NCBI RefSeq assembly: GCF_900066015.1
Contig: NZ_LN890655.1
Coordinates: 1,652,726-1,716,725 of the forward strand
Source: Candidatus Promineifilum breve
GTDB lineage: Bacteria; Chloroflexota; Anaerolineae; Promineifilales; Promineifilaceae
Direction: 5' to 3'
DNA length: 64,000 nucleotides
The notes beneath the pieces were generated by a model, which saw nothing but the letters and a program-made list of their open reading frames with translations, made no database searches and was not told the DNA's origin. This document shows, piece after piece, positions 1-64,000 of the stretch (positions within the stretch are counted from its first letter, which is position 1; every line of letters begins with the position of its first letter). The position numbers were made by a program, and so were the translations under genes.

Positions 1-1424
1 CCGCGCTCTATAACTGGCTGTTCGCCCGCAAGCATGGCGGCCGGTTTATTTTGCGCATCGAGGACACCGACCAGAAGCGCACCGTGCGGGGGGCCATCGA
101 GGCCATCATGGACGGGCTGCGCTGGCTGGGCCTCGATTGGGATGAAGGCCCGGACGTGGGCGGCCCCTACGGCCCTTATATCCAGAGCCAACGCGCCGCC
201 CTTTACCGGGAGTGGGCCGATTGGCTGCTGGCCCACGGCCACGCCTACAAATGCTTCTGCACCGCCGACGAGCTGAAGGCCCGCCGCGCCGCCCAGAAAG
301 CGGCCCGCGGCGACCAGGGGTATGACCGGCGCTGCCGTGCGTTGACGGCCGAGGAGATCGCCGCCCGCGAGGGATTGGGGCTGTCGTATGCCGTGCGCTT
401 CAAGGCCCCGCTGGAGGGCGCGACGGTTATCCCCGACGTCATCCGCGGCGACATCATTGTGCCCAACGCCCAGATCGCCGACGCCGTGCTGCTGAAGTCC
501 GACGGCCTGCCCACCTACCATCTGGCCAACGTCGTCGATGACCACTTCATGGCGATCAGCCACATCCTGCGCGCCGACGAGTGGATCAGCAGCGCGCCGC
601 TGCACATCAATCTCTATGCCGCCTTCGGCTGGGATCACCCGATCTACGCCCACCTGCCGCTGGTGCTGAACCCCAGTGGCAAGGGCAAGCTGAGCAAGCG
701 CACCCAGGCCTTCGATGACGGCGGCCGCGAGGTGCTGGTCAAGGTCGAGGAGTTCCGCGACGCCGGCTATCTGCCCCAGGCCCTGACCAACTTCCTGGCT
801 AACGTCGGCTGGGCCTTCGGCGACGACCGGGAGCAGTTCCCCATCGCCGAGGCCATCCCGCGCTTCCGGCTGGAGGACGTGAACCCCGCGCCGACCCGCC
901 TGCCCTACGAAAAGCTGGAATGGCTCAATGGGCAGTGGATTCAGGACATGACGCCGCTGGAACTGGCCCAGGCCGTGAAGCCGTTTCTGGACCGGCAGGG
1001 GTACGAGATCGGGGCCGAGGCGCTATTGGCCGTGGCCTCGTCGCTGCGCGTGCGGCTGAAGAAGCTGACCGACGCCGCCGACTTTCTGAAATTTCTGTGG
1101 GACGATGGAGGAACCGCCGCGCCGGCGGCCGATCGCCTGGGGCACGCCAAGCTGCCCGGCGACGCGGCCCGGCGCGGCCTGCAGGCGGCGCGGCAGTACG
1201 TGGCCGACGCCCAGCCGTTCGACGCCGACACCCTGGCCGCCGGCCTGACGGCCATCGGCGAGGCCCACACGAGCACCGGCAAGGCCGGGCCGTTCCTGGG
1301 CGTGCTGCGGCTGGCCGTCACGCAACAGGACGTGTCGCCGCCGGTGTTCGAGTCCATCGTGGCCCTCGGCCGCGAGCGCGCCCTGGCCCGGCTTGATACG
1401 GCGATTGCCTTGATAGAAGAATAA
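1..1424 (+). CDS. gltX: Glutamyl-tRNA synthetase, 5' end outside the window
   Basis: Class I aminoacyl-tRNA synthetase that charges tRNA-Glu with glutamate in the cytoplasm. The frame is open from base 3, so about 473 residues are visible and the start codon and the HIGH motif lie upstream of the window. Seen: the conserved RIEDTD stretch near the beginning, the GluRS-type '[11 protein letters not shown]' loop (a KLSKR form of KMSKS) around bases 667-702, and the helical anticodon-binding C-terminal third. It is followed after 17 bp by glnS on the same strand, so the two are probably co-transcribed. Apart from the truncation by the window edge nothing looks broken. The family call is firm; whether it is discriminating or non-discriminating cannot be read here. 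Confidence 0.97.
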
Positions 1425-1441
1425 GAGAACCACAGAAAACC

Positions 1442-3112
1442 ATGACTGACACGATTAACCCGACGCCATCGAATTTCATTCGCACCATCATCGACGAGGA
1501 CAACGCCACCGGCAAATACGCCGGGCGCGTCCAGACCCGCTTCCCGCCGGAGCCGAACGGCTATCTCCACATCGGCCACGCCAAGTCGATCAACCTCAAC
1601 TACGGGCTGGCCCGCGACTACAACGGCCAGTTCAACCTGCGCTTCGACGACACCAACCCGGAGAAAGAGGAGCAGGAGTACATCGACGCCATCATGGAGG
1701 ACGTGCGCTGGCTGGGGGCCGATTGGGACGGCCGCCTCTTCCACGCCTCCGACTACTTCGAGCAGCTTTACGCCTGGGCCGAACAGCTCATCACGACGGG
1801 CCAGGCCTACGTCGATGACCTTAGCGCCGAAGAAATCCGCGAACACCGCGGCACACTGACCGAGCCGGGCCGCAACAGCCCCTACCGCGACCGCACGATT
1901 GAGGAAAACCTCGACCTGTTCCGCCGGATGCGCGCCGGCGAGTTCGCCGAGGGATCGCGCGTGTTGCGGGCCAAGATCGACATGGCCTCCAACTTCATCA
2001 CCCTGCGCGACCCGGTGATGTACCGCATCCTCCACGCGCCCCACCCGCGCACGGGCAACGCCTGGCACATCTACCCCACCTACGACTGGGCCCACGGCCA
2101 GAGCGACTCCATCGAGGGCATCACCCACTCCATCTGCACCCTGGAGTTCGAGAACAACCGCCGCCTCTACGACTGGTTCCAGGAAGCGCTGGGCATCCGC
2201 CGCACGCAACAGATCGAATTCGCCCGGCTCAATCTGACCTATACCGTGATGAGCAAGCGCAAGATGATCCGGCTGGTGCATGGCGGCTACGTGGACGGCT
2301 GGGACGACCCGCGCTTCTGGACGCTGCGCGGTCTGCGCCGCCGCGGCTACACGCCGGAGATCATCCGCGCCTTCACCGACGGCATCGGCGTCAGCAAGGC
2401 CAACAGCACCGTCGATTACCACGTGCTGGAGAACGCCGCCCGCGACGTGCTGAACCTTTCCACGCCGCGGGTCATGGCCGTGCTGGAGCCGCTGAAGGTG
2501 GTCATCGAGAATTATCCCAAAAACAAGGATGAGTTCTTCGACGTGCCCTACTACAAGCAGGACAAGACGCGCACCGAGTCGCGCCAATTGCCGTTCGGCC
2601 GCGAGATCTACATCGAGCGCGACGACTTCATGGAGGTGCCGGCGAAGGGCTTCAACCGGCTGGCCCCGGAGACGGAGGTGCGGCTGATGAGCGCCTACTA
2701 CATCGCCTGCACCGGCGTGGTCAAGGATTCGGTCGGGCGCATCGTCGAGCTGCGCGCCGTCTATGACCCGGCCACGCGCGGCGGCACGTCAACCGACGGC
2801 CGCAAGGTGAAGGGTACGCTCCATTGGGTATCGGCCGAGCACGCCATCCCGGCCGAGGTGCGCCTGTATGACCGCTTGTTTAAGGAGGAGGACCCGGAAA
2901 AAGACGTGGTCGACTTCATCGACAACCTGAACCCCGACTCGCTGCGGGTGGTTGACGCGCTGGTGGAGCCGAGCCTGGCCTCCGCCCAGCCCGGCGACAG
3001 CTTCCAGTTCGTCCGCGACGGCTATTTCTGCGTCGACCCGGATACGGAGGGCGACCGGCTGGTGTTCAACCGGACGGTGTCGTTAAGGGATTCGTGGGCA
3101 AAGGGGCAATAA
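1442..3112 (+). CDS. glnS: Glutaminyl-tRNA synthetase
   Basis: Charges tRNA-Gln directly with glutamine. The 556-residue protein has the GlnRS/GluRS class Ib features: [15 protein letters not shown] at residues 35-49 with HIGH at 43-46, a KMSKS-type loop 'VMSKRKM' near residue 270, and two C-terminal beta-barrel anticodon-binding segments ending with the conserved phenylalanine-rich '[12 protein letters not shown]'. Length is normal for bacterial GlnRS. It starts 17 bp after gltX. Presence of GlnRS means the amidotransferase route (GatCAB) is not obligatory for Gln-tRNA; bacterial GlnRS genes are generally thought to derive from a eukaryotic donor. Confidence 0.97.
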
Positions 3113-3125
3113 TCGAGTAGGTGGA

Positions 3126-3162
3126 TAAGTGGGCAGGAAACGAATTTATTTCTGCCCACTTA
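3126..3162. terminator. Hairpin between convergent genes
   Basis: Perfect 11-bp arms (3126-3136 and 3152-3162, TAAGTGGGCAG and its complement) around a 15-nt AT-rich loop. It sits 13 bp after glnS and 19 bp before the end of the convergent gene, so it could end transcripts from both sides. No long U-tract follows on the plus side. Confidence 0.6.
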
Positions 3163-3181
3163 CTTCAAAGTCAAAGTCAAG

Positions 3182-3703
3182 CTATTGAGCGTCGTAGTCG
3201 TTCAATGCTCTCGTCGCCTGATATGCGCGAAGGTCTATGATGGCTTCCTCGAACGTTTGGTTTTCCAGCAACCTTCGACGCTCCTCGGTGAAATCCCCGA
3301 AACCGTAGATTACTCGATTAATCTCGTGTCTACGGTCAACAAGTAATGCGGCTGCGGCCGATTTCCTCAGCATTAACCGCTGGCCGCGGTCCACCAATCG
3401 CGTAAGTTCATTCGCCTCATCCCGTTCAAGAGTTCCGAGGGAGTTTTTGTCCATCAGTATCTGTAGTCTTTCCTGGCTTTCCGCCGCCATCTGCTCCCGC
3501 ACGATAGTCCAAAGGGTATCGTCCGATAGATGGGCGAGCGCCTCCAGTTCCGCCTCTTCTTCTGGCGGCAAAGCCGGCAATGAAGGAGGTAGGGTGCGAA
3601 GATGTTCGATCATTACCTTATCGACCGGCCGCGCGGTTTGCTCGGCGAGCCTACGTGCCCGACGGAGAACGTCTTCCGGTACTGTCAATGTGTATTGGCT
3701 CAT
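3182..3703 (-). CDS. Conserved hypothetical protein, antitoxin-like N-terminus
   Basis: A 173-residue soluble protein beginning MSQYTLTVPEDVLRRARRLA, which resembles the ribbon-helix-helix-like opening of a family of small proteins common in filamentous Chloroflexota and cyanobacteria. A middle section rich in Glu, Arg and Leu (residues 45-125) is probably helical. The C-terminal about 45 residues are charged and do not look like the rest. The start is set by an AGGAG 6-7 nt upstream. It follows the DUF2442 gene by 15 bp and is the third gene of a DUF4160-DUF2442 operon. I do not know its function; a role as an antitoxin-like or regulatory protein is only suggested by the N-terminus and context. 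Confidence 0.6.
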   Translation of the reverse strand: MSQYTLTVPEDVLRRARRLAEQTARPVDKVMIEHLRTLPPSLPALPPEEEAELEALAHLSDDTLWTIVREQMAAESQERLQILMDKNSLGTLERDEANELTRLVDRGQRLMLRKSAAAALLVDRRHEINRVIYGFGDFTEERRRLLENQTFEEAIIDLRAYQATRALNDYDAQ

Positions 3704-3718
3704 CTTTTTCTCCTAGGC

Positions 3719-4045
3719 CTACGAATTTCTGGCGGTCAAGTAATCCTCTATCCTCAATTCATCGTTGATGCTGCCCTTGTCCGGGTCCCAGACGATCATC
3801 GTCCGGCTGCGATTGATCTCAAACTTGAGCCTGTCTTCCGGTTCGGCATTGTTGACCGAGGGAATCCACCAGAGAGGGATGGAGAGAATACGGCCGTCCG
3901 TAAGTTCAACGTGGATATAAGCGTCATCGAAGCGCACATCGTGGATCAGTGCCTCACCAGGAAATGTATAGTCGGACACCGAATAGGCTATTTTATACTG
4001 TTTAACCGTCTCTTGAAGCTCAGCCGCTTCGTCGTTTAAAGTCAT
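3719..4045 (-). CDS. DUF2442 family protein
   Basis: A 108-residue protein. The core (residues 35-90) has the DUF2442 pattern: a strand pair 'VRFDDAYIHVELTDGRILSIPL' split over residues 37-58, then a Trp/Pro turn and a short helix, followed by the 'IVWDPDKGSINDELRIEDYL' region (residues 83-102). Its first 26 bases overlap the 3' end of the DUF4160 gene, so the two are translationally linked. DUF2442 and DUF4160 genes are frequent neighbours in bacteria and the pair has the size and layout of a toxin-antitoxin module, but no activity is known to me for either. The N-terminal 30 residues are an extra helix compared with short family members. Confidence 0.8.
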   Translation of the reverse strand: MTLNDEAAELQETVKQYKIAYSVSDYTFPGEALIHDVRFDDAYIHVELTDGRILSIPLWWIPSVNNAEPEDRLKFEINRSRTMIVWDPDKGSINDELRIEDYLTARNS

Positions 4046-4289
4046 GCCATTGCTCCAGTAGGAAATAGTGATTTTGCTCGATCACCTTCAACGCATTGCG
4101 TAATTCGTATTGACGCAGAACGCGGCCACTTCTCGCAATCGATATTTCTGGCTCAAGCCAAACCTTTGCGTCGGTGACATCATCCTGGCTACCTTTACCA
4201 ATATGTACACTCGCCCGGTTTTCGTGCAAGGCATCATAACTATGGAACCAAAAGATAAGCGAGCCAGCAGTCAGTATTTTCGGACTCAT
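4020..4289 (-). CDS. DUF4160 family protein
   Basis: An 89-residue protein with the DUF4160 layout: a beta-hairpin 'SLIFWFHSYDALHENRASVHI' (split, residues 9-29), then 'DAKVWLEPEISIARSGRV' (residues 40-57) and a C-terminal helix with 'VIEQNHYFLLEQWHDF'. Most family members have the shorter EPPHVHV in place of ENRASVHI, so the usual histidine pair is reduced to one here. First gene of the three-gene minus-strand operon; overlaps the DUF2442 gene by 26 bp. Function unknown; possibly half of a toxin-antitoxin-like pair. Confidence 0.8.
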   Translation of the reverse strand: MSPKILTAGSLIFWFHSYDALHENRASVHIGKGSQDDVTDAKVWLEPEISIARSGRVLRQYELRNALKVIEQNHYFLLEQWHDFKRRSG

Positions 4290-4315
4290 TAATAGTTTCC
4301 ATTATAGTACATCGG

Positions 4316-4612
4316 TCAACCTAACGGATTCGTTAGGATTTCCAATTGCTCCAAATACTTCATCGCCTCCTCCCGGGTTTCGCCACACATCTCCGCGCTC
4401 GGCCGCAGCCGCACACACACCCCTGGCCGCTCCGGCAAGCCGAATAGCAGGCACAGGTTGTCGTCGGTCAGTTGCACGCAGCGCGCCCCGGCCGGCTTGC
4501 CGTTGGGCATACCGGGGATGGGCGAGGAGATGGACAGGGCAATGCAGCACGCGCCACAGCCGGGGCGGCAGGGGAAAGGAGCAGGGGGAGACGACCTCGT
4601 TTCGTTTTTCAT
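4316..4612 (-). CDS. YkgJ family cysteine-cluster protein
   Basis: A 98-residue protein of the YkgJ/UPF0153 type, thought to bind zinc or iron through a cysteine cluster. Visible ligands: CRPGCGACC (residues 15-23), a single Cys after 'AGAR', CLLFG, then Cys-Val-Arg and a late MCGE. The downstream '[16 protein letters not shown]' is the usual family ending. It lies 1 bp after the dienelactone hydrolase stop codon and is therefore very likely co-translated with it. No enzymatic role is established for the family. Confidence 0.85.
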
Positions 4613-4613
4613 A

Positions 4614-5282
4614 TCAAAGCTCAGGTGGCCGCAGCTGCCGGCGCAAGAACGCTACCGTTCGCGACCAGGCCAACTCGGCCGCCTGAGAGTCGTATACGTC
4701 AGTCCGGTCCGTTTCGGCAAACCAGTGGCCGGTGCCGGGATAGGTATGGAAATCGGCCACACGCCCCGCCGCCTCCAGACTTTTGCGTAGCTTCTTGAGC
4801 GATGCGGGCGAAACCCATTCGTCCGTCTCGGCAAAGTGGCCCAGGCAAGGGGCCTGGCTGTTGCCATAGTCGCCCGCCCGCGCGCCATAGTACGTGACCG
4901 TCGCGCCGAGGGGCAAGCCGGGCTGCTGGGCCAGCCACAACGCCCAATGGCCGCCCATCGAAAAGCCGATGACGCCGATGTTTGGCCCCACGACCGCCGG
5001 ATTGGCCCGCAACTCCACAATGGCCCGCAGCAGCGTTTGGTTCGTCGGTTCGCGCTTGGGCAGACCGCGCAGGCGCTTGGCCTCCTCCGGGGTTGTGGCG
5101 ACCCGGCCCTCATACAGATCAGGCGCGGCGGCGACGAACCCCTCGCCGGCCAGCCGGTCACACAGGCCCCGGAAGAAATCGTTCAGCCCCCACCAGGCGT
5201 GAACGACCAGCACGCCCGGCCCCTGGCCCGATGGGGGGATAGCCAGATAAGTGATAGCGGGTGATAAATTAGTTTTCGGCAT
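4614..5282 (-). CDS. Dienelactone hydrolase family protein
   Basis: An alpha/beta hydrolase of 222 residues, cytoplasmic (no signal peptide). Oxyanion-side motif '[10 protein letters not shown]' near residue 26; nucleophile elbow GFSMGG near residue 105, where true dienelactone hydrolases usually carry Cys, so this is a serine variant; acid residue in 'HFAETDEWV' near 148; catalytic His in 'GTGHWF' near 185. All three triad residues are present, so activity is expected, but the substrate is not predictable. AGGAG lies upstream of the ATG. First gene of a pair with the YkgJ-type gene 1 bp downstream. Two palindromic repeats stand between it and the divergent gene at 5411. Confidence 0.88.
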
Positions 5283-5300
5283 TTATCGCGCTCCTGGTGT

Positions 5301-5334
5301 AGGTGCAACGCACTTCAGAAAGTGCGTCGCACCT
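5301..5334. repeat. Palindromic repeat, copy 1
   Basis: A 34-bp hairpin: arm AGGTGCAACGCACTT, short loop, and the complementary arm with one mismatch. It is 19 bp upstream of the dienelactone hydrolase start. A second, more diverged copy follows 15 bp later and a perfectly paired third copy lies at 10226-10259. Confidence 0.85.
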
Positions 5335-5348
5335 GACGTGGTAGATGT

Positions 5349-5382
5349 TAGTGCGATGCACTTTCCGAAGTGCGTCGCACCT
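5349..5382. repeat. Palindromic repeat, copy 2
   Basis: Same element as at 5301 with the left arm altered (AGTGCGATGCACTT) and the right arm conserved. The 9 bases following both copies share TGACGTG, so the repeated unit includes flanking sequence. Confidence 0.8.
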
Positions 5383-5394
5383 GACGTGATTTGA

Positions 5395-5410
5395 ATGGTA
5401 TCATACCATA
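5395..5410 (+). promoter_or_regulatory. Palindrome with -10-like box next to a start codon
   Basis: ATGGTA-TCA-TACCAT (5395-5409) is a perfect 6-bp palindrome and contains TATCAT at 5399-5404, 6 nt before the ATG of the next gene. No Shine-Dalgarno is visible, so a leaderless transcript is possible. Inference only. Confidence 0.35.
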
Positions 5411-6550
5411 ATGACCACCGCCGACCCGCTCGTCCGCGAGCGCCGACCCCCCACCCCGGCCGACGTGATTCGTATCGCCGCGCTGGCTGACCCCATCGCC
5501 CGCAACCGGCAAATCACCCAGGCTTACCACGACCTGGCCGTGGCCCTGGCCCGCCGGCTGCCCGGCGGGGCCAACTGGTGCGCCGTCGCCACCTGGGCCT
5601 CGCGCCAGGCCGGCCAATCCATTCGCGGCGAAGATTTACGGCAGGCGCTGGCCCGGCTAGTGCGCGAATCGCGGGAGGCCCTGCTGGCGGCCGAGACCCT
5701 GGAGGCCGAGAGCGCGCTCATAAACCAGGACGCGACCGAGAGCCTGGCCGGGGCCGTGGCCGCCGTGCGCGACGCCCTCAGCCCGGCGGCGGCCGTTGAC
5801 CGCGTGGCCGAAGCCGTAGCCCACGGCAACCAAAAGGTATTCGCCGAGATCGGCCTGGCCTTTGCCCACTTCCTGGCCCTGTTCGCTGACGGCCCGCCCA
5901 CCCCAGCCGCGCTGGACGCCTTCCTCGATGGTCTGCGCCTCGGCGAACCGCCCGACGGTCAGCGCCGACTGCGCGCCGCCTTCGGCCACTACTACGCCGC
6001 GTTGAGCGAACCGGACGAAAAGGCCCGCGCCGAACTGATGCTGCTGGCGAATCTGGAGATCGGCTTCCACGAGCAGACGCGGCTGCAACCGCAGATCCGC
6101 GACGCGATGGACGCGCCGATCTATGAGCCACAGGCGCTGCGCCACCGCCTGCTGGCTGAGCTATTCCCCGACCCCTCGGCCCAACTACGGCTGGCCGCGG
6201 CGCGCCTGACCGGGCGGGCCGCGCTGCTGTTGGCCGCCCGCGACCGGCTGGCCGACGAAGCGCAGCGCCTCGGCCGCCTGGCAATCACCGATGCGCTGAT
6301 GACGCTGGAGCTGTCCGGTGGTCGCGTGTTGCGCCTGGGCGAACCGCTAACCGGCGATTATCCCCCACCTTTGCGCGAACTGACCCTGCCCGATTTACGC
6401 GCCTTGCTACAGCCGCTTGACAAGGAACCCACGCCCGTCGCCGACTGGAGCGACCTATCGGCTCGTATGGGCTACATCGCCGCCCTCTTCCGCGCCCACC
6501 ACACCGACGCGACCCTATTCGATGCGCCTTTCAGAGATGAAGAAGGATAA
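5411..6550 (+). CDS. Conserved hypothetical protein, 379 residues
   Basis: A soluble, largely helical protein rich in Ala, Leu and Arg. It opens with a 'VIRIAALADPIARNRQITQAYH' region (split, residues 19-40) and 'GANWCAVATWASRQAGQSIRG' (residues 52-72). The latter is the most recognisable block and looks conserved among related proteins, but I cannot name the family. No signal peptide, transmembrane segment, metal motif or nucleotide motif is visible. It stands alone on the plus strand between two minus-strand groups. The start lacks a Shine-Dalgarno and may be leaderless. A long word-repeat hairpin begins at its stop codon. Confidence 0.75.
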   Translation: MTTADPLVRERRPPTPADVIRIAALADPIARNRQITQAYHDLAVALARRLPGGANWCAVATWASRQAGQSIRGEDLRQALARLVRESREALLAAETLEAESALINQDATESLAGAVAAVRDALSPAAAVDRVAEAVAHGNQKVFAEIGLAFAHFLALFADGPPTPAALDAFLDGLRLGEPPDGQRRLRAAFGHYYAALSEPDEKARAELMLLANLEIGFHEQTRLQPQIRDAMDAPIYEPQALRHRLLAELFPDPSAQLRLAAARLTGRAALLLAARDRLADEAQRLGRLAITDALMTLELSGGRVLRLGEPLTGDYPPPLRELTLPDLRALLQPLDKEPTPVADWSDLSARMGYIAALFRAHHTDATLFDAPFRDEEG

Positions 6551-6623
6551 TCCGCAGATTTCGCAGATTACGCAGATTTCTTTCCCCACTTTTGAATCTG
6601 CGAAATCTGCGAAATCTGCGGAT
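6550..6623. repeat. Word-repeat hairpin (ATCTGCG family) and likely terminator
   Basis: Left arm 6550-6580 and right arm 6594-6623 are inverted and each contains three tandem copies of a 9-10 bp word (CGCAGATTT or its complement AAATCTGCG). The loop is about 13 nt. It starts at the stop codon of the upstream gene and ends 24 bp before the convergent acetyltransferase, so it separates convergent transcripts. Confidence 0.85.
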
Positions 6624-6647
6624 CAAACCTCTTAACTCAAGAGTTCC

Positions 6648-7091
6648 CTAAATGTCTTTGCGGAAAAAGCGCGCGACTTCTTCATAGCCCAGGGCCGCGT
6701 GCGCCGCCGGGCTGAGCGGGTAGGCCGGCTCCGTGTCGGAAGCCATCTCCCGGCAGCCGGCGGCCCGCGCCCACGCCTCGGCCCGCGCCACCAGCGCCCG
6801 CCCCATCCCCCGACCGCGCCAATCGGGATCGACGTACCACGCCTCCAGAAAGCCGATCCGGTCGGTCGTGCAACCGGGGGCCGTTTCGTGGATGGCAACT
6901 TCCACCAGCCCACACAGGCCGCCCTCCGGCCGGACGCCGACAAAGGCAGCCATCAGCGTGGGCAGGGGATAGCCGGCCAGGAAGCGGTCGATCACCTCCG
7001 CTTCCTCTTCAGCCGTGGAGTCGGGCCACAGTTCCAGCCGCAGACGTAGCCATTCGGCCTGGTCGGCCGGCTCAACAGGTCGAATAATCAT
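6648..7091 (-). CDS. GNAT acetyltransferase, aminoglycoside 6'-N-acetyltransferase-like
   Basis: A 147-residue acetyl-CoA-dependent N-acetyltransferase. The pattern fits the AAC(6')-I group: '[21 protein letters not shown]' at the start (split, residues 2-22), 'GFLEAWYVDPDWRGRGMGRAL' (split) with the acetyl-CoA loop R-G-R-G-M-G around residue 97, and 'GCREMASDTE' followed by 'AHAALGYEEV'. The EMASDTE block is characteristic of chromosomal aac(6') enzymes. Whether it acts on aminoglycosides here is not shown; environmental members often have other substrates. It overlaps the DUF1697 gene by 4 bp (ATGA), so it is the last gene of a coupled set. Confidence 0.8.
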   Translation of the reverse strand: MIIRPVEPADQAEWLRLRLELWPDSTAEEEAEVIDRFLAGYPLPTLMAAFVGVRPEGGLCGLVEVAIHETAPGCTTDRIGFLEAWYVDPDWRGRGMGRALVARAEAWARAAGCREMASDTEPAYPLSPAAHAALGYEEVARFFRKDI

Positions 7092-7633
7092 TTCTTTCCG
7101 GCGGCTAATATCGCCAGCTTGCGCACGGTCGTAATGCTGCGCACCGTCGCCGGAACGCCCAGCGCCCGCTCCAGCTTGGCCCCGCCGAACTCCGTCTCCG
7201 ATTGCTGCACGCGTCGCAGCCAGTAGACCTCGCGGCCGTGGACAGCGATGTCGTCGCTCGCCCGCCGGTAAGCCAGCAGCCGTTCGCGCCCCGCCTCGTC
7301 GGGCGGCGCTTTGAGGAAAGCCACCATCAGCCCGAAGGCGCTGGCCATCTCGTCCAGGGCGAAAGGCGTATGGGCAGCCACGGCGGCCAATTCGGCCGCC
7401 GAGCGCACGAACGTCGCCACCTCGTAGCCCAGCGACGCCCGCAAGTGGGTCTCAATACGTGCTTCCAATGCCGCCGGGTCGCCGTTCTCTTCGTCGAACA
7501 GCACGTTGCCGCTGGCGATGAAGGTCGAAATCCCAGTCAGGCCGAGTTCCACGAACAACTGGCGCAAGACATCCTTCTTGACGAAGCGTCCGGTGATGTT
7601 GATGGCCCGCAGCAGGGCAACCGCGTGCGTCAT
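7088..7633 (-). CDS. DUF1697 family protein
   Basis: A 181-residue cytoplasmic protein of the DUF1697 family. Signature: '[13 protein letters not shown]' near the N-terminus, '[12 protein letters not shown]' near residue 38, and '[20 protein letters not shown]' (residues 136-155), ending '[14 protein letters not shown]'. The usual family ending TxRNWNTVxKL is changed to [10 protein letters not shown]. Biochemical function is unknown. Its ATG overlaps the stop of the decayed P-type ATPase frame upstream (ATGA) and its own end overlaps the acetyltransferase start. Confidence 0.88.
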
Positions 7634-7854
7634 GGCTCGAGCCCCACCCGCCGCAGGAATTGGGCATTAATGGCGACGATCACCGTCCTGAGCGACATCA
7701 ACAACGCGCCGACCCGGCTGCTCGGCTCCTTGCTCATCGGCCGCGATTCCCCGGTAATTATCGATTCGTCCACGTTGGTACCGCCCTCGATCACTTGTCC
7801 GTCGGCCGGTATGCTCGCCCCCGGCCTGATGAGCAACAAGTCGCCCAAGCTGTT
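7630..7854 (-). pseudogene. Remnant of a metal-transporting P-type ATPase
   Basis: The frame directly after the cupredoxin stop codon, in phase with it, encodes a heavy-metal P-type ATPase actuator-domain segment: [17 protein letters not shown], then '[15 protein letters not shown]' with the TGES motif. It jumps within a few residues to '[18 protein letters not shown]', which is the last membrane helix and C-terminus of such pumps. Everything between, including the DKTGT phosphorylation site, nucleotide domain and most helices, is missing. An intact pump has about 700-800 residues; this has about 72. It cannot function as a transporter. It ends overlapping the DUF1697 start. A nearby cupredoxin suggests a former copper locus. 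Confidence 0.85.
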
Positions 7855-8295
7855 CTAATTCACCACCAACACCCCTTTCATCCCCGCTTCCATATGACCG
7901 GAAACCGTGCAAAAGTAAGGGTATTGGCCCGGCGCGGCCGGCGTAAATTCGATCGTACTGCGGCCGCCCGCGGCGGCGGCCACATGCACGGCCGGCTCTT
8001 CATCCACCTGACTCATATCGTGTTCTTCCGGCTCCTCCACGTGTTCGGTGGTTATCTCACCGTCTAACGGAATTTCCACAATACTGAAGTCATGTTCTAG
8101 CACACCCTGATTATCCAGCGTGAGGTTGACCGGCTGTCCGACCGCGGTCTCAATGTGCTCGATGTCGTAGGCGATATCGGTGGCGACGATCGTAACCACC
8201 TTAGGCTGGGGCTTGCTTTCGGCCGAGCCGCCCGACGAACAAGCTGCTAACGTCACTAAAACCAGGCCAATAAGAAGCAATACTATATTTTTCAT
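7855..8295 (-). CDS. Cupredoxin-like lipoprotein
   Basis: A 146-residue exported blue-copper-type protein. I choose the ATG at 8295: it begins MKNIVLLLIGLVLVTLAAC, a lipoprotein signal with lipobox LAAC, whereas the longer frame to 8337 would add an unrelated leader. The mature part has a type 1 copper set: His in 'LEHDFSIV', then 'PYFCTVSGHMEAGM' with Cys, His and Met at the usual spacing. A Glu/His-rich loop (residues about 84-100, 'TTEHVEEPEEHDMSQ') could add metal ligands. Likely anchored on the outer face of the membrane. The P-type ATPase remnant follows it in frame. Confidence 0.88.
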   Translation of the reverse strand: MKNIVLLLIGLVLVTLAACSSGGSAESKPQPKVVTIVATDIAYDIEHIETAVGQPVNLTLDNQGVLEHDFSIVEIPLDGEITTEHVEEPEEHDMSQVDEEPAVHVAAAAGGRSTIEFTPAAPGQYPYFCTVSGHMEAGMKGVLVVN

Positions 8296-8343
8296 CGCCG
8301 CATTGTAATCTGGGCGCGAGAATAATAAAAGCGCCATCTGACG

Positions 8344-9015
8344 CTATTTACTGTTGACCACGGCAATCGCCACGCCATCGTACCCCTTGCCGTCCACCGT
8401 TTGCAGGATGGTGGCCGTCAGGCGCGGCTCGGCGGCCAGGGCGGCGTTGAATTGGCGCACGCCGCGCACGTTGGCGTCGTCGTCAGCGGCGTCGGCCACC
8501 CGACCCTGGCGCACCACGTTATCGGCGACGATCAGCGCCCCCGGCCGGGCATGGCGCAGCGACCAATGCAGATAGGCCGGATAGCTGGGTTTGTCGGCGT
8601 CGATGAAGATCAGGTCAAACGGCTCGGTCGCCTCGGCATCCAGGGCGGCCAGCGAATCGACCGCCCGCCCAACGCGCACCTCTACCCGGTCGGCCAGCCC
8701 GGCGCGGGCGATGTTGGTCTGGGCCATCTCGGCGTGGACGGGGTCGAACTCCAGCGTGATCAGCCGGCCATCGGGCGGTAAGGCCCGCGCCAGCCAGATG
8801 GCGCTATAGCCGCCCAACGTGCCGATCTCCAGAATTCGGCGCGCCCCCACCGTGCGGGCCAGCAGGTGCAGCAGCCGGCCCAATGTCGCGGTGACGGCGA
8901 TCTGGGGCAGCCCGGCGGCGGTGCTGTCGTGCAATGCCGCCGCCAGCGCCGGGTCGTCGGCGCCAAACAGCCCGGCGATATAATCATCAACAACTTGCCA
9001 TTGTTCCTGTGTCAT
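8344..9015 (-). CDS. O-methyltransferase, caffeoyl-CoA OMT-like
   Basis: A 223-residue class I SAM-dependent methyltransferase of the CCoAOMT-like family found across bacteria. Motif I 'ILEIGTLGGYSAIWLA' near residue 60, the acidic ribose-binding 'LITLEFDPVHAEMA' near 85, and the metal/catalytic stretch 'FDLIFIDADKPSYPAYL' near 135 followed by 'GALIVADNVVRQGRV'. Metal ligands Asp-Asp-Asn are therefore retained. Acceptor substrate unknown. GGAAGAG lies a few bases before the ATG. It is 48 bp upstream of the cupredoxin gene on the same strand. Confidence 0.92.
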   Translation of the reverse strand: MTQEQWQVVDDYIAGLFGADDPALAAALHDSTAAGLPQIAVTATLGRLLHLLARTVGARRILEIGTLGGYSAIWLARALPPDGRLITLEFDPVHAEMAQTNIARAGLADRVEVRVGRAVDSLAALDAEATEPFDLIFIDADKPSYPAYLHWSLRHARPGALIVADNVVRQGRVADAADDDANVRGVRQFNAALAAEPRLTATILQTVDGKGYDGVAIAVVNSK

Positions 9016-9050
9016 TAACTCTCTTCCTCAATAGATTCTTTCATTATCCC

Positions 9051-9114
9051 CTGCCCCCCTGCTCCCCTGCCCCCCTGCCCCCCTGCTCCCCTGCTCCCCT
9101 GCTCCCCTGCTCCC
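9051..9114. repeat. Octamer tandem repeat CTGCYCCC x8
   Basis: Eight back-to-back copies of CTGCCCCC or CTGCTCCC in the gap between the O-methyltransferase and GNAT genes, ending at the GNAT stop codon. A shorter stretch of the same word in the opposite orientation occurs at 26055-26079. Confidence 0.9.
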
Positions 9115-10134
9115 CTAAAGTTGCTTCTGATAGGCCATCGACTGGTCGACCGTCCTAAAGCCGCACTCTTCGTAGAGTCGCGTCGCGCCGCTGATATTCT
9201 CGGCGTCGACGAAGAGGGCCGATTCGGTCATGCCCTCGGCTTTCAGCACGCGCAGGCTTTCGGCGATGAGGGCGCGGGCCAGGCCGCGGCGGCGGTAGGG
9301 CTGTCGCACGCTGATGTACTCGGTGTAGCCGCGCCGGCGATTGAACTTCTCGTTCTCCAGCCGGTCGATGAACGTCCCTACCTGCCCGGCGACCTCATTG
9401 GTCGCCACGTCCCAGGCGATCTGCCACAGCTCCGGCGTGAAGATGACCTTGTCCTCCAACCACTCCTGATAGGACTCTTCCGGTTCCGGGCTATAACCCC
9501 AATGATCATGAAAGGCCTCGTTGGAAGCGTCCCAGATGAGCCGGTAATGCTCCGGCAGGACCGGCCGCATCGCCAGACCATCGGGCATGGCAAAATCGGG
9601 CAGTGACCCTTCCAGCGACCGCACCATCCGGTGGAAGGTGCGCACCGGCCGGTAGCCCTCGCCCTCCAGCAGGTCGATCAGGCTCTGGGCCTGGGCCTGG
9701 GCCGAGGTAGAGAATACCTTGGGCGTGTCGGCCGGATGCTCGGCGGCGATCTCTCTGATGCGCGCCTCCATCCACCGGAGCAAAGCCCGGCGAATGCCCT
9801 GCCCGCGCCATTGCGGCAGCACGGCCGGCCAGAACTTGTAACGAAACAGTCCGATCTCTTCCCGCGACCATTCGCTGCGCACGAAGCCGACCATCTCGCC
9901 CTCGACTTCGGCGATCACCATATCCCGCGCCGGATCGCTATTGACCAGATGCGCGTACATGCGGGCCACGTCATCGACCGTGACCACCCATTCCGTCCCG
10001 TCGGCCCCGCGGGCGGCGTTGCCCACGGTGGCGATGGCGGCGTAATCGCTCGGGCCGCGGAAACGGCGGAAGGTTAGCCCGGCAAGGGCGGGGGCGTCAA
10101 TCAGAAAAACGGCATCGTCGGTCTGGGGAAACAT
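9115..10134 (-). CDS. Tandem-domain GNAT acetyltransferase
   Basis: A 339-residue protein with two GNAT folds. Domain 1 (residues about 18-165) carries the degenerate acetyl-CoA loop 'PQWRGQGIRRALLRW'; domain 2 (about 185-339) carries the standard 'RQPYRRRGLARALI' loop and the closing 'ISGATRLYEECGF'. This two-domain layout is like mycothiol synthase, but no mycothiol genes are nearby and I do not assign that role. The C-terminal domain is likely the active one. It is monocistronic as far as the spacing shows (99 bp to the O-methyltransferase gene). Confidence 0.87.
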   Translation of the reverse strand: MFPQTDDAVFLIDAPALAGLTFRRFRGPSDYAAIATVGNAARGADGTEWVVTVDDVARMYAHLVNSDPARDMVIAEVEGEMVGFVRSEWSREEIGLFRYKFWPAVLPQWRGQGIRRALLRWMEARIREIAAEHPADTPKVFSTSAQAQAQSLIDLLEGEGYRPVRTFHRMVRSLEGSLPDFAMPDGLAMRPVLPEHYRLIWDASNEAFHDHWGYSPEPEESYQEWLEDKVIFTPELWQIAWDVATNEVAGQVGTFIDRLENEKFNRRRGYTEYISVRQPYRRRGLARALIAESLRVLKAEGMTESALFVDAENISGATRLYEECGFRTVDQSMAYQKQL

Positions 10135-10225
10135 AGGGCATCGTCTCTTGCTAAAGATTTCGTCAGGTGGGACGAGAGCAACAGGGGACAGGATAGCATA
10201 AAGGCAGAAGGAAAATCAAGCGAGC

Positions 10226-10259
10226 AGGTGCAACGCACTTCAGAAAGTGCGTTGCACCT
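10226..10259. repeat. Palindromic repeat, copy 3 (perfect)
   Basis: AGGTGCAACGCACTT, loop CAGA, and a perfectly complementary 15-base arm. Compared with copy 1 at 5301, one base of the right arm is changed so that the stem is fully paired. It ends 14 bp before the stop of the DinB-like gene. Confidence 0.88.
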
Positions 10260-10273
10260 GCGGCCACGATGGG

Positions 10274-10942
10274 TTATTTAGCGCGATCCTCGATTTCCCA
10301 CGCATGATCGAGGGCGTGCCAGGCCACGCGCCGCACGAAGTAGCGCGCCGGCCAGATGACGCCGCCGCGCGGGCCGCGTTCCGGTATCTCGCCCCGCTCG
10401 GCGGCCAGCAGCGCATCCATGATCGCCTGCCGCGTTTGGCGCATGGCCTCGTTCAAATTCGTCGTGTCCGACTTTGGCGCTTTGTGGGCCAGCCGTCCCA
10501 AATAGCCGCCCTCCGCCTCTAACAAGTGCTGGGTGATAGCTTCCAACTGCCGGCCGCCGCCGCGCGGCCCCCGGCGCAGCTCCCGCCCGGCCGCGGCGGC
10601 GAAGGCCTCGTCGAACGCGCCCCAACAGGCCTGCAAGATCAACCCCAGCCGGCGCCATTCGGCCGCGTCCAACGGCGGCTGGTCGGCCTGGGGGATAAGC
10701 CCCGGCGCGCCAAAATCGGTCGTACTGTTGCCCGGAATCCGCTCGACCACGCTAAAAGCCCGGACGGAACGGGGCGGGTCAAATTCCAGCACCGTCGTGC
10801 CGATCACGCGGGCATAGCGGCCCCCGGAATGCAGCAGGGCCGCCAGCGCCGTCGCCTCGTCGCGGCCCACGCGCGTCCAACCCGGCCACTCCAGCACCCC
10901 GGCGATGGTGCGCTTCCGGCCGACTTCCAGATAGACATCCAT
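10274..10942 (-). CDS. DinB-like hypothetical protein
   Basis: A 222-residue soluble protein. The C-terminal half is helical and ends 'VRRVAWHALDHAWEIEDR', the final-helix pattern (H-x3-D-H) seen in DinB/YfiT-type four-helix bundles that bind a metal; an earlier 'AITQHLLEAEGGYLGRL' could give another His ligand. The N-terminal 90 residues are beta-rich and unusual for DinB proteins. The start codon overlaps the transglutaminase stop (ATGA), so it is the third gene of a coupled GNAT-transglutaminase-DinB-like operon. Function unknown; DinB-type enzymes often transfer thiols. Confidence 0.55.
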   Translation of the reverse strand: MDVYLEVGRKRTIAGVLEWPGWTRVGRDEATALAALLHSGGRYARVIGTTVLEFDPPRSVRAFSVVERIPGNSTTDFGAPGLIPQADQPPLDAAEWRRLGLILQACWGAFDEAFAAAAGRELRRGPRGGGRQLEAITQHLLEAEGGYLGRLAHKAPKSDTTNLNEAMRQTRQAIMDALLAAERGEIPERGPRGGVIWPARYFVRRVAWHALDHAWEIEDRAK

Positions 10943-11835
10943 CAGCTTAGCCCCAGATCGATACTAACCGGCTCCGGCCCGGTGAAACTGAGGATCGTGC
11001 GCGGCACGCGCCAGCGCGAGTCGACCTCATACAGCGCGCGCAAGCGGTCGAACTCGGCCACGTCGCCGCCGCTGAGCGCGGCCATGTCGTCCAGCGCGGC
11101 CATATCCTCATCGCTCAGGGCCTCGTCGCCGCCCTCGACGTAGGCCAGCCCCCAGATGTCCCAGGGCAGCAACTCAACCTTGTTCAGCGCGGCCACGTCG
11201 CGCACCAGATTGCCGCGGATGAACCACAGGCCGCTCATGTCGTGGATGCCGAACGCCGCCGGGTCGGCCCCCTCGGCGCGGGCCATCCGCCACGCTCGGC
11301 CGCCGGTGATGAACTGGTCGCGGGGCACGTCGAGCGGGTCGAAGTCGATGCCCAGCACGCGCTGTTGCAGCTCGTCCAGTTGGGCATCGACCAGCACCCA
11401 GCGGTTCTCGGCCGCGTGCCAATATTCGACCACCCAATGATCCTCATAATGGTTTGGCTCGAAGTAAGCGCCGAAGCCGCAACGGGCGCGGGCCGGCACG
11501 CCCTGAGCGCGCAACATGGTCGTCAGCATGACGGAGAAGTCGCGGCAATTGCCGACGAGGCGGCAAGCCGGATCGCGGGTCTCGGCCAGCGGCCGCGGGT
11601 CGAGTTCGAGAATACGTTGCAGTTGCCGGTCCACGGCGCGCAACTGCACCTCGCCGCGGCGGGCGTCATCGAGTTCCACGCCGTAGCGGCCGGCCCAGAA
11701 GACGTGGATCAACAACCCCTGTACAACGTGGACGAGCGCGGGGACATTGTGCGGCAAGTCGGACAGGAAAGGAGCCAGCGCGCCCGGTGTCGTCATTGGG
11801 CCGGGGGCGGCATAGAAGTCAAACGGGTGGGTCAT
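10942..11835 (-). CDS. Transglutaminase-like cysteine protease-fold protein
   Basis: A 297-residue cytoplasmic protein with the transglutaminase-like triad: Cys in 'LVGNCRDFSVMLTTMLRAQG' near residue 100, His in 'NHYEDHWVVEYWH' and Asp in 'WVLVDAQLDELQ'. I place the start at the ATG at 11835, which has GGAGG 8 nt upstream; a GTG at 11883 overlapping the previous stop is the alternative. The C-terminal part 'IHDMSGLWFIRGNLVRDVAALNKVE' (split) is typical of a bacterial subfamily of unknown substrate. Coupled to the downstream DinB-like gene by ATGA. Confidence 0.85.
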   Translation of the reverse strand: MTHPFDFYAAPGPMTTPGALAPFLSDLPHNVPALVHVVQGLLIHVFWAGRYGVELDDARRGEVQLRAVDRQLQRILELDPRPLAETRDPACRLVGNCRDFSVMLTTMLRAQGVPARARCGFGAYFEPNHYEDHWVVEYWHAAENRWVLVDAQLDELQQRVLGIDFDPLDVPRDQFITGGRAWRMARAEGADPAAFGIHDMSGLWFIRGNLVRDVAALNKVELLPWDIWGLAYVEGGDEALSDEDMAALDDMAALSGGDVAEFDRLRALYEVDSRWRVPRTILSFTGPEPVSIDLGLS

Positions 11836-11879
11836 GGATTTCGCCTCCGCCAGGGATTGTACCTCAAAGTCGAGCGACC

Positions 11880-12803
11880 TCACTCTCTGACGTACTCATA
11901 CGCCGCCTGTTCGTCCACCGCGCCCAGAGAGCCATAGAGAGCCAGCGCCCCCTCGCTATAGCCCATGATGTAGGCGCTGCGCAGGCCCATCTCTTTCAGC
12001 CGGTGCAGGCACTCGATGATCGCCGCGCGAGCCAAACCGCGCCGCCGGAACCCCTCGTGGGTGCAGACGCGCTCGATGTCGGCCTCCAGATTATGGGCGT
12101 CGATGAGCGCCTCGCAGCCGGCCACGAGGCGGCCGTCGGGGGCCATGACGCAGATGTCGGTCGGCGCGTGGTAGATGGGGTTGCGGCGGCTGACCTCATC
12201 GAGCATGAGTGCGTGGGGCAACTCGTCGGGCGTGTATTCCGCGCCGCGATGGAAGGCGTTATAGCGCAACAGGCGTTGGCCGCGATAGTCGGGATGGGTC
12301 GCCATGTCCACCATCGTGAAGCCCGGCTCCAGCGTCGGCCGCGGGACGAGCGGGCCGGTCAGGTCGAAGCGGCGTGTCCAGAACGTGGCGGCGCGGGCAA
12401 AGCCGTGGCGCTTCAAAATTTCGATCTCAGTGGCCTGCTCCTCGGTGAGTTCGATGCCGAAGCGCGGCCCGCGGCCGGCCCAGGTGTCCAGCGCCCAACA
12501 GAGCATCTCCTCGAACAGGAAGCGATAGCCGGCGCGGGTGATAATGGCGATGCCGGCATCGCCCGACTCGGCGATGACGAAGCCGGTCAGCCTGTCGAAG
12601 CCGTCAAACCACAGGTGGGCGTTGTCGTCAGTGAAGAAAGGCGTCCGCTGTTTGCCGGCATAGACGGCCCACTTCCAATCCACAATGCGGCCCAGACACC
12701 AGGTGGAGCGGGCGCGGACGTTGGCAACGTCGTCGATGAAAAAGCGGGCCAGCCGGTTGAAGTCGCCGGCGGCTTCCGAGTAAGGTCGGTGCGTAGTGTT
12801 CAT
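11880..12803 (-). CDS. GNAT acetyltransferase, C-terminal catalytic domain
   Basis: About 307 residues if started at the ATG at 12803 (MNTTHRPYSE); a longer frame reaches 12878 but its first 25 residues look non-homologous. The C-terminal 140 residues form a GNAT domain with 'HEGFRRRGLARAAI' as acetyl-CoA loop and the closing 'YSEGALALYGSLGA'. The N-terminal half has the fold remnant of a second domain ('VIAESGDAGIAII', 'FGIELTEEQATEIEILKRHGF' split) that lacks a binding loop. Substrate unknown. First gene of the operon with the transglutaminase-like and DinB-like genes. Confidence 0.83.
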   Translation of the reverse strand: MNTTHRPYSEAAGDFNRLARFFIDDVANVRARSTWCLGRIVDWKWAVYAGKQRTPFFTDDNAHLWFDGFDRLTGFVIAESGDAGIAIITRAGYRFLFEEMLCWALDTWAGRGPRFGIELTEEQATEIEILKRHGFARAATFWTRRFDLTGPLVPRPTLEPGFTMVDMATHPDYRGQRLLRYNAFHRGAEYTPDELPHALMLDEVSRRNPIYHAPTDICVMAPDGRLVAGCEALIDAHNLEADIERVCTHEGFRRRGLARAAIIECLHRLKEMGLRSAYIMGYSEGALALYGSLGAVDEQAAYEYVRE

Positions 12804-12899
12804 GGTGGCTCCACGAAGACCCTGGCCGTGGCAGGCGTGGGGGCATCGCGCTCGCGGCCGATGGAGTTTAAATGTCAAGCTGCTAGGGCGCGGCGCGGC

Positions 12900-14273
12900 T
12901 CACGATCTGTTCGGCAAATGGGGCGGCAATCCTTGCTCAAAATCGTAATACAGCGTCTGATACCCTTGCCGAAAGTCGATCACGTCCTCCATGACCGACT
13001 CCGGCGCTTCCCGCTCGACCAGGACGCGGGCCATGAAGCCGGCAATGGTCGCCATCTCCGGCTCGCCCATGCCCAGCCGCGTGACCTCAATCGTGCCCAG
13101 GCGCAACCCGCCCGGGCGGTCCCAATCCTCCGGCCGGTCGCCGGGGATCAGATTCTTGTTGGTGATCAGGTTGGCGCGGGCCAGCGTATGGGCCGTGTCC
13201 AGCCCGCCGCCGAAGGCCCGCGCGTCGGCGATGACCTGATGGGTGCGTGTGTACCCCTTGTGGGCGCCCAGCACGGGGATGCCGCGCGCCGCCAGCGCCG
13301 CGCCCAACGCCTGGGCATTGCCCACGATCTGGGCCATGTACCGCTCGCCGAAGGCGATCATCTCCGCCGCGGCCACGGCCAGCGCCGCCACACGGTTCAC
13401 CTGATGGGTGGCGGCCAGCACGGGGAAGATGGCCTGGGTGATGGGTTGGGTCAGCGCCGGGTCGTCCCAGACGATGATGCCGCTCTGCGGGCCGCTGAAC
13501 GTCTTGCCCGCCGAGCCGGTCAGCACCGCCGCGCCCTCGCGCAACGGGTCCTGGAACTGCCCGCCGGCGATCAGGCCAACCTGGTGCGCGCCGTCGAAGA
13601 ACAACTTGCCGCCCCATTCTTCCAGCGCCGCGCTCATCTCGCGCAGGGGGAACGGGAACAGGGTCATCGACGCGCCCAGCGCTACCAACTTCGGCCGCAC
13701 CAGGGCCGCCGTCTTGCGGAACAGATCGAGATCGACTTCCAGTTCCACCGGATCCATGGGCACGTCGACGATCTTCAGCCCACGCACGCCGGCCGGGCCA
13801 TCGGGCCGGTTGCTGGAATGGCCGCCGAACGGCTGGGGGATGCTCATAATGACGTCGCCCGGCGCGGTCAGGGCGGTATAGACGGCCAGATTGCCGATCA
13901 TGCTGGCGACGAGGCGGTGGTCGGCATAGCGGGCGCGGAAGACCTGCTTCAACAGTTCCACGCACAACGCCTCGATCTCGTCGATGTGAGCCGTGCCGGC
14001 GAACCAGCGATTGACGCGGCCGATGTGGCCCTCGGCCGCCCGCGTGCCCACCTCCGACGACAGCAGGGCACGCACGGCCGGGCTGGTGGGCGCTTCGGGG
14101 GCCAGCAGGTTGATACACTGCTCGCCGCGCCAGCGCTCATTGCGCCGCACGGCGGCGAGCACCGCGTCTTGCATCTCCTGGCCGGAGCAGCAGGCGTCGA
14201 GGATGGCCCTGGCCCCGGCCAGAATGGCCGGGTCGTGAACTTCGAACGTGGAATCGGCTACAGTCGTGGTCAT
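12900..14273 (-). CDS. Divergent serine hydroxymethyltransferase-family PLP enzyme
   Basis: A 457-residue fold-type I PLP enzyme. It aligns with GlyA over most of its length: 'IGNLAVYTALTAPGDVIMSI' near residue 125, 'LFFDGAHQVGLIAGGQFQDPL' (split) with the PLP-binding Asp and His, then the Schiff-base lysine in 'GSAGKTFSGPQSG' near 254, and 'GGLRLGTIEVTRLGMGE' near 397. In true SHMT the lysine lies in a TTTTHKT block; here it is GSAGKT, and the substrate region is correspondingly changed. It may act on another beta-hydroxy amino acid or as an aldolase/transaldolase. Stands alone between two hairpins. Confidence 0.8.
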   Translation of the reverse strand: MTTTVADSTFEVHDPAILAGARAILDACCSGQEMQDAVLAAVRRNERWRGEQCINLLAPEAPTSPAVRALLSSEVGTRAAEGHIGRVNRWFAGTAHIDEIEALCVELLKQVFRARYADHRLVASMIGNLAVYTALTAPGDVIMSIPQPFGGHSSNRPDGPAGVRGLKIVDVPMDPVELEVDLDLFRKTAALVRPKLVALGASMTLFPFPLREMSAALEEWGGKLFFDGAHQVGLIAGGQFQDPLREGAAVLTGSAGKTFSGPQSGIIVWDDPALTQPITQAIFPVLAATHQVNRVAALAVAAAEMIAFGERYMAQIVGNAQALGAALAARGIPVLGAHKGYTRTHQVIADARAFGGGLDTAHTLARANLITNKNLIPGDRPEDWDRPGGLRLGTIEVTRLGMGEPEMATIAGFMARVLVEREAPESVMEDVIDFRQGYQTLYYDFEQGLPPHLPNRS

Positions 14274-14362
14274 GCTTGCGCCCCTTGTGTCGCGGGTAGG
14301 ATTTCAAAAATTGGTATTGAGCCGGTTGTTGAACCGCTCCATCATCCCGGCGATTTTATACC

Positions 14363-14432
14363 AGACCTGACAGGGCGGCGATGCCAGCCCACTCCTGACC
14401 TAACCCATCTGCATCGCCGGCCTGTCAGGTCT
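14363..14432 (-). terminator. Long hairpin after the FAD-linked oxidase gene
   Basis: Arms 14363-14384 and 14411-14432 (AGACCTGACAGGGCGGCGATGC and complement) pair over 22 bp with one mismatch around a 26-nt loop. It begins 6 bp after the oxidase stop codon on the minus strand. No U-tract is visible, so a factor-dependent or RNA-stabilising role is possible. Confidence 0.7.
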
Positions 14433-14437
14433 AGCCG

Positions 14438-15847
14438 TCACGAGCGTGGAGCGATGTTCTTGTTGGCCCGGAACAGGTTGGTGGGATCCCAGCGCGTCTT
14501 CACGTCGATCAGCCGCTCATAATTGCGGCCGTAGGCGTCGCGAATGCGCGGGTCGCCTTCCTCCTCGGTCAGAAAGTTGACATACGTACCGCCGGTGGAG
14601 AAGGGGCGCAGGGCCTGCCACGTCTGGCGCACCCAGGCGATGTTGGCCGCGTCGTCCTCGGCCCGCTCCCAGCCGGCCGCGATAGCCAGCACGAAAGCGG
14701 CGTCCCGGTTGCCCACGGCCGAGTAATCCTCCGGCAATTCGTTCAGCGCGCCACCGATGGGGAAGAGCGTGACGCCGGCGAAGGGCGAGACCATGCGCCA
14801 GGCGTTGTCGATGTACTTGGTCAGCATCTCCGGCTCCAGTCGCGGCAGATACTCCGACTTCCAGTAGTCGCGCCGGCCCGGCGGCTGGGTGCCGTCGATG
14901 AGGGTTTGTTGCGCGAGATAGGGCCGCCGCTGCAGGACGTCGCCCACCGGCGTACCGAACGACTTGATGGCCGCGGCGCGCGCCTCGGCCGCGGCCAGCG
15001 GGCCGGTGTCGCAGACGAACAGGGCCACAACGGGCTTGCCGTGGATGTCGGCCGGCAGCCACGGCGCGGGCGGGGCTTTGCGCAGCACGGCGACCACAGT
15101 CTGCTCCGGCGGGGCGTTGGCCGTCAACGCCCGGTACATGTCCAGCACCGCCGGGGCGTCGGCCCCCGGCCAGACCACGGCCCCGGCGATGATCTCCGGC
15201 CCGACGGGGTACAGCTTGTAGGTGAAGCGCGTCACCACGCCGAAGTTGCCGCCGCCGCCGCGCAGGCCCCAGAACAGGTCGGGGTTCTCGGTCTCGCTGG
15301 CGATGACGACCTCGCCAGCGGCGGTGACGACCTCCAGCGACAGGACGGTGTCGCACGTCCAGCCGAAGCGCCGGGTCAGGTAGCCGAAGCCGCCGCCCAA
15401 CGTCAGCCCGGCGATGCCCGTCATCGAGATGAAACCCAGCACGGCGGCCAGCCCATGCGCCTGCGTCGCCCGATCCACGTCGCTCAGCAGGCAGCCCGGT
15501 TGCGCGACGGCCGTGCGCGCCTCCGGGTTGACGACCACCTCCTTCATAAGCGACAGGTCGAGCATCAGCCCCTCGCCGACGGCCGTGCCGGCGATGTTGT
15601 GGCCGCCGCCCTTGACCGACAGCGGCAGCCCGTGTTCGCGGGCGAAATTGACCCCGGCCACAACGTCGGCCGCGTCCCGACAGCGGGCGACGAGCACCGG
15701 CCGCCGGTCGATCATGGCGTTCCAGACGGTGCGGGCCGTGTCATAGTCGGCCGCGCCGGGCAGCAGCAGCGGCCCGTGATGAAGCGCCCGCAAGGCATCG
15801 ATAGCCGCGGACGCCGGTTGAATCGTTTCTCCACTATTTGTATTCAC
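14438..15847 (-). CDS. FAD-linked oxidase, berberine-bridge-enzyme-like
   Basis: A 469-residue flavoprotein of the VAO/PCMH fold with a C-terminal BBE segment ('GTYVNFLTEEEGD' ... 'YERLIDVKTRWDPTNLFRAN'). The FAD domain shows 'PLSVKGGGHNIAGTAVGEG' with the histidine that is normally the covalent FAD anchor, and 'GIAGLTLGGGFGYLTRRFG'. The Cys that makes the second covalent link in bicovalent members is not seen ('LGFISMTGIAG'). I choose the GTG at 15847 because AAGGAG lies 8 nt upstream; the frame is open to 15958 with other starts. Such enzymes oxidise sugars or alcohols using oxygen. Not obviously exported. Confidence 0.9.
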   Translation of the reverse strand: MNTNSGETIQPASAAIDALRALHHGPLLLPGAADYDTARTVWNAMIDRRPVLVARCRDAADVVAGVNFAREHGLPLSVKGGGHNIAGTAVGEGLMLDLSLMKEVVVNPEARTAVAQPGCLLSDVDRATQAHGLAAVLGFISMTGIAGLTLGGGFGYLTRRFGWTCDTVLSLEVVTAAGEVVIASETENPDLFWGLRGGGGNFGVVTRFTYKLYPVGPEIIAGAVVWPGADAPAVLDMYRALTANAPPEQTVVAVLRKAPPAPWLPADIHGKPVVALFVCDTGPLAAAEARAAAIKSFGTPVGDVLQRRPYLAQQTLIDGTQPPGRRDYWKSEYLPRLEPEMLTKYIDNAWRMVSPFAGVTLFPIGGALNELPEDYSAVGNRDAAFVLAIAAGWERAEDDAANIAWVRQTWQALRPFSTGGTYVNFLTEEEGDPRIRDAYGRNYERLIDVKTRWDPTNLFRANKNIAPRS

Positions 15848-15963
15848 GTTGAGATCTCCTTCCGCCATCCTGCGGAATGGCGAAATAATGCGCCATATCC
15901 TGGCGGCATATTCATGGTTTTTGACAACGAGAGACGGATGTGGGGAAAGGCGGGGCAAGCGGT

Positions 15964-16047
15964 GGCGCGTGGCGCGTGGCGCGTGGCGCGTGGCGCGTGG
16001 CGCGTGGCGCGTGGCGCGTGGCGCGTGGCGCGTGGCGCGTGGCGCGT
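15964..16047. repeat. Heptamer tandem repeat GGCGCGT x12
   Basis: Twelve perfect head-to-tail copies of GGCGCGT, 117 bp upstream of the FAD-oxidase start. All frames through it are open and read as simple peptides, but no gene is likely. The unit length and perfection suggest recent expansion by slippage. Confidence 0.97.
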
Positions 16048-16100
16048 TTAATCACCCGAACGTAGTTCGTTGATTGTCTTACCTCGCCTGCCAATGGAAC

Positions 16101-16153
16101 GATTTGGCAAATCGCGGCTCCCACCGGCCGGGAGCGCGATTTGGCAAACCGCG
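16101..16153. repeat. Imperfect hairpin with repeated GATTTGGCAAA
   Basis: Two copies of GATTTGGCAAAnCGCG flank CTCCC...GGGAG, so the segment is both a direct repeat and an imperfect inverted repeat. Role unknown. Confidence 0.6.
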
Positions 16154-16612
16154 CTAGGCGGGCCGGTTGCGGGCAAGACACTGCGGCAACAACAGGTTCC
16201 GGCCGGTAAAGGCCGCTCGGCCGCATTGTCTTGTCCCTTCGCCTGCTATTCGGCAGTGAAGATCAAAACACATGAACACGTTTCGCCTGTGGGCGGTTGG
16301 TTCTTTAACCACCGCGATCTTGACCACCGCCAGGTCTTTCATGCATCCCGGCGCGGTGGTCAGTCGGCAACAAGCCCTGAAGGTTCAGCGATGAAAAGCG
16401 CGGGCGAAGCCCATTGCGCCCTACGAAGTGACCGTGCAGGTAGCGAGCGCCATCATCGGCATCGCTTGTCCCTTCTCGGCCCAATTCATCATAAAAGAAG
16501 ACGTTTACCAATGTCAATATTGGGAAATTGGTCACAATCGTATGGTCAGCGTTCCCACTGACCACGGCCCCCTGACCTAATGAATACTAATCTGCTCACA
16601 ATTGACCACTTT
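16154..16612. other. Non-coding stretch with a possible decayed reading frame
   Basis: No intact gene is convincing here. On the plus strand a frame from the ATG at 16272 to the TAA ending at 16580 is interrupted only by a TGA at 16392-16394. Its first part, MNTFRLWAVGSLTTAILTTA, looks like a signal peptide and is followed by 'RSFMHPGAVVSRQQ', reminiscent of the opening of alginate-lyase-type exported enzymes. It may be a gene fragment; the similarity is weak and short. Confidence 0.25.
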
Positions 16613-17575
16613 TCACTCCCGCCAGGTCACACTGGCCCCATCCAGTGCTTCGACCTCGTCGGCCGTCAGGCTGAAGGCCAGGGCCTGGGCATTGGCCGCC
16701 GCCTGGCGGCCGTTCTTCGCGCCGGGAATGGGCAGCACGCATTCGTTCTCGATCAGCCAGCGGATGGCGACCTGGGCCGGGGTCATGCCGTAGCGGTCGC
16801 CGATCTCGCGCAATAGCGCCACCACCGGAGCGATGGCCGCCTGCTTGTCGCCGCGGAAGTAGCCCATCATAAAGCGGCGCAGCCCCCGCGGCCGTTCTCC
16901 GGCGGCATACTTGCCGGTCAGCGCGCCGCCGGCCAGCGGCTGGTAGGCGATGAGCGTGATGCCCAATTCGCGGCAGGCGTCGAGCACGCCGTTACTTTCC
17001 GGCCGGCGGTGCAGCAGCGAATATTCCACCTGATTGGAGGCCAGGGGGATGCCGTGGTCGGCCAGCGCGGCGTGGGCCTGGCGCATTTGCTCGGCCGAGT
17101 AGTTACTGACGCCCACCGCCCGCACCTGGCCCGCTTTCACTGCGTCGGCCATGAAGGCCATCAGCCGCGGGATGTCCATCCGGTCGGAGGGGAAGTGGTG
17201 CTGGTACAGGTCAATCGTCTCGCGCCGCAACCGCCGCAGGCTGCCCTCCAGCGCGGCGGGCAAATCCTCCGTCTTGGAGCGCAGGCCGGGCGGGAACTTG
17301 GTGGCGATGAGGGCCGCCGTGCCGCCGGCCAATTCGCCCAGCCGCCGCTCCGACGCGCCGCCGCTGTACATGGCCGCCGTGTCGAACAGGGTGGCCCCGG
17401 CGCTCAGCGCGGCCTCGAAGGCGCCCTGCTCCTCGTCGGGATTGTCGGCCCCGCCATAGGCCAGCTTGGCCGGGTGAAAGCGGGCCAGGCCCGTGGCGTG
17501 GCCCCAGGTCATCGCGCCGATGCCCAGGCGCGGTACCAGCAATTCGCTGCGTCCCAAAGGCTGTAAGTTGTTCAT
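16613..17575 (-). CDS. Aldo/keto reductase
   Basis: A 320-residue NADPH-dependent TIM-barrel oxidoreductase. Catalytic tetrad: Asp and Tyr in 'LFDTAAMYSGGASERRLGE' near residue 60, Lys in 'ALIATKFPPG' near 90, His in 'LYQHHFPSDRMD' near 125. Coenzyme region 'VALLREIGDRYGMTPAQVAIR' (split) and 'PIPGAKNGRQAAANAQAL' near 285 match the AKR family. Divergent from a TetR-family gene; two identical-core palindromes lie in the gap and could control both. AKRs controlled by TetR regulators usually reduce small aldehydes or xenobiotics, but the substrate is not known. Confidence 0.93.
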   Translation of the reverse strand: MNNLQPLGRSELLVPRLGIGAMTWGHATGLARFHPAKLAYGGADNPDEEQGAFEAALSAGATLFDTAAMYSGGASERRLGELAGGTAALIATKFPPGLRSKTEDLPAALEGSLRRLRRETIDLYQHHFPSDRMDIPRLMAFMADAVKAGQVRAVGVSNYSAEQMRQAHAALADHGIPLASNQVEYSLLHRRPESNGVLDACRELGITLIAYQPLAGGALTGKYAAGERPRGLRRFMMGYFRGDKQAAIAPVVALLREIGDRYGMTPAQVAIRWLIENECVLPIPGAKNGRQAAANAQALAFSLTADEVEALDGASVTWRE

Positions 17576-17599
17576 GCCGCTGCTCCTATTCTGATAACA

Positions 17600-17617
17600 G
17601 AACGAATAGTCTCGTTC
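17600..17617. promoter_or_regulatory. Weak palindrome near the aldo/keto reductase start
   Basis: GAACGA-ATAGTC-TCGTTC, 25 bp upstream of the reductase ATG. Different from the TetR-type palindromes further right. A possible operator, unproven. Confidence 0.35.
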
Positions 17618-17646
17618 CCTCTTGCGTTTTCGTTTGAGATACGTTA

Positions 17647-17695
17647 CGATACAGTTCTGTATCGTTGCAACTTATCATACAATACAGACCTGTAT
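17647..17695. promoter_or_regulatory. Twin palindromic operators of the TetR gene
   Basis: CGATACAG-TT-CTGTATCG at 17647-17664 and ATACAG-AC-CTGTAT at 17682-17695 share the core ATACAG-N2-CTGTAT. Their centres are 33 bp apart, about three helical turns, so two dimers would bind the same DNA face. They lie 20-68 bp before the TetR ATG and 72-120 bp before the divergent reductase ATG. Most likely sites for the regulator encoded next to them. Confidence 0.8.
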
Positions 17696-17714
17696 CGTGT
17701 CAAGAGGCAATGTT

Positions 17715-18296
17715 ATGAAATCGGAGATCGCGCCCAAGGATCAGCTTTTTCAGACGGCGGCGCAGTTGTTCTATCGCCACGGCTACCGGGCCACCGGCGT
17801 GGATACCATCGCCGCTGAATCGGGCATCGGCAAGATGACGCTCTACCGCCACTATCCGTCGAAGGACGATCTGATCGTGGCCTATCTGCGCGACAGCGAC
17901 GCCCTGTTCTGGCGCGGTTTCGAGCAGATCACCGCCGCCGCCCCCACCCCACGGGCCAAGCTGCTGGCGTTCTTTGTGGCGCTACAGAGCTACGTGATGT
18001 CCGATGCCTGCTATGGCTGCCCGTTCCTCAACGCCGCCGCCGAATACCCTGACCCCGATCATCCGGCCCACCGCGTGGCCGTGGAGCACAAGCGGATCGT
18101 GGGCGACCGCTTCCGGCAACTGGTCGAGGCGGGGCAGGCGCCGCGCCCGGACGAAACGGCCGCCGCGCTGGTGTTGCTGATGGATGGGGCCTACATGACC
18201 TCGCGCATGTTCGGCGCGTCGCCGGAAAACCCATCCGCCCACCTGGCCGCGGCCGCGCGACGATTACTGGGGGAAGAAGAAGAAACCACAGATTAA
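17715..18296 (+). CDS. TetR family transcriptional regulator
   Basis: A 193-residue regulator starting at the ATG at 17715 with AGAGG upstream; a longer frame to 17622 would run through the operators. HTH domain at residues 10-55: 'LFQTAAQLFYRHGYRATGVD' then 'IAAESGIGKMTLYRHYPSKDDL' (split). The C-terminal ligand domain has 'YVMSDACYGCPFLNAAAEYPD' (split), typical of the YcdC/AcrR-like subgroup with a conserved Cys-x-Cys-Pro. Probably represses itself and the divergent aldo/keto reductase through the two palindromes. Ligand unknown. Confidence 0.93.
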   Translation: MKSEIAPKDQLFQTAAQLFYRHGYRATGVDTIAAESGIGKMTLYRHYPSKDDLIVAYLRDSDALFWRGFEQITAAAPTPRAKLLAFFVALQSYVMSDACYGCPFLNAAAEYPDPDHPAHRVAVEHKRIVGDRFRQLVEAGQAPRPDETAAALVLLMDGAYMTSRMFGASPENPSAHLAAAARRLLGEEEETTD

Positions 18297-18297
18297 G

Positions 18298-18353
18298 ATT
18301 AGTGGACAGTGGACAGTGGGCAGTCAACTGTTCACTGTCCACTGACCACTAAT
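18298..18353. repeat. Word-repeat hairpin (AGTGGACAGTGG family)
   Basis: Arms 18298-18318 and 18333-18353 pair over 21 bp with one mismatch. The left arm repeats GTGGACA. It starts just after the TetR stop and its right arm includes the stop codon of the convergent GNAT gene. The same words form the inner stem of the nested hairpin at 45849-45891. Confidence 0.88.
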
Positions 18354-18843
18354 CGTTGGTTTCCCTTAATTCCAGGACGTATTCGTCAATGACCTGCTTG
18401 CGGGCGACGGCGTAGCCCCGCTCCTGGCCGGTGATGAGGAAGCCGCAATTTTGCAGCACGCGCAGCGAAGCGGCGTTGTCGGCCGCGGCGCGGGCGAAGA
18501 GGGGGCGCGTCGTCTGCACCTCGAGGAAGGCGTCCAGCGCCGCCGTGGCGATGCCCCGGCCCCAGAACTCGCGGCCGAGCCAGTAGCTGACCTCCGGGCC
18601 GATGTCGCCCACGTAGCTGAGCACGCTGCCGGCCACCTGTCCATCAACGACGATGGTGCGGAAGACAACGTTTGTCTCGGCCAGGATGTAGGCCCAATGG
18701 GCGTCGAACGCCGCCCGGTCGTCCGGGTTTTGCATGGTGAAGGCGGCCATGTGGACGCCCGCCGGGTCGCGCTGCTGCTCAAAGAAGATCGGCAGATCGG
18801 CCGGTTCCACGTCGCGCAGGGCCAGGTTGGGGATGGGTGTCAA
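18349..18843 (-). CDS. GNAT acetyltransferase, RimJ/RimL-like
   Basis: A 164-residue acetyltransferase. I use the TTG at 18843, which overlaps the GrpB-type stop (TTGA) and has GGGAGG 9 nt upstream; the frame is open to 18873. Motifs: 'LALRDVEPADLPIFFEQQRD' at the start, 'SYWLGREFWGRGIATAALDAF' (split) with the acetyl-CoA loop near residue 95, and 'NAASLRVLQNCGFLITGQE'. The 'YWLGREFWGRGIAT' form is typical of RimJ/RimL and related enzymes that modify protein N-termini or small molecules. Translationally coupled to the GrpB-type gene. Confidence 0.88.
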   Translation of the reverse strand: MTPIPNLALRDVEPADLPIFFEQQRDPAGVHMAAFTMQNPDDRAAFDAHWAYILAETNVVFRTIVVDGQVAGSVLSYVGDIGPEVSYWLGREFWGRGIATAALDAFLEVQTTRPLFARAAADNAASLRVLQNCGFLITGQERGYAVARKQVIDEYVLELRETND

Positions 18844-19406
18844 GCGTCGTCGCCCTCCCGCCGCGCCGCCCACTCCTGCGCCGCGTCCCAGATCAGATCA
18901 TAGACCGGGTCCTTGATGTCGTAATAGGCCTCAATATCGTCGGCATGGTGGGCGGCGATGGCCCGCTTCACGCGGTCGATGGCCGCGGCCGAATGGGGGT
19001 GGGCGCGCAGATAATCGCGAAACAGGAGCGGATAGCGCTGGTTGGGGTTGCCGGCCACCCGCACGTGGATATTGGCCCGGCGCTGCCCGGCCGGCTGATT
19101 AAAGAAGAGCTTGACCCATTGCCGCGGGTCTTCAGCCGCGCCGGGCGGCACGTGGTCATAGCGCAATTCTTCCCGCTGCTGGAAGCCGGCGGCACGCAGT
19201 CGTTCGGCTACCTCCGGCGACAGCGCGGCGACCGTCACCTGCACGTCGATGACGTCCTTGGCGCTGAGGCCGGGCACGGCCGTCGAGCCGATGTGGTCGA
19301 TGCGCAGGGCCAGCGGGCCGAGTGCTTCTTGCAGGACGGCGCGGATGGCGTCGAACTCGGCCGGCCAGGCGGGGTTATAAGCGACAATTTCGATCATATG
19401 AAACAA
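18840..19406 (-). CDS. GrpB family protein (UPF0157, nucleotidyltransferase fold)
   Basis: A 188-residue protein; an internal ATG at 19397 (MIEIVAYNPAWP) is an equally good start since no Shine-Dalgarno separates them. Signature 'IDHIGSTAVPGLSAKDVIDVQ' (split, near residue 37), the nucleotidyltransferase-like GS-x12-D-x-D-type loop, and the ending with 'AYYDIKDPVYDLIWDAAQ'. The family is sometimes fused to CoaE (dephospho-CoA kinase), but its own activity is unknown. It overlaps the downstream GNAT gene by 4 bp. Confidence 0.9.
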   Translation of the reverse strand: MFHMIEIVAYNPAWPAEFDAIRAVLQEALGPLALRIDHIGSTAVPGLSAKDVIDVQVTVAALSPEVAERLRAAGFQQREELRYDHVPPGAAEDPRQWVKLFFNQPAGQRRANIHVRVAGNPNQRYPLLFRDYLRAHPHSAAAIDRVKRAIAAHHADDIEAYYDIKDPVYDLIWDAAQEWAARREGDDA

Positions 19407-19423
19407 GATGGCAGAAAGGGAAT

Positions 19424-19485
19424 GGCTACGGATTTAGACGGACAAAACGGATAAAAATCCGTTTTGTCCGTCTAAATCCGTAGCC
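19424..19485. terminator. Perfect 29-bp hairpin
   Basis: Arms 19424-19452 and 19457-19485 are exactly complementary over 29 bp with loop AAAA. It lies between the GrpB-type gene and the stop of the upstream ubiquitin-fold gene, 11 bp after that stop, so it can end the Asp-box/ubiquitin-fold transcript. Such perfection implies very recent origin or gene conversion. Confidence 0.9.
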
Positions 19486-19495
19486 AATTCTTCTC

Positions 19496-19792
19496 TTAGC
19501 CGCCGGCGATGGCCCCAATGATGCGATACGGCTCAACCCCGGCGGCCACGGCGTCGGGCAGCGGCGCGTCGGGCGATTCGTGCGACAGATCTTCCACACC
19601 GGCGAAGAAGCGCAGGAACGGCCGCCGCTGCCCGGTGGCATAATCGCGCACCGTGCCGCGCAACATCGGGTAGCGGGCCTCCAGCGCGTCGAGCACGGCC
19701 CGCTGCGTCACCGGCTCGGCCACGTCGAGGGTCACTTCCGCGCCCGTGCCGGCCAGGTTGCGCAAATGGTGGGGGATGATGACGCGAATCAC
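19496..19792 (-). CDS. MoaD/ThiS-like ubiquitin-fold protein ending in Gly-Gly
   Basis: A 98-residue protein starting at GTG 19792, which overlaps the stop of the Asp-box gene (GTGA). It has the MoaD/ThiS pattern: '[20 protein letters not shown]' first strands, '[18 protein letters not shown]' helix, '[14 protein letters not shown]' and the C-terminal 'AIAGG'. MoaD, ThiS and related carriers are adenylated and thiocarboxylated on this Gly-Gly by an E1-like enzyme. No E1/ThiF gene, molybdopterin or thiamine gene is in the window. Coupling to an Asp-box propeller protein suggests a shared function that I cannot name. Confidence 0.85.
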
Positions 19793-20904
19793 GGCAGCAG
19801 TTGCACTTCCACCGACAGCACGGGCGGCAGATCGCGCACGATGGCCGTCCAGTGGTCGCCGGCGTCGGCCGAGGCGTAGACCTGGCCACCCGTCGTGCCG
19901 AAGTAGATGCCGCACGGGTCGGCCGTATCGACCGACATGGCGTCGCGCAGCACATTGACGTAGCAATTCTCCTGCGGCAGGCCGTCGCTCAACGCCTCCC
20001 AGCCGTTGCCGCCGCTCCGGCTACGATAGACGCGCAGTTTGCCGTCCGGCGGGTAGTGCTCCGAGTCGCTCTTGATGGGCACGACGTAGATCGTCTCCGG
20101 CTCGTGGGCGTGAACGTCGATGACGAAGCCGAAGTCGCTGGGCAGGTTATCGCTGACCTCGTGCCAGAGGTCGCCGCCGTTGTCGCTGCGCATCACGTCC
20201 CAATGCTTTTGCATGAACAACACGCCCGGCCGCGACGGGTGCATGGCGATGTGGTGGACGCAATGGCCCACCTCGGCCTTTTCATCGGGGATGTAGTCGG
20301 AGCGCAAGCCCTGATTGATGGGCTTCCACGTCTGGCCGCCGTCGTCGGTGCGGAAGGCCCCGGCGGCCGAGATGGCAATGTAGATGCGGTTGGGGTCGCT
20401 CGGGTCGAGGATGATCGTGTGCAGGCATAGCCCGCCCGCGCCCGGCTGCCAGATGCCGCCGGTGTGGTGCTCGCGCAAGCCGGACAGCTCCCGCCAGGTC
20501 TGGCCGGCGTCTTCGGAGCGGAACAGGGCGGCGTCTTCGACCCCGGCGTAGACCACATCGCGCTCGGTCAGCGACGGCTCCAGATGCCAGACGCGCTTGA
20601 ACTCCCACGGGTGGGGCGTGCCATCATACCATTGGTGCGTGCCGGGTAAGCCGTCATAGGGGAACTCGTTGCCCACGGTCGTCCACGTCTTGCCGCCGTC
20701 GTCGGAGCGGTGCATCACCTGGCCGAACCAGTCGTCGGTCTGCGAGGCGTAGATGCGATTGGGATCGACGGGTGAGCCTTTGAGATGATAGAATTGCAAG
20801 CCGCCGAAGTGGGGGCCGTCGACGTGCCATTCCTGGCGCGCCTCGTCCGACGTTAAAATGAAGGCACCCTTGCGCGTGCCGACCAGGACTCTCACGGTAC
20901 TCAT
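19789..20904 (-). CDS. Asp-box (BNR) beta-propeller protein
   Basis: A 371-residue protein with no signal peptide. At least five Asp-box motifs are visible: [32 protein letters not shown] and SADAGDHW, spaced by roughly one propeller blade each. It resembles sialidase-like or Ycf48-like propellers, but sialidase catalytic residues (the Arg triad and FRIP) are not evident, so I do not call it a sialidase. The start has AAAGGAG 8 nt upstream and a strong promoter lies before it. Co-translated with the ubiquitin-fold protein by a GTGA overlap. Confidence 0.85.
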
Positions 20905-20983
20905 CTGTTACGCTCCTTTGAGGATATTCGTTTGTTGCATTATCGCCGTTCGCTACAGATCGTTGAGCCAACTCTGTCGCTAC

Positions 20984-21012
20984 ATAATAGAACAGGTATT
21001 CTACCTTGTCAA
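20984..21012 (-). promoter_or_regulatory. Sigma-70-type promoter of the Asp-box operon
   Basis: On the minus strand TTGACA (21012-21007), 17-nt spacer, TATTAT (20989-20984). The spacer contains AGAATA-CC-TGTTCT, an almost perfect palindrome that could be an operator. Predicted start near 20977 gives a leader of about 70 nt. Confidence 0.75.
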
Positions 21013-21043
21013 TTACTCAACCAGGGGTTTTCAGTCGTCACTT

Positions 21044-22381
21044 TCAATTTTTATCGCGCTGCTCGCTGTCCACGCGGACGAATACCCGATAGCCCCAAAA
21101 ATCCAACTCTAACCGCGTTGAGGCATCAAAGGTGACACGCTCACCGCTGAAGAAGTCGGTATACGTCCCGTGGTGCAGGCTCTCCGGGAACGAGACGTTC
21201 AACGGCCGTTCGGAGAAGTTGAACACGCCGAACACCTTGTCGCGCTCATTCTGGCGCACGAAGCTGAGCACCTGGTTGGGCGCATTGTTGGGCACGTTGA
21301 CCATCCGCGCTCCCCAGGCCGCGTTCCACAGCGCCGTGTTGTCATGCTTCAGGGCCAGCAACCGCCGGTAAAGCTCGCCCAGCGGGTGCGGCTCCCAATC
21401 GATTGGGTCGCTCTCGAAGAAGGCCAGCCGCCGCGGGTTGCCCGCCTCCTGGCCGTTGTAGATGAGGGGCATCCCCTCGCTGATGACCGACAGGACGATG
21501 GCCCCCTCCAGACAGTCGCCGAACTGCTCGAACTCCGTACCCTCCCAGGCGTTCTTGTCGTGGTTGCTGACGAACAACATGCGCATGATGTCGCGCGGGT
21601 AGGCTTTCTCGTTCCACGAGTAGTAGATGCGCAAAGCATCCACATTGGCCTGGCCCATGGCGATCTTGTGGACGACATCGTTCCAATGCCAGGCGTAGGT
21701 CATATCGAAGGCCGCGCTGTGCAGGTCGCGGGCCTCCCATTCGGCCAGCATGAAGACGGGCTTGATGGCGTCCAGCTCGCGGCGGACGGTGTCCCAGAAG
21801 TCGGGGGGCACGAAGCCGGCCACGTCGCAGCGGTAGCCGTCCACGTCCACCTCGCGCACCCAGTAACACAGGGCCTCAGTCATGTAGCGGCGCATGTCGG
21901 GCTGGTCGAAGTCGAAATCGATAATGTCTTCCCAATCCCACCACGGCGTGGGTCGAAAATCCCCCTTCCAGTCGCGGGCGTACCATTCCGGGTGCTCGGT
22001 GGTCAGGTTGCAGTCCCAGGCCGAATGGTTAGCCACCCAGTCGAGGATGACGTATAGCCCCAGCTCATGGGCGGCGCGGACGAAATGCTTCAGGTCGTCG
22101 AGCGTGCCGAATTCGGGGTTGACGCCGTAGTAATCCTTGACCGAGTAGGGGCTGCCCAGCGTGCCCTTGCGGTTGACTTCGCCGATGGGGTGGATGGGCA
22201 TGAGCCACAGGATGGTGACGCCCAGCTCCTTCAGGCGCGGCAGCTGGGCCTCGGCGGCGCGCAACGTGCCCTCGGGGGTGAACTGGCGGGTATTGATCTG
22301 GTAGATGGCGGCCTGTTTGCTCCAGGCGGGATGGGTGATACGAACCAATGGGGCGGGTTGATAGGGGTTATTGGATGCCAT
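21044..22381 (-). CDS. GH13 alpha-amylase family glycoside hydrolase
   Basis: A 445-residue intracellular enzyme (no signal peptide). The four GH13 regions are present: I 'VILDWVANHS' near residue 112, II 'VDGYRCDVAGF' near 178 with the Asp nucleophile, III 'VFMLAEWE' near 209 with the Glu acid/base, IV 'MLFVSNHDKNAWEG' near 265 with His-Asp. A C-terminal beta domain 'VFGVFNFSERPLNV' follows. Region III has AEWE, a form seen in cyclomaltodextrinase/trehalose-type subfamilies, but the exact specificity is uncertain. Probably acts on stored or imported alpha-glucans. Confidence 0.93.
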   Translation of the reverse strand: MASNNPYQPAPLVRITHPAWSKQAAIYQINTRQFTPEGTLRAAEAQLPRLKELGVTILWLMPIHPIGEVNRKGTLGSPYSVKDYYGVNPEFGTLDDLKHFVRAAHELGLYVILDWVANHSAWDCNLTTEHPEWYARDWKGDFRPTPWWDWEDIIDFDFDQPDMRRYMTEALCYWVREVDVDGYRCDVAGFVPPDFWDTVRRELDAIKPVFMLAEWEARDLHSAAFDMTYAWHWNDVVHKIAMGQANVDALRIYYSWNEKAYPRDIMRMLFVSNHDKNAWEGTEFEQFGDCLEGAIVLSVISEGMPLIYNGQEAGNPRRLAFFESDPIDWEPHPLGELYRRLLALKHDNTALWNAAWGARMVNVPNNAPNQVLSFVRQNERDKVFGVFNFSERPLNVSFPESLHHGTYTDFFSGERVTFDASTRLELDFWGYRVFVRVDSEQRDKN

Positions 22382-22422
22382 TCCCCAAGTTTAGATCGTT
22401 GGTCGTGGGGCGTCGAATATTT

Positions 22423-22475
22423 GCGGATGAATCATTTAACCACGGTTCGGCTACGTGGTTAAATGATTCATCCGC
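22423..22475 (-). terminator. Perfect 22-bp hairpin after the FG-GAP gene
   Basis: Arms 22423-22444 and 22454-22475 are exactly complementary over 22 bp with a 9-nt loop. It begins 4 bp after the stop codon of the minus-strand FG-GAP gene. Confidence 0.82.
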
Positions 22476-22479
22476 CTCT

Positions 22480-23649
22480 TCAGTTTTGTGTATGAATGGC
22501 AATGGCCTTGGCGTTGCGGCTGGCCGAGAGCACGTCGATGTCGCCGTCCCGATCCATGTCCACCCCGCTGGCCCAGTAAGCGCCGTTGGATCGGTTGTCG
22601 ATGACCTGCTTGGTAAAGGTGCCGTGGCCGTTGTTGCGATGCCAGGCAATGGTGTCATCGTTGACGCTGGCCGCCAGGGCGTCCATGTCGCCGTCGCGGT
22701 CCATATCCACCGCCAGCACCGTGCGCGCCTGGTTGGCTCTGGTGTCGATATTGTGGGCCGTAAAGCCGTTAGCCCCTTTGTTCTCGTACCAGGCGATGGT
22801 GTTGTCCAGCTTGCTGGCGGCATAGATGTCGATATCGCCGTCGCGGTCGATATCGGCCGGGGAAGCGTAATAGGCGCCGTTGGCGGTGTGGTCGATGACG
22901 TGCTTGCTGAACTGCTCATTGCCGTTGTTTTCGTGCCAGGCGATTTCATCGTTGTTATAGGCGGCCGTCACCACGTCCAGGTCGCCGTCGCCGTTGATGT
23001 CGGCCACCTCGGCCCGCTTGGCCCCGCGCGCATTGTTGTCGATGATGTGGCGGGTGTAGTTGGTCGTGCCGCGATTCTCGTACCAGGCGATGGTGTTGCC
23101 GTCCTGGCTGGAGGTGACGAAATCGTTGTCGCCGTCCTTGTCCAGATCGGCCATGACGATGGAGTGGGCGCCGTTGGAATTGGTGTCGATGTTGACGCGG
23201 GTGAAGTTGCCCTGGCCGTTGTTGCGATACCAGGCGAAGGTATCGGCCAGATAGCCGGCGGCGAAGATGTCGATGTCGCCATCCTTATCGAAGTCGCCCA
23301 CGCCGGCCGGGTAGGCCCCCTGGAGGTTGGCGTCCACGACCTTGCGCGTGAAATTGAGATTACCGGTGTTCTGATACCAATACAGGTCGTGGTCCACGTA
23401 ATCGGTGGCGACCACGTCCATGTCGTTGTCGCCGTCCAGGTCGGCCCCCAGGGCCACGTGGGTTCGGTCGACGGTGTTGTCGATCACCTTCTTGCCCCAG
23501 GAAATGGCCGGCGCTTCCGGGCTTTGATCCTGGGCCAACGAAACCCGGCCGGCGGCGGCCAGGCAAACGGCCAGCCCCAACCCCATCACCGCCCAAACGC
23601 CCAATGCCACGACCCGCCCCCGCGCGGAATGAAATGACTTATGAGACAT
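22480..23649 (-). CDS. Secreted FG-GAP/VCBS repeat protein
   Basis: A 389-residue exported protein. Signal peptide at residues 1-40 (hydrophobic 'VALGVWAVMGLGLAVCLAAA' with cleavage near SLAQ). The rest is about seven repeats of 46 residues, each with a calcium-type loop such as ADLDGDNDMDVV, GDFDKDGDIDIF, ADINGDGDLDVV and VDMDRDGDIDVL, then a Trp-Tyr/His-x-N-N-G-x-G strand. This is one complete seven-bladed integrin-like propeller. No Leu-Pro tail or anchor is visible at the C-terminus (ends AIHTQN). Likely a calcium-stabilised surface or released adhesion domain. Confidence 0.92.
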   Translation of the reverse strand: MSHKSFHSARGRVVALGVWAVMGLGLAVCLAAAGRVSLAQDQSPEAPAISWGKKVIDNTVDRTHVALGADLDGDNDMDVVATDYVDHDLYWYQNTGNLNFTRKVVDANLQGAYPAGVGDFDKDGDIDIFAAGYLADTFAWYRNNGQGNFTRVNIDTNSNGAHSIVMADLDKDGDNDFVTSSQDGNTIAWYENRGTTNYTRHIIDNNARGAKRAEVADINGDGDLDVVTAAYNNDEIAWHENNGNEQFSKHVIDHTANGAYYASPADIDRDGDIDIYAASKLDNTIAWYENKGANGFTAHNIDTRANQARTVLAVDMDRDGDMDALAASVNDDTIAWHRNNGHGTFTKQVIDNRSNGAYWASGVDMDRDGDIDVLSASRNAKAIAIHTQN

Positions 23650-23950
23650 GAGCTACTCTCCACGAGGCGCGGCGGGCCGCGTCTCGGCGCGATGTGGGAG
23701 AATCCTCGCCCGGCGACGATCCTCATGTGTTTGATTTGGGGCCGGCCCAGATGGATGGAAGGCAGCACTGAATCGGAAATTGTGCTTGAAGTATAACGGC
23801 ACTCGATTACAAAATAAATTACTGTTACCGCCGCGTGTCGTCTATCCGGGCGGAGTCGGCGCCGGCGACAGGGCCGGAACGCGCGCCCGCTGCCGCCTGC
23901 CGGGACGCCATCCAGGATCAAGTTCTCATGCGCAAATATGCTCGAAATAA

Positions 23951-23979
23951 TTGACACCGGCGGCCAATTCCATTATGAT
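23951..23979 (+). promoter_or_regulatory. Sigma-70-type promoter of the MAM-like gene
   Basis: TTGACA at 23951-23956, 17-nt spacer, TATGAT at 23974-23979. Predicted start near 23986, giving an unusually long 5' leader of about 305 nt before the ATG at 24292. Confidence 0.75.
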
Positions 23980-24120
23980 ATTAATAGCTAACAAGAGTTC
24001 CATTGGAAGCATCCGTCCAGTTACGTAAAACATTCCAGATGATTATATGCGCTGTCGAAGTGGAGTATTTCCATTCATTCTGGATCCCCACACACCCGTC
24101 TTCGGGACGACGGGTTTAAT

Positions 24121-24291
24121 GATCGGGGAAGGACGCAAGGAGCTGTGTCCTAGTATTTCGGGGTAACTCCCCTCTATGCGATCGGTGATCGCCCGTTCTC
24201 GCGCCAGTACGAGTGTTATACGTGTGTTACACGTGTGTTTCACGTGTGATGTAAGCCTAATTGTTGGTATAAGCTTAGGGAGGTTTTTACG
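24121..24291 (+). promoter_or_regulatory. Structured leader, copy 1
   Basis: Contains in order a GGAC...GTCC hairpin, GGGGTAACTCCCC, the palindrome GCGATC-GGT-GATCGC (24178-24192), the conserved word CGCCAGTACGAGTGT, a run of TACGTGTG-like repeats (24217-24249) absent from copy 2, and the ribosome site TTAGGGAGG. The same elements recur before the paralogue at 25189. Confidence 0.7.
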
Positions 24292-25059
24292 ATGACACGC
24301 AGTAAGTGGATAGTTGTAGTCGTTGTTCTGCTCCTGTTGGCTATGGTGCCGGTGTTGGCCATGGCTCAGGGGAGAGACGGGGTCGTCACGGCCAAGTTCA
24401 CGCGGGGCCAGCCCTTCCAGGCCCCGGTGTCGAACGTGCCCAAGGGCGCCGCGCCGGCGGTGGGGCCGAAGGCGGTCTTGCCGCGCACCCCGGCCCAGAA
24501 GTTGGGGCTGGCCCCGGCGGCGGTCACCTTCCGCGTTCGGGAAGGCTTCGAGTATAGCTGGCCCAACGATGGCTGGGAAACCTATGATCTCGGCTTCGAG
24601 CCTAGCAGCGACATCTGTTGGGACGACGAGAACTGGATCGCCTACAAGGGCAACTGGAGCGCCTGGGCGGCCGGCGGCTGCGCCGACGGGCTGGATCCCA
24701 ACTTCGATTACTACGTCGACAACATGGAATCCATCGCTACCCTGGGGCCGTTCAACACCGAGTTGGCCGACCATGGCCGGCTGAATTTCCGCTACTGGAA
24801 CAACTCGGAAGAGGGCTGGGACTTCTTCCTGTGGTGCGCCTCGGTGGACAACATCGACTTCTATTGCAACGGCCACACCGGCAGCACCAACGACCGTTGG
24901 CGGGTGGGCCGGCTCGACCTGGCCAACGTGCCCGGCTACGGCAGCATGCTCGGCTACTCCGATGTCTGGATCGGCTTCGCCTTCTTCAGCGATTCGATCA
25001 TTTCCTTTGGCTACGATGGCCCGTTCATCGACCAGGTGGCCCTGAAGGTGCGCAACTAA
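24292..25059 (+). CDS. Secreted MAM-like domain protein, copy 1
   Basis: A 255-residue exported protein. Signal peptide residues 1-26 ('WIVVVVVLLLLAMVPVLAMA'). A short proline-rich linker is followed from residue 83 by one domain with conserved Trp and Cys: 'CWDDENWIAYKGNWSAWAAGG' (split), 'LNFRYWNNSEEGWDFFLWCAS' (split), 'YGSMLGYSDVWIGFAFFSDS' and a closing Asp-Gly-Pro-Phe strand. This jelly-roll pattern is like the MAM-like domains attached to M6 peptidases and other exported proteins in Chloroflexota, here on its own. No catalytic motif. GGGAGG lies 9 nt before the ATG. It has a close paralogue 130 bp downstream. Confidence 0.85.
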   Translation: MTRSKWIVVVVVLLLLAMVPVLAMAQGRDGVVTAKFTRGQPFQAPVSNVPKGAAPAVGPKAVLPRTPAQKLGLAPAAVTFRVREGFEYSWPNDGWETYDLGFEPSSDICWDDENWIAYKGNWSAWAAGGCADGLDPNFDYYVDNMESIATLGPFNTELADHGRLNFRYWNNSEEGWDFFLWCASVDNIDFYCNGHTGSTNDRWRVGRLDLANVPGYGSMLGYSDVWIGFAFFSDSIISFGYDGPFIDQVALKVRN

Positions 25060-25080
25060 TCAGATGAGACGACGATCCGC

Positions 25081-25188
25081 GTATTTCGGGCTAACACCCC
25101 TCGATGCGATCAGTGATCGCCCGTTGTCACGCCAGTACGAGTGTGTAGCAAGCGAATTGTTGGATTGAGCTTAGGGAGGTTTTTAACG
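25081..25188 (+). promoter_or_regulatory. Structured leader, copy 2
   Basis: Shares with copy 1 the words TATTTCGGG-TAAC, the palindrome GCGATC-AGT-GATCGC (25106-25120), CGCCAGTACGAGTGT, and the ribosome site TTAGGGAGGTTTTT. The TACGTGTG-like repeats are missing. No separate promoter is obvious, so it may be transcribed from the upstream one. Confidence 0.7.
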
Positions 25189-25953
25189 ATGACACGCAGC
25201 AAGTGGATGATTGTGATCGTAGTTCTGCTCCTGGTAGCAATGGTGCCGGTGTTGGTCATGGCCCAGGGCGGCGAAAGGACAGGCACGGTCAAGTTAGTAA
25301 GAGGTGAGCGGGCGCAGCCGGTGACCGATGTCCCCAAGGGCACCGTGGCGTTGACTGGGCCGAAAGCGGTATTGCCGCAGGCCCCGACCCAGAAGCTGGG
25401 GCTGGCCCCGGCCGAGACGCACTTCCGCGTGCGGGAAGGCTTCGAAGCCAGCTGGCCCAATGGCCCGTGGGACACCTTCGATAACAATGGCGCCCTCGGC
25501 GGCGATGTGTGTTGGGACGACGAGAACTGGATCGCCTTTCGCGGCGATTGGAGCGGCTGGCCGGCCGGCGGTTGCGCCGACGGGCTGGATCCCAACCTCT
25601 TCTACTATCCCGACGACATGGATTCCTGGGCGACCATCGGGCCGTTCAGCACCGAACCGGCCGACGCCGGCCATCTCACCTTCCGCTACTGGAACAACTC
25701 GGAAGAGGGCTGGGACTACTTCCTGTGGTGCGCCTCGGTGGACAACATTGACTACTATTGCGACTACCACACCGGGTACACCAACAACCGTTGGCGGATC
25801 GGCCGGCTCAACCTGAACAACGTGCCGGGCTACGGCAGCATGTTGGGCTACCCCGAGGTCTGGATCGCCTTCGTCTTCCAGAGCGACTTTATCAACTTCG
25901 TCGGCTACGACGGGCCGTTCGTCGACAATGTTCACCTGCGGGTTCGCCGCTAA
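25189..25953 (+). CDS. Secreted MAM-like domain protein, copy 2
   Basis: A 254-residue paralogue of the preceding protein. The ATG at 25189 matches the start of the paralogue and has the same GGGAGG; the open frame to 25141 should not be used. Signal peptide 'WMIVIVVLLLVAMVPVLVMA', linker with the shared 'LPQAPTQKLGLAPAETHFRVR' (split), then the same Trp/Cys-rich domain. The most conserved blocks are 'CWDDENWIA', 'YWNNSEEGWD' and 'VPGYGSMLGY'. Divergence is concentrated in the linker and in loops. A tandem duplication including the leader produced the pair. Confidence 0.85.
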   Translation: MTRSKWMIVIVVLLLVAMVPVLVMAQGGERTGTVKLVRGERAQPVTDVPKGTVALTGPKAVLPQAPTQKLGLAPAETHFRVREGFEASWPNGPWDTFDNNGALGGDVCWDDENWIAFRGDWSGWPAGGCADGLDPNLFYYPDDMDSWATIGPFSTEPADAGHLTFRYWNNSEEGWDYFLWCASVDNIDYYCDYHTGYTNNRWRIGRLNLNNVPGYGSMLGYPEVWIAFVFQSDFINFVGYDGPFVDNVHLRVRR

Positions 25954-26012
25954 GTTAACCGTCGCGCGCCCTGTGGCGCGTCTGGACCCGCTCGTGGGTC
26001 ATTGAGTAGATG

Positions 26013-26050
26013 AAAAACGGCCCTCTCGCCACAACGAGAGGGCCGTTTTT
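26013..26050. terminator. Bidirectional rho-independent terminator
   Basis: AAAAACGGCCCTCTCG, loop CCACAA, and the exact complement ending in TTTTT. Stem of 16 bp with A- and T-tracts on both sides, between convergent genes (ends 25953 and 26081). Confidence 0.95.
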
Positions 26051-26080
26051 ATTAGCAGGGGGGCAGGGGAGCGGGGGGGA

Positions 26081-28003
26081 TTAGGGCCGCATTCCGCCGC
26101 CGCCGTTGCCCAGGGCCGTGACCACGCTCGATACGGTAAAGCTGGTGTACTCCGTGCCGGGCGTATAGGCCCCGCCTTCGTACAGGCCGTCGCTATTCGT
26201 GCCGGTCGAGCTGCCGCCGTAGTAGACGGTGTACTCCGTGCCGCTGACCAGCCCGGCCGAGGAGAAGGCCACCGATTGGTACTCCTTGCTCGGCGCGAAG
26301 GTCAGGATTTCCTGCCCGGCGCTATCCTGGATGTGGATGATCGTGCCGCCCGCCAGCGAGCCGCTCAGATTGAGCAACAGCGCGTTCTGGGTCGATGTCT
26401 GGCTGGGGGCCTGGGCCATGCCCGCGCTGCCCGCGGCCACGAAGAAGCCGCCGCTGATATTGAACGTGCCGTCATAGTCGAGCGCGGCGTTGCCGGAGTT
26501 GGTCGGGCCGTTGACCAGCACCACGCCGCCGGTCATCTCGATGGCCCCGTTGGCGTCCAGGCCGTCGCCCGCGGCATCGACCACGATGCGGCCGCCGTTG
26601 ATGTAGAGGTAGTAGCTGCCGGTGTAGGTGGTCGTCTCCTGGCCCGGCCGCCCGCCACGCCCCGGCCCGCCCATCATCCCCGAACCGTCCACGCCGCCGG
26701 CCACGTTGATGCCGTCGTCGCTGGCGACAACGTTGATGTCGCCGTCGTTGATGGTGATCACCGCGCTCTCGATGCCCTCGTAGGAGGAGGTGATGGCGAT
26801 GTCGCCGGCGTTGATGGTCACCGTCGCGTCGGCGTGGATGCCGTCGTCGCCGGTGGCGATGGTGAACGTCCCGCCGTTGATGGTGATGTTGGCGTTGGAG
26901 TGGATGGCGTCGTCGGCCGTGTCGATGGTGAACGTCCCGCCGTCGATGACCACGTTCGCCAACCCCTTGATGCCCTTGGCCGAGGCGTCGTCGCTGATGA
27001 CGCTCGTGCTGCCGCCGCCGGCCGCCAGGTTGAACGTGCCGCCGGTGATGAGGGCGTCGGTCTCGGCGGCGATGGCGTCGCCGGCGGCGTTGACGGTGAT
27101 CGTCCCGCCCTGGATGGCGACGTAGCCCAGCGTGGCGTCATCTTCGTTGTCGGCCTTCAGGCCGTCGCCGCCGCTGTTGACCGTCACGCTGCCGTCCTCG
27201 ATGACCAGATAATCCTTGCCGCGGATGCCGTCATCGACGGCCGTGACGACGATGGTGCCGCTGCTGATGATCAGACCGTCGTCGCTGGAGATGGCGTCGT
27301 TGTAGTTGCCGGTCACGGTCAGCGAGCCGCCACCGGTGATGGTCAGGTCGGCGTTGCTGAAGATGGCCGCGGCCGGTTCTTCGGCTTCGGCGTCCAGGAA
27401 GGTATAGGTCGCGCCGTCGGTCACGTTGTTGGCGCTGCCATCGGCCAGGACGATGATCGCCGCTTCGGCGTTCATAATGGCGATGGGGGCGCTCGTTGCG
27501 CTGTTCAGGTCGGCCCCGTTCAGGACGATCTGCACCGTGGCCTCGTCGTCGGTATCGACGATGATCTGCCCGTCGCTCAGCGCGCCGCTGAGGACGTAGG
27601 TCCCGGCGGCGGTGATGGTAGCCACCGAGCCGTTGACGGTGACGCCGTCGCCCTCGACGGTGATCGCGTCGCCATTGAGGGCGATGGCGGTGGCCGTGGC
27701 CCCGTCCCATTGGGCGGCGGTGGCGTCGGTCTGGGCCGCGCCGTTCTCGGCCAGCGCGGCGGCGGCGCTGGTGGGGGCGGACACGACTGTAGTTGTCGTG
27801 CTAGTGGTGGCGCTGTCCTCGGCTTCGCTGTCCTCAGCTTCGCTGTCCTCAGCAACCACGTCCGCAATGGATATGGTATTGGCGGCCGTCGTCACGGCCG
27901 TCGCGGCGGTGGACACGCCCACCTCGCTGCCACTACTACAGGCGACCAGCGACAGAATCGCCAGCACGCCCACCAATAAAAGGATAATAACTTTCTTACG
28001 CAT
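26081..28003 (-). CDS. DUF4353 carbohydrate-binding-type lipoprotein
   Basis: A 640-residue exported lipoprotein. Start at ATG 28003 (MRKKVIILLLVGVLAIL, lipobox LVAC) with AGGAG 7 nt upstream. After an acidic Ser/Thr/Glu linker (three 'AEDSE' units, residues 45-75) comes a long beta-helix region of Gly/Asp-rich rungs with recurring 'DDGI', 'GDGLKAD', 'ITINGGTFTI' and 'ITGGGSL'. This matches DUF4353 proteins (Cthe_2159-like), some of which bind acidic polysaccharides and calcium. The C-terminal 150 residues form a separate beta domain ('YLYINGGRIVVDAAGDGLDAN'... 'TEYTVYYGG', split). Likely a surface polysaccharide-binding protein. Confidence 0.88.
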   Translation of the reverse strand: MRKKVIILLLVGVLAILSLVACSSGSEVGVSTAATAVTTAANTISIADVVAEDSEAEDSEAEDSATTSTTTTVVSAPTSAAAALAENGAAQTDATAAQWDGATATAIALNGDAITVEGDGVTVNGSVATITAAGTYVLSGALSDGQIIVDTDDEATVQIVLNGADLNSATSAPIAIMNAEAAIIVLADGSANNVTDGATYTFLDAEAEEPAAAIFSNADLTITGGGSLTVTGNYNDAISSDDGLIISSGTIVVTAVDDGIRGKDYLVIEDGSVTVNSGGDGLKADNEDDATLGYVAIQGGTITVNAAGDAIAAETDALITGGTFNLAAGGGSTSVISDDASAKGIKGLANVVIDGGTFTIDTADDAIHSNANITINGGTFTIATGDDGIHADATVTINAGDIAITSSYEGIESAVITINDGDINVVASDDGINVAGGVDGSGMMGGPGRGGRPGQETTTYTGSYYLYINGGRIVVDAAGDGLDANGAIEMTGGVVLVNGPTNSGNAALDYDGTFNISGGFFVAAGSAGMAQAPSQTSTQNALLLNLSGSLAGGTIIHIQDSAGQEILTFAPSKEYQSVAFSSAGLVSGTEYTVYYGGSSTGTNSDGLYEGGAYTPGTEYTSFTVSSVVTALGNGGGGMRP

Positions 28004-28149
28004 GTTCTTGCTCCTGTTCCGGCCGGAGCCGGTAGATTTCAACGCTTGTGGGCGACGGCGGTTTCACGTCCACCGCCCACTAGGGTTAGTTATAGAGCAA
28101 GAACGTTCAGAGATTGTGAAGAAGATGTCAGAAGAGTGTGTGGCGATGC

Positions 28150-28626
28150 TCAGGCGGCCACAAGTTGACCGGCCCATTCGGCCGCCCGCTCCAGTTCGCC
28201 GGCCCGCAGCGGCCCTTCGGTGCCCTCAACGATGAAGCCCTCCGGTTCGGCGGCGAGCGTGGCCCCGGCCTTCGCCAGTTGGTCGGCGATGCGCGTAGCC
28301 GCCCAGGCGTTGTCGCCGGCCACCTTGACGGCCAGACGCAAGACCCGCGAATCGACCTCGGCCATGTCCAGCCGGGTGTCGAATGCCGCCGCCCGCGTCT
28401 GGGGCAGGGCGCGCCTCTCCAGGAAGTGGGCCACCGGCTCGGTGGCCTGGAAACGCTGAGTGGGCGAGCCGACGACGATGAGATCGCAGCCGGCCAACGC
28501 GGCGTCGGTCACGTCGGCGGCGCGGATGAGGCTGGACTCGCCCCGCGCGGCCAGCGCCGTGTGAATGGCCTGGGCCACCTTCTCGGTGTTGCCGAATTGG
28601 GAATCGTAGATGACTATCGCTTTCAT
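28150..28626 (-). CDS. Flavodoxin family protein
   Basis: A 158-residue FMN-binding protein starting at ATG 28626 with AGGAG upstream; the frame extends to 28752 without a good start. The phosphate loop is 'YDSQFGNTEKVA' at residues 7-18 (usual T-x-T-G-N-T form altered to S-Q-F-G-N-T). The second FMN loop is 'VVGSPTQRFQAT' near 58. The third loop has 'AFDTRLDM'. The usual WSGY aromatic stack is not evident. Electron carrier or a flavodoxin-like oxidoreductase; partner not identified. Confidence 0.85.
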   Translation of the reverse strand: MKAIVIYDSQFGNTEKVAQAIHTALAARGESSLIRAADVTDAALAGCDLIVVGSPTQRFQATEPVAHFLERRALPQTRAAAFDTRLDMAEVDSRVLRLAVKVAGDNAWAATRIADQLAKAGATLAAEPEGFIVEGTEGPLRAGELERAAEWAGQLVAA

Positions 28627-28767
28627 GGGATTCTGGCTCCTTAAGTGCTCAGTTACACAACGATTCTGAGGCTCGTAGTAAGCAACTTTAGTTGCGTTCT
28701 TCAGAGGCGACTCTTGTCGTCCGACGGCGCTGAAGCGCCTGACTACAAACAAATTGTCGGCCGGCGG

Positions 28768-29499
28768 CTAGGCCAATAGCCGCGCCGCCGCCCGATCCAA
28801 CAACCACGTCTCCCGCCCGGCCGTGGGGCGAATGCGCTGGGCGGGGTAGCGGCGCGGGTCGTCGTCGCCGCGCAAGGTGTGGTAGACGGCCTCGGCCTTG
28901 CCGCCGCCGGCCACGAGGAAGATGACGTGGCGGGCGGCGTTGAACACAACCGGCGTCAGCGTCACGCGGCCGGCGGGGCGGCCCTGGTAGTCGGCCGATA
29001 CGGCCAGCACCGGCGTATCTGTCGCGGGCGGCGAGCCGGGAAAGAGCGACGCCGTGTGGCCGTCCTCGCCCAGCCCCAGCAGGGCCACATCAAAGCGCGG
29101 CCAGGGGTTGGGCGCGCCGGGATCATGGGCCGCGGCCCAAGCCTGCAATTGCCCGGCATAATCGGCAACGGCGGCCTCGGCCGGCCATTCGCCGCGCACA
29201 CGATGGACGTTGTCGTCGGGGATGGGCGCGTTGCGGATCAGGGCTTGCCACGCGGCGCGGTAGTTGCTGCCGGGGTCGTCGGGCGGCACGAGGCGCTCGT
29301 CGCCCCAGAAGAGGTGGACGCGCGCCCAATTGATGCCCGGCGCGGCAGCCAGCGCGGCGTAGGCGGCCAAGGGGGTGCCGCCGCCGGCCAGGACAATACT
29401 CGCAACGCCCCGCTCGCCGATGGCGGCGCGCAATTCGCCGCCAATCAGGTCGGCCGCGCCCGCCGGCAGGTCATCGAGGACGAGAATACGCTCAGCCAT
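28768..29499 (-). CDS. pgl: 6-phosphogluconolactonase
   Basis: Hydrolyses 6-phosphogluconolactone in the oxidative pentose phosphate pathway. 243 residues, DevB type. Motifs: 'IVLAGGGTPLAAYAALA' near residue 35, 'HLFWGDERLVPPDDPGSNY' near 62, 'ALLGLGEDGHTASLFPGS' near 138, and the C-terminal 'VAGGGKAEAVYHTL'. All are standard for active enzymes. It begins 6 bp after the glucokinase gene, consistent with a glucose-6-phosphate operon glk-pgl; no zwf is in the window. Confidence 0.95.
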   Translation of the reverse strand: MAERILVLDDLPAGAADLIGGELRAAIGERGVASIVLAGGGTPLAAYAALAAAPGINWARVHLFWGDERLVPPDDPGSNYRAAWQALIRNAPIPDDNVHRVRGEWPAEAAVADYAGQLQAWAAAHDPGAPNPWPRFDVALLGLGEDGHTASLFPGSPPATDTPVLAVSADYQGRPAGRVTLTPVVFNAARHVIFLVAGGGKAEAVYHTLRGDDDPRRYPAQRIRPTAGRETWLLDRAAARLLA

Positions 29500-29505
29500 T
29501 GCCGC

Positions 29506-30510
29506 TCAGCCATTGCCCGGCGGCGTGAGCGACAGGGCGTCGTAAGCCGTGCCGTAGAGGGCGGCCCGGGGGTTATAGATGACGTGGACGGGCACGCGGC
29601 TCATCATCTCGCTGAAGCGCCCCTTGCCCTGGAAGAACTTCATAAACGGCCCTTTTTGCAATTGGGGCAGGATGCGGCCGGGGATGCCGCCGCCCAGATA
29701 GATGCCGCCCGTCGCCAGCACGGTCAGCGCCAGATTGCCGGCTTGGTCGCCCAAAATCTCCATGAACTGCTGCAACGTGGCGCTGCAAATCTCGGCCTCG
29801 CCGGCCACGGCGGCGCGGACGATGACCGGGGTCAGGTCGCCGGCCTCGGCCATCTGCTCCTGGAGCCACTCCGGTTCGGGGTAGCGCTTCGTCTCGCGCA
29901 GGAAGGTGTAGATGTTGGGGATGCCGATGCCGGAGCAGACGCGCTCATAGCTGACGTGGCCCATGCGCGGCAGCCAGTAGTTGAGCATCTCCAGTTGCAG
30001 CGGCGTCGTGGGGCCGAAGGCGCAATGGCCGCCCTCCGACGGGTAGGCCTGGTATTGGTCGCCGGTCCACACCAGGAAGGCTTCGCCCAGGCCCGTGCCC
30101 GGCGCGATGACGCCGATGGCCCCGCGCTCCACGCGCCGGCCCTCGTTGAGCGTGATGAGGTCGGTGCCTTCCAGATGGGGCACGGCCGTCGCCAATGCCT
30201 CCAGATCGTTGAGCAGGTGGACGCGAAAGCCGAACTGTTGGCGCAAGGCATCGGCCTCGATGACCCAGGGCAGGTTGGTCACCTGGGCGCGGTTGCCCAC
30301 CACCGGCCCGGCCACGCCGAAGCTGCCGGCGGTGATGTGGTGGTCGGTGTCGCGCAGAAATTCGTCGATGATCAGTTCCAGCGACTGGTATTGCTGGCTG
30401 GGAAAGGTGCGCTCGATGATGGGATGGCGGGCAATGAAATTGGCGTCGGCCGCCACGTCGAAAAGAGCCAGGACGGTCTTGGTACCGCCGATGTCGCCTG
30501 CAAGTAACAT
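29506..30510 (-). CDS. glk: Glucokinase
   Basis: ATP-dependent phosphorylation of glucose. 334 residues of the Glk (COG0837) type rather than ROK: 'MLLAGDIGGTKTVLALFDV' phosphate-1 motif, 'SFGVAGPVVGNRAQVTNLPW' near residue 82, catalytic Asp in 'HLLNDLEALATAVPHL', then 'IGVIAPGTGLGEAFLVW' and 'GGIYLGGGIPGRILP'. It is 4 bp after the DUF427 gene and 6 bp before pgl. Together with pgl it feeds glucose into the pentose phosphate route. Confidence 0.95.
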   Translation of the reverse strand: MLLAGDIGGTKTVLALFDVAADANFIARHPIIERTFPSQQYQSLELIIDEFLRDTDHHITAGSFGVAGPVVGNRAQVTNLPWVIEADALRQQFGFRVHLLNDLEALATAVPHLEGTDLITLNEGRRVERGAIGVIAPGTGLGEAFLVWTGDQYQAYPSEGGHCAFGPTTPLQLEMLNYWLPRMGHVSYERVCSGIGIPNIYTFLRETKRYPEPEWLQEQMAEAGDLTPVIVRAAVAGEAEICSATLQQFMEILGDQAGNLALTVLATGGIYLGGGIPGRILPQLQKGPFMKFFQGKGRFSEMMSRVPVHVIYNPRAALYGTAYDALSLTPPGNG

Positions 30511-30514
30511 GGGT

Positions 30515-30799
30515 TCACTTCTCGATGGTAACTGGGCCGTAGAACGCGACGTGATCGCGAATGTTGGCCGCCGCCGGTTTGGGGTCGGGGTAGAACCAGG
30601 CGGCGTTGCGGAGCGTCTGTCCCGCGGCGGTGATGTGGTAATAGCCGGCCGCGCCCTTCCAGGCGCAGGTTGTCTGCCGGTCGCTGGCGCTGAAATATTC
30701 GCGGCGGATGGCTTGGGGCGGAAAGTAGTGGTTCCCCTCCACGATTTCGGTGTGGTCGCTCTCAGCCAGAACGACGCCGTTCCAGATGGCTCGTGTCAT
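30515..30799 (-). CDS. DUF427 family protein
   Basis: A 94-residue protein of the DUF427 family: 'AIWNGVVLAESDHTEIVEGNHYFP' (split) at the N-terminus, 'TTCAWKGAAGYYHI' in the middle and 'AAWFYPDPKPAAANIRDHVAFYG' (split) at the end. Beta-rich single domain; function unknown. First gene of the DUF427-glk-pgl group, with only 4 bp before glk. Confidence 0.92.
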   Translation of the reverse strand: MTRAIWNGVVLAESDHTEIVEGNHYFPPQAIRREYFSASDRQTTCAWKGAAGYYHITAAGQTLRNAAWFYPDPKPAAANIRDHVAFYGPVTIEK

Positions 30800-30835
30800 G
30801 CGCGTCGGCTCTCCTTCTGCGGTGATCCCCGTCCG

Positions 30836-31144
30836 CTAGTAATCGGCGGCGCTTTCCAGGGCGTGGATCAGGGCCACCAACTCATCGCGACAGTCGGCGC
30901 AAAAGCTGAGATGATGGGCCACGAGCAGATCGCGCCCGGCTGTGTCGCCGCGCCCTTCCAGGCAATCGACGTACTCATCCAGACAGTTGAATACCGCTTC
31001 GCAGGAGAGTTCGTCGTCGCGGGTGATGCTCAGCAGGCGTAGCAGCCGCTCGCAGGCGGGATCATCCAACGGCGCTTCCCCCAGCGGCCCGGCATAGGCC
31101 GGCTCTCCCAGCAATGTGCGTATCTTGTCGGTCAGATGTGCCAT
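30836..31144 (-). CDS. Putative anti-sigma factor with zinc-finger motif
   Basis: A 102-residue protein (ATG 31144; the frame extends two codons further). It has 'ELSCEAVFNCLDEYVDCLEG' near residue 47 and 'LVAHHLSFCADCRDELVALI' near 78, the Cys/His-x3-Cys-x2-Cys layout of the zf-HC2 anti-sigma domain. No transmembrane segment follows, so it would be a soluble anti-sigma. It lies 41 bp downstream of the sigma factor gene on the same strand, which supports the assignment. Confidence 0.75.
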   Translation of the reverse strand: MAHLTDKIRTLLGEPAYAGPLGEAPLDDPACERLLRLLSITRDDELSCEAVFNCLDEYVDCLEGRGDTAGRDLLVAHHLSFCADCRDELVALIHALESAADY

Positions 31145-31185
31145 TCTCATTCTCAGACGAAGCCAGGCCCGCTATTCTTACAGCC

Positions 31186-31830
31186 CTACGCCTCGGCAAA
31201 GGCGGCCATGATCTCCTCGGTTGACAGCCCATCCTCGGCCAGTCGCCGCCGCAGGCGCTGCCGGGCGTCGAACACCAGCTTGTAGACCGCGTTCTGATTG
31301 GAATCCATCATAAAAGCTACCTCGCTGAGCGGCCGGCCCTGGATGACAGCCGTCAGGGCCGTGCGTTGCTTCTCGGTCAGTTCTTCGTTGATGAGGCGGC
31401 CGACGTAGCGCAATAATTCGCGCCGTTCGGTCAGCGCCTCGGGGCGCGGCGCGGGATCGGCCACGAACGACGGGGTGAATTCGCCATCGTCGGTCTGGGT
31501 CAGTTGGTCGAGCGAGGCATCGCGCCAGCGCTTGCGGCGCAACTCGGTCAGGCCGATATTGAGGGCGATCTTGTTGGCCCAGGTCGTCAGCAGGCTGCGC
31601 CCGGCGAAGGAGTCGAGATTGTCGAGCACCTTGATCAGCGCCTCCTGCACGAAATCATCGATCTGGGCGTCGAATTCGGGCGCGGTGGTGTCGATCTGGC
31701 CGATGAGGCCGCGGCGCAGGCCGTTGCCCAGCAGTGCGCGCAGATCGTCCAGGGCCGCCTCGCGGGCCGGCCCCGTGGCCCGCAAATCGGCCAGCCATTC
31801 GTCGTTGCTGCGTGCCTGGGTCGCGCTCAT
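31186..31830 (-). CDS. ECF-type RNA polymerase sigma factor
   Basis: About 214 residues from ATG 31830. The longer frame to 31947 would run through the repeat region and is unlikely. Region 2: 'IDDFVQEALIKVLDNLDSFAG' (split) and 'LLTTWANKIALNIGLTELRRK' (split), matching the sigma-70 region 2.2-2.4. Region 4: 'LTEKQRTALTAVIQGRPLSEVA' (split) then 'MMDSNQNAVYKLVFDARQRLRRRL' (split). The first helix of region 4 is followed by a SNQNAVYKL recognition helix. Paired with a downstream zf-HC2 protein as sigma/anti-sigma. Confidence 0.9.
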   Translation of the reverse strand: MSATQARSNDEWLADLRATGPAREAALDDLRALLGNGLRRGLIGQIDTTAPEFDAQIDDFVQEALIKVLDNLDSFAGRSLLTTWANKIALNIGLTELRRKRWRDASLDQLTQTDDGEFTPSFVADPAPRPEALTERRELLRYVGRLINEELTEKQRTALTAVIQGRPLSEVAFMMDSNQNAVYKLVFDARQRLRRRLAEDGLSTEEIMAAFAEA

Positions 31831-31874
31831 CAGACGGGGATTGTAGCGCGGAATCGCGCAGCCGTCGCCATATA

Positions 31875-31957
31875 AGTAGCGGGTGGCGGGTGGCGAGTAG
31901 CGGGTAGCGGGTAGCGCGTTCCTAACTCGCCACTCGCAACCCGCCACTCGCCACCCT
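31875..31957. repeat. Heptamer word-repeat hairpin (GTAGCGG/GTGGCGA)
   Basis: A left arm of about five heptamers (GTAGCGG, GTGGCGG, GTGGCGA) and a right arm of the complementary heptamers, paired imperfectly around CGTTCCTAA. It ends 3 bp before the nth stop codon, so it can serve as the nth terminator on the minus strand. Confidence 0.85.
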
Positions 31958-31959
31958 CC

Positions 31960-32652
31960 TCACCCATCCCGCGCTTGCAGCACCGCCGCCCGGTAGTAGT
32001 CGCACTCATCTTGCAGCGGGCAGATGTGGCAATGGGGAACGCGGGCGCGGCAGATCTCGCGGCCGTGGCGGATGAGATTGATGTGCATGGGGTAATACGT
32101 CTCTGGCGCGCCCAGGTCGGCCAGGGTCACGTGGGCCTGGGCCGCGCTCTGCCGGGGCGCGATCAGCCCCAGCCGCCGGCCGACACGGAAGACGTGGGTA
32201 TCGACCGGGAAGGCCGGGCGGCCCAATGAGAACAGCATGACGATGGCCGCCGTCTTCGGCCCCACGCCGTCGATGGCCGTCAGCCAGGCCAGCGCCTCGT
32301 CCAGCGGCATGTCGGCCAGGAAGTCGAGCGACAACTCCCCCCGCTGGCGCATAATGGTGCGCAGCGCGTTCTGGATGCGCGGCCCCTTGGTCGGGGCCAG
32401 CCCGGCCGAGCGAATGGCGGCGACAACCTCCTCCGGCGGGGCGTTCATCACGCTCTCCCAGTCCGGGAAGCGGGCGGTCAATTCGGCGTAGGCGCGGGCG
32501 GTGTTCACGTCGGCCGTGGCCTGCGACAGGATGGTGCCGATCAATTCATCCAGCGGCGAGCCATGCGAGCGCCACACCGGGCGGCCGTAAACCTCGTTGA
32601 GCTTGTGGAAAACGGCGTTGTACTTGTCGCGCAGCGCGTCGGGCGGGGGCAT
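31960..32652 (-). CDS. nth: Endonuclease III-like DNA glycosylase/AP lyase
   Basis: Removes oxidised pyrimidines in base-excision repair. 230 residues. HhH-GPD fold: 'LIGTILSQATADVNTARAY' near residue 35, hairpin 'LTAIDGVGPKTAAIVML' near 128 with the catalytic Lys, catalytic Asp in 'PAFPVDTHVFRVGRRL'. The C-terminal Fe-S loop C-x6-C-x2-C-x5-C is intact ('CRARVPHCHICPLQDEC'). Its ATG overlaps the stop of the DNA methylase gene (ATGA), so both are translated from one message. Confidence 0.93.
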   Translation of the reverse strand: MPPPDALRDKYNAVFHKLNEVYGRPVWRSHGSPLDELIGTILSQATADVNTARAYAELTARFPDWESVMNAPPEEVVAAIRSAGLAPTKGPRIQNALRTIMRQRGELSLDFLADMPLDEALAWLTAIDGVGPKTAAIVMLFSLGRPAFPVDTHVFRVGRRLGLIAPRQSAAQAHVTLADLGAPETYYPMHINLIRHGREICRARVPHCHICPLQDECDYYRAAVLQARDG

Positions 32653-34439
32653 CAGGCGTTTCCTTGCGGCGGCGGGTCGGCCGCCGGTCGCGCCCGCCGG
32701 CGGCGCACGGCCAGGCAGTCGAGGAGGGCGGCGCGGGCCGCGGCGCGTTCGGCGGCCGGCAAGCCCAGCAGATCGAAGACCAGTTCGTCCAACGCGTGGC
32801 GCTCATCGCCGGCGATGGCCTCCGGCGTGTCGGCCAGGGGCAGGGCGGCCAGCCGCTCAAAGGCCGTGGCCAGCGATCGCGCCGTGGCCGCGTCCAACGC
32901 GCGCGGGTCGGGCAACACGATGCGCTCGATCTCATAGGCCGCCAGCCACAACACCCCCTCGCCCAGATTGACCCGACCGCCCAACTCGCCGCCCAGGGCG
33001 AACCAGGCGCTATTGAGCAGCGCCGCCGCCACGCCCGGCGCGATGCCCGCGGCCGGCGCGACCCGATAAATTTGCTGATCGACGCTTAGCGGCTCGTCGA
33101 CCACGACCCCCAGGTGGCGCTGCCAAATACCCTTGGGCAGCAGCAGCGGCCCCTCCGGCGGCGTGGGCAGGGCGTACCACGGCCGCCGCGCGGCGCAGGT
33201 GGCCCGCGCGGCCACGCCCGTGGCCTCGCCCCAGGCCAGGTAGTCGGCCACAGCCGTGCCCGCCAGCCGCGCCGTGGGCGGAATGAGCAGCAATTCGTGG
33301 CGGCAATCGGCCGCGCCCAGGCGCAGACCGCGCGCGCCACGCAGGCTTTTGAGCAGCGGCCGGCGATATTCCGGCTCGATGCCCCAGGCGGCGACCCGCG
33401 CCGCGTCCAGATAGAAGAAATCGTTGGCCCCGCTGGTGCTGCCGCGCTGCACCGTGGCCCACTCCCCTAGCGGCGTGGCGGCCGGCGATGGGCGGCGCAA
33501 GTAGACCTCCGGCGCGCGCAACAGCGTCCCCCAACGCGCGGCGGCCGATAACTGCCCCTGCTCGGCCACGCGCACGGTCACATCGCCCGTTGCCCGGTCG
33601 GCGGCGGGCAGCAAGCGGGTGACCAGTTGCTCCACGATCGCCACACGGCGGCTATCGGTCGCCTCGCCCAGCAGGTCGCGCAGCGGCCGGCGCAGGCGGG
33701 CGAATCGGACGCGATTGGCGGCGCGGGCGGCGGGGTCGGCGGCCCGCTCCAGAATGAGCAGACAGGTGTTGACACTGGCGGCGGTGAACCAGCGTTCGAC
33801 GGCCGATTCGACCACGGCCAGCAGCCGGAAGTGGTCGAGCAGGAAACGTTTCAACGCCTCGCCATAGGCCACATCGAGCCAGCCGTTGGGCACGACGAAG
33901 CCCAGCCGCCCGCCCTCGCGCAGAAAGCCCAGACTGTGGATGAGGAAATAGGCATACAGACCGGCCCGGCCGCTGAGAGCCGCGGCCAACTCGCGCGGCA
34001 GCAGCGCGGCGGGCAGAGCCTGGTCGGTTACATCGGGAAAAAGGCTCAACTGCCCGGCAGCGGCATCCAGCCGGCCGATCCATTCGGCGCGGGTATAGGG
34101 CGGGTTGCCGACGATGGCGTCGAACGGCGGATAGGCGGCGGGGTCGAGGGTCAGGAAGTTGGCCCGGTGCACGGCCGCGCCGGGGATGGCGGCGGCCACG
34201 CCGGCCGCCGCGGGATCCAGTTCGATGCCGTGCAGCGCGCCGGACGGTTGGCCGCCGTCCGAAGCCAGCCAGCCGCGCCACTGGGCCGCCCGCCGCAAGA
34301 GCGCGCCGTCGCCGCAACTGGGGTCGAGCAGGCGGTCGGCCGGGCGGCGCAGGCAGAAGCCGAGCAACAGGTCGGCCACGTCGGTCGGCGTGGCATACTG
34401 GCCCCAGGTGCGCTGCTTGCCGGTCATTGGATCATCCAC
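32652..34439 (-). CDS. N6-adenine DNA methyltransferase (Eco57I/TaqI-like)
   Basis: A 595-residue class I SAM DNA methyltransferase. Motif I region 'LLDPSCGDGALLRRAAQW' near residue 38 and catalytic 'FDAIVGNPPYTRAEWIG' near 107 (NPPY, adenine-specific). The C-terminal half is a putative target-recognition domain with 'VQRGSTSGANDFFYLD' near 340, a typical opening for that domain. No restriction or specificity gene is next to it, so it is either orphan or a fused type with lost nuclease (no PD-ExK pattern seen). It is coupled to nth by ATGA. The start at 34439 may be leaderless. Confidence 0.87.
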   Translation of the reverse strand: MDDPMTGKQRTWGQYATPTDVADLLLGFCLRRPADRLLDPSCGDGALLRRAAQWRGWLASDGGQPSGALHGIELDPAAAGVAAAIPGAAVHRANFLTLDPAAYPPFDAIVGNPPYTRAEWIGRLDAAAGQLSLFPDVTDQALPAALLPRELAAALSGRAGLYAYFLIHSLGFLREGGRLGFVVPNGWLDVAYGEALKRFLLDHFRLLAVVESAVERWFTAASVNTCLLILERAADPAARAANRVRFARLRRPLRDLLGEATDSRRVAIVEQLVTRLLPAADRATGDVTVRVAEQGQLSAAARWGTLLRAPEVYLRRPSPAATPLGEWATVQRGSTSGANDFFYLDAARVAAWGIEPEYRRPLLKSLRGARGLRLGAADCRHELLLIPPTARLAGTAVADYLAWGEATGVAARATCAARRPWYALPTPPEGPLLLPKGIWQRHLGVVVDEPLSVDQQIYRVAPAAGIAPGVAAALLNSAWFALGGELGGRVNLGEGVLWLAAYEIERIVLPDPRALDAATARSLATAFERLAALPLADTPEAIAGDERHALDELVFDLLGLPAAERAAARAALLDCLAVRRRRARPAADPPPQGNA

Positions 34440-34448
34440 CCGGCGCGG

Positions 34449-34456
34449 ATTATACT
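34449..34456. promoter_or_regulatory. Overlapping -10 boxes of a divergent pair
   Basis: TATAAT on the minus strand (34454-34449) and TATACT on the plus strand (34451-34456) overlap. Each lies 9 nt from the start codon of its gene (34439 minus, 34466 plus), so both messages would be leaderless or nearly so, and both promoters cannot be occupied together. Confidence 0.6.
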
Positions 34457-34465
34457 ACATGGCGC

Positions 34466-34936
34466 ATGGAACTGTTATCGGCCACCGCTTTTATCACGAC
34501 GCTGCCCGACACGCTGCGGCCGTTGCTGCCGCCGGGCTTGCAGGGTTTCCAGGTGCGCCGGCCGTGGTCGCTGTTGCAGCTCCATTACGGTGAGCCGGCT
34601 CTCCACTACGAGGTCGGCCGCGCCGCGCCCGGCCCGCTGCGGCTGGTCACCGGCTGGGAATTGGGCTTCCACTGCGAGGCGCGCGATCACCACCTGAACC
34701 GGCTGCTGCTCGATGGCTTTCGCCGCCACCTGTTTGAGATTAAAGAGACGCTGGGCGAGAGTATCGAGGCCGAGATGTGGGATCGCGGCTGGACGAAAAT
34801 CTACGAAGTCTACCCCGACGGGCCGCTGACGACGGATTACCGCGCCGCCGTGGCCGCGCGGCTGGCGGCCATCATGGCCTGCCTGCATCCGGTCTTCGTC
34901 GATCTGCGCCGCGCGGCGGCCGAGATTTACCGATAA
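34466..34936 (+). CDS. Conserved hypothetical protein, 156 residues
   Basis: A soluble protein starting at ATG 34466. It has a beta-rich N-terminal half ('SLLQLHYGEPALHYEV', 'LRLVTGWELGFHCEARDHHLNR' split) and a helical C-terminal half ('LFEIKETLGESIEAEMWDRGW' split), ending with 'VFVDLRRAAAEIYR'. I do not recognise a named family, although the length and composition look like a real gene and codon use matches its neighbours. Divergent from the DNA methylase with a 26-bp gap and probably leaderless. It is followed by a word-repeat hairpin. Confidence 0.7.
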   Translation: MELLSATAFITTLPDTLRPLLPPGLQGFQVRRPWSLLQLHYGEPALHYEVGRAAPGPLRLVTGWELGFHCEARDHHLNRLLLDGFRRHLFEIKETLGESIEAEMWDRGWTKIYEVYPDGPLTTDYRAAVAARLAAIMACLHPVFVDLRRAAAEIYR

Positions 34937-34938
34937 GA

Positions 34939-35017
34939 AGAATCCACAGATGACACAGATGACACAGATGACACAGATTTATCTTAATCTGTGTCACCTG
35001 TGCAATCTGTGGATTCT
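34939..35017. repeat. Word-repeat hairpin (TGACACAGA family)
   Basis: The left arm holds AGAATCCACAGA followed by three perfect copies of the 9-mer TGACACAGA (34951-34977). The right arm holds the complementary words, ending TCTGTGGATTCT. It lies directly after the hypothetical gene and before the convergent giant gene. A T-run follows on the plus side (35019-35025). Confidence 0.88.
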
Positions 35018-35047
35018 CTTTTTCTGCCTCTGGGCGTCAGTGCCGCA

Positions 35048-38000
35048 CTACGGCTGATTGACGATCATCGGCAACATCACGAACTGCTTATCCAGGGCGA
35101 CGAAGGTGGCCGTCACGTCGGTTGGGCCGTTGACCAGCAGCGAGGCCGTGGTCTGCGTGCCCGTCAGGCCGCCGCTCCAGCCGCCAAACGTGAAGCCCAC
35201 GCCGGGTGTGGCGGTCAACGTCACCGTCTGGCCGCAGGCGACCTGCGCGACCGGCGGGTTGGTCGTTACCGCGCCGCCGCCGATGGTGGTGATGTTGAGC
35301 AGCGGCGCGTCGGCCGGCAGCGGGCCGTCGGCCGTGTTGTGGAAAAAGTCCACGATGGCCGTGTGGGCCGGGGCCGGGTTGTTCTGTATCCCCACGTTGC
35401 CGGCGAAGGGGCCAACCGACGTGACATTCAGCGTGTAGTTCTTGATGGGCGGATCGGCGTCGATCCAGTCGATGCCGTTGGCGCTATAGGACATGCGCCA
35501 GGTGGTTCCGGCGCGGGCCACGCGCAGATAGACGGCGCTGGCCACGGGTATATCGACCGAGATACGCTTCTTGGCTGCGCCGGCGGTGATCGTCGCCGCG
35601 TAGGCCTTCACCAGATCGGTTGAGCTGCCGGTGTAGTTGTACTCAAAGTCGAACCGGGCGAAGTTCTGCGCGTCCTGCTCGATGATGATGCCCTGCATCT
35701 GGGCGTTGGCGGTCACGAGCGAATCGAACTTGACCACGTACTCGAAATTGACGTTGTCGGCGTCCTGCATCACCCGCGGCGCGTTGATGCCGTCGCTCCA
35801 GACGTTGTGGTTGTCGCCTTCGGGCGCGGTGATCAGCAGTTGGCGGCCATTCAGCGCGAACGTGCCATCGCCCAGCGGATCGATCTCGCTCCAATGCGGC
35901 GCCAACTGGCAGGTATTGAAGTTGTCACTGAACGGCCCGGCGGGCACGATGAAGGTGGCGGCGATGGTCTTGTCGTCGTCCATCGTCACGTTGACCGGGT
36001 TGGTCGCGCCGCTCAGATCGCCCGCCCAGCCGGTGAAGACCGAGCCTTCATCCGGCGTGGCCGTCAGGGTGACGACTTCGCCAAAGGCATACTCATCTTT
36101 CTCCGGCTCCACGGTGACCGTGCCGTCGCCGTTGCCCAGGTTGGCGGCGATGTTGAGCGTGAAGGGGCCGGGCGCGGTGAACGAGGCGGTCACGTCGGCG
36201 CCGCCAACCGGCACGGTGACGGTCGTCGTCGGGTTGGTGCCGCTCGCGTCGCCGCTCCAGCCGGTGAACGTCCAGCCCTGGTTGGCCGAGGCCGTCAGGG
36301 TGACGACCGTGCCGGGCGCGTAGAGCGCCTGATTCGGCTGCTTGCTGACCGTGCCGCCGGCGGGCGGGTTGACGGTCACGTTGAGCGGGTAGGCATCTTC
36401 GCCGAACGTCGCGGTGACGTTGCGGTCGGCGCTCATGGTCACTTGCGCCGTCAGGTTGCTGCCGCTGGCGTCGCCGCTCCAGCCGAGGAACACCTTGTCC
36501 GTGTCGGGCACAGCGGTCAGGGTGACGACCGTGCCGGCCGGGTATTCGCCGACATTGGGCGGGTCGGCCGTCACTGTGCCGCCGCCGCTGGGAATGGTGA
36601 CGTTCAGGGCATAGGTCTGGGTGGCGACGAAGTTGGCCTGAACCGTGGTGTTGCCGGTGATTGTCCATTCCAGCGGATTGACGTTGGAGGTAATATCACC
36701 CGTCCAGCCCTGGAAAGCATAGCCATCGTCGGGGGCGGCCGTCACGGTGACGATCTCGCCCGCGGCGTAGAGATCTTTCAAGGGCGACCAGGTGACCGAG
36801 CCGCCCGCGCCGGCCGTGGCATTGAATGTGAATTGGGCCTGGTCGAAGTGGGCAACGATGTTCATGTTGCCGCTGACGGTGAAGGTTTTGACCGGTTCGT
36901 TGCCCGACAGGCCGCCGCTCCAGTTGGTGAAGGTGTAGCCGCTGTTGGCCGTGGCCGTGGCCGTGACCTGGGCGCCCGGGGCATAGGTCGGTCCCGGCGG
37001 GCTGAGGGTGACCACGCCGCCCGCGCCGGGATTGGCCGAGGCGGTCACGGTGAACGATTGGGCAAAGAGGGCCGTCACCTCCATGTTCTTAGTCACCGGG
37101 ACCGTGACCGGATTGGTCGTGCCGGTCACGTCTCCGTCCCAGCCGGCGAAGCTGTAGCCGGCGGCGGTGGGCGCGGCGGCCAGCGTCACCAGCTCGCCAT
37201 GATTGTAGCTGGCCTTGTTGGGCGTCTTGGTTACGGTGCCGGTATTGGCCGGGCTGATGGTAACGTTAACGGTGTAGGTCGTCGGCTTGAACTGGGCGAT
37301 GATGGTGTGCTCGCCGGTGATGGTGAACTGCACTGTGGGATTCGTGCCCAGCGACGCGCCGGCCCGCGACTTGGCCGCGCCGACATTGACGTTGAGCGCG
37401 CGATCGGCGTTGTAGATGATCGGCTTGGCGTCGTCGATGAGCGTCTCATCCATCAAACCGAAGATCAACTCTCGCGGCACCGTGGCGCTTTCCAGCAGGA
37501 TGCTCGATCCCTGGCGGCCGAAGCCCAGGATGGTCATCACCTTGCCGGTGTCGGTGAAGTAGGTGTCGTGCTTGGTGTCGTCGGTGTGGTTGATCAGATA
37601 GATGGCCCGGCCATCGGCCCCGGAGGTGGGGTCAGCCACGTAGACCCACTCTTCGTCAGGCAGGTCGCCGTCCCACGTCTGGCCGGCCAGGGTCTGAATG
37701 CCGTTGCTACGCATGACGAAATCGACGTTCGGGTCCAGGTGGCCGCCCGGCGTGCCCTCATAGAGGAACCAGAAGGGGTAAGCCTTGGCCGGCGATATTT
37801 TGGTGGCGAGCATGGTGAAGATGACGTAGTCCGGATAGATCTCGAACGTGCCTTCCCAGCGCGACGTATCGCCCTGAACATTCTTGCCCAGGAAGTGGAG
37901 CGTGGCCTTGATCGGCCCGGTGCTGAGCGTCGGATTGGTCATCTGGCCGGGGCCGGGATGAAAGACGCCGTCGTTGTTGCCGCCGGTGGCGTTGGGGATG

Positions 38001-38794
38001 CCGCGAAACGCGCCGGCCGCGCCCGCCGCGGTGCTCCAGGTCACCCAGTCGTCGCCGTCGACGTCGTTATAGCTGGAGACGCCGCCGCTCACCTTGTGGA
38101 CGAAGATGGTGCCGGTGGCGTTCTGCACCTTGTAGGAGGCAATGCCCTCATCCGGGGTTTCCGTCAGCGTCACCTGGGCCGGGACGACGGGCGGGGTAAA
38201 GCCCTTGCCGGTCACGTCGAAATAGACGTGGTAGCGGCGCGTGGCCCCGGCGGCGGTGTTGCCTTCCATGATCAGCACCAGGGTGCCGGCGGCTTTGTTG
38301 GCCGGGTTGAAGTCGGTCGCTTTGTCGAACTGGAAGGGCACGTCGGCGTCGATGACGTTATCGCTGCCGTCCACTTCGACGACACGAATCGAGTTGGGGT
38401 CGAGCGTGCCGGTGGTGCTCAGCGAACTCCATAGCGTGGTGAAATTGAGGGGAAATTCGGCCGGCTTGTTCTTGCGGGCCGTGCCCGCGGCCCCGGCGGT
38501 CACCTCGACACGGTAATCCCAGCCGCCATTCCACCATTTGCCGCCGTCATCCAGGATCCACTTATCGAACACGAAACCGGCGTTGGCCGTGGCCGACAGG
38601 GTGACGACCTGGTTCTGGGTATAGGGCGGCCCGGGGTTTACATTGACCGTGCCGCTGCCGGGCGGGCTGACCTGGGTGGTCAGGCTAAAGGCGTTGGTAT
38701 CGGCCGCCGTCGGCCGCGTGGCCGCCGGCAACAGTGTGGCGATCAGCGCCAGACAGAGGATCAAAACTGACCGCAATTGTGACTTCTCGCGCAT
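35048..38794 (-). CDS. Giant secreted InlB-repeat/LamG-like protein 1
   Basis: A 1248-residue exported protein. Signal peptide about residues 1-31 ('SVLILCLALIATLLPAA'). Order: one InlB-type repeat (35-75), a DUF2341-like beta domain opening 'WWNGGWDYRVEV' (about 88-210), an unassigned beta region (about 210-480), six InlB-type repeats (about 500-950; typical 'FTGWSGDASGTNP'), a LamG-like module of the DUF1349 kind ('DNFNTCQLAPHWSEIDPLGD', about 955-1160), a last InlB repeat, and the tail 'KQFVMLPMIVNQP'. No LPxTG, S-layer homology or transmembrane anchor. A candidate riboswitch lies in its leader. Probably a cell-surface or extracellular-matrix adhesin. Confidence 0.88.
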   Translation of the reverse strand: MREKSQLRSVLILCLALIATLLPAATRPTAADTNAFSLTTQVSPPGSGTVNVNPGPPYTQNQVVTLSATANAGFVFDKWILDDGGKWWNGGWDYRVEVTAGAAGTARKNKPAEFPLNFTTLWSSLSTTGTLDPNSIRVVEVDGSDNVIDADVPFQFDKATDFNPANKAAGTLVLIMEGNTAAGATRRYHVYFDVTGKGFTPPVVPAQVTLTETPDEGIASYKVQNATGTIFVHKVSGGVSSYNDVDGDDWVTWSTAAGAAGAFRGIPNATGGNNDGVFHPGPGQMTNPTLSTGPIKATLHFLGKNVQGDTSRWEGTFEIYPDYVIFTMLATKISPAKAYPFWFLYEGTPGGHLDPNVDFVMRSNGIQTLAGQTWDGDLPDEEWVYVADPTSGADGRAIYLINHTDDTKHDTYFTDTGKVMTILGFGRQGSSILLESATVPRELIFGLMDETLIDDAKPIIYNADRALNVNVGAAKSRAGASLGTNPTVQFTITGEHTIIAQFKPTTYTVNVTISPANTGTVTKTPNKASYNHGELVTLAAAPTAAGYSFAGWDGDVTGTTNPVTVPVTKNMEVTALFAQSFTVTASANPGAGGVVTLSPPGPTYAPGAQVTATATANSGYTFTNWSGGLSGNEPVKTFTVSGNMNIVAHFDQAQFTFNATAGAGGSVTWSPLKDLYAAGEIVTVTAAPDDGYAFQGWTGDITSNVNPLEWTITGNTTVQANFVATQTYALNVTIPSGGGTVTADPPNVGEYPAGTVVTLTAVPDTDKVFLGWSGDASGSNLTAQVTMSADRNVTATFGEDAYPLNVTVNPPAGGTVSKQPNQALYAPGTVVTLTASANQGWTFTGWSGDASGTNPTTTVTVPVGGADVTASFTAPGPFTLNIAANLGNGDGTVTVEPEKDEYAFGEVVTLTATPDEGSVFTGWAGDLSGATNPVNVTMDDDKTIAATFIVPAGPFSDNFNTCQLAPHWSEIDPLGDGTFALNGRQLLITAPEGDNHNVWSDGINAPRVMQDADNVNFEYVVKFDSLVTANAQMQGIIIEQDAQNFARFDFEYNYTGSSTDLVKAYAATITAGAAKKRISVDIPVASAVYLRVARAGTTWRMSYSANGIDWIDADPPIKNYTLNVTSVGPFAGNVGIQNNPAPAHTAIVDFFHNTADGPLPADAPLLNITTIGGGAVTTNPPVAQVACGQTVTLTATPGVGFTFGGWSGGLTGTQTTASLLVNGPTDVTATFVALDKQFVMLPMIVNQP

Positions 38795-39269
38795 GTTCTC
38801 TCCTTACGCCCATTCGCCAACGCGCGGGCGCAAACAGACCGGGCCGCGCCGCGGCATCCGGCCAATAAATTTTTACCCCGAAGCTTGCTCCTAACTCCGG
38901 TAACGACCAAAGAGAGGTGACCTGATCCGGCCACCCTGATAACGTAATGATAGGGGCTTTGCCTTACGGCATTTCTTAACAGCGGTTGCCGGCCCCTTGC
39001 CCTCATGCCGCCGTCCCCGCCCCCTTAGCCAACCCGCACGGCATAACGCGGGGGCTAAGCGCCCTCCACGTTAGAGGAGAAGCGGACAAATGACCTGCTA
39101 TAAACGGGTCTAATAGGCCATAGGACATGACAACTCTTTCTTTATAATACTTAACGTTTACACATATACCTATTTCTCTCATTCGTCCGTCAAATAAGTC
39201 TGTCCGGCCTCAATCATTAGGCCGCACCATCCAAAGAAATAGCGTCAAGATACTCGTCGGAGGTACGCC
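38795..39269. other. Divergent regulatory region
   Basis: 475 bp between divergent giant genes. No coding potential stands out. It holds a candidate riboswitch on the minus strand (38916-38996), an inverted repeat CTTAGCC...GGCTAAG around 39026-39059, and an AT-rich stretch at 39120-39190 likely to contain the promoters. Confidence 0.6.
38916..38996 (-). promoter_or_regulatory. Candidate c-di-GMP-I (GEMM-like) riboswitch
   Basis: Read on the minus strand the 81-nt element has GGCAACC, a hairpin zone with GAAA and a GCC-GTAA-GGC stem, GCAAAGCCCC, then GGTGGCCGGATC...GGTCACC. The order and the GCAAAGCC and GGCCGG words are those of GEMM-I aptamers, as is the size. The consensus GGGACGCAAAGCC is not fully met, so this is a proposal. 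It lies about 120 nt before the start of giant protein 1. Confidence 0.35.
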
Positions 39270-42200
39270 GTGAGGAAATTCGCTACTGTGTGGCAGCGCC
39301 TGTTGGGGCTGCTTATTCTCGCCATCCTGCTCTACGTCGCGGGCCAAGCCGGCGTGGGGCACGACGCGCAGGCCCAGGCCAATTGGCAACACCTGTCCTC
39401 GGCCGACGGCGACCTGCCCGCGCCCTCCGGCAGCAACCAGCAAGTTGTGGCCCTGGTGATCGACATCGACGGCAACGGCGCGGACGATTTCGTCATCGGC
39501 GCGCGGCGCAACCCCGGCCCGGCGCTGGTCTGGTACCGGCGCCAGGGGGCCAACTGGACGCGCACCGTCATCGATAGCGGCTCCTTGCCGCTGGAAGCCG
39601 GGGCCGCCCACCACGATATCGACGGCGACGGCGACCAGGACATCGTTGCGGGAGCGAATTCGCAGAGTAACGAGATCTGGTGGTGGGAGAACCCCCACCC
39701 TATCCACGCCTCCGGCGCGAACTGGACGCGCCGCTACATCAAGAACAGCGGCGCCGACAAGCACCACGACATGATGTTTGGCAATTTCGACAATGACGCC
39801 GCGGTTGAGTTCGTCTATTGGAATCAGGGCGCGAATAGTCTGCACATGGTCGATATTCCGGCCAACCCGCGAGCCACCGAGCCATGGGGCAACCCGACGA
39901 CCGTTTTCGATGGCGGCGGCAACACCACTGAGGGTCTGGCCCAGGCCGACGTGGACGGCGATGGGCGCAGCGACATCATCGGCGGCGGCTACTGGTTCAG
40001 CTACAACGGCGGCAGCAACTTCACGCCCCATCTCATCCAGACCGGCCCCTTCATGCGCGTCGCCGCCGGCCAACTCATCCCCGGCGGCCGGCCGGAGATC
40101 GTCCAGATTCCCGGCGACGCCGACGGCCCCGGCCGCTGGTTCGAGTGGGACGGCGGGGATTGGGTCAGCCACACCCTGCCCGTGGGCGACATCACCCACG
40201 GCCACTCGCTCGATCTGGGCGACGTGAACGGCGACGGCCATCTGGACATCTTCCTGGCTGAGATGCGCTTCGATGATAGCCGCTACGAGGAGGCCCGAAC
40301 GCTGGTCTTGCACGGCAACAGCCAGGGTACCTTCACTGTCCAGACGGTGGCCACCGGCTACGGCCACCACGAATCGGGCCTGGGCGATCTGGACGGCGAC
40401 GGCGACCTCGACATCGTGGGCAAGCCCTTCACCTGGGATACGCCGCGGGTGGATGTGTGGCTCAACGGCGGCGGCGGCCCGGTGGCGACGGCGACGGCCA
40501 CGCCGCCCAACGGCACGGCAACACGCACCCCCACCCCCACGTCTACGTCCTCAAGCTGCTCGCTGGGGTCAATCGGCAGCTGGTCATGGACGAGACACGT
40601 CATCGACCCCAACAAGCCCGGCCGGGCAACCTTCGCCTTTACCGTTGACCTCGACGGCGACGGCCGGATGGACATCCTGACCGGCAAGTATTGGTATCGC
40701 AATCCGGGGCAAGTGAACGGCACCTGGGCGCGATCGCTCATCGGCGCGCCGCTGGAGGATACGGCCGCCGTCTACGACTTCGACGGCGACGGCGATCTCG
40801 ACGTATTCGGCACAACCGGGCCGACATTGCCGACCGACGATAGCCACTGGTCGCCCTTCGTCTGGGGTCGCAACAACGGCGGCGTGTTCACGATTCTCGA
40901 CAACATCGACAACACCGACCTCGCCGTGCCGGCCAATGACCCAATACAGGGCGTGGCCGTGGCTCAATTCCACACCGGTGGGCCGCTGGAGATTGCCGTC
41001 ACCTGGGATGATACAGAAAAACCAAACGCTAACCCTTACGGCATTCAGATTTTCACCGTGCCGACCAACCCGTCGACCCAGACCTGGGCGCGCCGCAAGT
41101 TGTCGGATCTCTCCACCGGCGAGCAATTGAGCGCCGCCGACCTGGACGACGACGCCGACCTCGACCTCTTTCTCGGCTCGGTCTGGTTACGCAATAACCA
41201 CCCCACCAACTCGTGGACGCCGTTCACCATTTTCGACGCCGGCTCGTCGCAGGCCAGCCGCCACGAATTGACCGATATCGACGGCGACGGGGATCTGGAC
41301 GCTTTCATCGGTTACTCCCACGAACCGGACGTCACCCGGGTGATGTGGTACGAGCAACTCAATTCGCCCACGGCGAGTTGGGAAGGACACCTGATCACCA
41401 ACTTGCCACGCGGCGATGCTGAGAGCCTGGACGCATTCGACATGGACGGTGACGGCGACTCGGACGTGATCGTTGGCGAGTATAATCACAGCGGCAGCAC
41501 CGATCGGCCGGGATCGCTATTTATCTATGAGAACCTGGGTCAGGGGGCGAATTGGGCCACGCATGAGATCTATGACGGCGACTCGCACTATCAGGCCAGC
41601 CAGGCGGCCGACATTGACGGCGATGGCGATCAGGACATCATCTCCAAGAATTGGTGGCACTTCCGCGTCCTGATCTACGAACGAGTTGGCTGCGGCGGCC
41701 CGCCCAACGGGACGGCAACGCCCACGGCCACCCCCAGCCGCACGCCGACCGCCACGGCCACCCCCGGCCCCTCGCCCACGCCCACCCCTACCTCGAACAC
41801 CCACTCCGGCGATGGGCACGTCTATTACATCAGTTCCACCTCGGCCGGCAAAGTCGGCGGCGTCAAGTTTGCCGATGAGGACGTGCTGCAATACGACGAC
41901 GACGCGGGCGAATGGTCACTCTTTTTCGACGGCTCGGACGTCGGCCTTAGCCAGAACGACGTCGATGCCTTTCATATGCGGGCCGATGGCTCGTTGTTGC
42001 TCAGTCTGGTGAATGCCGCCACGCTGGTCGACGTGGGGCCGGTGGACGATTCCGATCTGCTGATCTTTGCGCCCACGACGCTGGGGGCGAACACGGCCGG
42101 AACGTTCGCGCTCTTTTTCGACGGCTCCGACGTGGGTCTGACGACTTCAGCCGAGGACATTGACGGGATCATGGAGCTGCCGGACGGCCGGGTCGTGATC

Positions 42201-42593
42201 ACAACGCTGGGCAAGGCCGTCGTGCCCGGCCTGACGGCCCAGGACGAGGATGCCCTGGCCTTCACCCCCAGCGGCCTGGGCGGCGATACGGCCGGCGGCT
42301 GGTCGCTCTTCTTCCAGGGCGCCGACATTGGTCTGAGCGCGACCACCGAAGACGTGCGCGGCATGGTCATGGGCGCGGGCAATCAATTCTATCTGACCAG
42401 TGGCGGCGCATTCGAGATCGGCGACCTGAGCGGCCGCCCGACCGACGTCATTCGCTGCCATCTGATCGCAGGCGGGGCGGATACGAGTTGCTCGGCCGCG
42501 CCAACGGTGCATTGGTCGGGCGGCCAGAACGGCCTCGGCAACAAGGTGATCGACGGGTTGTGGATGATGCTCGCCACGGACGGCGGCTCTTAG
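39270..42593 (+). CDS. Giant secreted FG-GAP protein with Thr/Pro linkers
   Basis: A 1107-residue exported protein starting with GTG 39270, CGGAGG 5-6 nt upstream. Signal peptide about 1-37 ('LLGLLILAILLYVAGQAG'). Two FG-GAP/VCBS propeller regions (about 38-405 and 440-805) with calcium loops such as DIDGDGDQDIV, DVNGDGHLDIF and DMDGDGDSDVI. They are separated and followed by Thr/Pro linkers ('TATRTPTPTSTSS', 'SPTPTPTSN') that are probable O-glycosylation sites. The last 250 residues hold three copies of a unit with 'LFFDGSDVGL' (variant 'LFFQGADIGL'). It lacks the Leu-Pro tail of the InlB-type giants. A surface or released adhesive protein. Confidence 0.9.
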   Translation: MRKFATVWQRLLGLLILAILLYVAGQAGVGHDAQAQANWQHLSSADGDLPAPSGSNQQVVALVIDIDGNGADDFVIGARRNPGPALVWYRRQGANWTRTVIDSGSLPLEAGAAHHDIDGDGDQDIVAGANSQSNEIWWWENPHPIHASGANWTRRYIKNSGADKHHDMMFGNFDNDAAVEFVYWNQGANSLHMVDIPANPRATEPWGNPTTVFDGGGNTTEGLAQADVDGDGRSDIIGGGYWFSYNGGSNFTPHLIQTGPFMRVAAGQLIPGGRPEIVQIPGDADGPGRWFEWDGGDWVSHTLPVGDITHGHSLDLGDVNGDGHLDIFLAEMRFDDSRYEEARTLVLHGNSQGTFTVQTVATGYGHHESGLGDLDGDGDLDIVGKPFTWDTPRVDVWLNGGGGPVATATATPPNGTATRTPTPTSTSSSCSLGSIGSWSWTRHVIDPNKPGRATFAFTVDLDGDGRMDILTGKYWYRNPGQVNGTWARSLIGAPLEDTAAVYDFDGDGDLDVFGTTGPTLPTDDSHWSPFVWGRNNGGVFTILDNIDNTDLAVPANDPIQGVAVAQFHTGGPLEIAVTWDDTEKPNANPYGIQIFTVPTNPSTQTWARRKLSDLSTGEQLSAADLDDDADLDLFLGSVWLRNNHPTNSWTPFTIFDAGSSQASRHELTDIDGDGDLDAFIGYSHEPDVTRVMWYEQLNSPTASWEGHLITNLPRGDAESLDAFDMDGDGDSDVIVGEYNHSGSTDRPGSLFIYENLGQGANWATHEIYDGDSHYQASQAADIDGDGDQDIISKNWWHFRVLIYERVGCGGPPNGTATPTATPSRTPTATATPGPSPTPTPTSNTHSGDGHVYYISSTSAGKVGGVKFADEDVLQYDDDAGEWSLFFDGSDVGLSQNDVDAFHMRADGSLLLSLVNAATLVDVGPVDDSDLLIFAPTTLGANTAGTFALFFDGSDVGLTTSAEDIDGIMELPDGRVVITTLGKAVVPGLTAQDEDALAFTPSGLGGDTAGGWSLFFQGADIGLSATTEDVRGMVMGAGNQFYLTSGGAFEIGDLSGRPTDVIRCHLIAGGADTSCSAAPTVHWSGGQNGLGNKVIDGLWMMLATDGGS

Positions 42594-42640
42594 CCCTATT
42601 CGCCGCCGGGCGTTCGCCGCGGTGCGGCGGTGCAGAAAAT

Positions 42641-42727
42641 AATTTAACCACGGATTGACACGGATTAGACGAGTTTTCACGGCGATCCGTGTTCATTCGT
42701 CTAATCCGTGTCAATCCGTGGTGAATT
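42641..42727. repeat. Word-repeat hairpin (CACGGATT family)
   Basis: Arms 42641-42672 and 42697-42727 pair over about 31 bp with one or two differences and contain CACGGATTGA and CACGGATTAG words. It separates the plus-strand FG-GAP gene from the convergent sulfotransferase gene, whose stop codon is inside the right arm. Confidence 0.88.
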
Positions 42728-43556
42728 ATTCGCTGAAAAAGGATTCCCAGGGCGTGCCGCCGAACCCCTGTTTCAGTTCGGCATAATTCTCGATCTGCGA
42801 CGCCAGCGAGCGCCCCGGCCGCTTCTCCGTGCCGGGGTTCACGTCCTCGTAGGCCACGCCCAGGAAGGACTGGATGCGCCCCATCTCGGCGGCGTAGTCG
42901 CGGGTCAGGTCTTCGTAGATAACATCGATGAGCGGGCGGCCCTTCAGCAGGATGTCGTATTGCGCCTCGGCCGCGCGGGCGCTCTCGAAGAAGGCCAACG
43001 CCTCGGCCGGGTCCAGGCGGAGGGGTTTGTCGCCATTGGCGCTGTACTTGATGTACTCGCCCGATTCGCCGGCCTGCTGGCGCGACAGGTAGGTCTTCAG
43101 CAGGTTGCGCCGCTTCAGATGCAGCAGCTTCAGGTCGGGCAGGCCCAACAGGTAATCCCACACGGCCCGCCCCCAGGCCGTCTCGCGCGGCGCGTGGTGG
43201 TAGAAGATCTTGAAGCCCACCGCGCCGATGGCCGACGGGTATTTGCGAAAGACTTTGGTGCGCAGGAAGGCCGCCGGATCGTGGCGAAAGAGGGCCTCGC
43301 TGTGGCCGAACTCGTGGTAATGGCCGGGGTAGCGGTCGTCGTTCTTGACGATTTCGCCGTAGCCGATAATTTGGCTGTGGTTGTTCAGCGAGCGCAGCAG
43401 CAGCGTGGAGCCGGTGCGCGGGCTGCCGACGCAGACGAAACGGGTGTAATCGGCGGCCCCGACCAGCAGTCCGGCATCCTGGGCGCGGTGGCGCAGGTCG
43501 TTAAGGGTGCGCATCGTGGCGCGGGTCACGCGTTGGCGGACAGGGGATTGGGACAT
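42726..43556 (-). CDS. Sulfotransferase (last gene of the CDP-sugar cluster)
   Basis: About 276 residues from ATG 43556, 5 bp after the previous gene; the frame is open to 43595. 5'-PSB loop 'FVCVGSPRTGSTLLLRSL' near residue 35 binds the 5'-phosphosulfate of PAPS. A PSB 3'-like region with conserved Arg/Ser is expected around 'LLHLKRRNLLKTYLSRQQA' near 138. It transfers sulfate from PAPS to a hydroxyl, most likely a sugar given its place in the rfbF-SDR-methyltransferase operon. No membrane segment. Confidence 0.85.
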   Translation of the reverse strand: MSQSPVRQRVTRATMRTLNDLRHRAQDAGLLVGAADYTRFVCVGSPRTGSTLLLRSLNNHSQIIGYGEIVKNDDRYPGHYHEFGHSEALFRHDPAAFLRTKVFRKYPSAIGAVGFKIFYHHAPRETAWGRAVWDYLLGLPDLKLLHLKRRNLLKTYLSRQQAGESGEYIKYSANGDKPLRLDPAEALAFFESARAAEAQYDILLKGRPLIDVIYEDLTRDYAAEMGRIQSFLGVAYEDVNPGTEKRPGRSLASQIENYAELKQGFGGTPWESFFSE

Positions 43557-43561
43557 CGTCA

Positions 43562-44536
43562 TTACCCCGGTTCGGCTATGCGAACGGCCGACCATTTGCG
43601 GCGGAAGGCGGCGATCTCGTCGGGCGAGTAGAAGCGCTGGGCCAGACGCGAGGCGTACATGCGATCCAGATAGGCCGGCGGCAAGGCGATCTCGCGCCGG
43701 AACGCGGCGTAGATGTCGGCGTACTCCTTGTCGTCGGCCACGTTGCTCTCCTGGAGCACGAAATTCTCCAGCCCCAGGAAGTCACCGATGGCCGCGGCGG
43801 CACACTGGTTCATCATCTCCAGCTTCAGCAGAAGCACGTCGGCGAACTCGTTGCGATAGATGGCGTAGCCGCGCGCCGGGTCGAACGGCTCGGCGAACAC
43901 GTCGATGCCATAGACGGCCTTCACTTCCATGTCCAGCCACGTATCGGGCACGTCATGGGTGTAGTGGTCGAGGAAGTAGCGCTCCACGGCCGCCAGACAA
44001 TCGGCCGTCGGCGGGTTGCATTGCGCCTTCAGCTCGGCCGGCCACCAGCGATAGTTGTGGAACAGGCCCGACAGGTTGGTCGCCAGCGGGTCGCGGACGA
44101 TGGTGATGGCCTTGACCCGGCCGCCATTGGCCCGCAGCCGCTTCAACTCCTTGTTCAGAAGGCGATTGCGCAGATAGCCCGCCCGCCCCTTGCGGCTCAG
44201 CTTTTCCCAGCCGCCGGCCCGACCGATCGCCAGTTGCTCGGCGAAGGCGATGCCCTCGTCACTGAGAAAATGGGGCTGGTACATGGTCATCGTGCGCTTG
44301 ATGCCCCGCGCCTTGAGCGACGCGGCCACCGAGGTCGAGCCGACCTTGCCCATGGTGTGGACGAGCAGCAGCGGCTTGCCCCGCGCGATCTGCCGGGCGG
44401 CGCGCTGCTGCACGTAGCGGTCTTCGCCGATGACGGAGATGATGAAGCGTTTGCCGGTGGCCCGCAGCTTGGGGGCGCGCTTGCGGCGGCGCTTGGGGCC
44501 GGGGCGCGCTCCGGCGGGCGATGGGGTCGTGGTCAT
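43562..44536 (-). CDS. Putative sulfotransferase
   Basis: About 324 residues from ATG 44536; a TTG at 44557 is the longer alternative. After a basic N-terminus (residues 8-25, rich in Arg/Lys) comes 'KPLLLVHTMGKVGSTSVAA', a PAPS 5'-phosphosulfate loop of the type seen in capsule/exopolysaccharide sulfotransferases, and later 'VKAITIVRDPLATNLSGLF' near 152, the 3'-phosphate-binding Arg/Ser motif. 13 bp after the methyltransferase gene. Probably acts on the same glycan as the neighbouring sulfotransferase, at another position. Confidence 0.78.
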   Translation of the reverse strand: MTTTPSPAGARPGPKRRRKRAPKLRATGKRFIISVIGEDRYVQQRAARQIARGKPLLLVHTMGKVGSTSVAASLKARGIKRTMTMYQPHFLSDEGIAFAEQLAIGRAGGWEKLSRKGRAGYLRNRLLNKELKRLRANGGRVKAITIVRDPLATNLSGLFHNYRWWPAELKAQCNPPTADCLAAVERYFLDHYTHDVPDTWLDMEVKAVYGIDVFAEPFDPARGYAIYRNEFADVLLLKLEMMNQCAAAAIGDFLGLENFVLQESNVADDKEYADIYAAFRREIALPPAYLDRMYASRLAQRFYSPDEIAAFRRKWSAVRIAEPG

Positions 44537-44549
44537 GCCGTTCTGTGCC

Positions 44550-45785
44550 TCAGACAATGCGCGGCTCGGGGATGGGGATGATGAACCGCCCGCCCGCCTC
44601 GCGATAGGCCGACTGCTGGCGCATGATCTCCTCGGCGAAGTTCCAGGCCAGGATGAGCACGTAGTCGGGCTGGTCTTCCAGCAGCTTCTCCACCGGGTAG
44701 ATGGGCAGATGGTTGCCGCCCATGTAGCGGCCGTGCTTGTACTTGTTCAGATCGACCACGTAATCCACCAGCGTCCCGTCGATCTGGCAATAGGCCAGCA
44801 TCGTCGTGGCCTTGGCCGCCGCGCCATAGGCGGCGATGCGGCAGCCCTGGGCCTTCAGGTCGCGCAGGATCGCCAGCAGGTTCGTCTTGACGGCGGCCAC
44901 GCGGTCGGCGAAGTCGCGGTAGTAGTCGATGCTATCGACCTGACGCTCGCGCTCCGTCGCCAGCAGGTCGCGCACGACCGGGCTGACGTTCTCGCGCGGC
45001 TCCACGAACAGGCGCAATGAGCCGCCGTGGATCTTGGTGCGCTTCACATCGTTGAGGTACAGGCCGTGCTGCCGGAACAGCTTGTCGAGGGCGGTAATCG
45101 AGAAGTAGCACAGGTGCTGGTGGTAGATGGTATCGAACTCGACGTGATCGACCAGATCGACGACGTAGGGGCACTCGATGACGGCCAGCCCTTCGGGCTT
45201 GAGCACGGTCTTGATGCCGGACACAAAGCCGTTGAGATCGGGCACGTGGGCCAGCACGTTGTTCGCCAGGAAGACGTCGGCCGCCTTGCCCTCAGCCACC
45301 AGGCGGCGGGCCAGGTCGTGAGTGAAGAAGGTGATCATCGTGGGGATACCCGCTTCCTGGGCGGCCGTGGCCGGGGCCACCGACGGGTCGATGCCCAGCA
45401 CGGGGATGCCCCGCTCGGCGAAGTTCTTGAGCAGGTAGCCGTCGTTGCTGGCGGCTTCCATGACCAGGCTGCCGGGGCCGAGCGGCCGGGTGTCCATGAT
45501 GTACTCGGCGCTCTCGCGGAAGTGCTTCAGCAGCGAGGGGGACACGGACGAGAAGTAGGGATACTCGGCGTAGAACAGGATCTCCGGGTTCACCGTCTCG
45601 CGTATCTGGGCCAGCGACGAATCGGGGCAGAAGGCGAGGGTCAGCGGGGCTATGAGGGCCGGCTCATCGAGCTGGTCGGCGCGCAGCAGCCGGTCGGCCA
45701 GCGGCGTCTCGCCAAAGGCGATGATCGTTTCCAGGTTGGGCGAGCCGGTAATCCGGTCGCCGGTTTCGTTCTTGTAGATTGACAT
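44550..45785 (-). CDS. SAM-dependent C-methyltransferase (NovU/TylCIII-like)
   Basis: About 411 residues from ATG 45785. Three-part architecture of nucleotide-sugar C-methyltransferases: N-terminal domain (1-75), SAM domain with '[20 protein letters not shown]' near 104 and '[19 protein letters not shown]' near 165, the catalytic 'YHQHLCYFS' near 216, and the C-terminal '[20 protein letters not shown]' domain near 308. In relatives the N-terminal domain binds zinc through two C-x2-C pairs. Here 'RITGSPNLE' has none and 'FCPDSSL' keeps one Cys, so the zinc site is lost. Likely adds a branch methyl to a CDP-keto sugar. Confidence 0.87.
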
Positions 45786-45810
45786 GGTTTGTCTCATAGG
45801 GGGAAGAATA

Positions 45811-45922
45811 AGAATCCACGGATTACACAGATTTCGCAGATTTAAGAAAGTGGTCAGTGGTCAGTGGTCAGTGAACTGTCCACTGACCACTATCTGTGAA
45901 ATCTGTGTAATCTGTGGTTTCT
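45811..45922. repeat. Nested double word-repeat hairpin
   Basis: The outer stem (45811-45840 with 45893-45922) is made of GGATTACACAGATTTCGCAGA-type words. The inner stem (45849-45865 with 45875-45891) is made of AGTGGTC words, three and a half copies on the left. The inner words match the hairpin at 18298, the outer ones those at 6550 and 34939. Located between the SDR and methyltransferase genes of one operon. Confidence 0.9.
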
Positions 45923-45930
45923 CTTTCTTC

Positions 45931-46971
45931 TTATACAGGGACGGCCGTGCGCCAGCGCAGGCGGTCATCGAGGCGGCCGTCGGCCATGAGCATCTTGATG
46001 TGGTCGATGCGCCGGTAGCGCGGCCCCTCGAAATCGTCGAGTTGCAGGCCGACCTTCTGGTACGCCTCGTATAGCTGTTGCGCGCCGCGGCGGGCCGTCC
46101 ACTGGGGCTTGTATTCGGGCAATACGCGGGCGATCTTGCTGCTGTCGACGCGATAGTTGCGCTTGTCGGGGCTGGCCCCCTCGGCGAATTCGACCCGGCT
46201 GTTGGGCACGACTTCGGCCACGATCTCGGCCAGCTCGCGGATGCGATAGTTTTCCTCGGGGCGGCCGACGTTGAACGCCTCGTTGTGGATCAACTCGCGC
46301 GGGGCGTGGAGCGCGGCCACGAAGGCCAGGGCCATATCCTCGATGTGGACGACCGGCCGCCAGGGCGTGCCGTCGCTCTTCAGATAGACCAGCCCGGTGG
46401 TATAGGCCCAGGCGGTCAGGTTGTTGATGACCAGATCGAAGCGCAGCCGCGGCGACACGCCGTAGGCCGTGGCGCTACGCAGGAAGGTCGGGCTGAAGCG
46501 GTCGTCGGCCAGCTTAGCCACGTCCTGCTCCACCATCACCTTCGATTTGCCGTAGGGCGTCACCGGGTTGAAGGCCGATTCCTCGGTCAGGTAATCATCG
46601 ACGCCCGCGCCGTAGTTGCTGCACGACGAGGAGAAGACGTAACGCTCGACGCCCAACTCTTTGGCGATCTCGGCCAGCCGCACCGAGGCCTGGTGGTTGA
46701 TCTCGTAGGTCAACCCCGGGTTCAGATCGCCCAATGGATCGTTGGACAGGCCGGCCAGATGCAGGATGGCGTCGAAGCCGTCAACGTCGGCGTGAGTAAC
46801 GTCGCGCACGTCCTTGTTGATGGCCGGGATGGCGGGCGCGTCCTCCTCGCCGAAGGTGGCCGCCTGATAGAGATTGGAATCGAGGCCGACGACGTCGTGG
46901 CCCGCTTGTAGAAGCATGGGCACGAGCACCGTGCCCACGTAGCCGTTATGACCAGTCACTAGTACGCGCAT
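45931..46971 (-). CDS. NAD-dependent epimerase/dehydratase (extended SDR)
   Basis: A 346-residue nucleotide-sugar SDR. NAD motif 'VLVTGHNGYVGTVLVPML', 'AILHLAGLSNDPLGDLNP' near 65, catalytic Ser in 'YVFSSSCSNYGAGVDD' near 110 and the Y-x3-K in 'PYGKSKVMVEQD' near 142. The 'SSSCSNYG' and 'RLRFDLVINNLTAW' patterns are those of a subgroup often found with rfbF and C-methyltransferases in CDP-deoxysugar clusters. Whether it acts as dehydratase, epimerase or 4-reductase is open. The upstream gap to rfbF holds three tandem hairpins. Confidence 0.88.
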   Translation of the reverse strand: MRVLVTGHNGYVGTVLVPMLLQAGHDVVGLDSNLYQAATFGEEDAPAIPAINKDVRDVTHADVDGFDAILHLAGLSNDPLGDLNPGLTYEINHQASVRLAEIAKELGVERYVFSSSCSNYGAGVDDYLTEESAFNPVTPYGKSKVMVEQDVAKLADDRFSPTFLRSATAYGVSPRLRFDLVINNLTAWAYTTGLVYLKSDGTPWRPVVHIEDMALAFVAALHAPRELIHNEAFNVGRPEENYRIRELAEIVAEVVPNSRVEFAEGASPDKRNYRVDSSKIARVLPEYKPQWTARRGAQQLYEAYQKVGLQLDDFEGPRYRRIDHIKMLMADGRLDDRLRWRTAVPV

Positions 46972-46994
46972 TGTTGTTCTATTCCTTGTTTGTA

Positions 46995-47106
46995 GGGCGG
47001 GTTGGCAACCCGCCCCTTGCTACATCGATCACATCATCTGGGCGGGTTGGCAACCCGCCCCTTGCTACATCGATCACATCATCTGGGCGGGTTACCAACC
47101 CGCCCT
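46995..47106. repeat. 45-bp tandem repeat of GC-rich hairpins
   Basis: Two full 45-bp units and a partial third, starting at 46995, 47040 and 47085. Each begins with the hairpin GGGCGGGTTGGCAACCCGCCC and has a 23-bp spacer CTTGCTACATCGATCACATCATC. The third hairpin has ACC for GGC in the loop. The outer ends TGTAGGGCGGG and CCCGCCCTACA are also complementary. Between rfbF and the SDR gene. Confidence 0.92.
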
Positions 47107-47130
47107 ACAAAACGGTTCCGGGAGCCGCCG

Positions 47131-47901
47131 TTACCAAGTCTTCCACGGCGCTTCGCCGCTATCCCACAGCTTTTCCAGCACGAACTTGTCGCGCCGGGTG
47201 TCCATGCACTGCCAGAAGCCGTCGTGCTTGTAGGCCATCAGTTCGCCCTCGGCGGCCAACCGCTCCAGCGGCCCTTTCTCGAACTGGGTATCGTCGCCGT
47301 CGATGTAGTCGAACACCTGCGGCTCGACGACGAAGAACGCGCCGTTGATCCAGCCCTCGGCCGTCTGCGGCTTCTCGGTGAATTCGCGGATGCGGTCGCC
47401 GTCGAACTCCATGTGGCCGTAGCGGGCGGGCGGGCGCACGGCGGTCATGGTGATGAGCCGGCCGTGGTGGCGATGGAAGGCCAGCAGCCGCGCCAGATCG
47501 ACGGTCGATACGCCGTCGCCCCAGGTCAGCATGAAGGTCTTGTCGCCCATGTAGGGTTGCAGGCGCTTGATACGGCCGCCGGTCATGGTGTGCAGGCCGG
47601 TGTCGATCAGCTCCACCGTCCAATCCTGGATGCCGTCGGTGTCGTGCAAATCGACGCGCCCGGCCTTCAGGTTGATGGTCAGGTTGCTGTTGAGCGAACA
47701 GTAATCGACCATGTAACGCTTGATCACCTCGCCCTTGTAGCCCAGGGCGATCACGAATTCGTTATAGCCATAGCAGGAATAGTGCATCATGATGTGCCAC
47801 AGAATCGGGCGGCCACCAATCTCCACCATCGGCTTGGGCTTGATCTCCGTCTCTTCGGCCAGTCGGGTGCCATGCCCGCCGGCCAAAATGCCTACTTTCA
47901 T
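47131..47901 (-). CDS. rfbF: Glucose-1-phosphate cytidylyltransferase
   Basis: Makes CDP-glucose from CTP and glucose-1-phosphate, first step to CDP-linked deoxysugars. 256 residues, full length. Motifs: 'KVGILAGGHGTRLAEETEIKPKPMVEIGG' (split) at the N-terminus with the nucleotide signature G-G-x-G-T-R-L and Lys, 'VIALGYKGEVIKRYM' near 50, 'LTWGDGVSTVDL' near 125 with the metal Asp, and the C-terminal 'GFWQCMDTRRDKFVLEKLW'. It heads the five-gene minus-strand cluster rfbF-SDR-methyltransferase-two sulfotransferases. The next enzyme, CDP-glucose 4,6-dehydratase, is not seen in the window. Confidence 0.95.
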   Translation of the reverse strand: MKVGILAGGHGTRLAEETEIKPKPMVEIGGRPILWHIMMHYSCYGYNEFVIALGYKGEVIKRYMVDYCSLNSNLTINLKAGRVDLHDTDGIQDWTVELIDTGLHTMTGGRIKRLQPYMGDKTFMLTWGDGVSTVDLARLLAFHRHHGRLITMTAVRPPARYGHMEFDGDRIREFTEKPQTAEGWINGAFFVVEPQVFDYIDGDDTQFEKGPLERLAAEGELMAYKHDGFWQCMDTRRDKFVLEKLWDSGEAPWKTW

Positions 47902-47940
47902 ACGATGTCAACTCCTTGGACAGAATTCAGAACCCGGTGG

Positions 47941-47982
47941 CGTTGGGGGAGATGGCCGGCCACTCCGGCCATCTCCCCAACG
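47941..47982 (-). terminator. Hairpin after giant protein 2
   Basis: CGTTGGGGGAGATGGCCGG pairs with CCGGCCATCTCCCCAACG with a single bulged G and a 5-nt loop. It lies 47 bp after the stop of the giant gene and 40 bp before rfbF, so it could insulate rfbF from the giant gene's transcript. Confidence 0.75.
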
Positions 47983-48028
47983 CGGGTAACTCTCTATCTT
48001 ACCGATCCGCCGGGCAACCGGCGAATGA

Positions 48029-51000
48029 TCAACCGCCCATGACGACCGGCAAGGCGATGGCCGTGCCGCCGACGGTGATGGTCACCGTCACGCTGCCCTG
48101 GCCGCCGCTGATGTCGGTGGCGATGAAGGTGACGGTGTACTCGCCGATGTCGATGAGGCCGGGCAACCAATTGAAGGAAGCCGTGCCGTCGCCGTTGTCC
48201 TCGAAGCTTGCGCCGGGGGGCAAGCCCTCAGCCGTCAGGGTGAGAGCTTCGCCGCCGCTGTCGGTGGCGTTCACTTCGAAGCTGACCAGTTCGCCAACGA
48301 GAACCTTCTGGTCAGCGATGGGATCGACCACCGGTGGCGGATTGCTGGTGAAGGTCGCCGTCACTACGGTATCCTGCTCGATGGTGAAGTTCAGCGGGTT
48401 CTCGGCCCCGCTCAGGTCGCCGCTCCAGCCGGTGAAGTAGTTGTTCGTCGCCGGCACGGCCCGCAGGGTGATGTCGTCGCCGCAGGTGTACTCGTTCAGA
48501 TCGGGCATGATAGTGACGGTGCCGGGGCCGACCTCATTGACCGTCAGCGTGTAGACGTTGACTTCAAAGGTGGCCGTCACGTCGATATCGTCGGTGATGG
48601 TGAGGATTTCGACCGGGTTGCTGCCGCTCAGCGCGCCCCCCCAGCCGGTGAACGACCAGCACGTGCCGCCGTCCACGGTCAGGGTGACCATATCGCCGTA
48701 AAGATAGTAGTCCTTCTCCGGCGCCTGTATGACCTGACCGCCGCCGACGACGGTGACGTTGAGGTCGTAATGAATCTGGTCGAAGGTGGCCGTCACCACG
48801 GTGTCGCCGGTGATGGTCACTTCGGTTGACAGTTCGGTCCCCGTCGCGCCGCCGCTCCAGCCGCTGAAATTCCAGCCGGGATTAGGCGCGGCCGTCAGCG
48901 TCACTTCGTCGCCGTAGAGATAGGTCGTCTGCGAGGGCGACTGGCTGACCGTGCCGCCGACGCCGACGCCGTTGTTGACCAGATTGACATCCAGCGTGTA
49001 ATGCTCCTGCTCGAAGTGGGCGATGACGGTCTCCGTCTGGCGCATGGTCAGCGAGACAGTGGGCGATGTGCTGTTGACGCCGCCGGTCCATTCCACGAAG
49101 CGCCAGCCCGGCTCGGCCTCGGCCGTCAATTGCACCACTTCGTCGTAGAGGTAGGTCGGCTGGTCGGGCGATTTGGTCACGGTGTTGCCCGCGCCGCCGA
49201 CGCCGTCGTTCTCGATGACCACGTTGAGCAGGTATTGATCCTGGGTGAACGTGGCCGTGACGTACTTGGGCGCGTCGATAGTGACGGCCGCCGTGGGCGA
49301 TACGCTGGTCACGTCGCCGCCCCATTCAATGAATGACCAGCCGGGAATCGTCGTCGCGCTGAGGATGACTTCCTCGCCGCAGACGTACTTAGCCTTGTCG
49401 GGCAGCTTGGTGACCGTGCCGGTGCCTACCTGGGTAACGTTGACGACCATCGGCGCGCCGTCTTCGGGGACGATGGGCAGAGCCGAATTGAAGAAGTAAT
49501 CGATGACCGATTTGAAGGCCGGTTGCGTGCCGCCCGCGCCGGAGTTGCCGGCGTAGAAGCCGATCTTCAGCGGGGTCATCGCCAGCGTATAGGGCGCGCC
49601 GGGCGGCTTCTTCCACTGGTTCACGTCGTAGTAGAACCAGTTGAAGCTGTCGCCGGTGCGGGTGACCTTCATCAGCGTAATTTGCTTGTCGGCCGGGATG
49701 GTGAAGGAGAAGTTCTTCAACACGACGCCATCTTTCACGAATCGGGCGTAGACGAGGCGGCCGGCGGCGGCGTTCTCGAAGGCGATGCGGGCATAGGTGT
49801 CGGCATCTTCCTCAACCAGGATGCCCTGGAACTGGCCCAGCGCGTCAACGTTGGTATCGAACTTGACCTCGACCGAGAAATCCGCATTGCTCGCGGTCTG
49901 CATGATGCGCGGCGGGCCGCCGGTCGTCCAGTCGTGGGACGCGCCGCCGGGCACGTTGATCTCGGCCTGTTCGCCGTTCATAAAGAGCGACACGCCGCCG
50001 GTCAGCGCGTAGGTTTGCCACAGCGAACCGTTGAGCAGGCAGGCGTTGAAGTCGTCGGACAGCAATTCGCCGAACTGGAGCGTGGTGAACGTTTCGTCGC
50101 CACTCTGGCCGGTGTTGCCCTGTTCGTCCTGGCCCTTCACGCGGAAGTGATAGAGCGTGTCGGGTTGCAGGCCGCGGATTTCGGCGGTGTGGGCCGTCTT
50201 CAGCGTGTCGTCCTGGAATGAACCCAATTCGTAGTTCTGGGTCTTGCCATAGTCGACGCGGCTGGTGGCCGGCTCGTCGGTGTTCCAGCTGATGTTGGCG
50301 CCGTTGGGCAGCGGCGTCACGTTGATGTTGCTGATGGTCGGCGGCGTCGTGTCGGGCGCGGCCGTGGTGAACTTGTAGGTCACCGTCTGCATGCAGTTGC
50401 CTTTCAGGTCGCAGGCGTCGATGGTGACGTTATATTCGGTGCTGAAGGCCAGATTGCCCTGGGGCTTATAGGTGAGCAGATAGTCGCCCATCACGCCGCC
50501 CAGCTTGGCCTTGTTGGTCACGTCATCGCCGTTGACGGTCATGTTCACGGTCGTCCAGTCCACGCCGAAGAGGTCATCGCCCACGTGGGCCACAATCGAC
50601 GACTTCACGTCGACGTTGGTGGCGTTGGGCAGCGGGTTCTGGCCGCTGACGTGGGGCGGCGCGTTGTCGACCACTGCGCCGCTATTGCGCAGCACGAACA
50701 TCGGCCCCGGATATTCGATGAAAGCGCCGATGCCGCCGGCATACAGGAAGGTGATGCGATTGAGGCCGGGTATCAGCGGCGTCTTGTTAAACGACTTGAT
50801 GCCCAGCGACCAATCATTCACGCCGACCGTCGTCGGGCTGCCGCCGTTGATGGCGAAATCGGGATTGCGCCAAAACGCGCCGACCAGATAGGCCTGGTTG
50901 AAGCCGGTCGTCACCGTGGGCGGCATCGTGAAGTTATATTCGACCAGGTCGGGCCGCGAACCGTCCATGTGCAACCCGTAGTCGCTGAAGTCGTGGATGA

Positions 51001-52012
51001 TGAACGCATTCACCGGCGCGCTACGCATCATCTTGAAGTCGGCCGATTCGCCGCCGGCGGCCTCGCGCACGTTGCCGGCCGCGTCCACAATGCGCACCTT
51101 GAACTTAATCTTGGCCTGGTTGGCGATGTGGGGCATCGTCCAGGTCATGGTGGTCGAGGTGGCGCCGTTCTTGGGCTTATACGTGCCGATGTGGTTGATG
51201 ACGCCGCCGGTGAGCTGCTCTTCCTTGCCGCCGGGCCACCAGTTATTGCGCCCCAGGTTGTGCCAGTCGCGGAAGACGGTGTCGTTGTCCTCGTCGTAGC
51301 CCTCATACCAGCCGTGGAATTCGATATAGGCCGTGTCGGCCGAGAAGTCGGCCGAGAGCTTGAGGGTATTGCTATTGACGGTCAGCGTGCCCCCGGCATT
51401 GGGATTCACCGTGCCGTTGTCATCCTGGATGGATGTCAGATGGCCGTCGGGTGGGGTCACGTCGCTGCCCGGGCCGGGAACCAGCGGGGCGTCATTGGTG
51501 TGGTAGATGCGAAAGCCGATGTCGTGAACGTGAAACTTCTTCTCGCCCCAGAAGGTCATGGTGTTGACGCCGACGACTAATTCCGACTTGTCGACTTCCA
51601 TGATGTAGGGGGTGCGGCTCCAGTCGGAACCCACCGGCGGGTGATAGACGGTCGAGTTATTGTTGAATTTGAAAGTGGCCGCCTGGATGTCGTAATTGCG
51701 CCACAGGTCGAGGTACAACTCGATCTTGGCCGCGTTGGTGAAATCGTCGGGCAGGGTGAAGGTGACGGTCTTGGGGCACTTATTCGGGAGGTGCGGCTCC
51801 AGATAGAACGTGCCATACGGACTGGTCGGCGTGCCGTCGTCGTTGCAGCCGCCGGTGAACTGGCTATGGTGGACCCAGTACTCTTTATAGGTGACTTCGT
51901 TGCTGGCCTCGAAAATGCCCGCTTTCACGGCCGACGGGCCGGTCAGCAGCAGGCTCCCAAGAATTCCCAGGACCAGCAAGAGAAATGCGTTGCGTGGTTT
52001 GTTTGTTGACAT
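48029..52012 (-). CDS. Giant secreted InlB-repeat/LamG-like protein 2
   Basis: About 1327 residues from ATG 52012 (MSTNKPRNAFLLLVLGILGS, signal peptide to about residue 32). Order: an N-terminal exported module shared with protein 4 ('EVTYKEYWVHHSQFTGGC' to about 410, including 'FRDWHNLGRNNWWPGGK'), a Big_5-like Ig domain ('NPLPNATNVDVKSSIVAHVG'), an FN3-like domain ('LPNGANISWNTDEPATSRVDY' split), a LamG-like/DUF1349-type module ('DDFNACLLNGSLWQTY'), five InlB-type repeats (for example 'WNFSGWSGGATGTE'), a putative Ig domain ('PIADQKVLVGELVSFEV'), and the tail 'TAIALPVVMGG'. No other anchor visible. Confidence 0.88.
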   Translation of the reverse strand: MSTNKPRNAFLLLVLGILGSLLLTGPSAVKAGIFEASNEVTYKEYWVHHSQFTGGCNDDGTPTSPYGTFYLEPHLPNKCPKTVTFTLPDDFTNAAKIELYLDLWRNYDIQAATFKFNNNSTVYHPPVGSDWSRTPYIMEVDKSELVVGVNTMTFWGEKKFHVHDIGFRIYHTNDAPLVPGPGSDVTPPDGHLTSIQDDNGTVNPNAGGTLTVNSNTLKLSADFSADTAYIEFHGWYEGYDEDNDTVFRDWHNLGRNNWWPGGKEEQLTGGVINHIGTYKPKNGATSTTMTWTMPHIANQAKIKFKVRIVDAAGNVREAAGGESADFKMMRSAPVNAFIIHDFSDYGLHMDGSRPDLVEYNFTMPPTVTTGFNQAYLVGAFWRNPDFAINGGSPTTVGVNDWSLGIKSFNKTPLIPGLNRITFLYAGGIGAFIEYPGPMFVLRNSGAVVDNAPPHVSGQNPLPNATNVDVKSSIVAHVGDDLFGVDWTTVNMTVNGDDVTNKAKLGGVMGDYLLTYKPQGNLAFSTEYNVTIDACDLKGNCMQTVTYKFTTAAPDTTPPTISNINVTPLPNGANISWNTDEPATSRVDYGKTQNYELGSFQDDTLKTAHTAEIRGLQPDTLYHFRVKGQDEQGNTGQSGDETFTTLQFGELLSDDFNACLLNGSLWQTYALTGGVSLFMNGEQAEINVPGGASHDWTTGGPPRIMQTASNADFSVEVKFDTNVDALGQFQGILVEEDADTYARIAFENAAAGRLVYARFVKDGVVLKNFSFTIPADKQITLMKVTRTGDSFNWFYYDVNQWKKPPGAPYTLAMTPLKIGFYAGNSGAGGTQPAFKSVIDYFFNSALPIVPEDGAPMVVNVTQVGTGTVTKLPDKAKYVCGEEVILSATTIPGWSFIEWGGDVTSVSPTAAVTIDAPKYVTATFTQDQYLLNVVIENDGVGGAGNTVTKSPDQPTYLYDEVVQLTAEAEPGWRFVEWTGGVNSTSPTVSLTMRQTETVIAHFEQEHYTLDVNLVNNGVGVGGTVSQSPSQTTYLYGDEVTLTAAPNPGWNFSGWSGGATGTELSTEVTITGDTVVTATFDQIHYDLNVTVVGGGQVIQAPEKDYYLYGDMVTLTVDGGTCWSFTGWGGALSGSNPVEILTITDDIDVTATFEVNVYTLTVNEVGPGTVTIMPDLNEYTCGDDITLRAVPATNNYFTGWSGDLSGAENPLNFTIEQDTVVTATFTSNPPPVVDPIADQKVLVGELVSFEVNATDSGGEALTLTAEGLPPGASFEDNGDGTASFNWLPGLIDIGEYTVTFIATDISGGQGSVTVTITVGGTAIALPVVMGG

Positions 52013-52071
52013 TGCTTCCTCAACTTGATACTTCTTGATGGACAAGCAGCTCCTTTGGCTCACTCTTCCAG

Positions 52072-53067
52072 CTATTTAACGGGTAAGGGCCGCGGCGCGC
52101 CGGCCAGCATCCGGCGGGCGGCTTCGGTGTTGGGCCGCGGCGAATCGACCGAGTAGATCTCGTTCAGGCCGAATTGGCGCAACATACGGTCGGCCAGGGC
52201 GCGCTGGTCGGGGGTGATGTGTTTCATCCAGCCATCCAGCCGGTTTTTGCCGGTGATGATGGCGCTGTCCGGCTTGCTGGAATTGGACGGCTTTTGCATG
52301 GCCTCGAAGATGCGCGGATCCCACTCCTTGCCATAGAAGGTAAAGAGCTTTTCGATCTCGCGCTCCGGCTCCTCGCAGAACCCCTCATAGAAGGCCAGGT
52401 GCACGTCGCCCGGTTGCAGTTGGGACAGGGCCACGTAGTTTTCGACGCACCACATCCACAGCCGCTTCTCGAACAGGGTATCGGCCGCGGCGATCTGCTC
52501 GCGGAACGGCTCCAGATAGTCGGCCATCAGTTGCGGCTGGACGAGCAGGATGTCGTGCAGGTCGATTTCCCAATCGAGGCGGGCCTGCGACAGGCAGACC
52601 GCGCACGGGTGGCGCAGCAGCAGAGCCACGCGCAGGCCGGGGAAATGGTTGACCAGCCACTTCAGATAGAGGCTGGCGCGGATAAATTTGACCAGGCGCT
52701 TGGTGGCGACGATGCGCGTGTTGAAGCGGTCGGCCCAGTCGTTGCGCAGCCGGCCGGTCAGGGCCAGGCGCAGCGGCTCGATGTAGGCCGGGTTATCGTC
52801 GTCGGGGCGAATGTACTGGATGGCGTTGAAGTGGGCGAACGACTCGATGCGCCCGTTGCGATCCGGCTCGTCCATCAGCCGGTACTCGTTGCGGTAGTTA
52901 ATGACCTCGGAAATCCAGGTCGTGCCGCTGCGGCCCGTGCCGGCCAGCACCAGCGAGTCGCGGTAGTCGGACGAGAGATCCAGGTAATAGCGGTGGCGCA
53001 TCTTGTTGCGAATGCGCTCCGGATGAAAGCGACCTTTGCGCTCTTTGGTCATGTGCAACATTTTCAT
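52072..53067 (-). CDS. Sulfotransferase
   Basis: A 331-residue cytoplasmic PAPS-dependent enzyme. 5'-PSB loop 'LVLAGTGRSGTTWISEVI' near residue 38 and 3'-phosphate motif 'LRVALLLRHPCAVCLSQARL' near 148 are both intact. C-terminal 'RMLRQFGLNEIYSVD' is typical of bacterial sulfotransferases. It lies between two giant secreted-protein genes, all on the minus strand, 59 bp upstream of protein 2. Acceptor unknown; either the nearby glycan or the giant proteins' glycans would fit. Confidence 0.9.
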   Translation of the reverse strand: MKMLHMTKERKGRFHPERIRNKMRHRYYLDLSSDYRDSLVLAGTGRSGTTWISEVINYRNEYRLMDEPDRNGRIESFAHFNAIQYIRPDDDNPAYIEPLRLALTGRLRNDWADRFNTRIVATKRLVKFIRASLYLKWLVNHFPGLRVALLLRHPCAVCLSQARLDWEIDLHDILLVQPQLMADYLEPFREQIAAADTLFEKRLWMWCVENYVALSQLQPGDVHLAFYEGFCEEPEREIEKLFTFYGKEWDPRIFEAMQKPSNSSKPDSAIITGKNRLDGWMKHITPDQRALADRMLRQFGLNEIYSVDSPRPNTEAARRMLAGAPRPLPVK

Positions 53068-53356
53068 ACGGCATGAACTCCTGCGTGATACATCCTGGCG
53101 CGGCCGGGCGCGCGAATTGGCAATCCGTTATGGGTGGGGCTACCCCTGTCATTCTGGTAATCGAACTAACGGTACGGTTCGGGGTTAATACGATACTGTT
53201 CAGCGGCGCGCTACCCAGCCATCGGCCGCCGGATACTCGGCCCTAATCCTGTGGGTTTATCAATACTATTAGCAGAATAGGCCGATTCGCTTACGATGCC
53301 TCTTAAGCGAGCCGGGCGGCCGCCCCCTATGAGACGGCCGCCCGGTATGTCGCTGT
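53068..53356. other. Gap between sulfotransferase and giant protein 3
   Basis: 289 bp. Apart from the terminator hairpin at 53312-53345 I see no gene or clear regulatory motif; AT-rich stretches around 53160-53280 could hold the promoter of the sulfotransferase gene. Confidence 0.5.
53312..53345 (-). terminator. GC-rich hairpin after giant protein 3
   Basis: CCGGGCGGCCG (53312-53322) and its exact complement (53335-53345), loop 12 nt, 11 bp after the stop codon. Confidence 0.85.
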
Positions 53357-56300
53357 CTATTGAATCACGGTCGGCAGGAAAAGCTTATGACTCTCCAGCA
53401 GTACAAAGGTGGCCGTCACGGCGTGCTTGCCCGAGACGGTCAGGCTTTGCGTCGGCGTCACGCCATTGAGTGCGCCGCTCCAGTTCAGGAACTCCCAACC
53501 GGCGGCCGGCGTGGCCGATAGCTGCACCTGCTGGCCGCAGGTGTAGGCCGGGCCGGGCGGCGTCTGGCTGACCGTGCCCTGGCCCACCTTGCTGACGGTG
53601 ATGCCCGGCGCGTTGGCGTCTTCGGGGACAATGGGCGCGGCGGCGTTGAAGAAGTAGTCGAACAGCGCCGTATGGCCGGGGGCAGTCGTCTGGTTGCTGG
53701 TGGCCTGGCTGGCGGCAAAGATACCCACCCGCTCGACGTTCATGGCGAACTTGAAGGTGTTCTTGGGCACGCCAATCCACGGATCCGCGTCGTTGGCACG
53801 ATACATCATCTTCCATTGGTCGCCGTTGCGGTGGACGCGCATACTCAGCCCCGGCGTGGCGGGCACGGGGACAGCTTCCCTGAAGCGTATCCGGCCCACG
53901 CCGGCGTCGACCGTGCCGGCGAAGAAGTACAGCGCCGTGCCGTCATATTGGAAGTCGGCCCGTAGGAACACGTCGTCGCTCATTTCGATCAATACGCCCT
54001 GGGTCTGGATGCCGGCGGTGAGGGGCGAATCGAAGCGCACGAACAACTCGAAATCGGTGTTGGCGACTTCCTGCGTCAGCCGGGCGCTGTGGTTGCCGTC
54101 CTTCCAGATGTCGTAGTTGACGCCCGGCGGGATGACGATCTGCACCTGTGAGCCGGTGAGGCTGTAGTCGGCCTGGCCCAGCGGGTCCTTCCACGTCCAC
54201 AGCGGCGACAGCGTGCCGCAGCCGTCGAAGTCGTCGGAGATGACCTCGTTGGCTTCCTCGAAGGTGGCGGTAATGCTCTTGTCGCCGTCCATCACCAATT
54301 GCAGCGGGTTACTGTTGCCCACCGCGCCGCCGCTCCAGCCGGTGAAGACGTAGCCGCTTTCGGCCGTGGCCGTCAGGGTGATGGTGGTGCCGGCGATGAA
54401 CTGCGTGCCCGGCGGATCGACGGCCACGCTGCCCGGCCCCTCCTTCAATACGGTCAGGGTATAGAGTGGGGCCGGTTCGAATGTGGCCGAGACGGTCTTG
54501 TTGCCGGTCATCTGGAGGATGAACGGGTTGAGCGTGCCCGTGGCGTCGCCGGTCCAGCCGGTAAACATATACCCCAGGGCGGGCACGGCCGTCAGGGTGA
54601 CGTTTTCGTTGGGGGCATAGAGGTCGCGCGGCGGATCGGCGGTGATCGAGCCGTTGACCGGCGGCAGGATGGTCAGGCTATAGATACCTTCCAGCCCGAA
54701 GTGGGCGGTGATGTTCATGTCCTGGGTGACGATAATGGTCGCCGGGTTGTCGCTGCCGTCCAGATCGCCGCTCCAGTTGATGAACTCGTAGCCTGGGGCG
54801 GGCATGGCCGTCAGAACGACTTCCTGGCCGTAGGTATACTCGGTCTGCGACGGGTTGCGTTGCACCGAACCGCTGCCGTCGAGGGTGATATTGACCGTGA
54901 AGGTGTCGCTGGGGATGAAGTTGGCCGTCACGACCGAGTTCTTGGTCATGGTCAACTGGCCGGGGTTGGCGCTGCCGAGCAGGTCGCCGCTCCAGCCGGT
55001 GAACATAAAGCCCTGGGCCGGAACCGGCGTCAGGGTGACGACCTCGCCGTTGTAGTAGGCCGCTTTGGCCGGGCTGGCCGTGACGCTGCCCGACCCGGCC
55101 GGATTGGGCGCGACGGTCAGGGTAAATTCATTGGTGGCGAAGTTGGCCGTCACGCTCTTGTCGGCGTCCATGAGGATGGTCACCGGGTTAGTCGTGCCGG
55201 ATGCGGCCCCGCTCCAGCCCACAAAGCTGGCCCCGGCTCCGGGCACGGCCGTCAGCGTCACGCTCTGGCCGTGGAGATAGGTCGGCCCCGGCGGATTCTG
55301 CGTCACCGTCCCGTTGCCGTTGACGGTGACGGTCAGCGCCCGCGGCGGCGCGGCGGCGAAGTTGGCGAAGATGGTCTTGTTGCCGTTGACGGTGATGACC
55401 AGGGGATTGGTCACGCCGGTGGCGTCGCCGCTCCAGTTGACGAACAGGTTGCCCAGCGTGGGCGTGGCCGTCAGCGTCACCTGCTCCCCGGCGCTATAGG
55501 CCGCCTTGTCGGGGAATTTGGTGACTGTGCCCGCGCCGACAGGGGTGGTGGTGACGGTATAGGTCACGTCGGCCACGAAGTTGGCCGTGACGTTCTTGGT
55601 GGCGTTCATCACCAATGTCCCCGGGTTGGCCGTGCCGATCAAATCGCCGCTCCACGAGTCGAACTTGAAGCCCTCGGCCGGTAGCGGTGTCAGGGTGACG
55701 GTCTCATCGCAGGCGTAATTTTCCTTGACCGGGCTGCGCTCCACCGTGCCGGAGCCGGTGGTGGTGATGTTGAGCTTGCGCTGGGAATCTTCCGGGGCGA
55801 TGGGGCTGTCGGTGTTGAAGAAGTAATCGACCTTGCCCACGAAGGCCGGGTTGGGGCCGGAGTTGCCGGCATAGACGCCGTAGCTGGACACGGCCATATT
55901 GTAGGAGAAGCCGGCGGCGAAACTCCACGTCGTGCCGTTGGCCGAGTAGTAGAGGTTCCACACGTCGGTGACGCCGGGCGTATAGACGCGCTTGACGCGC
56001 AGGTACATCGGCGCGGTGATGGTGATGGGCACGTTGGCCTTCTGCGTCGCTACGCCGTCGACAAAGGTAAAGGCCTGAATCCGGTAGCTGCTGCCGTCGT
56101 GGAGGAAGTTGTAGCGCAGGAAGTTGTCCTCGTCTTCCTCGATCAGGATGCCCTGGGCCTGGTTCTTGGTGCTCATGGACGAGTCGAACTTGACATCGAA
56201 CTCGAAGTCGTCGTTCTCGGCGAACTGCATGATGCGCGGCGCGTTGCGGCCATTGGTCCAGATATCATGGGCCGATCCGGCGGGCACGGCGAACTCGGCC

Positions 56301-57835
56301 TGCGTGCCGTTCATCGTCAGCGTGGCGTCGCCGCCGGGATTGATGAACGTCCATAACTGCGTATTCAGCCCGCAACCGTTGAAATCATCGGAGACGGGCG
56401 TGGCGATACTGGGGTTGATGAAAACGGCCTTGACGGCCCGGTCGCCGAACATCTGGATCGTGGTCGGGCTGGTCGTGCCGGAGGCATCGCCCTGCCAGCC
56501 GCCGAAGGTGGAGCCGCCGTTGGGCGTGGCCGTCAGCACCACGTCTTCGCCGAAGCGATAGGTCGCCTGTTGCGGGTTGGGGGTGATGCTGCCGCTGCCC
56601 GTGCCCATCGTGTCGAGGGTCAGTTCGGGCTTCGGCTCCACGCTGTTGAGTTGCACCTCGACGTTGCCGAAGCTGGCGTCGGTGTGGTGGGCCACCAGGA
56701 GCACGGAACCGGAGCGCGGCTCGCCGTTGGCCCCCTCGCTGACGATGTCCCAGGCGGCCGGTTCGGCCTGGGTGGCGTTCCACATCTTGAAGCTATAGGT
56801 GGCCGGCTTGTTGGGATTGCTGGACGAGGTGACGTTGAGCTTATAGATGTAGGTCTGGCCGACGGTCAGGGTGAGGGGCTTGGTGCCCAACTCACGGCCG
56901 CCGTGGCCCAGCAATTGCAGCCCCTCGGTGGGCGGCGTGCCTTTTTCGTAGCGATACCAGCCCATTGCGCCCAGACGCCGCCAGCCGGCTACCGGTTGCA
57001 GCGCGTTGCCGGCGTCGAAGTGCCCTTGCCAGCGCACCATGATGCCGATGCCCGGATTTTTGGTCAGCGCCATATTGTTGATGGTGATGGGCACGGTCAC
57101 GGTGTAATCGCGCCAGGAGAGGTCACCGATGGCGATCAGCCGGTCGAAGCCCATGATCGGGGCGCGGGCCTTGCCGGCCTCGATGTTCCACAGGCCATCG
57201 ACCACCTGGGCCACGTCGTTGACTTTCGTACCCCCGGCCCAATTGATGGTGTAGGTTCCCGGCGTCCAGGCCCCGGCAAAGGGCTGGTAATTGACGGTGA
57301 CGACGGCCTGCCCCACACCGGCGGCATTGTCGGTGGCCGTGATGAGCACCGTGTTATTGCCCGGCAGCAGGTCGGTGTAGTCGAGTTCGATGTTGAAATC
57401 GCCGGCATCGATCAGGCGGCTGCTGTTGGGACCGATGGACAGCGTTTGCGACGGGCCGCCGTTGAGCGTATAGCTCAGGCTGACCAATTGCGCCGTGCTG
57501 GTGACCTTGCCGACGATGTTGACCCATTTTTGCGGGTCGCCATCGGGGCCGAAGGTCTGATTGGGGCCGTACCAGACGGCAATCAGCGGCGCATTGGGCG
57601 ACGCGGGCGCGGCCGCGGGCGGCGGCGCGGGGGCCACCGCCTTGGGGCCGGCCACTGCGCCATTGGACAGCGGCGGGATGGACGTGTCGTTCAGTTCGGC
57701 ATCCGTCACCGGGGCGGAAGTGGGCGCGGCGGGGCGGGTTTGGGCCGCCGGGGCTTTGGCGCCGGCCAGGGCTGTCAGGCTCAGCAGCCAGATTAGGACA
57801 ACGCCGGCGCTCATGGATAGGGCTGGTCTTTTCAT
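53357..57835 (-). CDS. Giant secreted InlB-repeat/LamG-like protein 3
   Basis: About 1492 residues from ATG 57835 (MKRPALSMSAGVVLIWLLS; AGGA upstream). Signal peptide to about residue 26, then an Ala/Pro-rich stalk (27-75). An Ig-like domain ('PLIAVWYGPNQTFGPDGDP', 80-190) and a LamG-like domain ('WNIEAGKARAPIMGFDRL', 200-400) follow. Then one InlB-type repeat, a LamG-like/DUF1349-type module ('DDFNGCGLNTQLWTFINPGGD'), seven InlB-type repeats, a second DUF1349-type module ('DDFDGCGTLSPLWTWKDPLG'), one InlB repeat and the tail 'HKLFLPTVIQ'. The two LamG-like modules and nine repeats make it the most repeat-rich of the set. Confidence 0.88.
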   Translation of the reverse strand: MKRPALSMSAGVVLIWLLSLTALAGAKAPAAQTRPAAPTSAPVTDAELNDTSIPPLSNGAVAGPKAVAPAPPPAAAPASPNAPLIAVWYGPNQTFGPDGDPQKWVNIVGKVTSTAQLVSLSYTLNGGPSQTLSIGPNSSRLIDAGDFNIELDYTDLLPGNNTVLITATDNAAGVGQAVVTVNYQPFAGAWTPGTYTINWAGGTKVNDVAQVVDGLWNIEAGKARAPIMGFDRLIAIGDLSWRDYTVTVPITINNMALTKNPGIGIMVRWQGHFDAGNALQPVAGWRRLGAMGWYRYEKGTPPTEGLQLLGHGGRELGTKPLTLTVGQTYIYKLNVTSSSNPNKPATYSFKMWNATQAEPAAWDIVSEGANGEPRSGSVLLVAHHTDASFGNVEVQLNSVEPKPELTLDTMGTGSGSITPNPQQATYRFGEDVVLTATPNGGSTFGGWQGDASGTTSPTTIQMFGDRAVKAVFINPSIATPVSDDFNGCGLNTQLWTFINPGGDATLTMNGTQAEFAVPAGSAHDIWTNGRNAPRIMQFAENDDFEFDVKFDSSMSTKNQAQGILIEEDEDNFLRYNFLHDGSSYRIQAFTFVDGVATQKANVPITITAPMYLRVKRVYTPGVTDVWNLYYSANGTTWSFAAGFSYNMAVSSYGVYAGNSGPNPAFVGKVDYFFNTDSPIAPEDSQRKLNITTTGSGTVERSPVKENYACDETVTLTPLPAEGFKFDSWSGDLIGTANPGTLVMNATKNVTANFVADVTYTVTTTPVGAGTVTKFPDKAAYSAGEQVTLTATPTLGNLFVNWSGDATGVTNPLVITVNGNKTIFANFAAAPPRALTVTVNGNGTVTQNPPGPTYLHGQSVTLTAVPGAGASFVGWSGAASGTTNPVTILMDADKSVTANFATNEFTLTVAPNPAGSGSVTASPAKAAYYNGEVVTLTPVPAQGFMFTGWSGDLLGSANPGQLTMTKNSVVTANFIPSDTFTVNITLDGSGSVQRNPSQTEYTYGQEVVLTAMPAPGYEFINWSGDLDGSDNPATIIVTQDMNITAHFGLEGIYSLTILPPVNGSITADPPRDLYAPNENVTLTAVPALGYMFTGWTGDATGTLNPFILQMTGNKTVSATFEPAPLYTLTVLKEGPGSVAVDPPGTQFIAGTTITLTATAESGYVFTGWSGGAVGNSNPLQLVMDGDKSITATFEEANEVISDDFDGCGTLSPLWTWKDPLGQADYSLTGSQVQIVIPPGVNYDIWKDGNHSARLTQEVANTDFELFVRFDSPLTAGIQTQGVLIEMSDDVFLRADFQYDGTALYFFAGTVDAGVGRIRFREAVPVPATPGLSMRVHRNGDQWKMMYRANDADPWIGVPKNTFKFAMNVERVGIFAASQATSNQTTAPGHTALFDYFFNAAAPIVPEDANAPGITVSKVGQGTVSQTPPGPAYTCGQQVQLSATPAAGWEFLNWSGALNGVTPTQSLTVSGKHAVTATFVLLESHKLFLPTVIQ

Positions 57836-57978
57836 TTTCCTCACACGCTCCCTCTCCGCTTCCAAAGCCGTAGCTCGGTTTGGCCGAGTTCGGCTCGGCC
57901 GGGCCTGGTCAGGCTCGTCCGGCAGCACTTACCGGATTATGGAGAGAATAAGCAAAGTCGCCAATGGAAACAGGACGC

Positions 57979-58013
57979 CCGGTCGTCGGACACCCAAGGT
58001 GTCCGACGACCGG
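57979..58013 (-). terminator. Perfect 16-bp hairpin between giant genes 4 and 3
   Basis: CCGGTCGTCGGACACC and its exact complement around a 3-nt loop. It lies 105 bp after the stop of giant gene 4 and about 145 bp before giant gene 3. The rest of this 283-bp gap (57836-58118) is GC-rich and shows no gene. Confidence 0.8.
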
Positions 58014-58118
58014 AACGCCACTCCGGCCGGGCTGCCAACTGCTGGAACGGCCCGGCCCCGGAACATGCCCGACAGGCGGCGCGGCGGCGGGAAGTCAGTC
58101 GCCGCCGCGCCGCCGGGC

Positions 58119-61100
58119 TTACGGTCGGTCAACGATCATCGGCAGGGCCAGCAAGTGCTGGATAGCCCCCTGCTCGAAGTTGGCAACAATGTCCATATCG
58201 CCCAGGACACTGACGTTGCGTACCGGGTTGGAGCCGGACAGATCGCCGCCCCAGCCGGTAAAGCTCCAGCCGTTGGCCCCGGTGGCAGTCAGCGTCACCG
58301 GCTCGCCACAGTAGTAGCCTTCCTTGTTCGGCGACACTTTCACGTTGCCGCTGCCCAGAATGTCGATGTTGATGGCGTAGCGGCTGTCTTCCGGCTCGAT
58401 GGGCGAGGCGGTGTTGAAGAAGTAGTCGACGACGGCCGTGTGGGCCGGCGTCTCGCCCTTATAGGTCGTGTTGCCGGCAAAGACGCCGACGTGTTTCACT
58501 TCCGTCTGGAAGGTGAACTCGGCGCTCTTGATCCAGTCGCCGCCTTCCAGCTTGTACCACTGCTGCCAGTCGTTGCCGGAGCGGACGACGCGCATGTAGA
58601 GCGGCACATCCACGTCGATCAGGCGCGTCTTGTTGCTGATGTTGCCGGGCACCAGATTCTTGACCGTGGCCGCGTAGACAACGACCTCCGGCGGCAAGTC
58701 GGGATAGGTGCGCAGATAGAAGTCGAAGCGCATGAAGTTCTGTTCATCCTGCTCGATGACCAGCCCCTGAATGGCCCCGCCCTCGGTCAGGATGGAGTCG
58801 AACTTGACCTCGATGGTGAAGTCGGTGTTGTTCGACGGTTGCATCAGGCGCGGCACGTCGATGCCGGTCGTCGGCCAGATGTTGTGCACCGCGCCTTCCG
58901 GCACGGAGATCTCCACCTGGGAGCCGGAGACGGTGTGGTCAGAATCGTCCAGCGGATCGACCCACGTCCAGATGTTACTCAGTTCGCAGGCGCTAAAGTC
59001 GTCGGAGATGAGGCCGGACGAGGCGCTGGTGGAGAACGACAGATTGTCGGAACTCACCGAGTGGCCGAACTCGTCCTCAGAGGTGATCTGGAAGAAGTAG
59101 AGCGTCTCCGGCGACAGGCCGGACAGCACCACCTCGTGTTCAGTCACCAACGGCTCTTCGCTGACCGACCCATCTTCGTAGAACTCCGTCTCGCCGTAAT
59201 CGACCTTGCTGTTGCCGGGCACGTCGGTCGTCCAGGTAACGCGGGCCAGCGTGCCGCCGGGCAGCACCTCGACGTCGTATTCCAGGATTTCGATGGGCGT
59301 CAGATCGGGAATGAACAACGCTTCGAGGGTGAAATCCTGGGTGATGGCGAGTAACAACGGCGCTTGCGTGCTTTCCACGTCGCCGCTCCACAGGGCGAAC
59401 TCATACCCGGAATCGGGCACGGGGGTCAGCGTCACCACGTCGCCATAGACGTAGGCGTCCTTCTGCGGTTCGATGGTGACCGCGCCAGGGCCTTCGGTCG
59501 TGACGGTGACGGCGTAGGTCTGCTGATTGAAGGTGGCGGTGATCGCCATGTGGTCGATAAAGGTCAGCGTGTTGCTGATCGCCTCGCCGCTCAGATCGCC
59601 AGACCAACCGGCGAACAGCCAGCCGTCATCGGCCACAGCCTCGACCGTGACTTCTTCGCCGTGGCCGTAGGTCTCCTTGTCGGGGTTCTTCACCACGCCG
59701 TTGCCGGAGGAATCGCCCACGCCGTTGTTGACGACGGTAATGTCCAAATCATACTGGTTCTGCACCAGATGGGCCAGGGCCAGCACGTCCTGGGTCATGG
59801 TGATGGTCGTTTCCAGGTCGGTGCCGCTGATGCCCTCCCCTTCCCAGCCGACAAACGTCCAGCCCGGTTCGGGGGTCACGGTGAGGGTCACTTCGTCGCC
59901 GTAGAGATAGGTAGGCTGCATCGGGTCGACCGTCAGCGTGCCGCCCGCGCCCACGCCGTCGGCGATGATGAGCGCCTCCAGCGTGTAGGCGTCCTCTTCA
60001 AACGTGGCGGTGATATCCATGTTGCCGGTGACGGGCACGATGGTCGTCGCATCGACGCCGCTCCAGCCGTTCGACCAGCCCGTGAAGCTCCAACCGGGAG
60101 TGGGGATGGCCTGCAAGGTCACCTGGTCGCCATAGTGGTAGGTGCCTTGGTCGGGCGTCCTGGTGACCGTGCCGCCAATGCCGTTGCCCAGACTCTCGAC
60201 GGCCACGTTCATGGTGTAGAGGGTGTCGTTGGTGAAGGTGGCGACGACGTTGAGCGTTCTGGTCAGGGTGATGGTCTCGGATAGATCGGTGCTGGTGATG
60301 TCTCCGCTCCAGCCGGCGAAGTCCCAGTCGAGGGCGGGAGCGGCCGTCAGGACGACCGTCTCGTTGCAATCGTAATTGGCCTTCTGCGGCGAGCGGGTCA
60401 CCTCGCCCTCGCCGACTTTGGTCACATTGACCGAGATGCCCGGGTCGTCGCCGCTCAGCGGCTGGGCCAGGTTCTCGAAGTAGTCGATGTTAGCCGTGAA
60501 GGCCGGGCTGGGGCCGGTGTTGCCGGCGAACACGCCGATCTGGCTCATCGTCAGGGTGCGGGTGATGGTCGTCGCCAGCGCAAAGTTCACGCCGTCGGTG
60601 GAGTATTGCACGTTCCAGAAGCTGCCGGCGCGATTCACCCGCAGGTAATTGGCCGCGCCCTGGGTCACCAGCGTCGAGGAAAGCAGCACCGGGTTGTTGT
60701 TGATGCTGCCGATGACGGTCACACTGTCGGTGTTGGGGCCGTCGTTCTGATAGTTGAAGCGCAGCCAGTTGTTGACGTCTTGCTGGACGAAGATGCCCAT
60801 GGACTGGGACTTTTTGGTGACGACCGAGTCGAACTTGACCTCCACGTCGAAGTCCTGATCGGTGACGAACTGCATCAGGCGCGGCGCTTGTAACCCCTGT
60901 TTCCATATGTCGTGGGGCGTGCCGGAAGCCACGGCGATCTGTGCCCCCGTGCCGGTCATGGTCAGGATGGAGTCACCCTTGGGGTTGATGTAGGACCAGA
61001 CGGATGTATCGAGCGTACAGGAGCTGAATTCGGCCGACTTGATGGCCCCGGGGTCGCGCTTGGTGTGGAAGACCATGTTGGGCGTGGTCGTCGGGTTGGA

Positions 61101-63053
61101 ATTGAAATCGGTGGCCGACAGGCGGAAGTTATAGGCCGAATCGGCCTGCAAGCCCTCCAGCGTGACCGAGTGCTGCGTCACCAGGGCGCTGTCGGTGACG
61201 GCCGGCTTCTCGTAGGCGGTGGTCAGGCCGTATTCCAGCTTGGTGGTGGCGGCCTCGTCGGTCGACCAGGTAATCGTCACCGACGTATTGGTCGTGTCGG
61301 CGTTGACGTTGAAGATGGCCGGCGGGGTCAGATCGGGCGGCTCGGTGGTGAAGGAATACTCCACGGCCGAGGGCATGCAATTGCCCCACAGGTCGCAAGC
61401 GTAGATGGTGACGGTGACCGGCGCGTTGGACCCGAACGGGACGTCCGGCGTGTAGGACACCAGCAGGTTTGTCACCGGGCCGGACGTGTCCGGCTCGACA
61501 GGTTCATCGTTGACGAACATGACGATCGTGTCGACGTCGACGCCCGCCCCCTGGTCGCCCAGCCGGATGGTGATCGGCCCGAAGACGTCCACGTTGGTGG
61601 CCGACGGGGCCGGGTTGCGGGCGACGATGAAGGGGGGCAGGCCATCGGGGCCGCCCGTCCCCACGCCCCGCAGGACGATCATCGGGCCGGGATACTCCAC
61701 GGCCGTCCCCGAACCGGCGTTGTAGAGAAAGGAAAGCGCGTTGTCGCCTGCATGAAGCAGTTTTTCGTCGAACTCGCGCACGCCCGGCTCCCAATCTTCG
61801 CCGACACCGTACTCCTTCTGGCGGATGCTGGCCGGCTTGGAGCCATTGATGGAGTAGTAGGGCCGGTTCCAGTAATTACCCACCAGATAGGCTTGCTCAT
61901 AGAGGGTGTTATCGAAGTCGGCGGGCATGGGAAAGTTGTAGCTGACGATGTCGGGCCGCGAGCCGCCCATGTGCAGGCCGAAGTCTGTGAAGTCGGGCAT
62001 GGTGTAGGCCGCGATCGGGTAGTAGCGCAGCAGCTTAAAGTCGGGCGTCACGCCACCGGCCGCTTCGCGCACGTTGCCCTTGCTGTCCAGCAGCCGGATC
62101 TTGAAGCGCACGCCGGGCTGATTGACGATATAATCGACCTTCCAGTTGACGCTAACATCAATGCCCGCGGCCGAGTTGTTTTCGGTTACGAGCACGTTGC
62201 CGATGTTGCCGAGTGTGCTGCCGGTCTTCAAGGGGTTACTACTTTTGCCGCCAGGGTTCCAGTTGTTGCGCTGGACGCTGTGCCAGTCGCGCGTTATGCC
62301 GTCGTTGTCATCGTCGTAGCCCTCGTAGTAGGCGTGGAACTCGACAATATCACCCAGGATGTCGCTGTCCCCATCGACGTTGGGGCCAATGTGGGCCTTT
62401 AAGGTCAACAGATTATTGTTGACGATCAGGTTGCCGCCGGCGCCGGCCGGCGTCACCACGCCCGAATCGGCGGTGATGTCAAGCAGATCGCCATCGGGCG
62501 GCGTCACATCGCTGCCCCCCACGCCGACCAGCGGGTGATCGGCGTCGTGGTAGATGCGCACGGCCACGTCGTAGATGTGGTACTTGGCCGCCTCGCCCCA
62601 AAAGAGAAAGAGGTTTGTCCCCGTCTGTAACGAGGCCAACGGGATATCGATGGTCCAGTGCGTGTGGCTCCAGTCGTAGCCGCTCGGCGGTGTATAGATC
62701 GTCGGCAGACCATTGATGCGCAGGCGCGGGCTGATCTGGTCATCCGTGCGCCACATATCGACGTAGAGTTCGGCCCGCAGCGCGCCGGAAAAGTCGTCGA
62801 GGATGGGCAGTTCCATCTCCTTCGGACATTTGCCCAGCCCTTCGGGTTCGGCATAGAACGAACCATTGGGGCTGGTGGGCAGACCATCGTCGGTGCAGCC
62901 GCCGGTGAACTCCTTATGGTCGATCCAATACTCTTTATAGGTCACCTCCGTGTCGGCGCTGAAAATGCCCGCCTCCACGGCCGGTGTCCGTCCCAGGCCG
63001 ATCATCAGCCCGAGCAGGAGAAATAAAACCGCAATTCCATTAAAACGCTTCAT
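58119..63053 (-). CDS. Giant secreted InlB-repeat/LamG-like protein 4
   Basis: About 1644 residues from ATG 63053 (MKRFNGIAVLFLLLGLMIGL, signal peptide to about residue 28). The N-terminal 430 residues are paralogous to protein 2 ('EVTYKEYWIDHKEFTGGC', 'TRDWHSVQRNNWNPGGK'). Then a Big_5-like domain, an FN3-like domain ('VTITWSTDEAATTKLEY'), a DUF1349-type module ('SCTLDTSVWSYINPKGD'), five InlB-type repeats, a second FN3-like domain ('RVTWTTDVPGNSKVDYGET'), a second DUF1349-type module ('SACELSNIWTWVDPLDD'), one InlB repeat and the tail 'HLLALPMIVDRP'. The pattern suggests insertion of a second FN3-LamG-InlB block relative to protein 2. Confidence 0.88.
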   Translation of the reverse strand: MKRFNGIAVLFLLLGLMIGLGRTPAVEAGIFSADTEVTYKEYWIDHKEFTGGCTDDGLPTSPNGSFYAEPEGLGKCPKEMELPILDDFSGALRAELYVDMWRTDDQISPRLRINGLPTIYTPPSGYDWSHTHWTIDIPLASLQTGTNLFLFWGEAAKYHIYDVAVRIYHDADHPLVGVGGSDVTPPDGDLLDITADSGVVTPAGAGGNLIVNNNLLTLKAHIGPNVDGDSDILGDIVEFHAYYEGYDDDNDGITRDWHSVQRNNWNPGGKSSNPLKTGSTLGNIGNVLVTENNSAAGIDVSVNWKVDYIVNQPGVRFKIRLLDSKGNVREAAGGVTPDFKLLRYYPIAAYTMPDFTDFGLHMGGSRPDIVSYNFPMPADFDNTLYEQAYLVGNYWNRPYYSINGSKPASIRQKEYGVGEDWEPGVREFDEKLLHAGDNALSFLYNAGSGTAVEYPGPMIVLRGVGTGGPDGLPPFIVARNPAPSATNVDVFGPITIRLGDQGAGVDVDTIVMFVNDEPVEPDTSGPVTNLLVSYTPDVPFGSNAPVTVTIYACDLWGNCMPSAVEYSFTTEPPDLTPPAIFNVNADTTNTSVTITWSTDEAATTKLEYGLTTAYEKPAVTDSALVTQHSVTLEGLQADSAYNFRLSATDFNSNPTTTPNMVFHTKRDPGAIKSAEFSSCTLDTSVWSYINPKGDSILTMTGTGAQIAVASGTPHDIWKQGLQAPRLMQFVTDQDFDVEVKFDSVVTKKSQSMGIFVQQDVNNWLRFNYQNDGPNTDSVTVIGSINNNPVLLSSTLVTQGAANYLRVNRAGSFWNVQYSTDGVNFALATTITRTLTMSQIGVFAGNTGPSPAFTANIDYFENLAQPLSGDDPGISVNVTKVGEGEVTRSPQKANYDCNETVVLTAAPALDWDFAGWSGDITSTDLSETITLTRTLNVVATFTNDTLYTMNVAVESLGNGIGGTVTRTPDQGTYHYGDQVTLQAIPTPGWSFTGWSNGWSGVDATTIVPVTGNMDITATFEEDAYTLEALIIADGVGAGGTLTVDPMQPTYLYGDEVTLTVTPEPGWTFVGWEGEGISGTDLETTITMTQDVLALAHLVQNQYDLDITVVNNGVGDSSGNGVVKNPDKETYGHGEEVTVEAVADDGWLFAGWSGDLSGEAISNTLTFIDHMAITATFNQQTYAVTVTTEGPGAVTIEPQKDAYVYGDVVTLTPVPDSGYEFALWSGDVESTQAPLLLAITQDFTLEALFIPDLTPIEILEYDVEVLPGGTLARVTWTTDVPGNSKVDYGETEFYEDGSVSEEPLVTEHEVVLSGLSPETLYFFQITSEDEFGHSVSSDNLSFSTSASSGLISDDFSACELSNIWTWVDPLDDSDHTVSGSQVEISVPEGAVHNIWPTTGIDVPRLMQPSNNTDFTIEVKFDSILTEGGAIQGLVIEQDEQNFMRFDFYLRTYPDLPPEVVVYAATVKNLVPGNISNKTRLIDVDVPLYMRVVRSGNDWQQWYKLEGGDWIKSAEFTFQTEVKHVGVFAGNTTYKGETPAHTAVVDYFFNTASPIEPEDSRYAINIDILGSGNVKVSPNKEGYYCGEPVTLTATGANGWSFTGWGGDLSGSNPVRNVSVLGDMDIVANFEQGAIQHLLALPMIVDRP

Positions 63054-63125
63054 CTTCTTCCTCGTCTCTGTTTGCCGTGATGCATCCTGTCGGGCTGACC
63101 GTACTTCCAATACAAAGTCATACGA

Positions 63126-64000
63126 CTATTTTATATAGATGACCAGGGGCAGGGAAATCCGATACTGTGCATCACCTGGCGTGAAGGTGGCCGTGATGTT
63201 ATGGTTGCCGCTGACGGTCAACTGCTGGGTTAGGTTGGCGCCACCGATGTCGCCGGTCCAACCGAGAAATGACCAGCCCTCGGCAGGCACGGCGGTCAGG
63301 GTGACCATCTCGCCGCAGGTATAGGTGGGCTTGTCCGGGCTGATGGTTACGGTGCCCTGGCCCACTTTGTTGACCGTTAGGCTGAAGCCTTCCAACGTGT
63401 TGCCGTCTTCGGGCACGATGGGCGCGGCGCTATTGAAGAAGTAATCAACAATGGCCGTATGGGCCGGGGCCGGCCGCAGGGGCGGCGTGCCGTGGTTGGC
63501 GCCGAAAACGCCCGACTTGGTGACGGTCATGGAGAACGTAAAGCTGCCGCCGGCAACCCACGTTTCGCCGTCGTTGGAGTAGGAGAAGCTCCACAGCGTG
63601 CCGACACGGGTGACGCGCAGATAGGCCGGTGTGCCGGCCAGCGACACGTCGGCGATGACCGCCCGCGGCGAGCCGCCCAGGAAGCGCGCGGCGTAGAGCT
63701 TGACGCCCGCTCCATCGTTGTGTACCTCGAAGCGCAGGAAGTTCTGGCTGTCCTGCTCGACCAGGATGCCCTGCATCTGGTAGCGTTGGGTGACGAACGA
63801 CTCGAACTTGGTAACGATCTCAAAGTCCACGTTCTGGGTCGGCTGCATCACGCGCACCGAGCGGTTGCCCTCGGTCCAGATATTATGCGACACATTGGCC
63901 GGCACGTTGAGCAACAGTTGCGTGCCGTTGACGGAGTAAGTGCCATCGCCCACCGGGTTGACGAACGTCCACAGGCCGGTATCCAGCGCGCAGGCGTTGA
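63126..64000 (-). CDS. Giant secreted protein 5, C-terminal part only
   Basis: The frame is open to the window edge, so only the last about 291 residues are visible and the N-terminus lies beyond 64000. The visible part starts inside a LamG-like/DUF1349-type module ('NACALDTGLWTFVNPVGDG') with 'QGILVEQDSQNFLRFEV', continues to 'AHTAIVDYFFNSAAPIVPEDG', then one InlB-type repeat ('WSFLGWTGDIGGANL') and the tail 'YRISLPLVIYIK'. Same strand and same ending layout as the other four giants. Separated from giant gene 4 by 72 bp. Confidence 0.85.
   Translation of the reverse strand, partial: NACALDTGLWTFVNPVGDGTYSVNGTQLLLNVPANVSHNIWTEGNRSVRVMQPTQNVDFEIVTKFESFVTQRYQMQGILVEQDSQNFLRFEVHNDGAGVKLYAARFLGGSPRAVIADVSLAGTPAYLRVTRVGTLWSFSYSNDGETWVAGGSFTFSMTVTKSGVFGANHGTPPLRPAPAHTAIVDYFFNSAAPIVPEDGNTLEGFSLTVNKVGQGTVTISPDKPTYTCGEMVTLTAVPAEGWSFLGWTGDIGGANLTQQLTVSGNHNITATFTPGDAQYRISLPLVIYIK

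Follow-up and report, generated by a model that had tools for sequence, protein, structure and literature searches.

The window analysed here is a stretch of 64,000 nucleotides from Candidatus Promineifilum breve, whose genome is called G000 in the following. In this window, the gap between two sugar-biosynthesis genes is occupied almost entirely by one nested inverted repeat, located at 45803-45930. The features of the locus are listed below in order of position; the gene calls were obtained with a codon model made for the analysis.

44550..45797, - strand: downstream member of the gene pair, a C-methyltransferase (Methyltransf_13/14)
45798..45814, + strand: left flank, purine-rich, pairing partly with the right flank
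45815..45841, + strand: 5' arm of the outer stem, consisting of three 9-nt words, CCACGGATT-ACACAGATT-TCGCAGAT
45842..45848, + strand: linker TTAAGAA from the outer to the inner 5' arm, on the 5' side only
45849..45872, + strand: inner stem, 5' side, tandem heptads AGTGGTC
45875..45891, + strand: inner stem, 3' arm ACTGTCCACTGACCACT, 16 of 17 nt paired with 45856-45872
45892..45918, + strand: outer stem, 3' arm ATCTGTGAA-ATCTGTGTA-ATCTGTGGT, 24 of 27 nt paired with the 5' arm
45919..45930, + strand: right flank, pyrimidine-rich
45931..46971, - strand: upstream member of the gene pair, of the NAD-dependent sugar epimerase/dehydratase family

The outer stem is built from the 9-nt word ACACAGATT (complement AATCTGTGT), and its loop contains the inner stem of AGTGGTC heptads. 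This arrangement had been described in an earlier note on the sequence and is borne out by the inverted repeat and by its folding. The RNA fold of 45795-45935 reaches -84.7 kcal/mol (z -13.5) and the DNA fold of the nested hairpin has a z of -13.3; in both cases 0 of 200 shuffles were as good. The interval given in that note, 45811-45922, marks the right place and is slightly short, and the outer words that it named, GGATTACACAGATT, are exact in the 5' arm only, the 3' arm reading AGATTACACAGATT. Neither the outer nor the inner hairpin contains a gene. An S23 intervening sequence proper lies in 23S rRNA and is excised by RNase III; the nested hairpin is not located in 23S rRNA but between two protein genes, and no match to Rfam at the gathering score was found anywhere in the window. 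In an intrinsic terminator the stem would be followed by a T run; the flanks here are rich in pyrimidines but interrupted by C, and the hairpins of congeners in the same gap, as judged by eye, are mostly without a T run.

Two word families and the contents of their loops

The words of both stems are repeated far beyond this gap. The string GGATTACACAGATT (up to 2 mismatches) has 4 matches in the window vs 0.17 expected. With each tandem unit counted singly, the AGTGGTC pair AGTGGTCAGTGGTC (up to 1 mismatch) has 349 matches in the genome and its reversed pattern 0, and the ATCTGTG pair ATCTGTGNAATCTGTG (up to 2 mismatches) has 575 and its reversed pattern 2. A bias of the words towards the + strand was set aside, since the apparent excess came only from the matches listed and not from the totals, which are 178/171 for the AGTGGTC pair and 295/280 for the ATCTGTG pair. 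Separate hairpins of each family lie elsewhere in the window, as the earlier note had said: an outer-type hairpin at 34939-35017 and an inner-type hairpin at 18297-18354. A CGCAGATT variant of the outer type is located at 6550-6623.

In 464 kb of the genome we counted 79 hairpins with arms of at least 16 nt; in five stretches compared with a block-shuffled control, 11 were observed and 0 in the control. The arm period was 7 in 22 hairpins, 8-10 in 23, another value in 5 and none in 29, a rough classing in which a few ordinary palindromes fall into the period classes and some word hairpins into the class without period. Except for 6 of the 79, the hairpins are located in gaps between genes. Of the convergent gaps 18 of 48 have a hairpin, as do 41 of 218 tandem and 7 of 52 divergent ones; when only gaps of 80-150 bp are considered, the numbers are 12/17, 24/65 and 1/15 (convergent vs divergent, p 0.0003). 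A hairpin with TTTGGCTACGGATTCAAACGGA words in four tandem copies was observed at L218 8167-8505.

The two word families are independent of each other. In 625 kb not chosen for words, the window included, 12 of the 14 outer-type hairpins are without an inner array and 21 of the 23 inner-type heptad arrays lie outside outer-type loops; the repeat at 45803-45930 is one of the two nested cases in this sample. Being independent, the families do not form a single unit that always occurs together, the finding that the earlier note had named as contrary to its reading. Heptad arrays of about 13-16 units may also be one-sided, with no second heptad arm, as at G000:C1:1802445-1802549 (L015) and at L270 1512-1602; at L015 the outer-type arm, too, is present on one side only.

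Independent as they are, the families meet in loops more often than loop length predicts. The mapping of loop insertions that the earlier note had proposed gave, among the matches listed, 7 of 44 AGTGGTC clusters inside outer-type loops vs 0.13-0.22 expected from loop length. The 44 clusters, which were listed irrespective of nesting, are the 47 among the matches listed minus L268, L270 and L273, which had been fetched for resembling the nested query; L242 (one outer word per arm) and L253 (130-nt loop) were counted as nested, and L015 and L258 (outer arm on one side only) were not. In a list of 42 outer-type copies that includes stretches picked for nesting, the loops measure either 8-26 nt (20 copies) or 44-130 nt (22 copies), with nothing between. 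The short loops read like TAAGAACGTTCTTA. In many nested copies the inner hairpin is flanked by AAGA and TCTT stretches like those of the short loops, and AAGA/TCTT linkers resembling TTAAGAA also border the loops of other outer-type copies. The arm words are CACAG/CACAG in 33 copies, CGCAG/CGCAG in 8 and mixed in 1; the loop is at most 26 nt in all 8 CGCAG copies and long in 22 of 34 CACAG copies.

Outer-type loops also hold other hairpins. Two further loops in the 625-kb sample contain CGCAGATT hairpins, one within a complete outer stem and the other within a stem without 3' arm; the CACAGATT loop at G000:C1 ~1,636,870 holds a CGCAGATT hairpin that is complete and has flanks of its own. No target-site duplication was found in the 42 copies: the mean shared word was 2.67 vs 2.52 in the null (sd 0.11), where the copy ends were set by pairing and are hence approximate.

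The orthologous gap in congeners

The epimerase-methyltransferase gene pair is kept in seven genomes of the same genus. The hairpin finder detected a hairpin in the orthologous gap of G001, G003, G005, G006 and G007, and folds of the gap in G002 and G004 gave shorter stems of about 11 bp with weak z of -1.6 and -2.1; in the out-group G008 no hairpin was found at the gap (z -0.5). The gaps of G005 and G006 have CACAGATT stems with unrelated loop DNA, and the hairpins of the remaining congeners are unrelated in sequence to the nested hairpin. An orthologous gap with the outer hairpin only, which the earlier note had suggested looking for, was not found among the 7 congeners. G000, G005 and G006 do not group together in a tree built from three neighbouring genes, where one deep node has a support of 0.48.

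A wider comparison covered 77 ortholog gap pairs with gaps >30 bp, the pairs of one gap not being independent. The ortholog has a hairpin in 18 of 44 pairs if G000 has one, vs 3 of 33 if not (p 0.002). By orientation, the numbers were 8/8 for convergent gaps (four G000 gaps), 10/33 vs 3/28 for tandem gaps and 0/3 vs 0/5 for divergent gaps. At the second nested site, in the convergent gap at G000:C1:1759921, an ATCGC-word hairpin is present in G003 and another palindrome in G006. Word hairpins also stand at 31831, 46972, 115824 and 161930, where congeners have none. From these comparisons we concluded that some gaps keep a hairpin while its sequence changes and that other hairpins are lineage-specific. 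The gap at 46972 contains, at window positions 46989-47111, a REP-like triple palindrome of TTTGTAGGGCGGGTTGGCAACCCGCCC units, which among the genomes compared is present in G000 only; in the six compared congeners the gap measures 13-57 bp and is hairpin-free.

Genes enclosed by word arms

The long loop of one outer-type copy, L151, encodes a GxxExxY protein (NCBIfam TIGR04256, E 3e-42; PF13366), and this family was therefore tested for enclosing arms. The ORFs on either side of the L151 element (5873-7998, Salinisphaerales MAG) resemble two halves of MetH; as metH is split in some bacteria, no disruption of the gene is claimed. With 160-bp flanks and a score of at least 12, an inverted repeat was found around 40 of 48 GxxExxY loci (28 + 20 from two collections after two duplicates were dropped), compared with 4 of 192 random segments taken from those loci and, among small genes of the genus, 2 of 68. 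With 220-bp flanks, the result was 42/48 vs 5/192. Most of these genomes had been chosen for carrying the ATCTGTG phrase, and an independent draw from the Chloroflexota was therefore added, with genomes taken regardless of words. In this draw 22 of 28 loci were enclosed (28 of 30, the two G000 copies being omitted) vs 2 of 112 in the control, with CGCAGATT words at L502. Several loci of one genome are not independent in these counts, and 6 of 48 and 6 of 28 loci, respectively, are without such arms. The family is present in 23 of 26 genomes searched, i.e. 22 of 25 distinct ones because G340 and G007 have identical coordinates and counts and were taken as one genome, and in 3 of 14 well-known control genomes.

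The words of the GxxExxY arms are mostly CACAGATT, CACGGAT, CGCGGAG, CACAAAG, CGCAAAG, CACGAAC and CGCGAAG plus two further bases, and their period is 9 (16 arms), 10 (6), 8 (4) or unclear (14), and never 7. The CACAGATT words surround GxxExxY genes at L413 (Anaerolineae), L423 (congener G007), L426 (Salinisphaerales), L438 (Asticcacaulis biprosthecium) and L443 (Terriglobia). In A. biprosthecium C19, CACAGATT stems occur both around GxxExxY (L438/L161) and with no such gene (L159). The L423 stem reads GATT-TAAAGAGTC-ATG, and the nested hairpin is similar with GATT-TAAGAA. Both GxxExxY genes of G000 are enclosed, by arms of the CACGGAT and CGCGGAT type and not by CACAGATT. A D and an ExK are conserved in 49 GxxExxY proteins, which is consistent with a PD-(D/E)XK nuclease. 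The AlphaFold model, made from two sequences, has a mean pLDDT of 53, and no relative with a solved structure was found by sequence.

The S23 four-helix-bundle family (PF05635) was picked for the corresponding test. With 220-bp flanks, inverted repeats enclose 26 of 30 S23 loci vs 3 of 120 in the control, leaving 4 of 30 loci without such arms; two more G000 copies were examined separately. The period is 7 in 20 of the 23 arms of at least 16 nt, and 8, 8 and 9 in the others. All four S23 genes of G000 are enclosed, by the words GCAGGGG, GACCACA, GGGTGGC and TGACGAA, and the closest of these arms reads TGTGGTC, not AGTGGTC. In the congener G002 an S23 gene stands between CAGTGGTCAGTGTCC words, near the inner word (L453). 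The G000 sample also has gene-less hairpins of the word types found around its S23 and GxxExxY genes. Such arms are not exclusive to these two families, as a gene enclosed by inverted arms at L218 5063 (G000:C1 ~1,225,060) presumably encodes a GalE-like protein, and abundant words can bracket ordinary genes by chance. The arms of the latter gene, 114 nt in length, mirror two word families, with ATCGC words outside and AGTGG heptads inside.

The words are spread over many phyla. The 27-mer that makes up the outer 3' arm was found without mismatch in at least 119 stretches, the records of which include Asticcacaulis, Brocadiaceae, Nitrospira, FCPU426, Planctomycetota, Prevotella, Treponema, Terriglobia, Haloferula, Salinisphaerales, Sumerlaeota, Chloroflexi and others. 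The loops in these stretches may be as short as a few nt or as long as hundreds of nt, and some contain a further palindrome. All 20 genomes picked from these records have word-pair copies, 5-350 each, vs 0 for the reversed control; in the phylum of the window, three exact outer words in a row are present in 5 of 301 genomes, one of which is G000. In the viral collection the outer phrase was found in 6 stretches and the inner phrase in 31. A search of plasmids, with the low-complexity filter on, gave no match to the whole hairpin, and two scans of viral contigs for GxxExxY relatives confirmed none. Carriage of the hairpins by phages or plasmids was rejected within the scope of these searches.

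Origin of the nest and comparison with known systems

Since word arms enclose most of the S23 and GxxExxY genes examined, we consider it fairly probable that the site consists of two gene-less hairpins, one of the S23 type standing at the tip of one of the GxxExxY type, with a probable role in the mRNA. The outer family would be the terminal inverted repeats, made of tandem 8-10-nt words, of an element whose gene-bearing members enclose GxxExxY (PF13366/TIGR04256, PD-(D/E)XK nuclease-like), and the inner family those, made of mostly 7-nt words, of an element whose gene-bearing members enclose S23 (PF05635); the gene-less copies would be miniature forms of these two small element kinds. The stem apex may serve as the entry place for cargo, whether a gene or another hairpin. 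The inner hairpin occupies the outer apex, the position taken by the GxxExxY gene in what would be the gene-bearing copies, and most likely entered the outer loop much as S23 intervening sequences entered helices of 23S rRNA. The nested hairpin probably acts on the mRNA as an intercistronic stem-loop that is exchangeable. This is the weakest step, suggested by the recurrence of hairpins at the site, by the same-strand gene pair and by the protective structures known from other operons. The wider reading, which we hold only tentatively, is that two very widespread parallel classes of minimal hairpin-ended selfish elements (7-nt/S23 and 8-10-nt/GxxExxY) enter the apices of existing hairpins, including each other's, and so form onion-like nests, and that their far more numerous gene-less copies are the intergenic word hairpins of many phyla, used by hosts as exchangeable 3'-end stem-loops. 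Neither reading is held more firmly because two congeners have only weak hairpins and arms may enclose other genes too.

The earlier note had read the nest as the insertion of one element into the loop of another and had proposed that the elements may be mobile. Insertion into the loop is favoured by the independence of the families, by the 7 of 44 nested clusters among the matches listed where about 0.2 are expected, by the CGCAGATT hairpin or, in G005 and G006, the unrelated DNA found in other loops, by the related stems that carry a gene apically, and by the replacement of loops published for S23 intervening sequences (PMC4990558). As to mobility, there is neither a target-site duplication nor an ortholog with an empty outer hairpin, and we infer the movement of the gene-less copies, like the insertion event and the RNA role, from the features named above.

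Plain repeat dynamics offer a simpler origin, in which slippage expands the words, fold-back template switching makes the palindromes and the genes are passengers; a two-word array that folds back at its tip would give a nest in one step with no mobile element. Several features agree with this: the arms covary (33 CACAG/CACAG, 8 CGCAG/CGCAG, 1 mixed), partnerless one-sided arrays exist (L015, L270), the linkers are nearly complementary, and the GalE-like gene lies between mirrored two-word arms. We nevertheless consider such an origin unlikely, since slippage does not put arms round two specific gene families in many lineages, nor give them distinct periods, nor yield an identical 27-mer in distant phyla, and since complete CGCAGATT copies with their own flanks lie inside CACAGATT loops. 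A composite made once and then copied and spread as one unit would account for the similar inner junction AAGAGAGTG in L007, L259, L266, L267 and L270. It appears improbable, as junctions and inner content differ in other nested copies, the outer stem at the gap in G005 and G006 encloses different loop DNA, and both families mostly occur alone.

If the hairpins were only functional RNA stem-loops, acting as terminators or stabilisers, drift and selection for pairing could have made the nest, and their distribution over gaps (18/48 convergent, 41/218 tandem, 7/52 divergent) and over ortholog gaps (8/8 convergent; 18/44 vs 3/33 overall, in pairs that are not independent) is in agreement with such a function. 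But many word hairpins stand at places that are hairpin-free in congeners, and drift does not produce dispersed families or an association with genes, so that this origin is very improbable. The least credible proposal is that these are REP/RAYT-type elements mobilised by a Y1 transposase: the genome has three Y1_Tnp genes, and in L234 the Y1 gene has an ACGGAT-word hairpin at a distance of about 0.7 kb, but the palindromes beside the Y1 genes in L232 and L234 belong to other families and none was found at L233. A link to REP/RAYT was thus unsupported at the three loci. The palindromes flanking the Y1 transposase genes in L232 and L234, AAACCGGCTGAAGCCGGTTT, CGTGGGATGAATCCCACG and GTAGGTGGAACTTCCAGTTCC, probably form RAYT/REP pairs of their own.

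Among known repeats, REP/REPIN sequences with their RAYT are dispersed intergenic palindromes, a likeness to the hairpins described here, which differ in that their words are absent beside Y1 genes except for that one distant hairpin. Gene-less MITEs and solo terminal repeats have the terminal inverted repeats of gene-bearing copies. The hairpins resemble MITEs in such repeats being common to gene-less and gene-bearing copies, and differ in that no target duplication was found, no transposase was recognised and the ends are tandem words. Tandem 7-nt intergenic words are also known as STRR in cyanobacteria.

In Coxiella burnetii, the terminal repeats of the 23S rRNA intervening sequence form a 28-bp stem with the S23 ORF in its loop, and such sequences occupy helices in which they have taken the place of a small tetraloop (PMC4990558). 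The likeness to our elements comprises the bordering stem, the S23 ORF in the loop, the replacement of an existing hairpin's loop and the sporadic occurrence (PMC4990558), whereas the hairpins here lie outside rRNA, have tandem-word stems, are mostly gene-less and are nested. Location inside another hairpin's loop is seen at the nested site and in the 7 of 44 clusters among the matches listed, and not in 21 of 23 arrays. The TAACTGA heptamer repeats of Beggiatoaceae, Cyanobacteria and Bacteroidetes, for which no mechanism is evident (PMC4679880), are likewise tandem 7-nt intergenic words, patchy over phyla and of unexplained origin; they are mainly direct and discussed as regulatory, in contrast to the paired arms, nests, 9-nt class and gene association found here. 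The RHE of sponge mitochondria are dispersed hairpins with double forms from adjacent insertion (PMC2800124), but the insertion described there is tandem and not into a loop, and the elements are organellar and gene-less. Protective RNA structures at operon-internal positions (PMC5927463) are mostly intragenic and conserved, whereas in the present case the position is retained and the sequence varies. Families of stem-loop repeats have been published (PMC2267715). In the open-access literature of PubMed Central, no link of such words to S23 or GxxExxY genes and no occurrence of six word strings was found, and GxxExxY, PDDEXK_3 or PF13366 have single mentions in each of three papers, one of them PMC8934634. 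The inverted repeats of 8-10-nt words around GxxExxY genes and of mainly 7-nt words around S23 genes are new with respect to this literature.

Tying two word classes to two small genes makes the origin of the words testable, because the gene-bearing copies are candidate autonomous elements. If the proposed reading is true, the S23 intervening sequence would extend from rRNA to whole genomes, the GxxExxY family would gain a genetic context and nested hairpins would be explained by insertion at the apex. The gaps compared here would then be natural cases of one mRNA site that retains a hairpin while its sequence is exchanged.
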